Source: Bacteroidota bacterium
GTDB taxonomy: Bacteria > Bacteroidota > Bacteroidia > J057
DNA: 37,852 nucleotides
Direction: 5' to 3'
Assembly (NCBI GenBank): GCA_020438265.1
Contig: JAGQVA010000004.1
Coordinates: 1 to 37,852 of the forward strand
Within the stretch, counting starts at the first letter, position 1. Every line of letters starts with the position of its first letter. The notes under the pieces were generated by a model. It made no database searches, had not been told where the DNA came from, and was given only the letters and a program-made list of their open reading frames with translations. Positions 1 through 37,852 of the stretch are shown piece by piece. Made by a program: the position numbers and the translations under genes.

Positions 1-246
1 GAAATAAACCCGCATCTCCCACCTATTGATAGTCCTCCGGCAGAATTTGTTTCTCCATCTAAAAATCTCGGGGCAATCATGAAAGGTTTTAAAGGCGCTT
101 GTAAAAGGAGGATCCGTCAAACAGAGATTGTAAATTTTGACTGGCAGGAAAGGTATTATGATCATATTATCCGTGATCAGGAATCCTTGCAAAGGATAAG
201 GAAATACATTACTGATAATCCCAAAAATTGGAAAGGGGGTGAATAG
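1..246 (+). CDS. C-terminal part of a REP-associated tyrosine transposase (RAYT, Y1/IS200-like)
   Basis: An open frame with no start inside the window ends in TAG at 244-246 and gives 81 residues. The sequence carries the conserved RAYT tail: a K-rich 'GAIMKGFKGACKRR' helix, then 'FDWQERYYDHIIRD', then 'RIRKYITDNPKNW'. RAYTs are single-copy Y1 transposases that process REP palindromes by single-strand cleavage. The HUH metal motif would lie further upstream and cannot be seen here. A perfect inverted repeat sits just downstream (301-365), as expected for a RAYT next to its cognate REP. The element separates hsdR from whatever lies upstream, in type I loci often hsdS and hsdM. Family assignment is firm; whether the upstream part is intact is unknown. 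Confidence 0.85.
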   Translation, partial: EINPHLPPIDSPPAEFVSPSKNLGAIMKGFKGACKRRIRQTEIVNFDWQERYYDHIIRDQESLQRIRKYITDNPKNWKGGE

Positions 247-300
247 GTAATTTGTGGAAGAAAAAATATATGTTAAAAAAGATTTTTTTATGACCCTTTT

Positions 301-365
301 GTAGCGGCGTATTGCATACGTCGCGATGTTGATGCGACAGCGCAGCGTATGCAATACGCCGCTAC
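301..365. repeat. REP-like palindrome with perfect 20-bp arms
   Basis: Arms at 301-320 (GTAGCGGCGTATTGCATACG) and 346-365 are perfect reverse complements. Inside, 321-324 (TCGC) and 334-337 (GCGA) can form a second small stem. The element lies between the RAYT remnant and hsdR, and flanking T-rich and A-rich bases extend the symmetry a little. It is most likely the cognate REP/BIME of the adjacent RAYT. It could also act as a transcription terminator or mRNA-stabilising hairpin, but there is no clean U-run after the stem. Confidence 0.8.
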
Positions 366-439
366 GAAATCTATCTTTAAAAAGATTTTTTTGATTGCAG
401 ATTCAAGATTAACGATATTCGGTATTTGAACTAATTGTC

Positions 440-3400
440 ATGCCAACCCCCTCCTTCCACGAAGACCACATCTCCCAAATCCCAGCCCTTCAAATGCTGG
501 TAAACCTGGGCTATACCTACCTCACCCCAGAGGAGGCACTAAATCTTCGCGGAGGAAAAACCTCTGGAATTCTCCTGGAACCCGCTCTAAAAACACAATT
601 AGCCACCCTCAACCAAATCCATTACAAAAACAAATATTATCCATTCTCCGATGCCAATCTCAATACCGCCATTCAGGCACTGAAAGACTACCCCATTCAG
701 GAAGGTTATATCACCGCCAGCGAGTATATCTACAACCTCCTTACTTTGGGAAATTCACTCGAACAAAGCATCGAAGGCGATAAAAAAAGTTTTACCCTTC
801 AGTACATCGACTGGGAAAAACCGGAGAGAAATGTCTACCACGTTACTGAAGAAATGAGTGTGCTGCGCAACGCCAGCCACGAACATTATCGCCCGGATAT
901 TGTCCTTTTTGTTAATGGGATTCCGTTTTGTGTCATTGAGTGCAAAAGACCTGATATGAAAGACCCGCTGGATCAGGCGATTTCTCAACATTTGCGCAAC
1001 CAACAGGAAGATGGGATTCGCGGATTGTACGTATACAGTCAGCTTTGCCTGAGCCTTGCCACCAATCAGGCAAAATATGGCACCAATGCCACCAAGCCCA
1101 AATTCTGGTCTAAATGGCAGGAGAAATTTAGGTCTGAAAAGGAAGAAAAAAACTGGAAGGACCAGGTATTCCAATTGAAAAATACTCCCTTAGCCCCAGC
1201 AGTCAAGGATAAATTATTCCAGGAGCGGTTTCGTTATGTCCGCCATTACTTTGATGCGCTGGAAAAAGAAGAGATAAAACCAACGATTCAGGATGAATAT
1301 CTCTATGCACTTTGCAGACCTGATAGAATGCTGGATCTCGCCTTTCGTTTCACGCTTTATGACGAAGGGGTAAAAAAAGTAGCGCGTTATCAGCAATTTT
1401 TTGCGGTAAAACAAACCCTGGAGCGGGTAAAAAAACTGGAAAAAGGACGTCGCAAAGGGGGAGTCATCTGGCATACACAAGGGAGCGGAAAATCTCTGAC
1501 AATGGTAATGCTGGCGCAGGCATTTGTTCTGGATAAGCGCATTCGTAATCCAAAAATCATTCTGGTAACGGATCGAATTGATCTGGATGATCAGATTACC
1601 GGAACTTTCCGAAAATGCGGCATTTTTGTTCAGAATGCGACTACCGGCCAAAGATTGGTTGATTTGCTGAATAGTAAAAGCGATGCCGTAATTACCACTG
1701 TCGTCAACAAATTTGTTGCGGCAGTGAAAAAGGTAAAAGAACCCTTTACTTCTTCCGATATCTTTGTCCTGATCGATGAAGGACACCGCACACAATACGG
1801 TACTTTCAATATCGAAATGCAGAAAACGCTGCCTAATGCCTGTTTCATTGCTATGACGGGAACGCCATTGATGAAAAAGGAAAAAAGTACAGCAGGGAAA
1901 TTCGGGGGAATTATCAGCCCTACCTATACCATTAATGATGCTGTGGCCGATGGAGCAGTAGTTCCAATTCTCTATGAGGGAAGGCATGCCATTCAGGAAG
2001 TTAACGAAAAGCCCATTGATGCCTATTTTTCCATGATTTCGGAGCCTTTAAATGATTATCAGAAGGCAGATTTAAAGCGAAAATATAGCCGGGCGGATCA
2101 ACTCAATATTGCTGATCAGAAAATTTATGCCATTGCCTGGGATATCAGCCTTCATTTTCGGGATAATTGGCAAGGAACCAATTTTAAAGCTCAATTGGTA
2201 AGTCAGAATAAAGTAACTGCCATCAAGTTTAAAGAATACCTGGATGAAATCGGTATTGTTACCTCTGAAGTAATTATGTCTCCTCCCGACCAGAGAGAAG
2301 GAGAAGACAGCGCCTATGGAGATTCTTCAGACCGGGTCAAAGCATTTTGGAAAAAGCTGATGGATGAACATGGAAACGTCCGGCGCTATGAAAAGCAGAT
2401 TATTAGCCGTTATAAAAAACAAGCTCATCCCGAGATTATTATCGTGGTCGACAAATTATTGACGGGGTTTGACGCACCGATTAATACTGTTCTTTACCTT
2501 ACCCGGAAATTACAGGAACATACTTTGTTACAGGCCATTGCCAGAGTGAACCGGGTTCATCCGGGGAAGGATTTTGGCTATGTGATTGATTATTATGGAA
2601 TCTTACAAGAATTGGACGAAGCATTACAAACCTATTCAGGTTGGGAAGATTTTGAAGAAGAGGACCTGGTAGGCACTCTGACCAATATCCAAAAAGAGGT
2701 AGATCAACTCGATCAAAAGCATTCAGAAGTCTGGGATTTATTCAAAACAATCACTAACAAAAGAGATGCAGAAGCCTACGAAGAATTATTGGCAGATGAG
2801 GCATTGAGAACGATGTTTTACGATAAACTATCGGCCTTTTCCAGAGCATTAAAACTAGCTCTTTCCAGTTTGGAATTTCACCGCAATCATTCGGACAAAG
2901 AAATTGAACGGTATAAAAAAGACGCAGCGTTTTTTCTGAAATTGAGAACTTCAGTAAAGCAGCGATATTCTGATGCCATCAACTTTAAACAATATGAAGG
3001 ACAGATTCAAAAATTAATTGACAAACACATTCAAACAGACGAAGTAAAAACCGTCGTTGAACTAGTCAATATTTTTGATACCGAAAAATTTGCGGAAGAA
3101 CTCGAAAGGGTAGGAGGGACCGCTGCCAAAGCTGACAGAATCGCTTCCCGAACAGCAAAACATATCTCTGAGCGGATGGATGAAGATCCCGCTTTTTACA
3201 AAAAGTTCTCAGAACTACTGAAAGAAGCCATTGACGATTATCGGGCTAAACGAATTTCTGAAGCTGAATACCTCCGAAAATCCCAGGAAATCATGGAAAC
3301 GGTTTTGTCAAGGACGGAAGCAGATATTCCAGAAAAATTACAGGAAAGGGATGTAGCAAGAGCGTTGTTTGGAATTGGCATTGAGAATCTCAGTAAAAAA

Positions 3401-3667
3401 ATGCCTGATCAAACAGTGAAAAAGACAGCACTGGTTCAAATGGCTTTGGGAATTGATGATATTCTGCGAGAGCATATACTGGATAATTCAATTCCCAAAA
3501 TCGACTGGTGGAAAGATGGAAATAATATTTTAGGCAAACTTCAGATCGAAATTGGGGATTATCTGATTGATGAAGTGCGTGATAAATATCAGATTGATCT
3601 TTCTTTTGGGGAAATGGATGCTTTCGCCACGAAATGTATTGAATTGGCCAAGATTCGTTATCGGTAG
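440..3667 (+). CDS. hsdR: Type I restriction endonuclease subunit R (HsdR)
   Basis: A 1075-residue protein, the usual size for HsdR, the ATP-dependent translocating and cleaving subunit of a type I restriction-modification complex. The N-terminal nuclease domain shows a PD-(D/E)xK signature: D153 in 'RPDIV', then E167 and K169 in 'ECK'. The helicase core follows with Walker A GSGKS at 348-352, DEGH box at 446-449, 'MTGTP' near 472-476 and motif VI 'QAIARVNR' at 698-705. The C-terminal third is helical, as expected for the part that docks to HsdM. The ATG at 440 places the conserved N-terminus correctly. A metallopeptidase gene follows after 12 nt, probably in the same transcript. hsdM and hsdS are not in the window and may lie upstream of the RAYT remnant. 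There is no sign of a frameshift. Confidence 0.95.
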   Translation: MPTPSFHEDHISQIPALQMLVNLGYTYLTPEEALNLRGGKTSGILLEPALKTQLATLNQIHYKNKYYPFSDANLNTAIQALKDYPIQEGYITASEYIYNLLTLGNSLEQSIEGDKKSFTLQYIDWEKPERNVYHVTEEMSVLRNASHEHYRPDIVLFVNGIPFCVIECKRPDMKDPLDQAISQHLRNQQEDGIRGLYVYSQLCLSLATNQAKYGTNATKPKFWSKWQEKFRSEKEEKNWKDQVFQLKNTPLAPAVKDKLFQERFRYVRHYFDALEKEEIKPTIQDEYLYALCRPDRMLDLAFRFTLYDEGVKKVARYQQFFAVKQTLERVKKLEKGRRKGGVIWHTQGSGKSLTMVMLAQAFVLDKRIRNPKIILVTDRIDLDDQITGTFRKCGIFVQNATTGQRLVDLLNSKSDAVITTVVNKFVAAVKKVKEPFTSSDIFVLIDEGHRTQYGTFNIEMQKTLPNACFIAMTGTPLMKKEKSTAGKFGGIISPTYTINDAVADGAVVPILYEGRHAIQEVNEKPIDAYFSMISEPLNDYQKADLKRKYSRADQLNIADQKIYAIAWDISLHFRDNWQGTNFKAQLVSQNKVTAIKFKEYLDEIGIVTSEVIMSPPDQREGEDSAYGDSSDRVKAFWKKLMDEHGNVRRYEKQIISRYKKQAHPEIIIVVDKLLTGFDAPINTVLYLTRKLQEHTLLQAIARVNRVHPGKDFGYVIDYYGILQELDEALQTYSGWEDFEEEDLVGTLTNIQKEVDQLDQKHSEVWDLFKTITNKRDAEAYEELLADEALRTMFYDKLSAFSRALKLALSSLEFHRNHSDKEIERYKKDAAFFLKLRTSVKQRYSDAINFKQYEGQIQKLIDKHIQTDEVKTVVELVNIFDTEKFAEELERVGGTAAKADRIASRTAKHISERMDEDPAFYKKFSELLKEAIDDYRAKRISEAEYLRKSQEIMETVLSRTEADIPEKLQERDVARALFGIGIENLSKKMPDQTVKKTALVQMALGIDDILREHILDNSIPKIDWWKDGNNILGKLQIEIGDYLIDEVRDKYQIDLSFGEMDAFATKCIELAKIRYR

Positions 3668-3679
3668 GGATTTTTTAAT

Positions 3680-4375
3680 ATGAGAGAGGAAATACACTTC
3701 GGTTCAAAAAAGATTGACTTTACCTTAATATATTCTGACCGTAAAACGTTGGGCATCACTGTCAGTCCAGAAATGGAAGTACTGGTGAAAGCCCCTTTAG
3801 AAACATCTTTGGAACAAGTAAAGGTTAAGGTCCACAAACGAGCACCGTGGATTTTAAAGCAATTGGATTACTTTCTTTCTTTCCAGCCAAGGTCAGTACC
3901 AAAAAAGTTTATTTCAGGAGAAACACACCTTTATTTGGGTCGGCAGTATAGATTAAAGGTATCATTAAGTGAAAAAAAATCGATCAAACTAAAAGGGAAA
4001 TTTATCGAAGTCTCTACGCCGGAGTTAAACCAAACAGAGTTAATCGTAAAAAACTGGTACTTAAAAAACGCTGAACGAAAGTTTCGGGAATACGCAGAAC
4101 CGCTTATTACAGCTTTTCAAAAGTACGATGTAAAACCGGAGGAAATCATTTTACGAAATATGCCTACTCGTTGGGGAAGTTGTACCCCTAAAGGGAAAAT
4201 TATTCTGAATCCGGAATTGATCAAGGCCCCAAAAGGGTGTATTGAATATGTAATCATTCATGAGCTTTGCCATTTGATTCATCACAATCATAATAGTGAT
4301 TTTCTTGCATTGCAGACGCGAGAAATGCAAGAATGGGAAAAGTGGAAAAATCGGTTGGAAAATTTACTCGCCTGA
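3680..4375 (+). CDS. YgjP-type M48-like metallopeptidase (DUF45)
   Basis: 231 residues. The zinc-binding HELCH motif lies at 194-198, with a probable third ligand at H204 in 'NHNSDF', matching the HExxH...NH..F arrangement of the YgjP/DUF45 family. The conserved 'RWGSC' segment, another hallmark of this family, lies upstream. The start is 12 nt after the hsdR stop, so the two are very likely co-transcribed. YgjP-like genes are frequently found directly behind hsdR in type I restriction loci (known association), but their role there is not established; turnover of the restriction subunit is one possibility (inference). No signal peptide or membrane segment is seen, so the protein is probably cytoplasmic. 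Confidence 0.9.
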   Translation: MREEIHFGSKKIDFTLIYSDRKTLGITVSPEMEVLVKAPLETSLEQVKVKVHKRAPWILKQLDYFLSFQPRSVPKKFISGETHLYLGRQYRLKVSLSEKKSIKLKGKFIEVSTPELNQTELIVKNWYLKNAERKFREYAEPLITAFQKYDVKPEEIILRNMPTRWGSCTPKGKIILNPELIKAPKGCIEYVIIHELCHLIHHNHNSDFLALQTREMQEWEKWKNRLENLLA

Positions 4376-4448
4376 GAAGGTTGAGAAATACCCTTCTTCT
4401 TCCCTAATTTTAATTGACACTATTGAGTATTAATGGCTACTTTATATA

Positions 4449-5051
4449 TCAAACAAACAGATCTCCGACCTTTATCGAGAAATCAATAAAACCTGCCGAA
4501 ATTATATCATCAGGTCGTAAAATTTGTTTATTCAAATACCTTTTTTCTATTGGAGAGTGATATACTTCGATGGTTTGTTTATTTACATCCATAATCCATA
4601 CTTCAGGTATTCCTGAAGATGCATATACAGGTAGTTTTATTTCCTTATCATATTCTATGGAGGTATCTGCAACTTCAATAATCAGAAATATTTCGTTTTT
4701 GTTTGGATGCGCATCTACATAATAATCCGAACGAAACTGTACAACCGCAATGTCTGGTTCTAATTCAGAATATTTATTCGTCTCGATAGGATTTTGTATT
4801 CTAATAATTACTTTCCCAAATAATGTTTTATATAATTGATCCTTCGTTTTTTCTACTATTGCCGCATGTTTACTACCTATTGGACCTATTTCGATAATTT
4901 CCCCGTTAATTAGCTCTAATCCTTTCTCCTTTAGAATTCCTACTTCCCCCATTTTGTGGTATTCTTCAACGGTCAACAATCTTCGTTTCAGTCTGACAGG
5001 CATAATTATTTTCTTATTGTTGCTTTTTAAAATATACGCTTTTTTCGTCAT
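4449..5051 (-). CDS. Uma2-family (DUF820) PD-(D/E)xK nuclease-fold protein
   Basis: 200 residues with the Uma2 pattern: an early 'LTVEEYHKM' segment, 'GLELINGEIIEI', then EPD at 98-100, 'IEVADTS' with E126, K139, and 'YASSGIPEVWIMD'. D100, E126 and K139 form the restriction-nuclease-like catalytic set. The family is common in cyanobacteria and found in Bacteroidota; its substrate is unknown. A later start at 'MPVRLKRR' (residue 17, position 5003) would also fit, since homologues usually begin shortly before the LTVEEY segment. The gene faces the hsdR-peptidase pair tail to tail, with about 70 nt between. Function in defence or mobility is only guessed. Confidence 0.85.
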   Translation of the reverse strand: MTKKAYILKSNNKKIIMPVRLKRRLLTVEEYHKMGEVGILKEKGLELINGEIIEIGPIGSKHAAIVEKTKDQLYKTLFGKVIIRIQNPIETNKYSELEPDIAVVQFRSDYYVDAHPNKNEIFLIIEVADTSIEYDKEIKLPVYASSGIPEVWIMDVNKQTIEVYHSPIEKRYLNKQILRPDDIISAGFIDFSIKVGDLFV

Positions 5052-5167
5052 TTTCTTAAAATTCAGCTTGAAAACAATATTAAAAAGCCCTACCCGGTAA
5101 TATATCCCCTTCCCCCTCCATTAACAGCCAAACAACACATTTTTTCAACAACAACACAGTAGAACTT

Positions 5168-7609
5168 ATGGACTATCTCAACCGTTTTCAGGGCAATTTT
5201 TTTGCCCTGATCTTTCTGTTATTATCACACACTTTCGTATCAGGGCAAACTCACATCCAGGGTGTTATTCAGGGAGAAAACCAAACGCCTCTGACTTATG
5301 CAAACATTGCGCTGTTTGAGGCGCTCGACTCCAGTCTGGTCAAAGGCGAATTATCCAACGAATCCGGTCATTTTCTATTTGAGGATATCAATAACGGAAT
5401 CTATTTCATCCAGGTATCCATGCTGGGGTACAAATCTTTTTCTTCTGTCAAAATATCGGTACAAAATGAAACTCCCGTGAATCTGGGACAGATCAATCTT
5501 TTCCCTCAACCAGTAGAACTTGATGCAGTAGAAATCGCTGCTCAAAAACCCGTTTTTGAACAACAAAAAGATCGCATCATTGTCAACGTACAAAATATGA
5601 TCAGCGCTTCGGGTTCCAGTGTGCTTGACATTCTGGCAAAATCTCCGGGAATTATTGTAGACAAAGCCAATAATCGAATTTCTCTTCAGGGAAAAGATGG
5701 GGTAGTGGTTGTCATTAATGGCAAACAAAACCGAATGCCTCTGGAAGCAGCGATGCAGTTACTTGCAAGTCTGAACGGCAATGATGTCAGATCCATCGAA
5801 CTCATCACCAACCCTCCGGCCAGTTATGATGCCGAAGGAACAGGTGGCGTAATCAATATCGTTCTAAAACAAAAAAGCGACCTGGGTACTAATGGAAGTT
5901 ATTCACTTATGGCTGGATATGGTCAGGCGGAAAAAGGAGGCTTATCTGTTAATTTTAATCACAGGAAAGGAAAACTCAATGTTTTTGGCAATTACTCAGG
6001 AAACCGGGATCACACAATCCAGACTTTTACCAGTTACAGAACTGTCATTCAGGATCAAGGAATTGTTAGCTCAGAAGGGCAAAGTAACCGGGATGCAATT
6101 GTGGATTTGCATAATGCCAGTTTGGGCGTTGATTACCAATTAACAAATAAAACTATTCTAGGAGGACTGGTAACATTTTATGACCGATTCTGGGAAATGG
6201 ATGCTCATAATCTGGGACAAAAAAAGAAAGATGGAATCTTAAATAAAACCCTCAAAACACATACCCAGGAAGTAAATAATTGGAGGCACACCATGGGAAA
6301 TCTCAATCTTCAGCATACAATTTCTGAAGGGGAAGTTCTCAGCGTAAACCTCGACTATCTTTTTTACCAGAATAATAATCCCACCAACTATTTAAACCAG
6401 TACTTCAATCCAGATGGCGAGTTTCTCTCTTCTGATCTGGTAAATGTTGAGAAACATACTCCGATTCATATTGCGGTTGCAAAAACGGATTATCAAAAAA
6501 GATTCAACGATAAATTTAGACTGGAAGCGGGACTAAAAGCTTCCATTTCCAATTTCACCAATGCCATTCAAGTAGAAAAGGAGATTGAAGGAAATACAGA
6601 AACTGATCCTGAGCTTACTCAGACTTACCATCTAAAGGAAAATATCTATGCAGCTTATACCAGCGTGGATTTGAAGCCAGATGCTCATACCCATATTAAT
6701 CTTGGCTTAAGGTATGAACATACCATATCAGATCTCAGCACAGATACAGAAGCGGGAATCGTAGCCCGCAACTACGGAAATCTGTTTCCGACAATTTCTG
6801 CCTCCAGGCAAATAGGAGATGTTTCTCAGATTAATCTGGCCTATCAGCGGAGGATTACCAGGCCTACTTATAACGATATGGCTCCTTTCGTCATTTTCCT
6901 GAGTCCAAGCACCTTTTTTGCAGGAAACGCGAACATCCTTCCTGCTATCAGCGATGGAATCAAGCTGGACTACCGATGGAAAGCCCTGGTTCTTTCCCTT
7001 TCCTGGACCCATGAAAAAAACGCCATTGCCAATTTCCAGGCGACCGTCAATGCGGAAGAAAACAAAATGTATCTGGCCTCCAGAAATCTGGATAAGAGAA
7101 ACACTGCGAATATGACAATTAGCCTTCCCTTTAAGGTTAATAACTGGTGGGAAATGCAGAATTCGGTTTCGGGAAATCTGACAGCTATCAGTACTGATTA
7201 TCAGGTTGGGAATGTTTCCTTTCGGTTTCCTTCTTACCGGATAAATACTACACAAATTTTTCACCTGCCAGCAGGAGTTTCAGCAGAAATCTCTGCCTTT
7301 TATCAGTCTGCCAGCCTGTTTGGCATTATGAATCTTGCGCCAACATCTTCAGTCAATCTGGGAATTCAGAAGAAGTTTCCCAAAATAGATGCAATTATCA
7401 GCCTCTCTTCAACTGATCTCTTTTTCAGAAATAATATGATCTGGAGTCTGGATGTTCCTGAACTCAACTTCGATATGGGAGGAAAATTTGTCATGGAACC
7501 CCGTTCTATCCGCCTGACTTACACGCAAAATCTGGGGAATCAAAAACTGCATTCACGTCGTCATCGTGAAACTGGTTCAGAAGCTGAAAGGCAAAGAGTG
7601 AATAATTAA
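5168..7609 (+). CDS. Outer-membrane beta-barrel protein, TonB-receptor-like, with CarboxypepD_reg domain
   Basis: 813 residues. A signal peptide (about 1-26, hydrophobic core 'LIFLLLSHTF') is followed by a carboxypeptidase-regulatory-like beta-sandwich (about 28-115, with 'GVIQGENQTPLTYANIAL' and 'GYKSFSS'). Next is a plug-like region (about 120-230) with 'ILAKSPGI', 'VVINGK' and 'NPPASYDAEGTGGVINI', and then a long barrel. This order is typical of the outer-membrane beta-barrel family (OMP_b-brl_3) of Bacteroidota. There is no SusD partner beside it, so a glycan-uptake role is not supported; substrate unknown. The upstream gene points the other way and the next gene starts 89 nt downstream. 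Family sure, ligand unknown. Confidence 0.9.
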   Translation: MDYLNRFQGNFFALIFLLLSHTFVSGQTHIQGVIQGENQTPLTYANIALFEALDSSLVKGELSNESGHFLFEDINNGIYFIQVSMLGYKSFSSVKISVQNETPVNLGQINLFPQPVELDAVEIAAQKPVFEQQKDRIIVNVQNMISASGSSVLDILAKSPGIIVDKANNRISLQGKDGVVVVINGKQNRMPLEAAMQLLASLNGNDVRSIELITNPPASYDAEGTGGVINIVLKQKSDLGTNGSYSLMAGYGQAEKGGLSVNFNHRKGKLNVFGNYSGNRDHTIQTFTSYRTVIQDQGIVSSEGQSNRDAIVDLHNASLGVDYQLTNKTILGGLVTFYDRFWEMDAHNLGQKKKDGILNKTLKTHTQEVNNWRHTMGNLNLQHTISEGEVLSVNLDYLFYQNNNPTNYLNQYFNPDGEFLSSDLVNVEKHTPIHIAVAKTDYQKRFNDKFRLEAGLKASISNFTNAIQVEKEIEGNTETDPELTQTYHLKENIYAAYTSVDLKPDAHTHINLGLRYEHTISDLSTDTEAGIVARNYGNLFPTISASRQIGDVSQINLAYQRRITRPTYNDMAPFVIFLSPSTFFAGNANILPAISDGIKLDYRWKALVLSLSWTHEKNAIANFQATVNAEENKMYLASRNLDKRNTANMTISLPFKVNNWWEMQNSVSGNLTAISTDYQVGNVSFRFPSYRINTTQIFHLPAGVSAEISAFYQSASLFGIMNLAPTSSVNLGIQKKFPKIDAIISLSSTDLFFRNNMIWSLDVPELNFDMGGKFVMEPRSIRLTYTQNLGNQKLHSRRHRETGSEAERQRVNN

Positions 7610-7698
7610 GATTTTGCCCATGTCGTATGATTTTTTCCAAAGGGAATTGTATTTTCGCAAGGTTAATAACCCGGTAACTAAAAATTCCTTTACAACAA

Positions 7699-8484
7699 AT
7701 GGATACAATCGTTCAAGATCTGCTAACCCTGGGAATGCTCGTTATGCTACAAGCTGTCCTGGGGTTTGATAACCTTCTTTATATATCCCTCGAATCCAAA
7801 AACGCTCCGCCGGAAAAACGGGCTTATGCGCGAAAGGTCGGAATCGGGCTGGCAATTATTCTCAGGATTCTTTTATTATTTGTCATCCTACAGCTTCTTG
7901 ACTATTTCCAGGACCCTCTTTTCAAACTTGATATCCCCTACATTCATGGTTCATTCAATCTCTATAGCCTGATTGTTATTCTGGGAGGTGGGTTCATTAT
8001 TTATACTGCGGTCAAAGAAATCTGGCACATGATCTCGCTGGAAGAACATGAAAGTACAGAGGAGAAAAAATCAAAGCCTGTTGGACAGGTGATTGCGATG
8101 ATTATCCTGATGAACCTTGTATTCTCTTTTGATTCAATCCTCAGCGCTATTGCTTTAACCAAAGTCATCTGGGTCATGGCTACCGCTATTGTTATTGGCG
8201 GAATCCTGATGATTTGGCTGGCTGATAAAATTTCAGATTTTCTTCAGAAAAACCGCATGTATGAAGTCCTGGGGCTTTTTATCCTTTTTCTCGTTGGCGT
8301 GATGTTAATCTCTGAAGGAGGCCACATTGCCCACATGGAGTTATTTGGCAGTGAAGTAACCCCAATGAGTAAAGGAACTTTCTACTTTATTCTCGTTATT
8401 TTGGTGGTGATTGATGTGGTTCAGGGACGTTACCAGAAAAAATTGATCCAGGAGAAACAAAAGGCTATTAAGTCGGGAGAATAA
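7699..8484 (+). CDS. TerC-family integral membrane protein
   Basis: 261 residues with about seven membrane segments. The two conserved acidic sites of the TerC fold are visible: D24 in 'LGFDNLLYIS' and D145 in 'VFSFDSILSA'. They are arranged as an inverted repeat of the domain. Members are linked to metal-ion export (Mn2+ in Alx/MeeF/YkoY) or tellurite resistance; here no other ter gene is nearby, so metal homeostasis is the better guess. A box TATTTTCG (near 7650), close to the Bacteroidota TAnnTTTG consensus, precedes the gene. No yybP-ykoY-like riboswitch was recognised in the 89-nt leader. Confidence 0.88.
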   Translation: MDTIVQDLLTLGMLVMLQAVLGFDNLLYISLESKNAPPEKRAYARKVGIGLAIILRILLLFVILQLLDYFQDPLFKLDIPYIHGSFNLYSLIVILGGGFIIYTAVKEIWHMISLEEHESTEEKKSKPVGQVIAMIILMNLVFSFDSILSAIALTKVIWVMATAIVIGGILMIWLADKISDFLQKNRMYEVLGLFILFLVGVMLISEGGHIAHMELFGSEVTPMSKGTFYFILVILVVIDVVQGRYQKKLIQEKQKAIKSGE

Positions 8485-8577
8485 ATTATAAAAGGAGGAA
8501 GGCAAAGAATCGTTCAGTTTTTTGTTTTTAAGCAAAAAATCCATTTATCTTCAGGATTTAACTTAGCCTTCTTCCCC

Positions 8578-9921
8578 ATGTATTTTGATCAATCCATCGA
8601 AACGCTGCCCCAAAGTCAGCTCCGTCAGTTACAAAGCGATCGCCTAAAAAAGCTGGTGAAATATGTATATGAACGAGTCCCATTCTACAAAAACAAATGG
8701 GACGAGGCAGGGATTCACCCTGACCAAATTAAAGGAATCGAAGACCTTCACCGGCTCCCTTTTACCCTAAAAACTGACCTGAGAGATACCTATCCCTTTG
8801 GTATGTTTGCCGTTCCGATGGATCAGGTAAGCAGAATTCATTGTTCCAGCGGTACCACAGGAAAACCCACAGTAGTAGGTTATACAAAAAACGATCTGGA
8901 TCTTTTCGCAGAAGTTAACGCCAGAAGTCTGGCTGCCGCCGGAGCAAAACCAGGTATGATGCTCCATAATGCTTATGGATATGGGCTGTTTACGGGAGGA
9001 TTGGGTCTTCATGCTGGCGCTGAAAGACTGGGAATGAATGTAATTCCTGTTTCCGGAGGAATGACAGACCGTCAGTTAATGATCCTTCAGGATTTTGGGC
9101 CAGAAGTGATTTGCTGCACACCGTCTTATGCGCAAAGATTGACGGAAGAAATACGAAAACGCAATATTCCTGTTGATAGCCTAAATTTAAAATACGCCGT
9201 ACTAGGCGCAGAGCCCTGGACAGAAGTTATTCGCCATGAAGTCGAAAAAGGGCTCAATATTCAGGCGACAAATATTTATGGGTTGAGTGAAATTATTGGC
9301 CCGGGAGTATCGCAAGAGGCAGTAGAAGAACGTGGAACTGGCAGCCACGTCTGGGAAGATCATTTTTTTCCTGAAATAGTTAATCCCGACACCGGGGAAG
9401 TTTTACCTGAGGGGAAAGATGGGGTTCTTGTATTTACCACCCTCACCAAGGAAGCCTTTCCGGTCATACGATATTGGACTAATGATATCTGTTCTCTTTA
9501 CTACGACAGAGATTCTCAACGAACCCATATTAAAATGGGACAGATCAAAGGTAGGGCTGATGATATGCTGATTATTCGGGGAGTAAATTTCTTTCATACA
9601 CAGGTTGAAGCGCTCATTGAAGATATTCCTCATTTGGCCCCACATTATCAGGTGATTGTATCTCGTGAAGGAGCTATGGATCAGGTTGAAATCAAAATCG
9701 AACTCGATCCTGACTATCAAAAAGAAACCCTGCCTGCCATTTCCGCTGAAGACAATTTATCCAATCAGGAAAACATTCGCCAACTTACCAATCATCTGGC
9801 AAAAAAAATCAAAGACAATATAGGGATTACCATGAAGGTGGAAATTAAGCCTGGGAATTCTATTCCACGTAGTGAAGGTGGAAAACTCAGTCGGGTTGTT
9901 GATTTGAGAAAGGGAAAATAA
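8578..9921 (+). CDS. paaK: Phenylacetate-CoA ligase family protein
   Basis: 447 residues, the usual length for PaaK. This is an adenylate-forming enzyme that activates phenylacetate, or a related aryl acid, to its CoA thioester with ATP. The P-loop-like signature SSGTTGKP lies at 90-97. Also visible are 'YGLSEIIGPGVSQE', 'WTNDICSLYY' and the C-terminal 'GRADDMLIIRGVNFF' and 'GKLSRVVD' segments, the last holding the catalytic lysine region. No other paa genes (epoxidase paaABCDE, paaZ) are in the window, so it may be a stand-alone activator of another aryl acid, as many Bacteroidota copies are. The ATG at 8578 gives the normal 'QLRQLQSDRLKKLVKYVYERVPFY' beginning. Confidence 0.9.
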   Translation: MYFDQSIETLPQSQLRQLQSDRLKKLVKYVYERVPFYKNKWDEAGIHPDQIKGIEDLHRLPFTLKTDLRDTYPFGMFAVPMDQVSRIHCSSGTTGKPTVVGYTKNDLDLFAEVNARSLAAAGAKPGMMLHNAYGYGLFTGGLGLHAGAERLGMNVIPVSGGMTDRQLMILQDFGPEVICCTPSYAQRLTEEIRKRNIPVDSLNLKYAVLGAEPWTEVIRHEVEKGLNIQATNIYGLSEIIGPGVSQEAVEERGTGSHVWEDHFFPEIVNPDTGEVLPEGKDGVLVFTTLTKEAFPVIRYWTNDICSLYYDRDSQRTHIKMGQIKGRADDMLIIRGVNFFHTQVEALIEDIPHLAPHYQVIVSREGAMDQVEIKIELDPDYQKETLPAISAEDNLSNQENIRQLTNHLAKKIKDNIGITMKVEIKPGNSIPRSEGGKLSRVVDLRKGK

Positions 9922-9940
9922 AACTTATTTTTGTTGTTCT

Positions 9941-10013
9941 GGCTATTGGCTTTTAGCCTTTTGCTTTTGGCAAACTGATTTACCTAAAAGCTAATAGCAA
10001 AAGGCCAATGGCC
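9941..10013. repeat. Imperfect 28-bp inverted repeat
   Basis: Arms 9941-9968 and 9986-10013 are reverse complements at 22 of 28 positions, with a 17-nt loop. Two of the mismatches would be G-U pairs in RNA. The sequence is built from words such as ATTGGC, TTTTAGC and TTTTGC. It lies between paaK and the small zinc-finger gene and could end the paaK transcript or be a non-autonomous palindromic repeat. There is no U-run exactly after the stem, so a simple intrinsic terminator is not assured. Confidence 0.65.
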
Positions 10014-10033
10014 AAAATCTAAAAATACACACC

Positions 10034-10228
10034 ATGCTAGGCATCATCGAACTGGCAGTACTCGCTGCCGTAGGGTTTTTCGTCTTTAAAGGGATTTCCA
10101 ATTTTTTATCTGAAACCAAAACCTGTCCCCGCTGCAAGGGAAGAGGCTGGTGGCAGAATACCCGAAATCGGGAGAAGTGTGAGTGGTGTAATGGGACGGG
10201 GCAGTTGCCGAAGGATTATCCTGTTTAA
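10034..10228 (+). CDS. Small membrane protein with DnaJ-type CxxCxGxG zinc finger
   Basis: 64 residues: an N-terminal membrane segment (about 3-23) followed by a paired cysteine motif, C31-C34 in 'CPRCKGRG' and C49-C52 in 'CEWCNGTG'. The CxxCxGxG form is that of the DnaJ/Hsp40 zinc-binding repeat, here with two repeats rather than four. It would sit at the inner membrane with the zinc module probably cytoplasmic. Such short proteins occur in many bacteria, with no known task. Its stop codon overlaps that of the opposing DUF4159 gene. The clear motif in a short frame supports it as a real gene. Confidence 0.8.
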   Translation: MLGIIELAVLAAVGFFVFKGISNFLSETKTCPRCKGRGWWQNTRNREKCEWCNGTGQLPKDYPV

Positions 10229-10896
10229 TGATTTATCGCCCAAACAACAATATTTGCCCCCATCATCAACGATTGCTGCCGTAACTCTTCCGGGTCATTA
10301 TGCACCAATTGATCTTCCCAGCCATCTCCAAGGTCGGTTTCATAGGTGTAATAACAAACTACATTTCCTTCGTAAATCAGAGCTAGTCCCTCAGGTGGTT
10401 TATTATCGTGTTCGTGAATTTTGGGTAAACCTTTGGGGAATATAAAGTGGCTATTATAGATTCCATGATTGAAAGGTAAGTCGACGAACTCCAACTCAGG
10501 AAAAACCTTCTTCATCTCGCGACGAATGTATTTGTCCATTCCATAATTATCGTCAATATGTAAAAATCCTCCCGAAATCAGATATTGACGAAGGTTTTTG
10601 GCTTCTGCATCGGTAAAACTCACGTTTCCGTGGCCAGTCATATAGACATAGGGATACTGATAAATCTGTGAACCTCCGGCTTCAACCACATCTTCAACCT
10701 CATCAATCCGGACATTGGTATGTTCATTAATAAAAGCAATCAGGTTGGGAAGAGAAGTCGGGTTGGAATACCAGTCCCCGCCGCCTTCATACTTGAGTTT
10801 GCCAATTTTAAAATGATATTGATTATTGCCCTGCTGGCTGAATAGTTGGAAGCTACCCAGACCAAGAATCGTCAGAATCAGAAATATTTTTTTCAT
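10225..10896 (-). CDS. DUF4159 domain-containing exported protein
   Basis: 223 residues with a cleavable signal peptide (about 1-21, ending '...FQLFSQ'). The rest matches DUF4159: 'YHFKIGKLKYEGGGDWYSNP', 'LPNLIAFINEHT', 'YMTGHGNVSFTDAE', 'GGFLHIDDNYG' and a C-terminal 'GANIVVWAINH'. The fold is of the class-I glutamine-amidotransferase-like type, but without a catalytic Cys that can be recognised. In Bacteroidota and planctomycetes DUF4159 genes are often near MoxR/VWA genes; none is present here. A good consensus promoter (10939-10969) lies upstream on this strand. Cell location is likely periplasmic; function unknown. Confidence 0.9.
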   Translation of the reverse strand: MKKIFLILTILGLGSFQLFSQQGNNQYHFKIGKLKYEGGGDWYSNPTSLPNLIAFINEHTNVRIDEVEDVVEAGGSQIYQYPYVYMTGHGNVSFTDAEAKNLRQYLISGGFLHIDDNYGMDKYIRREMKKVFPELEFVDLPFNHGIYNSHFIFPKGLPKIHEHDNKPPEGLALIYEGNVVCYYTYETDLGDGWEDQLVHNDPEELRQQSLMMGANIVVWAINH

Positions 10897-10938
10897 AAAA
10901 GAAAAACGAAATTGAATTGCAAATAGTTAGTGGTTCCA

Positions 10939-10969
10939 CAAATATACATTAGCAGACCTTAGCGACAAA
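10939..10969 (-). promoter_or_regulatory. Bacteroidota-type promoter of the DUF4159 gene
   Basis: Read on the minus strand, TTTG (10966-10969) is followed after exactly 19 nt by TATATTTG (10946 down to 10939). This fits the Bacteroidota primary sigma consensus TTTG-N19-TAnnTTTG. Transcription would start roughly 35 nt before the ATG at 10896. Confidence 0.65.
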
Positions 10970-10972
10970 TGC

Positions 10973-10980
10973 TAAATTTG
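10973..10980 (+). promoter_or_regulatory. -7 box (TAAATTTG) upstream of the DUF2461 gene
   Basis: TAAATTTG at 10973-10980 matches TAnnTTTG and lies 17 nt before the ATG at 10998. No good -33 TTTG is seen at the proper distance. It is divergent from, and nearly abuts, the minus-strand promoter at 10939-10969. Confidence 0.45.
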
Positions 10981-10997
10981 TGAAAATCGATTAACTC

Positions 10998-11657
10998 ATG
11001 ATTCAATCTGAAACACTTCAATTCCTTTCCGAACTCAAAGAAAATAATCATAAAGAATGGTTTGATGAAAACCGGGACACCTATCAAAAAGCCAGACAAA
11101 ACTTTATTCAAGTCATAGATCGTCTGATTGAAGGAATCACCGAATTTGATCATACGCTGGATGGCCTGGAGCCCAAACATAGCCTGTTCCGCATCAACCG
11201 CGACATTCGTTTTTCCAAAAACAAAAATCCTTATAAAACCAATATGGGAGCCTATTTGGCTCGCGGTGGGAGAAAGTCCATTTATGCGGGTTATTATTTT
11301 CATCTTGAACCAGGTAATATTTTCATCGGCGGAGGATGTTATCAACCGATGGCTCCGGAGCTGGCCAAAATCAGAACACATATTGACCTGGAGGCAGCGA
11401 AACTCAAAAAAGTGACGTCTGGTACTACGTTTAGTCAGTTGTTTGAAGAGATTAGAGGCGAAGAGCTGAAATCTGCTCCTAAAGGTTATCCCAAAGATCA
11501 TCCTGATATTGACTTGCTGAGAAAGAAAAGTTTTTTTGTCATGACTCATTTGTCTGACCAGGATGTGCAAAAGGAAAATTTTGTAGAAAAAGCCCTGGAT
11601 ATTTATGAGAAAATTTATCCCTTCAATCAATTTTTTAATGAAGCCCTCGAAGAATAG
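10998..11657 (+). CDS. DUF2461 (TIGR02453-type) domain-containing protein
   Basis: 219 residues spanning the whole DUF2461 domain. Recognisable marks are 'FLSELKENNHKEWFDENR', 'LFRINRDIRFSKNKNPYKTN', 'YYFHLEPGNIFIGGGCYQP' and 'LRKKSFFVMTHLSD'. The family is widespread in bacteria and fungi; no biochemical role is established. No signal peptide or membrane segment, so cytoplasmic. It has its own probable promoter (TAAATTTG at 10973-10980) and is followed after 66 nt by an unrelated exported protein. Confidence 0.92.
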   Translation: MIQSETLQFLSELKENNHKEWFDENRDTYQKARQNFIQVIDRLIEGITEFDHTLDGLEPKHSLFRINRDIRFSKNKNPYKTNMGAYLARGGRKSIYAGYYFHLEPGNIFIGGGCYQPMAPELAKIRTHIDLEAAKLKKVTSGTTFSQLFEEIRGEELKSAPKGYPKDHPDIDLLRKKSFFVMTHLSDQDVQKENFVEKALDIYEKIYPFNQFFNEALEE

Positions 11658-11723
11658 AGAAAATTTTTGGGCCAGTTATTTTTTGACCAAAGTATTAGTT
11701 TTACCCCACAAACTCCCCATTTC

Positions 11724-12326
11724 ATGAAACACATTATTGCTCTGATCTGTGTATTAAGCTTTTTTGCGACCAGTTTTTCCCAGGATCTGATCGTCAAAAT
11801 GGACGACGATGAAATCATTGCCCGTATTGAAGCGATCAAAAAACAGAAAATTTTTTACCGCCAATATGAAAACCCGGATGGGGATCTGTTAAAAATTCCC
11901 AAGTCTCAGGTTTATATGGTCATTTATGAAGATGGTTTGAAGCAATATTTTTCTATCGAAACCAGCCAGGAGGTAATCCAGGAATCCCGTTCAGACTCAG
12001 CAGGATTTTTCTACGATAGGGGAGTAGCTGATGCCAAGCGTTTTTTTGAGAATAATGGTCCTTTCTGGGGTACTTTTGCTGCCAGTGCCCTGCCAATTTA
12101 CGGGATATTTACAGGAGCGATAACAGGTACGATCGTTGGGGTAGTTCCCCCACAGGTTCACGCAGATGATTTACCCGAACCAGAGTTATTCTATCAGAAT
12201 CAGGATTATGCTGCTGGCTATCAAAAACAGGCCCATAATAAAAAAGTCCTTCAGGTATTGAAAGGTTTTGGGTTGGGAATGGCGATACAGACGGTTTTTA
12301 TTTTGATAATTCTTTCTACGTGGTAG
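11724..12326 (+). CDS. Hypothetical exported/membrane protein
   Basis: 200 residues from the ATG at 11724. An in-frame ATG at 11667 would add a non-hydrophobic N-terminus in front of a typical signal peptide ('HIIALICVLSFFATSFSQ', residues 3-20), so the later start is chosen. After the leader comes a short beta-rich domain ('DLIVKMDDDEIIARIEAI', '...IPKSQVYMVIYEDG'), a motif often seen in uncharacterised Bacteroidota proteins. Two hydrophobic segments follow (about 114-142 and the C-terminal 20 residues). I do not recognise a named family. The gene ends directly before a palindromic repeat cluster. Confidence 0.7.
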   Translation: MKHIIALICVLSFFATSFSQDLIVKMDDDEIIARIEAIKKQKIFYRQYENPDGDLLKIPKSQVYMVIYEDGLKQYFSIETSQEVIQESRSDSAGFFYDRGVADAKRFFENNGPFWGTFAASALPIYGIFTGAITGTIVGVVPPQVHADDLPEPELFYQNQDYAAGYQKQAHNKKVLQVLKGFGLGMAIQTVFILIILSTW

Positions 12327-12330
12327 TATC

Positions 12331-12390
12331 GCGCCGCCATTTTCATATAGCGCCATCATTTTCATATAGCGCCGCCATTTTAATGCGGCG
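12331..12390. repeat. 19-bp tandem GCGCC(G/A)(C/T)CATTTTCATATA repeats ending in a hairpin
   Basis: Three units start at 12331, 12350 and 12369 with a period of 19 bp; the third diverges after CATTTT. The third unit is also palindromic: GCGCCGC at 12369-12375 pairs with GCGGCGC around 12384-12390. The cluster lies between the end of the hypothetical gene (+) and the end of the exonuclease gene (-), and overlaps the last codons of the latter. It probably serves as a two-way transcription end and is likely a REP-type element. A related single word (CGCCGTCATTTTCATAA) lies near 29996-30012. Confidence 0.7.
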
Positions 12391-12970
12391 CCACCCGAAT
12401 AATCCCTCTTTTCCTCAATTCAAAAAAAGCCTCAGCACAAGCCACCACATCGGCCAGGGCATCATGCGCATCATCAAATCCCTGGTCAAATAACTTTGTA
12501 TATAGTTGAGTGAGAGAAGGGTTTTTGTATTTACTATACTTGCCGGGAAGAGCACAAAAACGGATGGATGATTTCATGGTGCAAATCCGTTTATGCGTAA
12601 AAAAATCGCTGTGCATTTCCTTTCTCAATAATTCTGCTCCAACAATTTTATCATCAAATTCAATATTGTGTGCCACCAGATAATCAGCACCATCAAGCGC
12701 ATAGGTAAATTTGCGGAGAACGTCTCCCAGCTCAACGCCCTCTTCCATTGCTTTCTCCGTAGTAATCCCATGAATTGCCGAAGCGGCTTTTGGAATCCGA
12801 AAGCCTTCAGGCTTAACAATATCATTACTTCGTATTATCTCGTTTCCATCTTCATCATATAAAAGCCAGGCGAGTTGAATCATTCGGGGCCAGTTGTCCA
12901 AATCCTCAACAGGTGCTTTCCATTGGCGTGGTAATCCGGTAGTTTCTGTATCAAAAAATAAAAAATGCAT
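12380..12970 (-). CDS. DEDDh-family 3'-5' exonuclease (DnaQ-like)
   Basis: 196 residues, an RNase-T/DnaQ exonuclease domain spanning the whole protein. The catalytic set is visible: D7 and E9 in 'FFDTETTG' (ExoI), D106 in 'AHNIEFDDKI' (ExoII), and H169 with D174 in 'DAHDALADV' (ExoIIIh). It removes nucleotides from DNA or RNA 3' ends with two metal ions. It is stand-alone, not fused to a polymerase or UvrC-like part, so a proofreading or a general repair role cannot be told apart. The last four residues (VAPH) are encoded inside the neighbouring GC-rich repeat at 12369-12390. Confidence 0.92.
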   Translation of the reverse strand: MHFLFFDTETTGLPRQWKAPVEDLDNWPRMIQLAWLLYDEDGNEIIRSNDIVKPEGFRIPKAASAIHGITTEKAMEEGVELGDVLRKFTYALDGADYLVAHNIEFDDKIVGAELLRKEMHSDFFTHKRICTMKSSIRFCALPGKYSKYKNPSLTQLYTKLFDQGFDDAHDALADVVACAEAFFELRKRGIIRVAPH

Positions 12971-13039
12971 ATCGCGATTAGCTGTGAGTCAAAAAAGAAT
13001 AGCATATACGAGACTATAACGAGTAGGTTAGTCTCTTAT

Positions 13040-13882
13040 TTACAAAGACATGACCATCTCATATTGCCTGACGGTTTCTTCCATGCCTATTTTTTTCAAA
13101 AATGCATGGCTTCCAACTGCCTCCGCTTCCACATTCACATAATGAAGCGGTTTTTTAGCCAAAGCAGCCATAAAAGCAAACATTCGTGAACCAATCCCCA
13201 TTCGACGGTATTCCGGGGAAACAGCCATTTGAGCTACATAACCTGTATCCCGAAAGAGTAGGGCATAGGCAACCAAGGCCCCATCTTTCACTACTCCCAC
13301 GACCTGATAACGGTTTAAAATATTGCGTGAAGCAAAATCACTGTTTTGCCAACTGGGTTGCCAATCCTTCCAGGTTTGAAAATCATCCAGATTCAAATTG
13401 TCCACACCCACATAGGAAAATCCTTCGGGTAGCTTATGTTCTCCTTTTGGTTCTCCATTATAACAAACCAGTTCTCTGACAGGTTTAAAGCCCATTTTCT
13501 CGTAAATATGATGGGCCCCATCATTGCCAATAATCACTTCCAGCAGACATTGTTTCACTCCTACGTTTTCCAAGGTTGGGCGAATAAAGTCGAATAACTT
13601 TCTTGTAATTCCATTTCCCCGAAAAGCCGGCAACACTCCTGTAGCAGCATCGTATGCAGTAGTAATCCCGTTCCATTCTCCCAATCCCATTAAATTAAAT
13701 CCCACAATCTGTTGATTTTCCACGGCAATGGGGGTAATATCGGCGACTACACCATCCCGCTTGAGTTTCATTTCAAATTGTTCCTGGGTCAGTTTAACCG
13801 GCATAACATAGTCGGCAAAGGCCCCCATCATCGCTGCATAAACTTTGGAAATATTGGAAGAGGCGAGGGTTTCAAATTGCAT
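13040..13882 (-). CDS. Tandem GNAT-family N-acetyltransferase
   Basis: 280 residues from the ATG at 13882. A longer in-frame start at 13951 would overlap the divergent aminotransferase gene and lacks homology-like sequence, so it is not used. Two GNAT domains are seen. The first carries acetyl-CoA motif A 'FRGNGITRKLF' (RGNGIT 88-93) and 'GAHHIYEKMGF'. The second carries 'YRRMGIGSRMF' (RRMGIG 226-231) and 'SHAFLKKIGM'. Both pyrophosphate loops look intact, so both halves might bind acetyl-CoA. Substrate unknown. Only 48 nt separate it from the divergent aminotransferase gene. Confidence 0.9.
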   Translation of the reverse strand: MQFETLASSNISKVYAAMMGAFADYVMPVKLTQEQFEMKLKRDGVVADITPIAVENQQIVGFNLMGLGEWNGITTAYDAATGVLPAFRGNGITRKLFDFIRPTLENVGVKQCLLEVIIGNDGAHHIYEKMGFKPVRELVCYNGEPKGEHKLPEGFSYVGVDNLNLDDFQTWKDWQPSWQNSDFASRNILNRYQVVGVVKDGALVAYALLFRDTGYVAQMAVSPEYRRMGIGSRMFAFMAALAKKPLHYVNVEAEAVGSHAFLKKIGMEETVRQYEMVMSL

Positions 13883-13930
13883 ATTGAGTAATTTACAGGA
13901 TTCTTGTAATTTGTCATAAATGTAATCATT

Positions 13931-15229
13931 ATGAGTATTCAAAGGAGACAATTTGTCAAATCTCTTTCCGCTTTTGCAGGATCGACCTTTTTAACCCCAT
14001 TACTGAACCCCCTTATTTCTGCTCCAATTGGAAAAGAATTGGCATCAATTACCCATTCGTCTCCAGAGGACGCAGCTACCGATGAGGATTTTTGGTATCA
14101 TGTCAGGCAGGCTTATACGTCGTCCAATAACCTGATCAATCTCAATAGTGGTGGAGTCAGTCCTCATCCTAAAATGGTTCAGGAAAAAGTAGAACTCTAT
14201 ACACGTTTTGCTAATGAAGCGCCGGGATATTATATGTGGCGGACTATGGGACGGGTAAGGGAGAGTACTCGTCGCAGATTGGCTAAACTCGCTGGCTGTT
14301 CACCCAATGAAATAGCCATTATGCGAAACGCTACAGAAGCGTTGGAAACGGCAATTATGGGGATTGATTTAAAAAAAGGCGATGAAGTACTTACGACGGA
14401 TCAGGATTACCCAAGTATGCTCAATACCCTGGAAATGCGCAGCCGTCGGGAAGGAATTAAGATTAATAAAATTGCTCTTCCTGTTCCTTCAGAAGATCCC
14501 AGCGAGATTGTCGGCCTTTTTGAAAATGCCATTACTTCCAAAACCAAAGTGATTCTGGTTTGCCACATGATCAACCTTACCGGGCAGATTCTTCCGGTCA
14601 GGCAAATTGCCCGGATTGCGCATAAAAAAGGAATTAAAGTCATCATTGATGGTGCGCATACCTTTTGTCATTTGGATTTTCAAATTCCTGATCTGGAAGG
14701 AGACTATTTTGGTACCAGCTTGCATAAATGGATGACAGCTCCTTTCGGTACCGGCATGTTTTATGTAAAAGAAGAAAATATCGAAGGCCTCTGGCCTTTA
14801 CATGGTTATCCGGAAGGGGAAGATGATAAAATCTCTAAATTCGAGCATCTCGGCACCCGGTCATTCCCTATTGAACTCGCCATTGCAGACGCCATTGATT
14901 TTCACAATAGCATTGGAACACCACGCAAGGCAGCCCGATTGAGATATTTAAAAGAATATTGGACTGATCAGGTGAAAGATATTCCGGGAGTATATTTTAA
15001 TACCTCATTGAAAAAGGAGCACTCTGGCGGAATCGCCAATTTTGGTCTGGAAGGCTGGGAGCCTGGTGAGCTAGGCAATACCCTCACGGGTCAATATCAG
15101 TTGTACAATACTGCCATTAACCATAAAGACATCAAAGGCGTAAGAATATCGCCCAATGTATTTACTTCGCTGGAAGAGTTGGATTATCTTGCAGAGACAA
15201 TTGCGAAACTGGCAAAGGAGAAGCGATAA
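13931..15229 (+). CDS. Class-V aminotransferase-fold PLP enzyme with twin-arginine-like leader
   Basis: 432 residues. The N-terminus 'SIQRRQFVKSLSAFAGSTF' has R5-R6 with F8 and a following hydrophobic stretch, resembling a Tat signal. The body is of the isopenicillin-N-epimerase/cysteine-desulfurase-like class V type: 'NLNSGGVSPHP', 'RNATEALETAI', D240 in 'IIDGAH' (pyridine nitrogen contact) and Schiff-base lysine K266 in 'SLHKWMTAPFGTG'. No catalytic cysteine loop of a desulfurase is evident, so an epimerase, lyase or kynureninase-like reaction on an unknown substrate is more likely. If the leader works, the holoenzyme would be exported folded with its cofactor. A YdeI-like gene follows after 21 nt. 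Confidence 0.9.
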   Translation: MSIQRRQFVKSLSAFAGSTFLTPLLNPLISAPIGKELASITHSSPEDAATDEDFWYHVRQAYTSSNNLINLNSGGVSPHPKMVQEKVELYTRFANEAPGYYMWRTMGRVRESTRRRLAKLAGCSPNEIAIMRNATEALETAIMGIDLKKGDEVLTTDQDYPSMLNTLEMRSRREGIKINKIALPVPSEDPSEIVGLFENAITSKTKVILVCHMINLTGQILPVRQIARIAHKKGIKVIIDGAHTFCHLDFQIPDLEGDYFGTSLHKWMTAPFGTGMFYVKEENIEGLWPLHGYPEGEDDKISKFEHLGTRSFPIELAIADAIDFHNSIGTPRKAARLRYLKEYWTDQVKDIPGVYFNTSLKKEHSGGIANFGLEGWEPGELGNTLTGQYQLYNTAINHKDIKGVRISPNVFTSLEELDYLAETIAKLAKEKR

Positions 15230-15250
15230 TATTTATAACCAAAACAAAAA

Positions 15251-15823
15251 ATGACCATCTTATTCTTCCCCACTCCTACAGATTTCAGAGAATGGCTTGA
15301 CAAAAACCATCAAACAGAAACCGAACTTTGGGTGGGCTATTATAAAAAATCGACTAAAAAACCGAGTATTACCTGGCCGGAATCCGTAGATCAGGCCCTT
15401 TGTTATGGCTGGATCGATGGGCTGAGAAAATCCATTGACGAGGAGAGCTATAAAATCAGATTCACCCCCCGAAAACCTACAAGTAACTGGAGCGCAGTGA
15501 ATATCGATCGCATCGAATTTCTTACAAAAGAAGGCCTGATGAAACCCGCCGGGATTGAAGCCTGGAACAAGCGACTTGAGAATAAATCCAAGGTCTATTC
15601 TTACGAGCAGCAAAAAAAAGCCAAACTTTTGCCAGAATATGAGGCGCAAATCAAAGCGAATCCTGAAGCCTGGGAGTTTTTCAGTAACCTGGCTCCATCT
15701 TATAAAGCACAAACCATTCACTGGATTATGAGTGCCAAGCGGGAAGAAACCCGTCAGAAACGATTGGATATTACAATTGAATCTTCGGCTCAGGGGTTGA
15801 AGATTCCGCAGATTCGGCGCTGA
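15251..15823 (+). CDS. YdeI/OmpD-associated family protein
   Basis: 190 residues with the family hallmarks 'FREWLDKNHQTETELWVGYYKK', 'SITWPESVDQALCYGWIDG', 'RFTPRKPTSNWSAVNI' and a helical C-terminal half ending in '...WIMSAKREETRQKRL'. Members are often annotated as bacteriocin-protection or OmpD-associated proteins, but the basic activity is unknown. It begins 21 nt after the aminotransferase and may share its transcript. No signal peptide: cytoplasmic. Confidence 0.9.
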   Translation: MTILFFPTPTDFREWLDKNHQTETELWVGYYKKSTKKPSITWPESVDQALCYGWIDGLRKSIDEESYKIRFTPRKPTSNWSAVNIDRIEFLTKEGLMKPAGIEAWNKRLENKSKVYSYEQQKKAKLLPEYEAQIKANPEAWEFFSNLAPSYKAQTIHWIMSAKREETRQKRLDITIESSAQGLKIPQIRR

Positions 15824-15847
15824 AAAGAAACCACAATATGACTTATT

Positions 15848-15855
15848 TAGATTTG
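15848..15855 (+). promoter_or_regulatory. -7 box TAGATTTG directly before the ppGpp hydrolase gene
   Basis: TAGATTTG matches TAnnTTTG and ends 4 nt before the ATG at 15860. Transcription would start at or next to the first codon, giving a leaderless or nearly leaderless mRNA. No clear -33 element is seen. Confidence 0.4.
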
Positions 15856-15859
15856 CAAT

Positions 15860-16408
15860 ATGAACTTAACTGAAGACATTATCCGGGCAATATCTTTTGC
15901 TTCTATCAAACACAAGAGCCAGAGCCGAAAAGGGAAAAAACATATTCCTTACATAAATCATCCTATTGAAGTAGTAAGACTCCTTTGGGAAGAGGGAAAA
16001 GTCAGAGATAAATCTGTATTAATTGCAGCCATTCTTCACGATACCATTGAAGATACCCATACCACTCCAGAGGAAATCAAAGAAACTTTTGGGCAGGAAG
16101 TATTGGATTTGGTTCTCGAAGTAACAGATGATAAATCCCTGCCTAAAAAAGAGCGAAAAAGACTTCAGATTCTTCACGCTCCAAATGCTTCCAAAGGTGC
16201 CAAACAAATTAAACTGGCGGATAAATGTTCCAACCTCTATGACATTATCCATTCTCCTCCTGATTGGCCGGTAGAAAGAAAAATGGAATATATTTGGTGG
16301 GCCGTATCGGTTGTAGATGGTCTGAGAGGTGCAAATCAACCCCTGGAAGATCACTTCGATCAATTGGTTGAATTGGGTAACCAAACCTTTGTCAGAGAGA
16401 ATATTTGA
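15860..16408 (+). CDS. Stand-alone small alarmone hydrolase (MESH1-like, SpoT hydrolase domain)
   Basis: 182 residues, close to the 179 of human MESH1, containing only the HD hydrolase domain of RelA/SpoT proteins. The Mn2+ and catalytic residues are in place: H34 in 'YINHPIEVV', H60-D61 and E64-D65 in 'ILHDTIEDT', D121 and N125 in 'KLADKCSNL', with R23-K24 in 'SRKGKKHIPY'. There is no synthetase, TGS or ACT domain. The expected reaction is removal of the 3'-pyrophosphate of (p)ppGpp; MESH1 also acts on NADPH, so that activity is possible. It is transcribed in the same direction as, and 146 nt before, the topoisomerase gene. Confidence 0.92.
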   Translation: MNLTEDIIRAISFASIKHKSQSRKGKKHIPYINHPIEVVRLLWEEGKVRDKSVLIAAILHDTIEDTHTTPEEIKETFGQEVLDLVLEVTDDKSLPKKERKRLQILHAPNASKGAKQIKLADKCSNLYDIIHSPPDWPVERKMEYIWWAVSVVDGLRGANQPLEDHFDQLVELGNQTFVRENI

Positions 16409-16449
16409 TTTTCTCTGCAAAAGAAAAATAAAAAACTTAGTCAAAAAGT

Positions 16450-16503
16450 TAATTTTGTAGACCGATTTTTCTGGTTTTGAGGACTTTAGTCCTTTCCAAA
16501 ACC
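16450..16503 (+). promoter_or_regulatory. Promoter box and leader hairpin before the topoisomerase gene
   Basis: TAATTTTG at 16450-16457 matches the -7 consensus. Downstream, 16473-16503 forms a hairpin: GGTTTTG (16473-16479) pairs with CAAAACC, and GGACT (16481-16485) pairs with AGTCC (16488-16492), with a small internal loop. The hairpin would lie in the 5' leader, about 50 nt before the ATG. A second weaker box, TATTATTG (16516-16523), lies after the hairpin. The role of the hairpin (attenuation, stability, or none) is unknown. Confidence 0.45.
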
Positions 16504-16554
16504 CTAAAAATTTCGTATTATTGCCAATAAAATTAGCGAAACTAAAAAGTTAGC

Positions 16555-19155
16555 ATGGATAAAGCCTCCTCTAATGGAAAGATGAAAGCGGCTGTGGATT
16601 TAACCTCACCTCTTTCCGGAATGTATAAAGAATATTTTCTGGATTACGCCTCTTATGTAATTCTGGAACGAGCCGTTCCAATGCTGGATGATGGGTTAAA
16701 ACCTGTTCAGCGGCGAATTATGCACGCGATGAAGGAAATGGATGATGGACGCTTTCACAAAGTCGCAAATATTATTGGCCAGACGATGCAGTATCACCCG
16801 CATGGCGACGCTGCCATTGGAGATGCACTCGTAAACCTCGGTCAGAGAGATTTGCTGATTGACACGCAGGGAAACTGGGGAGACGTTCGTACCGGAGACC
16901 GTGCAGCTGCTTCCCGATATATTGAAGCCCGCCTTTCCAAATTTGCGCTGGAAGTTTCCTTTAATCCCAAAATCACGGAATGGCAAACTTCTTATGACGG
17001 TCGTAAAAAAGAACCTTTGTCATTGCCCATGAAGTTTCCTTTGGTCTTGGCTCAGGGAGTAGAAGGGATTGCGGTAGGGCTATCGACCAGGATTCTCCCA
17101 CACAATTTCCAGGAGCTGATCAAAGCGTCTATCGCTGTTCTTAATGGGAAAAAGACCAAATTATATCCCGATTTCCCCACCGGAGGCATGATCGATGTTT
17201 CCAATTATCATGGAGGAAAAAGAGGAGGAAAGGTCCGTTGCAGGGTAAATATTGAAGTAGAGGATAAAACTACGCTCCTTATCAAGGATATCCCTTATGG
17301 TGTAACGACCAGTACGCTGATAGATTCTATCGTCAAAGCGAATGATAAGGGAAAAATCAAAATCAAGAAGGTAACAGACAATACCGCGAAGGATGTAGAA
17401 ATTCAGATCATTTTGCCCACGGGTGTTTCGCCTGATGTTACCATTGATGCCCTTTATGCCTTTACCAATTGTGAGGTTTCGATTTCGCCCAACGCCTGCG
17501 TAATTATTGATGAGACTCCTGTATTTCTAACCGTAGACGAAATGCTGAGGATGTCAACGGAGAATACGAAGGAATTCCTTCGCCAGGAGTTGGAAATCAA
17601 ACTCGCCGAACTGAAGGAAAAACTTCTGTTTTCTTCGTTGGAAAAAATCTTTATCGAAAATCGCATTTACCGCGATATTGAAGAAGCTGAGACCTGGGAG
17701 GCTGTTATTGAAACGATCGATAAAGGTCTTGATCCCTATAAACCTCAGTTTTATCGTGAGATTACCGAGGAAGACATTGTGCGCCTGACAGAAATCCGAA
17801 TCAAGCGAATTTCAAAATTCAATTCTTTCAAAGCAGATGAAATTATGCGTCAGTTGGAAGAAGAGATTTCTGAAACGGAACATCATCTGGCTCACCTCAC
17901 CGAATTTGCCATTGATTATTTCCAAAGTTTGCTGGACAAATACGGGGCAGGAAAAGAAAGGAAATCTGAAATTACTTCCTTTGATAATATTGAAGTTCAG
18001 CAGGTTGCAGTAGCTAACCAAAAGTTGTACGTCAACCGAAAAGAAGGATTTATTGGCTACGGGCTGAAAAAAGATGAGTACATTAAAGACTGCTCTGATC
18101 TTGACGATGTGATTATATTCCGTGGAGATGGAAAATATCTTATTACCAGGGTTCAGGAAAAATCTTTCGTTGGCAAAGACATTATCCACGCCGATGTATG
18201 GAAAAAAGGAAATGAACGGAAAGTATATCACGCGATTTACCGAGATCCCAAATCAGGGAAAAATTTTGTCAAACGTTTTGCGGTGAAAGCTATTACCCGC
18301 GACCGCGAATATGATATAACCAACGGTAATAATGGAGCCAAACTCCTTTATTTTGAAACTCATGACAACAGCGAAGAAGAAGTAGTAACCGTAACACTTT
18401 CTCCTAATTGTCGCGCCAAAAATAAAGTTTTTGACTACGATTTTGGAGAACTTGCCATCAAAGGCCGTAATTCTCAGGGGAATGTTCTGACCAAATATCC
18501 CATCAAAAAAATCGTCCAGAAGTCAGTTGGCTCTTCCACCCTTGGAGGCCGGAAAATATGGTATGACGATGCTGCCGGGCGCCTGAACGTAAATGAAAGA
18601 GGGCGATATCTCGGTCAGTTTGATACCGAAGATACGGTATTGGTTCTGTACAAAGACGGAAGTTATGAGCTAACAAATTTTGAGCTAACCAACCGTTACG
18701 ACATAAATAAAGTTATATGGTTGGAGAAGTTTGATCCGGAAACAGTCATTACTGCTGTTCATTATGAAGGAAATCAGAAAGACTATTACGTCAAACGCTT
18801 TAATATTGAGACTACAACTGTTGATAAAACATTCAAATTCATCAGTGAAGAATCAGGATCAAAGTTAGTTATGGTAACTACTTATCCTGAACCGGAAATC
18901 AGTTTTAAAGTATCGACTCCGGGAAAAGGAGCCAAAGAAGAGGTAAAACTGGAGCTATCCTCATTCATCTCAGTAAAAGGCTGGAAAGCTTTAGGTAATA
19001 AACTGGATAGAAGGAAGGTAAGTGCGGTGAAAGAACTGACTCCTAAAATGGCTGAAAACAAGAAAAAAGAGTCTAAGGAAAAACTGAAAACAGGCGATCA
19101 GGTAGAGTGGAGCGGTGAAGATCTGGATTCAGACAAACAGGGAAGCTTGTTTTAA
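16555..19155 (+). CDS. parC: DNA topoisomerase IV (gyrase-like) subunit A
   Basis: 866 residues. It is the DNA-breaking and rejoining subunit of a type IIA topoisomerase. Conserved parts: 'LKPVQRRIMHAM', 'YHPHGDAAIGDALV', the active-site tyrosine Y122 in 'AASRYIEARL', 'GIAVGLSTRILPHN', the coiled-coil gate (about 330-470) and a C-terminal beta-pinwheel of repeated blades. A canonical gyrase box (QRRGGKG) is not seen, which supports ParC rather than GyrA. The position equal to E. coli GyrA Ser83 is alanine (A86), while the acidic D90 (GyrA D87) is kept. The C-tail is charged and K/E-rich. parE is not in the window. A promoter-like box and hairpin precede it. Confidence 0.9.
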   Translation: MDKASSNGKMKAAVDLTSPLSGMYKEYFLDYASYVILERAVPMLDDGLKPVQRRIMHAMKEMDDGRFHKVANIIGQTMQYHPHGDAAIGDALVNLGQRDLLIDTQGNWGDVRTGDRAAASRYIEARLSKFALEVSFNPKITEWQTSYDGRKKEPLSLPMKFPLVLAQGVEGIAVGLSTRILPHNFQELIKASIAVLNGKKTKLYPDFPTGGMIDVSNYHGGKRGGKVRCRVNIEVEDKTTLLIKDIPYGVTTSTLIDSIVKANDKGKIKIKKVTDNTAKDVEIQIILPTGVSPDVTIDALYAFTNCEVSISPNACVIIDETPVFLTVDEMLRMSTENTKEFLRQELEIKLAELKEKLLFSSLEKIFIENRIYRDIEEAETWEAVIETIDKGLDPYKPQFYREITEEDIVRLTEIRIKRISKFNSFKADEIMRQLEEEISETEHHLAHLTEFAIDYFQSLLDKYGAGKERKSEITSFDNIEVQQVAVANQKLYVNRKEGFIGYGLKKDEYIKDCSDLDDVIIFRGDGKYLITRVQEKSFVGKDIIHADVWKKGNERKVYHAIYRDPKSGKNFVKRFAVKAITRDREYDITNGNNGAKLLYFETHDNSEEEVVTVTLSPNCRAKNKVFDYDFGELAIKGRNSQGNVLTKYPIKKIVQKSVGSSTLGGRKIWYDDAAGRLNVNERGRYLGQFDTEDTVLVLYKDGSYELTNFELTNRYDINKVIWLEKFDPETVITAVHYEGNQKDYYVKRFNIETTTVDKTFKFISEESGSKLVMVTTYPEPEISFKVSTPGKGAKEEVKLELSSFISVKGWKALGNKLDRRKVSAVKELTPKMAENKKKESKEKLKTGDQVEWSGEDLDSDKQGSLF

Positions 19156-19171
19156 TACGCAACTTTTAGAG

Positions 19172-19202
19172 TTGTCTTAGATAGAGAATTGAGGTACATT
19201 TG
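19172..19202 (+). promoter_or_regulatory. Probable promoter of the TPR lipoprotein gene
   Basis: TTG at 19172-19174 is followed after 20 nt by TACATTTG (19195-19202), matching the Bacteroidota pattern. The ATG at 19229 is 26 nt downstream, so the leader would be about 20 nt. Confidence 0.5.
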
Positions 19203-19228
19203 GCTAAATTTTTGAAAAACAGCTTACT

Positions 19229-19786
19229 ATGAATAGTGCGCAAATCAAATTTGTTCTGATCTCTCTGGTGACTCTGCTTTTTATGAGTTGTGGAAAACCA
19301 TCCACCAAGGAAAGCATTGAAGCGCTTGAAGCAAAATTCAAAGAAGTAACTTCTGGTAATGGTATCAATCACGAGGAAGTAAAAGAAGTCATTCTGGAAC
19401 TTGCAGCAGCATACGAATCTTATGCAGCAGAAAATACTCAGGATCCTTCTTCTTCTGAATTTCTCTATAAATCAGCAGAACTTTACGAAACCAATATGAT
19501 GGATATTGGGAAAGCAATGGAAATCTTTGACAAAATCATCAATGATTATCCTGAAAGTGAAAGAGCTGCTGATGCTTTGTTCAAAAAGGGTTATGTATAT
19601 CACAATACTCTGAAAGATCTCAATAAAGCCCGAGAAATTTATCTTACTTTTCTGGAAAAATATCCAGACCATGAATTAGCGTCCAGTGCAAAATTTGAAA
19701 TTGATAATCTGGGTGTTTCAGCAAAGGATTTACTGGAAAAAATTCAGAAATCAGCCGTAGAAGATTCTGTTTCTGCTCAACAATGA
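19229..19786 (+). CDS. Tetratricopeptide-repeat lipoprotein
   Basis: 185 residues. A lipoprotein signal ends in 'LLFMSC' with lipidated C21. The mature part is helical and carries TPR-like pairs: 'AYESYAAENTQDPSSSEFLYKSAELYE', 'AMEIFDKIINDYPESERAADALFKKGYVYH' and 'AREIYLTFLEKYPDHELASSAKFEI'. These resemble BamD/YbgF-type scaffolds that read sequences of outer-membrane assembly, but length and repeat number are too small to name it BamD. It has its own promoter-like box, and a strong terminator follows at 19825-19850. Likely periplasmic, anchored to a membrane. Confidence 0.85.
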   Translation: MNSAQIKFVLISLVTLLFMSCGKPSTKESIEALEAKFKEVTSGNGINHEEVKEVILELAAAYESYAAENTQDPSSSEFLYKSAELYETNMMDIGKAMEIFDKIINDYPESERAADALFKKGYVYHNTLKDLNKAREIYLTFLEKYPDHELASSAKFEIDNLGVSAKDLLEKIQKSAVEDSVSAQQ

Positions 19787-19824
19787 AACAGTAATTTCTG
19801 CGTTTAACCAATACGTTTACCAAT

Positions 19825-19850
19825 GGCAATTTCCGGGAAATTGCCTTTTT
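19825..19850 (+). terminator. Intrinsic terminator after the TPR lipoprotein gene
   Basis: GGCAATTTCC pairs with GGAAATTGCC in a 10-bp stem with a very small CCGG-type loop, followed directly by TTTTT. It lies between two co-directional genes and separates their transcripts. Confidence 0.85.
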
Positions 19851-19865
19851 CTATTCCCCAATAGA

Positions 19866-20591
19866 ATGAAGACAAAAAGCAGCGTTTTAATTATCTTTGT
19901 TCTGATTATGCTCGGGCTTACAGCCTGTAAAGAAGAACAATTTAAGCCGATTCCTGAAAAGGAAAGAACTTATTTCCATATCCTGAATGCCTACACAGGC
20001 TTTAGTGGCATAGATGTCAAATTACTTTCTTTTGACGAAAACAGGTGGATTGCAGATGATCTGGGATTTAAAGATTCATGGCCTAAAACGGGTTACGCAT
20101 CTTTGTTGACAGCACCCGATCCAGACAGTGTTGATGGAAGAGATGGTGTAACCTTCCAGGTTTATGAACATACTACAAAAACCGCGCTGGTTACAGATTT
20201 ATCCCTCGTTCTTCCGCCTAATACATATACATCTTTTTGTTTGATTGACAGTTTTGGGAAACCGCTTCTGGTCAAAACAGTGGATAATATCAGAAAGGTG
20301 GAAGATCCTAAAAAAGCGTTGATTCGCTTTATGAACATTGAGTATAAGACACTCTCTGTTACAATGAAAACGACCGATGATTCGGTTAATATCGAAAAAT
20401 TAAACTATCTTAACTACTCAACATTTGCAGAGTTTCCCGCCGGAAAGAAAACATTTTTGTTTATAAATGATTTTACAGGTAATGTGATAGATTCAATCTC
20501 TAACCTGGAAATCAAACCGGGAAAAGCGTATAGCTTTTATCTTACCGAAGGCTATAACGGCCCTACTGCAGACTATGAGATTTTGGATTAA
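19866..20591 (+). CDS. DUF4397-like lipoprotein
   Basis: 241 residues. Lipoprotein signal ending 'LGLTAC' (C21). The mature part contains two similar beta-rich halves of DUF4397 type: 'YFHILNAYTGFSGIDVKLLS' with 'NTYTSFCLIDSFGKPL', then 'LIRFMNIEYKTLSVTMK' with 'YLNYSTFAEFPAGKKTFLF' and 'GKAYSFYLTEGYNGP'. These proteins are exposed in the envelope of many Bacteroidota; no activity known. It is followed after 26 nt by a small outer-membrane protein in the same direction, which suggests a two-gene envelope unit. Confidence 0.75.
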   Translation: MKTKSSVLIIFVLIMLGLTACKEEQFKPIPEKERTYFHILNAYTGFSGIDVKLLSFDENRWIADDLGFKDSWPKTGYASLLTAPDPDSVDGRDGVTFQVYEHTTKTALVTDLSLVLPPNTYTSFCLIDSFGKPLLVKTVDNIRKVEDPKKALIRFMNIEYKTLSVTMKTTDDSVNIEKLNYLNYSTFAEFPAGKKTFLFINDFTGNVIDSISNLEIKPGKAYSFYLTEGYNGPTADYEILD

Positions 20592-20617
20592 ATGTATCTT
20601 TATTAACCTGTAAAATC

Positions 20618-21328
20618 ATGATTCTTAGATCTTTTTGCATCGGACTGAGCACTTTTCTTTCACTAATCTTCTTTTGTACGCCAGATCTGCTTGCTCAAAA
20701 TAAAGATTTTGATCCCTGGGCGGATAGAGATACTCCTTTAGGCAAAAAAGGAACGTTTGGAAGGGTGCAGTTTGGAGGTTCTTTCCTCAATATTGATGAT
20801 ATGAATTTTGCGTTGCAAAATCTCGACTATGAACCCTTAAACAATACTTATTTTGCAATGGGCATAGGGCTTAGTCGCATGAGTGGGAAGGTATTGCTGA
20901 ATGCAGATTTGTATAATTACATGATTCAGGAAAGCGCCTATAATAACCAGTTGGCAGTTCTGAGTTTTCATTATCTCACAACTTCTATCGGTTATTTGGC
21001 TTATCGGTATGAAAATTCACTTCTCATTTATCCATCGATTGGTCTGGGTGCGGGTATTACCAATCTGAAAGTCAGAGCGCTGGATGAACAATATCATACA
21101 GCCTATTTTAGTCCAGGCACACTCGCTGATGCTTCTCTCAATATTCGCAGATTAAACGAGATTCAGGATGGGAAAGGATATTCCTACGAACTGGGCCTGT
21201 CTCTTGGCTATTTACACGCGATTGGTGATCAATTTAATTTCAGAAAGCTGGTTCCCGATCAAACAGTTTCAGCCAGCCCTTCCGGTTTTTACTTCCGGTT
21301 TTCCTTTGGTTTAGGAAAGCTGAAGTAA
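20618..21328 (+). CDS. Small outer-membrane beta-barrel protein, function unknown
   Basis: 236 residues with a signal peptide (about 1-26, ending 'PDLLAQ'). The rest shows alternating hydrophobic strands and glycine-rich turns such as 'FGRVQFGGSFLNI', 'YFAMGIGLSRMSGKVLLNADLYNY', 'LLIYPSIGLGAGI' and the final 'GFYFRFSFGLGKLK', as in small barrels. I do not recognise a named family. A TATCTTTA word (20594-20601), near the promoter consensus, lies upstream, but the 26-nt gap to the DUF4397-like gene also allows one operon. Confidence 0.7.
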   Translation: MILRSFCIGLSTFLSLIFFCTPDLLAQNKDFDPWADRDTPLGKKGTFGRVQFGGSFLNIDDMNFALQNLDYEPLNNTYFAMGIGLSRMSGKVLLNADLYNYMIQESAYNNQLAVLSFHYLTTSIGYLAYRYENSLLIYPSIGLGAGITNLKVRALDEQYHTAYFSPGTLADASLNIRRLNEIQDGKGYSYELGLSLGYLHAIGDQFNFRKLVPDQTVSASPSGFYFRFSFGLGKLK

Positions 21329-21351
21329 TCATGTTCTGACCTCTTCCAACT

Positions 21352-21981
21352 ATGTACATTCCACGTCTGTACCAGGAATCGGATCAAAACCATATTCTCA
21401 ATTTTATCAGAGAAAATAGTTTTGCGACGCTGATTTGCTCGCAGGGAGGGATTCCGATTGCCACCCATATTCCACTCAAATTAAAGCAGTCAGACGAAAA
21501 CCTTGTTCTCATCGGACATGTTGCCAAACCCAATCCAATAGCAGAAGCTTTTGATGAAACAAGCGAAATACTGGCTATTTTTCACGGACCTCATACGTAT
21601 ATCTCTTCCAGCTGGTATGATCATATAAATGTACCTACGTGGAATTATCAGGCCGTTCATGTTTATGGGAAAGCCCGAAAACTGACCTCGGAAGAATCAT
21701 CAGAAGCTTTAATTGAATTGGTCCATACGTATGAAAAAAACGTGAAAGATGGACTGGATTGGGAAAATCTCCCCCCTGAAGTAGTGGGATCTCTCAAAGG
21801 AATTATTGGATTTGAGATAATGGTGGAAAAAATTGAAGCCAAGAGCAAACTCAGCCAAAACCGCAAAGACAGCGACTATTTCAATATCATTTCACAATTG
21901 AAAAAAAGTGGACATCCCATGGATAACGAAGTCGCTATTGAAATGGAGAAAAGAAGAGAAAAGCCTAATTCATCTCCATGA
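21352..21981 (+). CDS. PaiB-like FMN-binding protein (putative transcriptional regulator)
   Basis: 209 residues with the PaiB pattern: start 'MYIPRLYQESDQNHILNFIRENSFATL', 'ATHIPL', 'GHVAKPNP', 'FHGPHTYISSSWY', 'VPTWNYQAVHVYG' and 'KLSQNRKDSDY'. The fold is the split-barrel FMN-binding type. In Bacillus the name comes from repression of protease genes with PaiA; whether it regulates here is not known, and there is no helix-turn-helix. Its end overlaps the sugar transferase start by 4 nt (ATGA), so the two are translationally coupled. Confidence 0.9.
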   Translation: MYIPRLYQESDQNHILNFIRENSFATLICSQGGIPIATHIPLKLKQSDENLVLIGHVAKPNPIAEAFDETSEILAIFHGPHTYISSSWYDHINVPTWNYQAVHVYGKARKLTSEESSEALIELVHTYEKNVKDGLDWENLPPEVVGSLKGIIGFEIMVEKIEAKSKLSQNRKDSDYFNIISQLKKSGHPMDNEVAIEMEKRREKPNSSP

Positions 21982-22568
21982 TCTATCGCTTAAGAGATAT
22001 TATTTTAAGTTTTATCGGGCTAATTATTTTTAGTCCATTCATCCTGCTTATCATCATTGGGCTCTTTTTCACTCAAAAGAAAATATTCTTCACCCAATTA
22101 AGACCGGGAAAAAATGAAAAACCTTTCCGTTTAGTCAAATTCAGCACACTAAGAGATATTGAAGAAGGGGAAAACGAATATATCAATCAGCAGGCCCGCC
22201 TGACTCCTTTAGGAAAATACCTGAGAAAATTATCTCTGGATGAATTGCCTCAATTGATCAATGTATTGAAAGGGGAAATGAGCCTGGTTGGCCCGCGACC
22301 TCTACTGTTGCAATACCTTAGTATTTATACCGAAGAACAACGTAAAAGACATCTTGTCAAACCAGGGATCACCGGATGGGCTCAGGTCAACGGGCGAAAT
22401 CAGATTTCATTCTCTCAAAAGTTTGAATATGACCTCTGGTATATCGCAAACCGGTCTCACTGGCTGGATATTAAAATTATGCTTATGACCTTGATAAAGG
22501 TTTTTAAAAGAGAGGCGGTATATGTAGATGAAAAAACTACGGAAGAGCTTTTTGACGGGACAAATTAA
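21978..22568 (+). CDS. Bacterial sugar transferase (small monotopic phosphoglycosyl transferase)
   Basis: 196 residues, the size of minimal PglC/EpsL-like enzymes. It has an N-terminal membrane re-entrant segment ('DIILSFIGLIIFSPFILLIIIG') and the conserved catalytic core 'LRKLSLDELPQLINVL', 'GEMSLVGPRPLL' and 'KPGITGWAQVNGRN'. It transfers a sugar-1-phosphate from a UDP-sugar to undecaprenyl phosphate, the first step of a surface glycan. No other glycan genes surround it, so it is probably a solitary initiator for a pathway encoded elsewhere. It overlaps the PaiB-like gene by 4 nt, and a strong terminator follows. Confidence 0.92.
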   Translation: MIYRLRDIILSFIGLIIFSPFILLIIIGLFFTQKKIFFTQLRPGKNEKPFRLVKFSTLRDIEEGENEYINQQARLTPLGKYLRKLSLDELPQLINVLKGEMSLVGPRPLLLQYLSIYTEEQRKRHLVKPGITGWAQVNGRNQISFSQKFEYDLWYIANRSHWLDIKIMLMTLIKVFKREAVYVDEKTTEELFDGTN

Positions 22569-22597
22569 AAAGGCCGCTCCGAATGGGCGGCCTTTTT
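22567..22597. terminator. Two-way intrinsic terminator between sugar transferase and phosphofructokinase genes
   Basis: An A-tract followed by GGCCGCTC, a CGAAT-type loop, GGGCGGCC and TTTTT. The stem is 8 bp with one G-U pair and has A/T tracts on both sides, as needed to stop transcription from both convergent genes. Confidence 0.85.
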
Positions 22598-22616
22598 AAT
22601 TTTATCTATAAACCGA

Positions 22617-23870
22617 TTAAACAACCGATGGTCTCAGCATGGAAGGATCAAATTCCCAGTTAAGGATTTTATAGAAGTCAAAATCCGCAGGATTTTCGAC
22701 ATATTTTTTCGCAGCTTCATAATCAGATTCAGTCAAACAATGTAAATCAGAAAATACCATTTTCGCCAGTTCTGATTCAATATCTACAAGACGTGGAGGA
22801 ATTTTTCCTGTTTTCTTATCTTCAATATCATTCAGGAAAACAGGCTTAATATCAGCCTTGGCAGTAGTTGAAACAATACATCCACCAATTCCACGCTGGA
22901 ATAATTTTCTCACTCCCATTCCCAGAAGGGTACACAAGGTGAGGTCGTAAGCTACCGGGCGGCAACATCTCAGCTCATAACCCATTTCTACCGGACGGCT
23001 TTTAATTTTGATCCCCAGTTCTTTTAATCTTCTCTGAACCAGGACATTAAATACGTGCGCTTTACTTACATTACCCAACTCAGGGTGTCCGTGCTCATCG
23101 TAGGTAAATTCAATTCCACAGTTTTTAATCTCTTCATCAGCCAGGAAGTGAAAAACTCCCTCACTGATCATCACCACACCATGAGGCACATTATCAATTT
23201 TCCTCTTGATCATGGAAGAAACAGCCAGATTCACGATTTTATCAAAAGTGATTTCCGTCTTATTAAACATTTCCGGAATAATAATCATCGGAAAATGGCA
23301 ACTGGTACCAATTTCAAAGGCAAGGTGTCCGGCAGAACGTCCCATTGAAGAAACCACAAACCAGTTACCACTGGTACGAGCATCTTCATAAACGGTGTTA
23401 CCAATGACTACTCCTGCGTCTTTGGCAGAGTTAAACCCAAAAGTGGGCATACGTCCGGGCAAAGGAAGGTCATTATCAATGGTTTTAGGAACGTGGATAT
23501 TAAGGATATCAAGATCATTTTGTTTGAGAAATTTGGTAAGCCGATTAGCAGTAGAAGCAGTATCATCTCCGCCAATAGTTACCAAAAGTTTCACATTATT
23601 TTTAGCGAAAAAATCCGCTGAGAATTCATGATCTTTAGGCTTGTAACGGCTCATTCTCAAGGTTGATCCTCCCTGGGGGAAAATTCTGTCAGCATATCTA
23701 AAGTCAAAATCTACTGTTTGAGCCTGGCCATTAAAAAGATTTTGATAACCATCGTGTATTCCGATGACACGGAGTCCATCTCTTAAAAAAACTTTGGCAA
23801 TGGTACTGATTACTGTATTAATTCCGGGAGCAGGTCCTCCGGCACATAGGATAGCTATTGAATCTTGCAT
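22617..23870 (-). CDS. pfp: Pyrophosphate-dependent 6-phosphofructokinase
   Basis: 417 residues. It phosphorylates fructose 6-phosphate in glycolysis. The residues that set the phosphoryl donor are those of the PPi-dependent class: GGDDT at 100-104, where ATP enzymes have GGDGS/T, and K129 in 'PKTIDND' (128-134), where ATP enzymes have G. Other marks are 'AGGPAPGINTVI', 'GGSTLRMSRYK', 'FGFNSAKDAG' and 'SMGRSAGHLAFEIG'. A PPi enzyme works reversibly and saves ATP, so it may also serve gluconeogenesis. A GATATTTG word, near the promoter consensus, lies about 25-50 nt before the start. Confidence 0.93.
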   Translation of the reverse strand: MQDSIAILCAGGPAPGINTVISTIAKVFLRDGLRVIGIHDGYQNLFNGQAQTVDFDFRYADRIFPQGGSTLRMSRYKPKDHEFSADFFAKNNVKLLVTIGGDDTASTANRLTKFLKQNDLDILNIHVPKTIDNDLPLPGRMPTFGFNSAKDAGVVIGNTVYEDARTSGNWFVVSSMGRSAGHLAFEIGTSCHFPMIIIPEMFNKTEITFDKIVNLAVSSMIKRKIDNVPHGVVMISEGVFHFLADEEIKNCGIEFTYDEHGHPELGNVSKAHVFNVLVQRRLKELGIKIKSRPVEMGYELRCCRPVAYDLTLCTLLGMGVRKLFQRGIGGCIVSTTAKADIKPVFLNDIEDKKTGKIPPRLVDIESELAKMVFSDLHCLTESDYEAAKKYVENPADFDFYKILNWEFDPSMLRPSVV

Positions 23871-24000
23871 AAACTTATTATCATGTTGACATTAAGTGGC
23901 AAATATCTTTATAAAGTTAAATTAAAACAAAGGTCATTATTAAGGAATCATAAAAATTGATTCCGAAAACGTTTACGAAATTATCAGATTTCCAATAAAT

Positions 24001-24723
24001 CTAAACTCTTACCTCAAGCAGTTCCAGCTCAAAGATCAAAACAGAATTTGGCGGAATGGGATCCCTCAATTCTTTACCATACCCAAGGTTGGGAGGAATA
24101 AACAGTTTCCATTTTGCTCCTGGCTTCATTTGCAGGAGAGCTTCCTTCCACCCCTCAATAACTTTGGCGACTTCAAAATTTCGAGGGCCACGTCCGGGCC
24201 CTTCTCCTTCGGTTGTATCAAAAATGGTCCCATCGATCAGGGTTCCGGTGAAGCGGGTTTTGACTATGCTATTATTCGTGGGAAAAGTTCCTTCCCCTTC
24301 ATTCAGGATAATATACTGCAATCCGCTCTCAGACTCCTGAACTCCTTCTTTTTTCTTGTTCTCTTCAAGAAACCGGTTTCCAAGGATTTCATTTGTCACA
24401 GCTTCCTGCATAATGCGCTGGTTTTGTTCAGCAGCTAACTCAGCCCTGAAAACATTCATCAGCCTGGTTGCTTCAGCTTCGCTGATGACCACATTTGTAT
24501 CTCTGGCATCTAAAAAACCCTGACGAATCATATCTGCATTGAGCTCAACTCCCACCGACTGATAGGCCAGATTATTTCCCACGATATAGGAAACGCTATC
24601 CATTCGGCTTACCATTTTCCCACTACTGCCAGAAGACATATTTTGCTCACAACCACTCCCGATTATCGCTAAAATTGATAATATAAGGAGGCTATTTATC
24701 GAATTTAAAAAGTAATTTTTCAT
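24001..24723 (-). CDS. FKBP-type peptidyl-prolyl cis-trans isomerase lipoprotein
   Basis: 240 residues from the ATG at 24723; a start at 24867 would only prepend 48 residues without a signal and overlap the divergent gene. The leader ends in 'IIGSGC' with lipidated C25. An N-terminal helical dimerisation-type domain follows ('DSVSYIVGNNLAYQSVGVELNADMIRQGFLD'), then the FKBP domain: 'NSIVKTRFTGTLIDGTIFDTT', 'VIEGWKEALLQMKPGAKWKLFIPPNLGYG' and 'PPNSVLIFELELLEV'. This is the Mip/FkpA layout of envelope folding helpers. The segment after 'FDTT' carries a short G/P/R-rich insertion. It faces away from the HD-PycTM gene. Confidence 0.92.
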   Translation of the reverse strand: MKNYFLNSINSLLILSILAIIGSGCEQNMSSGSSGKMVSRMDSVSYIVGNNLAYQSVGVELNADMIRQGFLDARDTNVVISEAEATRLMNVFRAELAAEQNQRIMQEAVTNEILGNRFLEENKKKEGVQESESGLQYIILNEGEGTFPTNNSIVKTRFTGTLIDGTIFDTTEGEGPGRGPRNFEVAKVIEGWKEALLQMKPGAKWKLFIPPNLGYGKELRDPIPPNSVLIFELELLEVRV

Positions 24724-24854
24724 GTTATTATATAACCTGAACAGATTTACGGGGTCAAAATAGCAGAAAGTATTGAGTTTCTCCCAAAGAAAATCCCGAT
24801 TTTTAATCCAATGAGCAGAAATGTGTATCTTTATGATTAAATTATCGGCAGTAT

Positions 24855-26105
24855 ATGAAAGTTGCAACGCAAATATTATCTGCTACAGAAGCTTTTGCCA
24901 GAGATATTCTGACAAATAAGATCGACAAGGAATTTACCTATCATACACTGCCTCATACTGTGCAGGTGGTAGATGCTACGGAAGAAATCGGCAGGCATAT
25001 TGGTCTTACCAATTCAGAGATTGAAGTACTTAAGGTCGCAGCCTGGCTACATGATCTGGGATATGTCAGAAAATATATCGGACATGAAAGGGATAGCATT
25101 GCTATCGCCCGTGAATTCCTTACTGAGCAAAATGCAGATGAAGCATTAATCGTAAAAGTAGAAAATCTGATTGAGGCTACGATTCTCGAACAGAAACCCA
25201 GAAATACCCTTGAAGAAGTAATTAAAGATGCGGATTTATTTAATCTGGCCACACCTGAAGCCCTCGAAAATTCGCAGATGATTCGTTATGAGTGGAAGGT
25301 TTTTTGTAACCGGACTTTTTCGGATAAAGAATGGGATGAGTTTAATTATAATTTCTTCAGAGAACACGAATACTACACCCCTTATGGAAAAGAGTATCTC
25401 GATCCCATTAAACAGTCCAACATCAAAAAACTGAAAAAAGCACTTAAGAGAAGAAGACAAAAGGAAAACGAAACGGAAAAGGCCCTGCTGGTCATGCAAT
25501 TGGAAAAGCAGGAATCCAGGGTCGATAAGCTAAAACGAAAACTCAAAAAGGCCAAACAACAGAGGCCCGACCGGGGAATTGAGACGATGTTTCGCACCAC
25601 TTATCGTACACACATGAACCTGAGTTCTATTGCCGATAATAAAGCCAACATTTTACTTTCGATTAATGCAATTATTGTCTCCATCGTACTGACTGATTTA
25701 ATCGGAAAACTCGAAGACTATGCATTTATTTTGATCCCTGGCGCAACTTTGTTGCTGGTTTGTATGGTTACCATCGTTTTTGCCATTCTAGCGACTCGTC
25801 CCAAGGTGAGTTCAGGGATTTTTACCAGAGAAGATATTCTGGAGAAAAAAACCAATTTGTTATTCTTTGGGAACTTCTTCCGAATGGATCTTATTGATTT
25901 TCAGTGGGGAATCAAACAAATGATGAACGATGCAGAGTATCTCTATGGAAGTATGTCCAAGGATATTTACTTTCTGGGGAAAGTGCTGGCGAAGAAATTT
26001 CAATTATTGAGGATCGCCTATAATGTGTTTATGTATGGGATGATTGTCGTGATTTCCATCTTCATTATTACGTTTTCTCTTCATGAGATGGGGATTTTGA
26101 AGTGA
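24855..26105 (+). CDS. HD phosphohydrolase fused to a Pycsar-effector (PycTM, DUF5706) membrane domain
   Basis: 416 residues. Residues 1-175 are an HD domain: H34 in 'YHTLPHTVQVV', H66-D67 in 'AWLHDLGYVRK', and D127 in 'VIKDADLFNL'. Residues about 188-240 are a highly charged coiled coil. Residues about 245-410 match the PycTM/DUF5706 domain: 'RTTYRTHMNLSSIADNKANILLSINAI', membrane segments about 262-280, 289-312 and 394-409, and the conserved 'FFGNFF' with a following helical part. PycTM domains are the membrane-disrupting effectors of Pycsar defence, activated by cCMP or cUMP. Here the effector half is joined to a putative phosphohydrolase and no cyclase gene is seen in the window. A TATCTTTA word before the ATG is a weak promoter candidate. 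Domain calls are good; role is inferred. Confidence 0.9.
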   Translation: MKVATQILSATEAFARDILTNKIDKEFTYHTLPHTVQVVDATEEIGRHIGLTNSEIEVLKVAAWLHDLGYVRKYIGHERDSIAIAREFLTEQNADEALIVKVENLIEATILEQKPRNTLEEVIKDADLFNLATPEALENSQMIRYEWKVFCNRTFSDKEWDEFNYNFFREHEYYTPYGKEYLDPIKQSNIKKLKKALKRRRQKENETEKALLVMQLEKQESRVDKLKRKLKKAKQQRPDRGIETMFRTTYRTHMNLSSIADNKANILLSINAIIVSIVLTDLIGKLEDYAFILIPGATLLLVCMVTIVFAILATRPKVSSGIFTREDILEKKTNLLFFGNFFRMDLIDFQWGIKQMMNDAEYLYGSMSKDIYFLGKVLAKKFQLLRIAYNVFMYGMIVVISIFIITFSLHEMGILK

Positions 26106-26118
26106 TTATATTTGCCCC

Positions 26119-26430
26119 TTGCCTCGGGTTAAAACCGCGAGGCAATAGGGGAGGGAATGGGATGCTCTTGCATCACATATTATGCTGCTATTCTTGTAGA
26201 GCTTATATGGATGTATCCATTAATTGATTGCCTGGCCCGGGTTGAAACCGCGGGCCAATAGGACCGAATTATTAGATGCTCTTACATCACATGTCATACT
26301 GCAAGTTTTGCAGATCAGATTACCATGGATTTATCCATACATTGTTTGCTCATTATTGGCCCGCGGTTTTAACCCGGGCCCACAAAATCAGATGCTCATG
26401 CATCCCAAAATACCTAATCAATAAATGTAT
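26119..26430. repeat. REP/BIME-like array of three GC-rich hairpins within a roughly 115-bp repeat
   Basis: This fills the 339-nt gap between two genes. Hairpin A (26119-26145) is TTGCCTCG + GGTT/AACC + CGAGGCAA. Hairpin B (26228-26258) is its relative with GGCCCG and CGGGCC arms. Hairpin C (26356-26381) is the same element reversed, as CCGCGGTTTTAACCCGGG. After each comes a related block that starts GATGCTC (26161, 26275, 26391) and ends near '(G/T)ATCCAT' about 50 nt later, so period is 114-116 bp. No gene is seen in it. Confidence 0.85.
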
Positions 26431-26444
26431 CCATTCATTTTTGT

Positions 26445-27218
26445 CTATTCCTCCTCCGATTCAATATCCACCTCAATTGGTAGGTCTCCTTCTTTTTCCT
26501 GATTGATAGAAATTTTCCCCACGATTTCCCAATCGCCCCCTTTTTCAGAAGTCCAGCGTTTTTTCAGGGAAATTTCACCTCCGGCTTCAGCGATTTCTGC
26601 CTGATTATAATCCCAAACCTGGTACCCCACCAATTCATCCTGGTCAATAAAAGCCCATAAATTCTGAAAAATATTCTGCGATTTAACAATGGCATCTTTC
26701 ACAGCATCTTCCACGCCTTCTACCAGGACTTCTGTTTTTCGGGCAAAATATTCCTTAATTGAAGGTTGAATATTTTCAACATCTATTTCCTTCACATCAA
26801 ATTCACCAATAGCCTGATTAACAGCCTTTTGAACAAAATCATTTAAAGCCTTGTGCCCAGCTTCCGCACCTGCTTCTGTCACATTTCTTTCCATCATTAA
26901 CACCACAACAACTCCTATCATACCGGGAATAGAATAATTGAAAAAAGGCACTTTAATAGGGTGAGGGGCAGCCTGCCAATGGCCAATATCGCCCGGGATA
27001 GCAACGGCTTCTCCACTTTTCACCGTTTCCTTATCAAGGTTGCCATGACTCCCTTCGGAGAATTTAAAAAATGCCTCTCCTGCAAGGCGAAAGTTTTCTG
27101 TTAATTGAATGGTAGAACTATCAATAGAAAAAAACAAGGTCCAAAGATAAGGTTTACCTTTGCTCCAGCCTTTGGCGGGCTGATGACAGTACAATGTTTT
27201 TAAATCAACCGAAATCAT
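26445..27218 (-). CDS. Hypothetical protein, conserved-looking, family not recognised
   Basis: 257 residues from the ATG at 27218. A longer start at 27293 would add a hydrophobic segment but overlap the divergent lipoprotein gene start at 27250, so the shorter form is preferred. The N-terminus ('VDLKTLYCHQPAKGWSKGKPYLWTLFF') and a central 'GVVVVLMMERNVTEAGAEAGHKAL' look like a beta domain followed by a helical one. Then come 'FQNLWAFIDQDELVGYQVWDYNQ' and 'KKRWTSEKGGDWEIVGKIS', and an acidic tail 'VDIESEEE'. No signal peptide in the short form, and no catalytic motif I can name. A glutamate-rich end and the divergent partner give no functional clue. Confidence 0.65.
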   Translation of the reverse strand: MISVDLKTLYCHQPAKGWSKGKPYLWTLFFSIDSSTIQLTENFRLAGEAFFKFSEGSHGNLDKETVKSGEAVAIPGDIGHWQAAPHPIKVPFFNYSIPGMIGVVVVLMMERNVTEAGAEAGHKALNDFVQKAVNQAIGEFDVKEIDVENIQPSIKEYFARKTEVLVEGVEDAVKDAIVKSQNIFQNLWAFIDQDELVGYQVWDYNQAEIAEAGGEISLKKRWTSEKGGDWEIVGKISINQEKEGDLPIEVDIESEEE

Positions 27219-27249
27219 ATTGCTAATATAAAAGATAGTAAGTAAACCT

Positions 27250-28077
27250 ATGAAAAGAGAAGTATTAATTCTTTGCGCAATTGCGTTAATCACCTTATTC
27301 TCAAGCTGTAAAAAAGAGCCACTTGAACCTCCGGTAGAAATTTCTCCTCAAAATCCTCTGGTTATGGATCTTAACACGTCTCAGGATTTTTCTGCCAATC
27401 TTCCGGTTTTCTGGACATTCTCTCATCCCAACGCTGGCGAAATTGAAACAAATGGGACTTTTACATCTATGGACAGTATTGGCCATTATTACCTCATTGC
27501 TACGAGTCAGACTGATGAAACAAATCGGGATACCGTCTCTGTCAGAGTAAGCAATCGAGCGGATATACTCAATGAAATCATATCGGGCGGATATGTCATT
27601 TATTTGCGGCACGCTATTGCTACCGTTGGTGCAGACTCGCTAAATTTTCCACTTGGATGGCAACGTAGCTGTAATTCCGATACAGCACGACAACTTTCTC
27701 CGGAAGGAATCACTCAGGCAAAGGATCTTGGCGCTGCCTTTAGAGGGCTTAAGATTCCTTTAGCTGAGAAAATTTTCACCAGTGAATTTTGCCGTTGTCT
27801 TCAAACGCCCGAGCTCATGGATCTGGGCAAACAAACTTATACAGAAAAAGACCTTACTTTTCATGTGTATGGAGAAGATGAGCGGCATCAAAAAACCCTA
27901 AACTTTATTGACAGCTTAAATCCAGTGAATGAGAATTATTTAGTGGTTTCCCATTCCTTTGGGCCAGGTTCTACGTTGCCTCAGATTGAGCAAGGATATG
28001 CAGCGATTTTTAAGCCTCAGTCGGGACCGACGTTTGTGGCGATTGTGAGGGATGATGAGTTGATTATTTTGAAGTAG
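27250..28077 (+). CDS. Lipoprotein with Ig-like domain and histidine phosphatase domain
   Basis: 275 residues. Lipoprotein leader ends 'TLFSSC' (C20). Residues about 30-102 look like an Ig-like (Big-type) beta domain: 'ISPQNPLVMDLNTSQDFSAN', 'NAGEIETNGTFTSM', 'GHYYLIATSQTDETNRDTVSVRV'. Residues about 108-275 are a histidine phosphatase domain: R120-H121 in 'YLRHAIA', R182 in 'SEFCRCLQT', and H235 in 'VVSHSFGPG'. The usual RHG is RHA here, as in many secreted members. The phosphohistidine enzyme would act outside the inner membrane on an unknown phosphoester. A second, cytoplasmic-type histidine phosphatase lies 540 nt downstream. Confidence 0.85.
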   Translation: MKREVLILCAIALITLFSSCKKEPLEPPVEISPQNPLVMDLNTSQDFSANLPVFWTFSHPNAGEIETNGTFTSMDSIGHYYLIATSQTDETNRDTVSVRVSNRADILNEIISGGYVIYLRHAIATVGADSLNFPLGWQRSCNSDTARQLSPEGITQAKDLGAAFRGLKIPLAEKIFTSEFCRCLQTPELMDLGKQTYTEKDLTFHVYGEDERHQKTLNFIDSLNPVNENYLVVSHSFGPGSTLPQIEQGYAAIFKPQSGPTFVAIVRDDELIILK

Positions 28078-28206
28078 TCAGAACCCCCTCGCACCTTGCA
28101 CCGCCCCCTCGAAGAGGTTGGCTCGCGCAGGCCAAGGCATTCGCCTTATAATTTAGCTATCTCTGATAGCACTTTGATATTTAAAGACACAAAACCCCAT
28201 ACATTA
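28078..28206. other. Intergenic stretch with GC-rich small palindromes
   Basis: After the lipoprotein gene, CCTC-GAA-GAGG (28109-28119) and TTGGC...GCCAA (28120-28137) can form two small hairpins in a locally GC-rich patch, followed by an AT-rich stretch before the next ATG. This may be a transcription end or a degraded repeat. No convincing protein is seen here; an in-frame ATG at 28096 before the next gene would give a non-hydrophobic extension. Confidence 0.4.
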
Positions 28207-28617
28207 ATGAAAAACAACCTACAATCGAGATTACTACTTATCACGACTCTGATCAATATGATTTGTATTGGAGGATTTTTAGTCAAATTTTCAGAGCCAA
28301 ACGAAAATGCCCAGGAAATTGAATCCTATCAGGAAAGAATTGTAAATATTGAGTCGGAGAATGAAGAATTGAGACAAAAGTGTATTACTCTTAGAAAAAT
28401 GTTAAGCGAACACTCTCATAGGGAACCAAGCACATACCAAATTAAAGAATACAAAAAAGAAATCGACATGCTCGTCAAAGATAATGTCATAATCACCGCT
28501 AGTTATGATCAACTTATACTCTGTCTCAAGGAGAAACTGGCTTCCAGTTCTGATAACCATTTATCCGAATCAGAAATAGAATTTTGTATTAAATCTTCCC
28601 AAGAGGAATCATTATAA
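28207..28617 (+). CDS. Small membrane-anchored coiled-coil protein
   Basis: 136 residues from the ATG at 28207, chosen because an earlier in-frame ATG (28096) lies in the GC-rich palindromic patch and would precede a natural N-terminal membrane anchor. Residues about 8-27 form that anchor ('RLLLITTLINMICIGGFL'). A coiled coil follows (about 35-65, 'IESENEELRQK...'), then a charged helical tail with 'YKKEIDMLVKDNVI'. No known family. Only 1 nt separates its stop from the next gene start (histidine phosphatase), so the two are most likely co-translated and may work together. Confidence 0.65.
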   Translation: MKNNLQSRLLLITTLINMICIGGFLVKFSEPNENAQEIESYQERIVNIESENEELRQKCITLRKMLSEHSHREPSTYQIKEYKKEIDMLVKDNVIITASYDQLILCLKEKLASSSDNHLSESEIEFCIKSSQEESL

Positions 28618-28618
28618 C

Positions 28619-29179
28619 ATGAAGTTACTCCTAATCCGACACGGCCAACCAGACTATTCTCTAATCAAAGACAAAAAATTCCAGGGGCATGGCCTCGATC
28701 TCGCGCCTTTATCTGAAGAAGGAAAAAACCAAATCAAACAGGCTGCTAAAAATCCCTTACTCAAACAAGCAGAAATCATTCTATCCTCCCCCTACACCCG
28801 CGCCTTACAAACCGCAGCCATTATTTCTTCAAACTTACAATTACCCATCAAAGTAGAAATAGATCTCCACGAATGGATACCCGACAAGACTTTCACCTAC
28901 CAGACAAAATCGGAAATGAATTCATTACACCGGGATTTCTACCGCAATCAAGGCGTATATCCTCCCGGAAATACGAAAAAATGGGAAAGCCTGAATGCCC
29001 TGCAAACCCGCGTAGCCAAAGTTTTTGGCAAATACGCTGGAAAATATAAAACCATCATCGTTACTTGCCACTCTATGGTTATTAAGTCAATCGCCTATCA
29101 GCGAAACATTGACTACGGAGAATTAGTTGTTGCGGATTATGATCCCCAAAAACCATTAACTGAATGGGTATTTGAATAA
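28619..29179 (+). CDS. Histidine phosphatase family protein (phosphoglycerate-mutase-like)
   Basis: 186 residues, cytoplasmic. The catalytic RHG motif lies at residues 7-9 ('LLIRHGQPDYS'), the second arginine in 'LSSPYTRALQTA', the acid E in 'LHEWIPDK', and the second histidine in 'IIVTCHSMVI'. The family contains mutases, phosphatases and SixA-like phosphohistidine phosphatases. The short 'YDPQKPLTEWVFE' tail and the loop with 'FQGHGLDLAPLSEEG' are like uncharacterised Bacteroidota/cyanobacterial members. It starts 1 nt after a coiled-coil membrane protein, which may tether it to the membrane (inference). Confidence 0.88.
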   Translation: MKLLLIRHGQPDYSLIKDKKFQGHGLDLAPLSEEGKNQIKQAAKNPLLKQAEIILSSPYTRALQTAAIISSNLQLPIKVEIDLHEWIPDKTFTYQTKSEMNSLHRDFYRNQGVYPPGNTKKWESLNALQTRVAKVFGKYAGKYKTIIVTCHSMVIKSIAYQRNIDYGELVVADYDPQKPLTEWVFE

Positions 29180-29458
29180 TCTAAAAATATATACCGAAGG
29201 TATCCTTGACTCCATGTGCGATCGGCGCGCTGGCCTGGAACCTCGAAGAGCTCATAAACACCCGGAATAGTAGAGACGTGAATAAAATTTGGTGAACTGG
29301 GGCGGATATGAGGCGTTGGGCTTAAAACGGCGAAGCCCTCATGAACACCTTAAATAAATAGCAGATTCGTGAGTAATTTTCCGATTTTACCTTAAAGGCA
29401 TCTACGATTTGCGCCACTTTTTTCTAAAAAAAGTAGCAAACAAACAAAAAGACAATAC
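29180..29458. other. Non-coding gap with several small hairpins
   Basis: No open frame of note. It holds ATACC-GAA-GGTAT (29191-29203), GGGCTT...AAGCCC (29318-29323 with 29333-29338), and an AT-rich palindrome GCCACTTTTTT/AAAAAAAGTAGC (29413-29437) just ahead of the Nudix gene. The last could form a terminator-like or regulatory hairpin in the Nudix leader. The GC-rich patch near 29222-29260 differs from the flanks and may be the remains of a repeat. Confidence 0.45.
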
Positions 29459-29959
29459 ATGTACAAAAAACCAAACGCTTACTGTTCCTACTGTGGAACC
29501 CAATTTTCAGAAACAGAAGATTTCCCAAAAACCTGCACACACTGTGAAAACACAACTTACCTCAACCCCACGGTAGTTGCAGTGGTCGCTTTGCCCGTTG
29601 ATGACGGAATCCTCGTCATACGCCGTGGTGAACCAGCCGGTGAAGGCGAGCTTGCCTTTCCAGGCGGATTCATCGAATCCGGAGAATCATGGGAAGCAGG
29701 TGCCGCCCGCGAATTATGGGAAGAAACTCATGTCAAAATCTCTCCGGATGATATTACCCATTTTGCGACCAGAAGCATTCCCAATGGAAAAATTATTCTG
29801 ATTTTTGGCCTGGCCAAACCCATGCGAGAGAAAGATTTACCTCCGTTTACCCCAACTAATGAAACGACGGAGAGACTGGTTTTGAGAGAATATGAAGATT
29901 TGGCTTTTCCCATTCATTCGCAGGTATTACGGCAGTTTTTTGAGTTACGGAAAACTTAG
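29459..29959 (+). CDS. Nudix hydrolase with N-terminal zinc ribbon
   Basis: 166 residues. A zinc ribbon with C9-C12 and C26-C29 precedes a Nudix domain whose box runs from G70 to V92: G-x5-E76-x7-R84-E85-L-W-E88-E89-T. The zinc ribbon plus Nudix layout resembles NADH pyrophosphatase (NudC), but the SQPWPFPxS motif of NudC is absent. The substrate, a nucleotide diphosphate derivative, is therefore open. The start at 29459 gives the complete ribbon. No signal peptide. Confidence 0.9.
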   Translation: MYKKPNAYCSYCGTQFSETEDFPKTCTHCENTTYLNPTVVAVVALPVDDGILVIRRGEPAGEGELAFPGGFIESGESWEAGAARELWEETHVKISPDDITHFATRSIPNGKIILIFGLAKPMREKDLPPFTPTNETTERLVLREYEDLAFPIHSQVLRQFFELRKT

Positions 29960-30024
29960 AACTTGGTCATTGGAGGAATTTTTCAGATATTTAGTCGCCG
30001 TCATTTTCATAATTACTGTTAACC

Positions 30025-31002
30025 ATGAAACAATTATTGCTATCCATTTTTAGTCTCCTTTTCATCCAGTTTTCATTCGCACAAAACAATGAAAAATACG
30101 CTGAGCTAGTCAAAGAAGCCTGGAGTCTGTATCAAACAAAAGAATTCCAGCAATCAGCCGAAAAATACAAAGAGGCATTTGACCAACTCGAAGGAAAAGC
30201 CTATCCCAATGACCGGTATAATGCGGCCTGTTCTTATGCTCTGGCCACAGATGTTGAAAATGCTTTTTTTCATTTATTCAGGCTGGCTGAAAGCAGAGTA
30301 AAGTACAAAAATTATGCACATATTTCCATAGATCCCGATTTGGAAATTCTTCATAAGGACGAACGATGGGAGAAATTATTGACCATCGTAAAAGCGAATA
30401 AAGAAGAATATGAGAAGGATTTCGATAAACCACTGGTAGCCATGCTTGATACGATCTATCAGTTGGATCAAAGCTACCGAATGCAAATTGGGGACATTGA
30501 AGCCAAATACGGTCGGGATTCTGAAGAAATGAAAAAACACTGGGCCTTGATCAATCAGACAGATTCGGCAAATCTGATCAAGATTAAGGAAATTCTCGAC
30601 ACACGGGGTTGGTTGGGTGCAAACATTATTGGCGGACAGGGAAATAGTACCTTGTTTCTTGTCATTCAGCATGCTGATCTGGAAACCCAGGAAAAGTATT
30701 TGCCCATGATGCGGGAAGCAGTAAAACAAGGGAACGCCAGTCCGGGGAGTCTGGCTTTGCTGGAAGACAGGGTAGCACTTAGGCAAGGAAAACGCCAGAT
30801 TTATGGTAGCCAGATTGGCAGAGATCCAGAAACGGGCGAGCATTATGTTTTGCCTTTGACAGATCCTGAAAATGTGAATGAGCGAAGAAAGGAGGTCGGG
30901 TTGGGGCCAATTGAAGATTATATCAGCAACTGGAATATGACCTGGAATGTTGAAAAGCATAAGAAACGGACAGAGCAGATAGAATCAGAGAAAAAAGAAT
31001 GA
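30025..31002 (+). CDS. Exported TPR-like protein with DUF6624 domain
   Basis: 325 residues. Signal peptide about 1-20 ('LLLSIFSLLFIQFSFAQ'). Residues about 25-125 form TPR-like helices ('AWSLYQTKEFQQSAEKYKEAF', 'YNAACSYALATDVENAFFHLFRLAE'). The C-terminal half is DUF6624: 'LDTRGWLGANIIGGQGNSTLF', 'ALLEDRVALRQGKRQIYGSQI', 'VLPLTDPENVNERRKEVGLGP'. Exported, periplasmic. DUF6624 is frequent in Bacteroidota with no known reaction. Its stop overlaps the next start by 4 nt (ATGA at 30999-31002), making it the first gene of a likely five-gene operon to 33295. Confidence 0.88.
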   Translation: MKQLLLSIFSLLFIQFSFAQNNEKYAELVKEAWSLYQTKEFQQSAEKYKEAFDQLEGKAYPNDRYNAACSYALATDVENAFFHLFRLAESRVKYKNYAHISIDPDLEILHKDERWEKLLTIVKANKEEYEKDFDKPLVAMLDTIYQLDQSYRMQIGDIEAKYGRDSEEMKKHWALINQTDSANLIKIKEILDTRGWLGANIIGGQGNSTLFLVIQHADLETQEKYLPMMREAVKQGNASPGSLALLEDRVALRQGKRQIYGSQIGRDPETGEHYVLPLTDPENVNERRKEVGLGPIEDYISNWNMTWNVEKHKKRTEQIESEKKE

Positions 31003-31313
31003 AAAACCAACCTGTCGGCTTATTCACCTCAATCGAAGAAATCCGAGTCTTGCTACCAAACCCAAGCCGAAAAGAATGGCTAACGGAAGTCATCTGCACA
31101 AATAGTGCTGGATTACGAGGAAAATTATTGCTTTCATCTGTAGATAGATATGCAAATATTTGGGCTCTTACTCATGATTTTGAAAAAATGGAGTTGACGG
31201 ATCTCTTTGATGGAATTACAAAATATGAATTTGGCAGATTTCATCTAAGTATAAAAAGTGGAGAGTATACTGATGAACAGTGGTTTTTGGATGCTAAATT
31301 TATTGAAATATAG
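30999..31313 (+). CDS. Hypothetical protein in the DUF6624 operon
   Basis: 104 residues, no signal peptide and no membrane segment. Beta-rich with 'WLTEVICTNSAGLRGKLLLSSVDRYANIWALTHDFEKMELTDLFDGI' in pieces and a C-terminal 'QWFLDAKFIEI'. I do not recognise the family. The 4-nt overlap with the DUF6624 gene and the 53-nt gap to the next gene support translation from one transcript. Small size and setting recall immunity or helper proteins, but that is guesswork. Confidence 0.65.
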   Translation: MKNQPVGLFTSIEEIRVLLPNPSRKEWLTEVICTNSAGLRGKLLLSSVDRYANIWALTHDFEKMELTDLFDGITKYEFGRFHLSIKSGEYTDEQWFLDAKFIEI

Positions 31314-31366
31314 ACCTCATCATTTACAACCTCTCAATCAGACTCTAACAAATAAATGCGCAAAAT

Positions 31367-32053
31367 ATGAATCCAGATTTTGAAGAATTTAAGCGCGACG
31401 TTTCCTGGTTTATAGACCGTAAAAAGCAGGTAGAAATAATCACGGAAAATTCTCCTTTTCAATTAAGCCTCGAATTCGCAAATACGTTTCCCAAACTTAC
31501 CCGATTATTGAAGATTGCGAGAGTTGTGGAAATAAATATGAATAATGACAGCTTCAAACTGGCTTCATGGACCAATAAAAACCAACAGCCTTTTGGATGG
31601 TTAATCAAAAAGGAGCAGCAAGGTGAGCTACCTCTTATTCCCAACCATCGACTGCTACTAGAAGAAATGGGTGGGATTATAGAAAGATATAATGAGCCAG
31701 AGAATTCATGGAGTAATAATCATGAATTTATGTTTCTGGAATCGGGGTGTGCATTAGGTATTAATGATTGGGACGAATACTATGAAGGTTGCTGTAAGTT
31801 CGAAGACCTTGAGCCAATAGATTATAAAGGGTTTATTTCTTTCGCCCAGGAAGCCAATGGAAATATCACATTGTATAACCCTATAAATAAAGCTGTGATG
31901 CTATTTGCTACTGACCATTCCTTTGACAATGTTGAGTTTGTAAAAGACCAGCCTGAATATACATTTCATACAATTAATGAAGTGGCTGAATTTAAAGACT
32001 ATGTTGAATTATTAGCTCATGAATGGTTGGAGAATATTATTTACACACAATGA
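31367..32053 (+). CDS. Hypothetical protein, possibly SUKH/SMI1-like
   Basis: 228 residues, cytoplasmic. The pattern 'HRLLLEEMGGIIERYNEP', then a tryptophan/aspartate-rich middle ('GINDWDEYY'), then 'GNITLYNPINKAVMLFATDHSFDNVEF' and a closing 'FKDYVELLAHEWLENI', resembles the SMI1/KNR4 (SUKH) fold used by many polymorphic-toxin immunity proteins. I cannot confirm this by alignment. It overlaps the next gene by 4 nt (ATGA at 32050-32053). No toxin gene is adjacent. Confidence 0.7.
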   Translation: MNPDFEEFKRDVSWFIDRKKQVEIITENSPFQLSLEFANTFPKLTRLLKIARVVEINMNNDSFKLASWTNKNQQPFGWLIKKEQQGELPLIPNHRLLLEEMGGIIERYNEPENSWSNNHEFMFLESGCALGINDWDEYYEGCCKFEDLEPIDYKGFISFAQEANGNITLYNPINKAVMLFATDHSFDNVEFVKDQPEYTFHTINEVAEFKDYVELLAHEWLENIIYTQ

Positions 32054-32700
32054 AAACAGAAATTACAGAAGGAATAAAAAATCATAAAGAATTCGGTGAA
32101 TTGAGAGAGTTGATTGTCAGATTCAAAGACCAGGGAGGGAAACAAAGAGAAGCGTTACAGATTTTAGAGGAAATTCGCCAGGAATTTAAAGATGACGAAG
32201 AAAAAGAAGATCTGGTTTTGGAGTTATTGGACTATGTAGCTGGATGGTGCCAACCCCAATATCGGATCTGGGAAGACCAACTGATTTTCATAAAAAGCGA
32301 TCATGATATTACCGGAAGAAGTTTGATTATCGAAGAAGATGAAAATTCGATTTGGGCTTATTTGACCTTACCCAATGAAATGGACATTGACAAAGATTGC
32401 TTTTTGGCAAGCAGGCATAAAATCACTGAGAAGATAGACAACATGGATTATTGGAGAAGTCGGCAAATGCCTCCCCCCATGACTCAGGAATACTCAACCA
32501 ATCATGGCTCTTTTCAACAAATTGAAGAAAAAGACATTAACATCAGATGGATTGATCAGGGAAATGTCATCATTGAGCTAAAAGGAACTCCTTTTCTTTT
32601 TTTTCATCATGATTTTAGAAAAGGGTTTTGTAAATCGATCAAAAAAGATGGGGGCTATGGCAAGGAATGGGATGAAGAGATTTATCGAAAAATGCTATAA
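32050..32700 (+). CDS. Hypothetical immunity-like protein
   Basis: 216 residues from the ATG at 32050, which gives the usual 4-nt overlap with the gene before; a start at 32023 would add only 9 residues. The N-terminal part ('KDQGGKQREALQILEEIRQEF' in pieces, then 'EDLVLELLDYVAGWC') has the acidic helical look of small immunity proteins. The rest is beta-rich with 'WAYLTLPNE' and 'IIELKGTPFLFFHHDF'. Family not named with confidence. Spacing of 7 nt to the next gene keeps it in the same operon. Confidence 0.7.
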   Translation: MKTEITEGIKNHKEFGELRELIVRFKDQGGKQREALQILEEIRQEFKDDEEKEDLVLELLDYVAGWCQPQYRIWEDQLIFIKSDHDITGRSLIIEEDENSIWAYLTLPNEMDIDKDCFLASRHKITEKIDNMDYWRSRQMPPPMTQEYSTNHGSFQQIEEKDINIRWIDQGNVIIELKGTPFLFFHHDFRKGFCKSIKKDGGYGKEWDEEIYRKML

Positions 32701-32707
32701 CTAATAG

Positions 32708-33295
32708 ATGAAACTACTCAATAAAATATCACGATGGTTTCTGCTACCCAGTGATAGAAAAATCAACAAACTGATTAAGGATTTTGCTGCCAAAACAAAA
32801 ATCATTCAGTCGGATCACCACGGTTTTTCGATAACCAACTTTGATGAGGAAGGCAAAGCTACCATTTTGTGGAAAGACCTGGAAGATGTAAAAATTGAAA
32901 ACGGAAGGTTAATCACTATTCAACATAGAAAAACCAAACATGTCCTCACCGCAGATGATATTGGCTGGTATCAATTGATTCAACAAGTCCCACCTGGATT
33001 TAAAAGTTATGATTACGCTTATGTGAAGAATTTCTTTTTAAATCTAACTGGTTGCAAGATTTGTGGTTTAATGGCGGTGGAAGATAAAGAATGCCTCGCT
33101 TGCGGTAGTGCAGTTTGGAATCCCGAAATGCTCGACAGTTATGATTCCGAAGCAGAATACCTCAAACAGGAACAAATATGTCTGTTTGAACCCATTGATG
33201 ATGAAAAAATTGATATCAGTAATCGTCCTGAAAATGGTTTTCAATCAGACCCAACCTGGAAACCACTCATTTCCCGGGAAGACCTGGAAGGGTAG
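32708..33295 (+). CDS. Hypothetical protein with a C-terminal zinc ribbon
   Basis: 195 residues. The first half ('FSITNFDEEGKATILWKDLEDVKI' in pieces) looks like a PH-like/YcxB-type beta domain. It is followed by a four-cysteine ribbon, C116-C119 in 'CKICG' and C129-C132 in 'CLACGSAVW', and an acidic tail. No signal peptide. It is the last gene of the run starting at 30025. No function can be assigned. Confidence 0.7.
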   Translation: MKLLNKISRWFLLPSDRKINKLIKDFAAKTKIIQSDHHGFSITNFDEEGKATILWKDLEDVKIENGRLITIQHRKTKHVLTADDIGWYQLIQQVPPGFKSYDYAYVKNFFLNLTGCKICGLMAVEDKECLACGSAVWNPEMLDSYDSEAEYLKQEQICLFEPIDDEKIDISNRPENGFQSDPTWKPLISREDLEG

Positions 33296-33366
33296 GGGAG
33301 TGATGAAGATCCTGGTGTAACTTTAAGTATAATTTCAATTATGCAGTTATAGACAAAATAGAAACC

Positions 33367-34188
33367 ATGGCTCTGATATCTCATGATCTGATTAAAAGTC
33401 TAGGCATAAACAAAAAACTAACCATGCTTCTGGTCGGAAGCATGGTTATGATTCTCTCCGGAATTGGACAGGATTTTATCAGTTCTCTCATAAACCACCA
33501 TTCATTCTACTTATCCGAATCCTCCCTTTACAAAACAATTTGGCTCCTTTATTTACCATTACTGCCGATAGGTAATTACATTTCCAACAAAATCAACCAA
33601 TTATCTACGTTAAGTTCATGGGTTTTAAATGCCCTCTTTTTCTTATTTCTCTCTTTCGTTCATATTTGTCTGGCTTCACTATTCATTCATTTTTTATCGG
33701 CGTTATTGTTTTCCCACACTTACACTCCCTTACAGGCCTTCCGGTTTTTCGTGGCTGATCAATTTTACCTTATCTGGATGATTTATATGGGTTTTCCACT
33801 CCTTCAAAAACGGCGTAAAAAGCAGAATCCGACTATAACAGAAACTGCCCAACCTGAAAATTATGCTTCAGTTATCTCTATAAAAAATAATGGAACAACC
33901 GAACTCATTGATGTTGAACAAATTATTTATATCACCTCTGATCGGCCTTACATTGCCGTGATAACAAATAGTAAAAAGCACTTACATCAGGCAAGCTTAA
34001 AAAGTATCATAGCCAAACTGGATCAGAATCTCTTCTACAGAGTTCACCGTTCCACCATTATCAATATCAAGTATATTTCCCGCCTTCATTCCCGCTCCAA
34101 TGGAGACTATGATATTGAAATGAAAAATGGGGAATTTGTCAGAATGAGTCGGAATTATAGTCAGGAATTAAAGTCCCTTATTAAATAG
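33367..34188 (+). CDS. Membrane-bound LytTR-family transcription regulator
   Basis: 273 residues. Four membrane segments (about 19-35, 55-73, 85-115, 128-147) are followed by a linker and a LytTR DNA-binding domain (about 170-273): 'VISIKNNGTTELIDVEQIIYI', 'LHQASLKSIIAKLDQNLFYRVHRSTIINIKYI', 'MKNGEFVRMSRNYSQELKSLI'. The layout without a receiver or kinase partner suggests a membrane one-component regulator that senses in or near the membrane. A second protein of the same layout is encoded at 35480. Targets may include the dioxygenase-like gene between them (inference). Confidence 0.88.
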   Translation: MALISHDLIKSLGINKKLTMLLVGSMVMILSGIGQDFISSLINHHSFYLSESSLYKTIWLLYLPLLPIGNYISNKINQLSTLSSWVLNALFFLFLSFVHICLASLFIHFLSALLFSHTYTPLQAFRFFVADQFYLIWMIYMGFPLLQKRRKKQNPTITETAQPENYASVISIKNNGTTELIDVEQIIYITSDRPYIAVITNSKKHLHQASLKSIIAKLDQNLFYRVHRSTIINIKYISRLHSRSNGDYDIEMKNGEFVRMSRNYSQELKSLIK

Positions 34189-34293
34189 AACTCAGCTTAG
34201 CTATTGGATCACTCAGGTTAGTAAATGGGATTGGAAATTCCTACCTAAAAAGGACATTTTGAGCCAAAATCAATTATTTCAATTTACAAAAAG

Positions 34294-34935
34294 ATGAAAC
34301 CAGTCATTTATTTATGTTTATCTCTATTTCTCCTTTTTTGCTCATCCGTCCCCGATCAGCAGAAAAAACAAATTCCTAATGAACCCCGATTAATCGGCAC
34401 CTGTGAAGGTTGTGAGGCAATCTTTGAATATGGAGACAAACCACTTCTTCCCGTAGATACCCTTCCCGATTTCCATGAGGAAGGAATGAAGGTAAAAGTA
34501 ACTGGTACGATATACGAGCCAGATGGCAAAACCCCGGCGGAAGGAGTAATTCTTTACCTCTATCACACCAATCAAAAAGGAATTTACGAAAACCGATTTG
34601 AGAAAAAGAACTGGGAGAGAAGACACGGCTACATCCGGGGATGGGTCAAAACCGGGAAAGATGGACGATATGAATTTTTCACTCTCAAACCTGGTATCTA
34701 TCCCGATAGGAATAATCCCGCGCATATCCATCCGACTATTCTTGAACCCAACGGCAAATACTACTGGCTGGAAGATTATTATTTTTCGGGCGATAGCCTC
34801 CTGACAAAACGAGAAATTTCACCCTCAAATCCTCATGGAGGCAGTGCCGGAGTATTAAAACTAACCAAAGAAGGAGATATATGGGTAGGCGAAAGAGATT
34901 TTGTGCTGGGAAAAAATGTATCAGGATATGAATAA
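34294..34935 (+). CDS. Exported intradiol ring-cleavage dioxygenase-like protein
   Basis: 213 residues. A hydrophobic leader (about 3-18) ends near 'LLFCSS'; the Cys suggests a lipoprotein, though the -1 Phe is unusual. The dioxygenase core has a set matching the non-heme Fe(III) ligands: Y98 in 'GIYEN', Y136 in 'GIYPD', H144 and H146 in 'AHIHPTI'. Spacing is like that of protocatechuate 3,4-dioxygenase beta chains. A 'GTCEGCEA' cysteine segment before the core is shared by many exported Bacteroidota members. Substrate unknown. It lies between two LytTR regulator genes. Confidence 0.88.
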   Translation: MKPVIYLCLSLFLLFCSSVPDQQKKQIPNEPRLIGTCEGCEAIFEYGDKPLLPVDTLPDFHEEGMKVKVTGTIYEPDGKTPAEGVILYLYHTNQKGIYENRFEKKNWERRHGYIRGWVKTGKDGRYEFFTLKPGIYPDRNNPAHIHPTILEPNGKYYWLEDYYFSGDSLLTKREISPSNPHGGSAGVLKLTKEGDIWVGERDFVLGKNVSGYE

Positions 34936-34968
34936 GCTGATCTTTTCGCTTTGAGAGTTGCCAGATTT

Positions 34969-34993
34969 TGGGGAATTTAAGGGTGGTTCCCCA
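34969..34993 (+). terminator. Possible terminator after the dioxygenase-like gene
   Basis: TGGGGAA (34969-34975) pairs with TTCCCCA (34987-34993) across an 11-nt loop, followed by TTTCTAT. The stem is 7 bp with only a short T-run, so it is a moderate candidate. Confidence 0.45.
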
Positions 34994-35023
34994 TTTCTAT
35001 AAAAGGCAAAAATCCCGCTCGAA

Positions 35024-35467
35024 ATGAAAGAGATGTATGGATTGGAGAAAGAATTGGGCCTGCGAGATGCTGGCGCTTATGCCGGAGGATTTAGTTTTTA
35101 TATCGATAATGTTGCATTTTCTTTGGCCATGATTCTTGGGAAGATACATGTAAAACTGGCCCAATGGGTTTGCAGTCGTTTATTATTCCATGCAGTCAAA
35201 AATCGACTGGGAGAGAAACCCAAAGTTGAGATGATATTAAAAGCAAAAGGAGTGAAAGATGGTACAGAAAAGATAGTGGAAATTATCCTTTCATCAGATG
35301 ACGGATTTGAGCTGACAGCAATTGCTGTAGTTGCTCTGTTGAATCAGTATTTTGGTAAATTAACCATAAAACCAGGCGTGCATATCATGGGGCAAATGGT
35401 TGAGGAAAAGACATTATTTCAGGATATTGAGAAAATGGGAGCATCTTTACAGATTAAAAGTCTCTAA
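35024..35467 (+). pseudogene. Probable C-terminal fragment of a saccharopine-dehydrogenase-like protein
   Basis: 147 residues from ATG 35024. The reading frame carries on upstream as 'KAKIPLE' to a TAA at 35000-35002. It lacks any N-terminal Rossmann (NADP-binding) part, which a full saccharopine-dehydrogenase-family oxidoreductase of about 350-400 residues would have. The visible part resembles that family's C-terminus ('AGAYAGGFSFYIDN', 'KAKGVKDGTEK', 'DGFELTAIAVVALLNQYF', 'KPGVHIMGQMVEE'). The likeliest reading is a decayed remnant; a small independent protein remains possible. Only 12 nt separate it from the next gene, a LytTR regulator. Confidence 0.5.
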
Positions 35468-35479
35468 CAGAAAAGAGGA

Positions 35480-36313
35480 ATGAAACTTTTCAACCAAATA
35501 AAAGCGATTCTCAAAAAGCCTTTCCCGGAGGCAGAAAGCCGCCTGGGTGCGTTGAAAAATATTTCCCTTATCAGCCTTTTCGTAACGTTTGTCCTGTATG
35601 TCTTCCAGCCTTTTGGTATTTCTGATCTGGAGTCCAATACTTTCCTCATTTGTCTGGGCTTCGGCGTAACAACCTTCCTGGCTACAATTCTTCACGAATT
35701 TATTGTTGGTCTTCTGCTCCATTTCAAAGGAAAACGAGAGCCATGGACCTTTGGTAAATGGATTCTCAATAACCTGGGGATTATGTTTTCCATTAGTCTG
35801 GCAAACTTCCTTTATGCAAGACTGTTACTTTTTGGCTACATTCAATGGGATCTTTTCCCCTATATGCTCTACAGCACTTTTATGATTGGAATTGCTCCGG
35901 TGGTCGTGATCGGACGATTTTCCATGCTGAAACAAGAGAAAAAATATCAGGAGCTGGCTCAGCAAATCAGCCAAAAACCCAAAGTCAAACTTCCGGCAGC
36001 TTCTCTTCCAGAACATCTTATCTATGATATTCCCATTAGCCAGATCAAATATGTAGAGGCTTTACAAAACTATGTACAGATCGCTTATGTCAATCATGAC
36101 GGGCAGTTTATCAAACGAACGGAAAGAGCTACGCTAAAACAGATTCAAAAAGAAACAGAAGGCAGTTCCATAACCCCATCTCATCGCTCTTTTCTGGTTA
36201 ATCGCGATGCGATTATTGATATTTCCGGAAATGCCCAGGGGCTATTGCTTACCCTTTCGGATTGCGATAGGACCGTTCCCGTTTCACGTAGTTATATTTC
36301 GGGATTTAGGTAG
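35480..36313 (+). CDS. Membrane-bound LytTR-family transcription regulator
   Basis: 277 residues. Four membrane segments (about 28-47, 52-77, 93-115, 128-146) are followed by a linker and a LytTR DNA-binding domain (about 175-277): 'IYDIPISQIKYVEALQNYVQIAY', 'ERATLKQIQKETE', 'SHRSFLVNRDAIIDISGNAQGLLLTLSD' and 'VPVSRSYISGF'. Same layout as the regulator at 33367, but the two are not close in sequence, so a recent duplication is unlikely. No kinase partner is seen. A compound palindrome follows. Confidence 0.88.
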   Translation: MKLFNQIKAILKKPFPEAESRLGALKNISLISLFVTFVLYVFQPFGISDLESNTFLICLGFGVTTFLATILHEFIVGLLLHFKGKREPWTFGKWILNNLGIMFSISLANFLYARLLLFGYIQWDLFPYMLYSTFMIGIAPVVVIGRFSMLKQEKKYQELAQQISQKPKVKLPAASLPEHLIYDIPISQIKYVEALQNYVQIAYVNHDGQFIKRTERATLKQIQKETEGSSITPSHRSFLVNRDAIIDISGNAQGLLLTLSDCDRTVPVSRSYISGFR

Positions 36314-36379
36314 AGCTATATTGAGCATTGGAAGAAGGTCCTTCCCGATGATGGGTATGTGTTTATCCTCTGTTTCTAC

Positions 36380-36530
36380 GCCGTATGGCGAAATCCCGTA
36401 GGGATTAAACATGGGTAGCTCATTGAGCACCCCTGTCTTTTGCGCGCCTTGAGGCGCGCTGGTAAGAGGGGTCAGAAACGCAATGTTTCTACCCACGTGT
36501 AATCCCTACGGGATTTTTGCCTTCCGGCAA
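36380..36530. repeat. Compound inverted repeat element (nested palindromes)
   Basis: Outer arms: 36391-36417 and 36490-36517 share AAATCCCGTAGGGATTA and GTGGGTAG-type words as reverse complements (about 25 of 28 match). Flanking small hairpins GCC-GTAT-GGC (36380-36389) and GCC-TTCC-GGC (36519-36528) are also paired. In the middle, GCGCGCC-TTGA-GGCGCGC (36442-36459) makes a strong GC hairpin. Each arm itself holds the palindrome AATCCC-GTA-GGGATT. The rest of the 418-nt gap shows no gene. The layout suggests a MITE/REP-like element or a folded RNA. Confidence 0.75.
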
Positions 36531-36737
36531 TGAGTAAAAATGCTAAGCATGTACCCCAACCAACGGGAGGAATCTTCCATAGATCCCTAATTCCTCCCTT
36601 GTCATTCATCCCCACCCTCTGTAATTCGTCACTTTCCCCTTGCATTTCGGCCCAGCGATTACGACTGGTCACATTCCCTTTGTATGGCCATAAACTCCCC
36701 GCTAAGTTTGGATCATCACTTTATCAAATCTATGATC

Positions 36738-37852
36738 ATGAACTGGAAAAAAATCATCAAATACTTCGTTATTCTCCTACTTACAGTGTCAGCTATTTTC
36801 ATCTTTTTAGCCAATAGAGACATGAAGAAAATCTATGGCGGTCATACCCAAAGGGCATCTCTCGAACATACCCATTTTTCAGATTTCCACACCATAATCA
36901 AGGATATCAACATTTTATCCACAGATGGGGAAACCTTTTTACCAAGCCAAACTGTGAGAATAGAAAAGGGAATCATTGTTGCGATAGACTCGGTCTTAGA
37001 GATACCCGATGGTGCCCAAATCATTGACGGAAAAGGCAAATATTTAATCCCCGGCCTGACCGATGCACATGTGCATTTATTCAAAAGCTCGAATGATTTA
37101 CTTCTCTACCTGGCTAATGGAATAACCCAGATTCGGGAACTAATCGGAGAAGAAGATCATTTGCTTTGGAGAGAGGAAATAAAGACTGGTCGATTGGGCC
37201 CGGATATGTACATTGCTTCGCCTAGATTAGGCAGTTTTGGTACATTTGAAGGGTTTTTCATGGAATGGTCGCAAGGATTTCAGAATATCAAAAACCAGGA
37301 TGATGCGGTTAAATATGTTACCCGATTTAAAGAAAAAGGCTACGACGCAGTCAAACTTTACAGCCATCTGAACAGGGAAAGTTACCTGGCAATTTGCCAA
37401 ATCGCCGATAGTCTGGACATGGATGCAGTTGGGCATATTCCATGGAGTGTGGAATGGGCAGACATCATGGCTTCTCACCAGTCAGATATCTCACATTTGG
37501 AAGAAATCATGAATGCGTTGCGAAGAGAATTTGGGCGAATAGAAGGCGAGGAAGGAGCTGCAAAGTTTTTAGCCTATGTGGATAACCGAAGTAAAGAAAT
37601 GGCAGAGGATTTATTGGCTAATAACATGTCTGTAACGACAACCTTGTGGTTAACGGAGAGTTTTGTTCGCCAGAAATTTGACCTCAACAAAGTTTTAAAA
37701 GAAGTAGAACTGGAATATGTAAATCCCGGAATCAGCGAATGGTCAGAAAACATTCCCCAGGGCGGGTTGGGCTGGCTCCCTGAAGTCAATCGGTATCAAC
37801 TCAATGGCAACTTATCTGAAGAGGAACTGGATGGTCAGAAAATATTTTGGAC
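36738..37852 (+). CDS. Amidohydrolase-family protein with N-terminal membrane anchor (cut by the right edge)
   Basis: The frame stays open from ATG 36738 to the end of the window, giving 371 codons; the C-terminus is missing. In-frame ATGs at 36732 and 36684 are alternatives. 'WKKIIKYFVILLLTVSAIFIFL' is an N-terminal anchor or signal. The metal-binding core of the amidohydrolase superfamily is visible: H111-H113 in 'DAHVHLF', K206 in 'AVKLYS' (likely carbamylated), H233 in 'GHIP' and H253 in 'SHLEEI'. Imidazolonepropionase/prolidase-like secreted members have this set. The active site would be outside the inner membrane. Substrate unknown. Confidence 0.88.
   Translation, partial: MNWKKIIKYFVILLLTVSAIFIFLANRDMKKIYGGHTQRASLEHTHFSDFHTIIKDINILSTDGETFLPSQTVRIEKGIIVAIDSVLEIPDGAQIIDGKGKYLIPGLTDAHVHLFKSSNDLLLYLANGITQIRELIGEEDHLLWREEIKTGRLGPDMYIASPRLGSFGTFEGFFMEWSQGFQNIKNQDDAVKYVTRFKEKGYDAVKLYSHLNRESYLAICQIADSLDMDAVGHIPWSVEWADIMASHQSDISHLEEIMNALRREFGRIEGEEGAAKFLAYVDNRSKEMAEDLLANNMSVTTTLWLTESFVRQKFDLNKVLKEVELEYVNPGISEWSENIPQGGLGWLPEVNRYQLNGNLSEEELDGQKIFW

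Follow-up and report, generated by a model that had tools for sequence, protein, structure and literature searches.

Immunity genes that stand in tandem on one strand, close-set, with differing folds and without a toxin have been described as polyimmunity loci, and fused proteins of this kind as polyimmunity proteins. In that work, polyimmunity proteins tend to be found in loci of 2 to 3 genes, and genomes that encode them might lack the extended loci of at least 4 genes (Zhang et al. 2012, PMC3482391). Toxin-less orphan immunity genes with a SUKH-type member are also known from Bacteroidota, and SUKH-domain orphan immunity proteins protect Bacteroidales (PMC12247911). In Pseudomonas aeruginosa, an acidic patch of the antidote Tsi2 binds the toxin Tse2 (PMC3325213). 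Here, we describe five genes, A to E, in a window of 37,852 nucleotides (the whole stretch of DNA analyzed) from a Bacteroidota bacterium. Our results indicate that genes B to E probably form a small, toxin-less, heterogeneous polyimmunity locus, with gene A as a neighbor. The kind of locus is known, and the candidate immunity families within it are new.

Organization of the locus

All five genes lie on the + strand, and the coding frame had the highest codon score of all six frames in each of them. Gene A (30025-31002) encodes a putatively exported TPR_END and DUF6624 protein of 325 aa and overlaps by 4 nt gene B (30999-31313), which encodes a 104-aa orphan. After a gap of 53 nt, gene C (31367-32053, 228 aa) overlaps by 4 nt gene D (32050-32700, 216 aa), and gene E (32708-33295, 195 aa) begins 7 nt further on. 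For D, we took the ATG at 32050 as the start codon, nine codons downstream of the point (32023) at which the mechanical ORF opens. These coordinates, overlaps, and gaps are the same as in an earlier, sequence-only reading of this DNA, which had proposed a compact five-gene operon. The compact layout stands, and an operon of exactly these five genes is presumed, as its borders are not sharp: on the same strand, a NUDIX gene (29459-29959) stops 65 nt before A, and 71 nt separate E from a downstream LytTR gene (33367-34188). Moreover, 4-nt gene overlaps are commonplace in bacteria. Genes B to E are probably transcribed as one message.

In agreement with the earlier statement that no toxin is seen, Pfam recognized no toxin family in the main ORFs between 22.6 and 36.3 kb; B, C, D, and E adjoin each other directly, with no toxin or cassette in between, and match no toxin family. 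Nor did Pfam find a recombinase among these ORFs (the contig ends at 37852). The locus resembles the toxin-less orphan immunity genes of Bacteroidota but differs from the rAID system by having no adjacent site-specific recombinase in these main ORFs and no link to a T6SS effector. None of the five genes was matched by PADLOC as anti-phage defense (0/5), and the genome contained no additional copy of any of the genes B to E. The G+C contents of B (0.356), C (0.361), D (0.367), and E (0.384) are lower than that of A (0.417), with 15 other genes of the window spanning 0.364 to 0.459, and B to E may have been acquired from outside.

In 21 other genomes of the order, B, C, and E were unmatched and D had only distant partial matches. 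Apart from the window itself, 108 loci were fetched, many of them overlapping, and none contained relatives of two of the genes B to E. Where relatives of these genes were found elsewhere, they occur singly, and the two closest relatives of A in the order occur without B to E. The sequence-only reading had held that genes scattered in relatives would speak against its proposal; taken literally, the genes are indeed scattered, but this is what one would expect if they form a polyimmunity locus.

Gene C has a SUKH-like predicted fold

The AF2 model of C (pLDDT 90.1, pTM 0.89) was compared with 982 chains. The top four were YobK (2prv, Z 8.1, about the level often reached by models without a clear match), FBXO3 (9kbf, Z 7.4), the SMI1/KNR4-family protein 3d5p (Z 5.6), and Atu4351 (6itw, Z 4.8). 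We take YobK, FBXO3, and Atu4351 to be carriers of SUKH-type domains, and YobK is presumably the immunity protein for YobL. The alignment with YobK covers 129 residues at 3.3 Å and 10% identity and leaves ∼35 N-terminal residues of C outside the match. Foldseek of C returned nothing at an E value of ≤0.001, all matches having E values of 0.7 or higher.

A membership of C in SUKH by sequence was considered and dropped: none of 16 family members matched a SUKH profile in Pfam or NCBIfam, hhalign against one SUKH-1 protein gave a probability of 0.4%, and a PDB sequence search with C found no SUKH. Since 0/16 members match SUKH profiles, we call C SUKH-like rather than a SUKH member. The earlier description of one product as SUKH-like fits the predicted fold of C but not the sequence profiles. 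C is, on its model, a candidate member of an uncatalogued, SUKH-like family and a candidate cytoplasmic immunity protein, and it would act as a toxin antidote.

Of 148 genomes from another genus, 15 contained matches to C; the alignment omits a 38-residue fragment matched in genome G496, and two homologues were trimmed at a C-terminal extension. A scan of genome contigs gave no match for C, scans of viral contigs found neither C nor the N-terminal module of D, and plasmid tblastn found neither C nor D. Most of the 16 C homologues lie amid unrelated genes, with no recognized toxin adjoining by eye.

Gene D combines two modules, one with a relative behind a toxin ORF

The two halves of D (AF2 pLDDT 89.3, pTM 0.73) are matched by different proteins, and no match spans both. 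The N-module (32050-32283, +, aa 1 to 78) is an acidic four-helix domain, with four modeled helices in residues 2 to 64 and a pI of 4.6 for residues 1 to 78, in agreement with the acidic helices noted earlier. A comparison of D by Foldseek and VIA-align gave only middling matches, mostly to beta-propeller blades (best Z, 6.9, residues 77 to 215). A PDB search with the N-module profile was led, among the 25 matches listed, by designed helical and 14-3-3 proteins, which we attribute to composition and not kinship; the strongest matches had no single stretch passing.

Relatives of the N-module occur in three settings. The one from Edaphocola flava (1432-1665 in locus L024; also L040) overlaps by 22 nt an ORF (317-1453) that matches the RHS core TIGR03696 (E=8.4e-12) and, at its C terminus, the Tse2 ADP-ribosyltransferase family PF18648 (E=6.8e-9, 36.9 bits versus a cut-off of 26.6). 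The place just behind a toxin ORF is the usual one for the cognate immunity gene. As the RHS ORF begins within the core, the cassette is displaced or interrupted. In Flavobacterium frigidimaris (L023/L026/L039), the relative lies within a row of five small genes on one strand, which includes a weak match to SMI1_KNR4 (E=0.014, below the cut-off), and no toxin was recognized by eye across 16 kb. On a Kofleriaceae MAG contig (L038), the relative (42% identity, E=2e-14 among the candidates) closes a 307-aa ORF (892-1812) after two DUF6193 domains (PF19692, E=2e-21); the third-position G+C content of this ORF is 0.824, versus 0.711 for an opposite-strand ORF. Thus, the partner to which the module is joined varies between proteins. 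The pairing with a toxin was seen in L024 only, none being recognized beside L023, L038, or D itself.

From this pairing, the N-module would most likely bind and neutralize Tse2-type ADP-ribosyltransferase toxins delivered by the RHS proteins of rivals. Tsi2 (PMC3325213) is likewise a small, acidic, helical antidote, and the Tse2 ADP-ribosyltransferase domain is also present in the toxin ORF beside the N-module relative. In contrast to the Tse2-Tsi2 pair, delivery here would use RHS proteins; moreover, the N-module has no sequence or structure match to Tsi2, although the structure comparison barely covered it.

The same E. flava arrangement could also mean that B to E are what remains of a polymorphic toxin locus, as immunity genes of RHS or similar toxins since lost here. 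The sequence-only reading had advised a search for polymorphic toxins elsewhere in the genome; two RHS-core loci are present, but neither has B-E relatives in the fetched stretches (a six-frame search of RHS carriers). Around the locus, the main ORFs showed no toxin fragment either. We consider such a remnant quite unlikely, while recognizing that it is hard to tell from a stockpile, as the proteins would work alike.

The C-module of D (32284-32700, +, aa 79 to 216) is beta rich, and its relatives are stand-alone short proteins (L009, L010, L011, L022, and the shortened L012), one of them lipoprotein-like. Two weak matches below the cut-off were set aside: DUF2251 for the C-module (1/6 members, E=0.0076) and Tox-REase-5 for L022 (E=0.023). 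In the polyimmunity interpretation, D would be a polyimmunity protein whose N-module acts against Tse2-type toxins from RHS proteins and whose C-module binds a second toxin.

Genes B and E are candidates by position

B matched no family above threshold in the libraries searched, and searches of 22 genomes from the order and 395 from the phylum gave no credible relative. Its sole match in the 395 genomes (E=0.009) lies within an ORF named by eye as hexosaminidase-like and was judged to be due to chance. The zinc ribbon that had been noticed in one product is that of E (33053-33103, +): its cysteines C116, C119, C129, and C132 (CxxC...CxxC) are conserved in both aligned relatives (L032 and L033), which match chiefly the C-terminal half of E and are both located downstream of a peptidase-like gene, not a toxin. 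Weaker matches of E were also judged to be chance, L034 overlapping an adenosine-deaminase-like ORF and L035 and L036 crossing stops. An immunity role is plausible for B and E by position alone. The earlier idea of an orphan immunity island is supported for C by its SUKH-like model and for D by the relatives of its N-module, with B and E following by position.

B and E show no link to a toxin and most C homologues stand alone, as would be the case if small genes with unrelated, everyday roles in the cell had come together by chance. Yet two independent immunity links, the predicted fold of C and the toxin pairing of the D N-module, meet in overlapping neighbor genes, and all four of B to E are lower in G+C. 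Chance assembly thus seems very unlikely to us.

Like the polyimmunity loci described by Zhang et al. (PMC3482391), B to E are tandem, same-strand, close-set, and toxin-less; judging from C (SUKH-like model) and the D N-module (four helices), their folds would differ as well, and D, with its two fused domains, stands next to further small candidates. In contrast to those loci, none of B, C, D, and E has a match among the families searched, and independent evidence comes only from C and the D N-module. A four-gene locus that contains a fused D agrees less well with the tendency reported in that paper. In the mechanism that we propose, B to E would encode structurally unrelated cytoplasmic antidotes, each blocking by binding one kind of incoming polymorphic toxin.

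Gene A is most likely a neighbor

A matches PF20329 (DUF6624; E=7.3e-22, 78.1 bits versus a gathering score of 27) in aa 144 to 301 (30454-30927, +) and NF047558 (TPR_END_plus; E=8.4e-9). Its N terminus carries a signal-peptide-like stretch, so the earlier claim of export holds as far as a reading of the sequence by eye can tell. Seven polar residues of DUF6624 (Q215, H216, D248, R249, Q258, Q263, and R288) are invariant in 16/16 aligned sequences, and A may be an enzyme. A published suggestion is that DUF6624 represents an enzyme class of graspetide clusters that had gone undiscovered (PMC13097080). A shares this domain, and one of its relatives (L018) sits between grasp-with-spasm maturases in a graspetide-type cluster; however, the ORFs scanned in the vicinity of A included no graspetide gene.

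The sequence-only reading had also raised the idea of an unknown system that joins a periplasmic DUF6624 protein with cytoplasmic partners. A to E would then be one functional unit, with A possibly an enzyme, for example in a two-compartment defense against delivered toxins or peptides. The 4-nt overlap of A and B is consistent with this, as are two C homologues. In G424 (L057), the C homologue is preceded on the same strand, at a distance of 572 nt, by a DUF6624 ORF whose N terminus includes a hydrophobic stretch, with a single 84-aa ORF between the two; also nearby are an ORF that strongly matches SUKH-1 (PF09346, E=1.7e-20) and a WapI-like match that is weak and below the cut-off (E=0.044). 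In G033 (L072), another DUF6624 ORF lies ∼5.4 kb from the C homologue. These two cases among 16 fetched regions (312 kb in total) are set against a baseline of 5 DUF6624 genes in the order of the window (22 genomes), and both were spotted by eye first and were among the profile seeds.

Several results argue against such a unit. The two closest relatives of A in the order (L018 and L019; TPR plus DUF6624, 45 and 56% identity) are without B to E: in their genomes (G007 and G012), B, C, and E were unmatched and no D match lay beside the A relative. Nine annotated plasmid DUF6624 regions have varied neighbors, many being unscanned hypothetical proteins, and the G+C content of A is ordinary, with lower values in B to E. 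The G424 neighborhood could also be explained by both genes clustering in immunity islands. A conserved unit is therefore unlikely, and a weaker version of the DUF6624 link survives through G424. The seven invariant residues, the graspetide-type cluster, and the C homologue nearby among immunity-like genes suggest one such version, which we regard as a long shot: exported DUF6624 proteins would repeatedly be paired with immunity proteins, SUKH-like ones among them, as envelope-side enzymes that modify or destroy incoming toxins or RiPP-like peptides, with B to E catching those that arrive in the cytoplasm. Most likely, A is a neighbor outside the immunity cassette.

Implications

DUF6624 is found far beyond graspetide clusters, in many contexts that include an integron cassette besides a graspetide-type cluster. 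In the polyimmunity locus that we propose, C would represent a SUKH-like family that is missing from the family libraries searched. The N-module of D appears to be a helical immunity module shuffled among proteins, occurring alone, within D, and behind DUF6193 domains, and, if D protects, its C-module hints at a second toxin. The N-module thus offers, for Bacteroidota, a testable candidate antidote to Tse2-type toxins that RHS proteins deliver.

Results

The sequence-only reading had described a compact five-gene operon, and its layout was confirmed on the sequence: five open reading frames (ORFs) on the plus strand, A (30025-31002), B (30999-31313), C (31367-32053), D (32050-32700), and E (32708-33295), with two 4-nt overlaps and gaps of 53 and 7 nt. 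In each, the coding frame was the best of six by a codon usage score trained on 15 other genes of the window. A NUDIX gene ends 65 nt before A and a LytTR gene begins 71 nt after E. Since both share the direction of A-E, the borders of the operon can only be inferred. The window is one entire contig of a 7.2-Mb genome in 1667 contigs. The G+C content is 0.356 in B, 0.361 in C, 0.367 in D, 0.384 in E, and 0.417 in A, with a range of 0.364 to 0.459 in the 15 other genes; the LytTR gene is likewise low (0.364). Also on the plus strand are a gene resembling the R subunit of type I restriction enzymes, at the start of the contig (440-3667; PF04313, PF18766), a fusion of an HD domain with PycTM, a Pycsar effector (24855-26105; PF18967, E=5.7e-33; PF01966, E=1.3e-7), and, just upstream of A, two histidine-phosphatase-like genes flanking a coiled-coil-like ORF (27250-29179), the first of them narrowly below the Pfam cut-off.

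Searches with C matched only C itself among 22 genomes of the order, two further proteins among 395 genomes of the phylum, and 16 in one genus, where 15 of 148 genomes gave a match; the 16 take in both phylum matches, and one is a fragment. No credible family was found in Pfam or NCBIfam for any of 16 family members. A confident model built from 16 sequences (pLDDT 90.1, pTM 0.89) gave no significant Foldseek match. In a second structural comparison, whose tool cautions that Z below 8 possibly reflects just a common arrangement, the best row was YobK (2prv, Z 8.1, 129 residues, 3.3 Å), followed by FBXO3 (9kbf, Z 7.4), the SMI1/KNR4-family structure 3d5p (Z 5.6), and Atu4351 (6itw, Z 4.8); these four lead 982 chains, the fifth row having Z 4.2. 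We take YobK, FBXO3, and Atu4351 to be members of the SUKH-type superfamily. The top rows belong to one superfamily, and this is what makes a SUKH-like fold probable for C; Foldseek, Pfam, and NCBIfam did not reproduce it.

Among the matches listed, the majority of C homologues lie, by eye, amid unrelated genes. Within ∼2 kb either side of the homologue in G424 (locus L057) are a DUF6624 ORF (8700-9290), a SUKH-1 ORF (PF09346, E=1.7e-20), and a weak WapI-like match (E=0.044); in genome G033, an RHS-core ORF (TIGR03696, E=1.4e-11) lies ∼4.4 kb and a DUF6624 ORF ∼5.4 kb off. In 5 of 16 cases (L048-L051, L055), an ORF named by eye as ankyrin-repeat-like follows; ankyrin-repeat immunity proteins are listed in PMC3482391. 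Two homologues (L043 and L045, both 1174-2226) carry a C-terminal extension of ∼120 aa, TPR-like by eye.

The model of D (pLDDT 89.3, pTM 0.73) comprises four helices (residues 2-64) and a beta-rich domain (79-206). The N-module (residues 1-78) has pI 4.6. No search matched both halves of D: the C-module (residue 79 onward) was matched in L002-L005 and L022, and the N-module in L023 (residues 7-82), L024 (20-79), and L038 (7-75), with G[WY]C.P....W kept at its end. In L024 (Edaphocola flava), the 77-aa N-module relative has a 22-nt overlap with a 378-aa ORF. This ORF starts inside an RHS core and ends in a Tse2 ADP-ribosyltransferase toxin match (PF18648, E=6.8e-9, 36.9 bits versus a cut-off of 26.6). 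A second RHS-like piece lies downstream and, together with the start within the core, marks a C-terminal cassette of an array. The pairing with a Tse2-type toxin rests on this single case, from which we infer the target of the N-module. Tsi2, which neutralizes Tse2, is described in PMC3325213 as a strongly acidic, helical protein that binds through an acidic patch; the N-module is likewise acidic and helical, a parallel that does not establish kinship.

In L023 (Flavobacterium frigidimaris), the N-module relative lies within a run of five small genes, and no toxin was recognized by eye across 16 kb. In L038 (892-1812, a Kofleriaceae MAG), the N-module forms the end of a 307-aa ORF that also carries two DUF6193 domains (PF19692, E=2e-21) and adjoins a DndB-like gene (PF14072). 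DUF6193 is not known to be an immunity domain. The module thus stands alone in L024, is fused to the C-module in D, and follows DUF6193 domains in L038; such a change of partners is what polyimmunity proteins would be expected to show. A C-module relative (L010, 7335-7907) has an N-terminal lipoprotein-signal-like stretch (LLGC), and the C-module may be exported too.

For B, no relative that holds up was found in 22 genomes of the order or 395 of the phylum. E matched two proteins (283 and 287 aa), chiefly through its C-terminal half, behind a peptidase-like gene in one genus; both keep its four zinc-ribbon cysteines, bearing out the zinc ribbon seen earlier. B and E are candidate immunity proteins by position, neither with a toxin link of its own. 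In a six-frame search, relatives of two of B-E did not occur together in any of the 108 loci retrieved from beyond the window's own stretch, and no relative of B-E turned up in the DNA retrieved around the two RHS-core loci of the genome.

A carries a TPR_END domain N-terminal to DUF6624 (PF20329, E=7.3e-22) and opens with a signal-peptide-like stretch, in agreement with its predicted export. DUF6624 occurs in 4 of 22 genomes of the order, the window's included (5 genes). The sequence-only reading had also offered a system joining A with cytoplasmic partners. Two relatives of the same architecture (L018, 45% identity; L019, 56%) have no B-E beside them, and in L018 (genome G007, 4654-7877) the gene is flanked by two maturases of a grasp-with-spasm RiPP cluster (ATP-grasp, TIGR04192, E=1.3e-90; SPASM, TIGR04193, E=3.6e-96). 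A functional link of A with B-E is therefore improbable, and A is most likely their neighbor. For graspetide clusters, PMC13097080 suggests that DUF6624 represents an enzyme class still to be discovered. Plasmid records were matched by the DUF6624 part of A (38) and by the L057 relative (30). Neighbors varied in nine plasmid regions inspected; the gene tables, which are incomplete and label many of these neighbors hypothetical, assign none of them to polymorphic toxins or to immunity proteins. In one of the nine, on a Klebsiella plasmid (L107, 4869-5414), the DUF6624 gene sits between dfrA1 and aadA1 as a cassette in a class 1 integron, so DUF6624 travels as a mobile cassette. Residues Q215, H216, D248, R249, Q258, Q263, and R288 are kept in 16 of 16 aligned DUF6624 proteins and may form an active site.

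Discussion

Heterogeneous polyimmunity loci and polyimmunity proteins, according to Zhang et al. (PMC3482391), have no toxins, close spacing, one orientation, and varying content; the B-E locus agrees in the first three features and may agree in the fourth. Fused polyimmunity proteins, according to the same authors, tend toward loci of two or three genes, so a four-gene locus with a fused D fits less well. The main ORFs of the window between 22.6 and 36.3 kb yielded no recombinase, and we therefore withhold the rAID label from B-E. Orphan immunity proteins with a SUKH domain protect Bacteroidales, according to PMC12247911. B-E would be antidotes, each blocking some toxin, of the Tse2 type in the case of the N-module of D.
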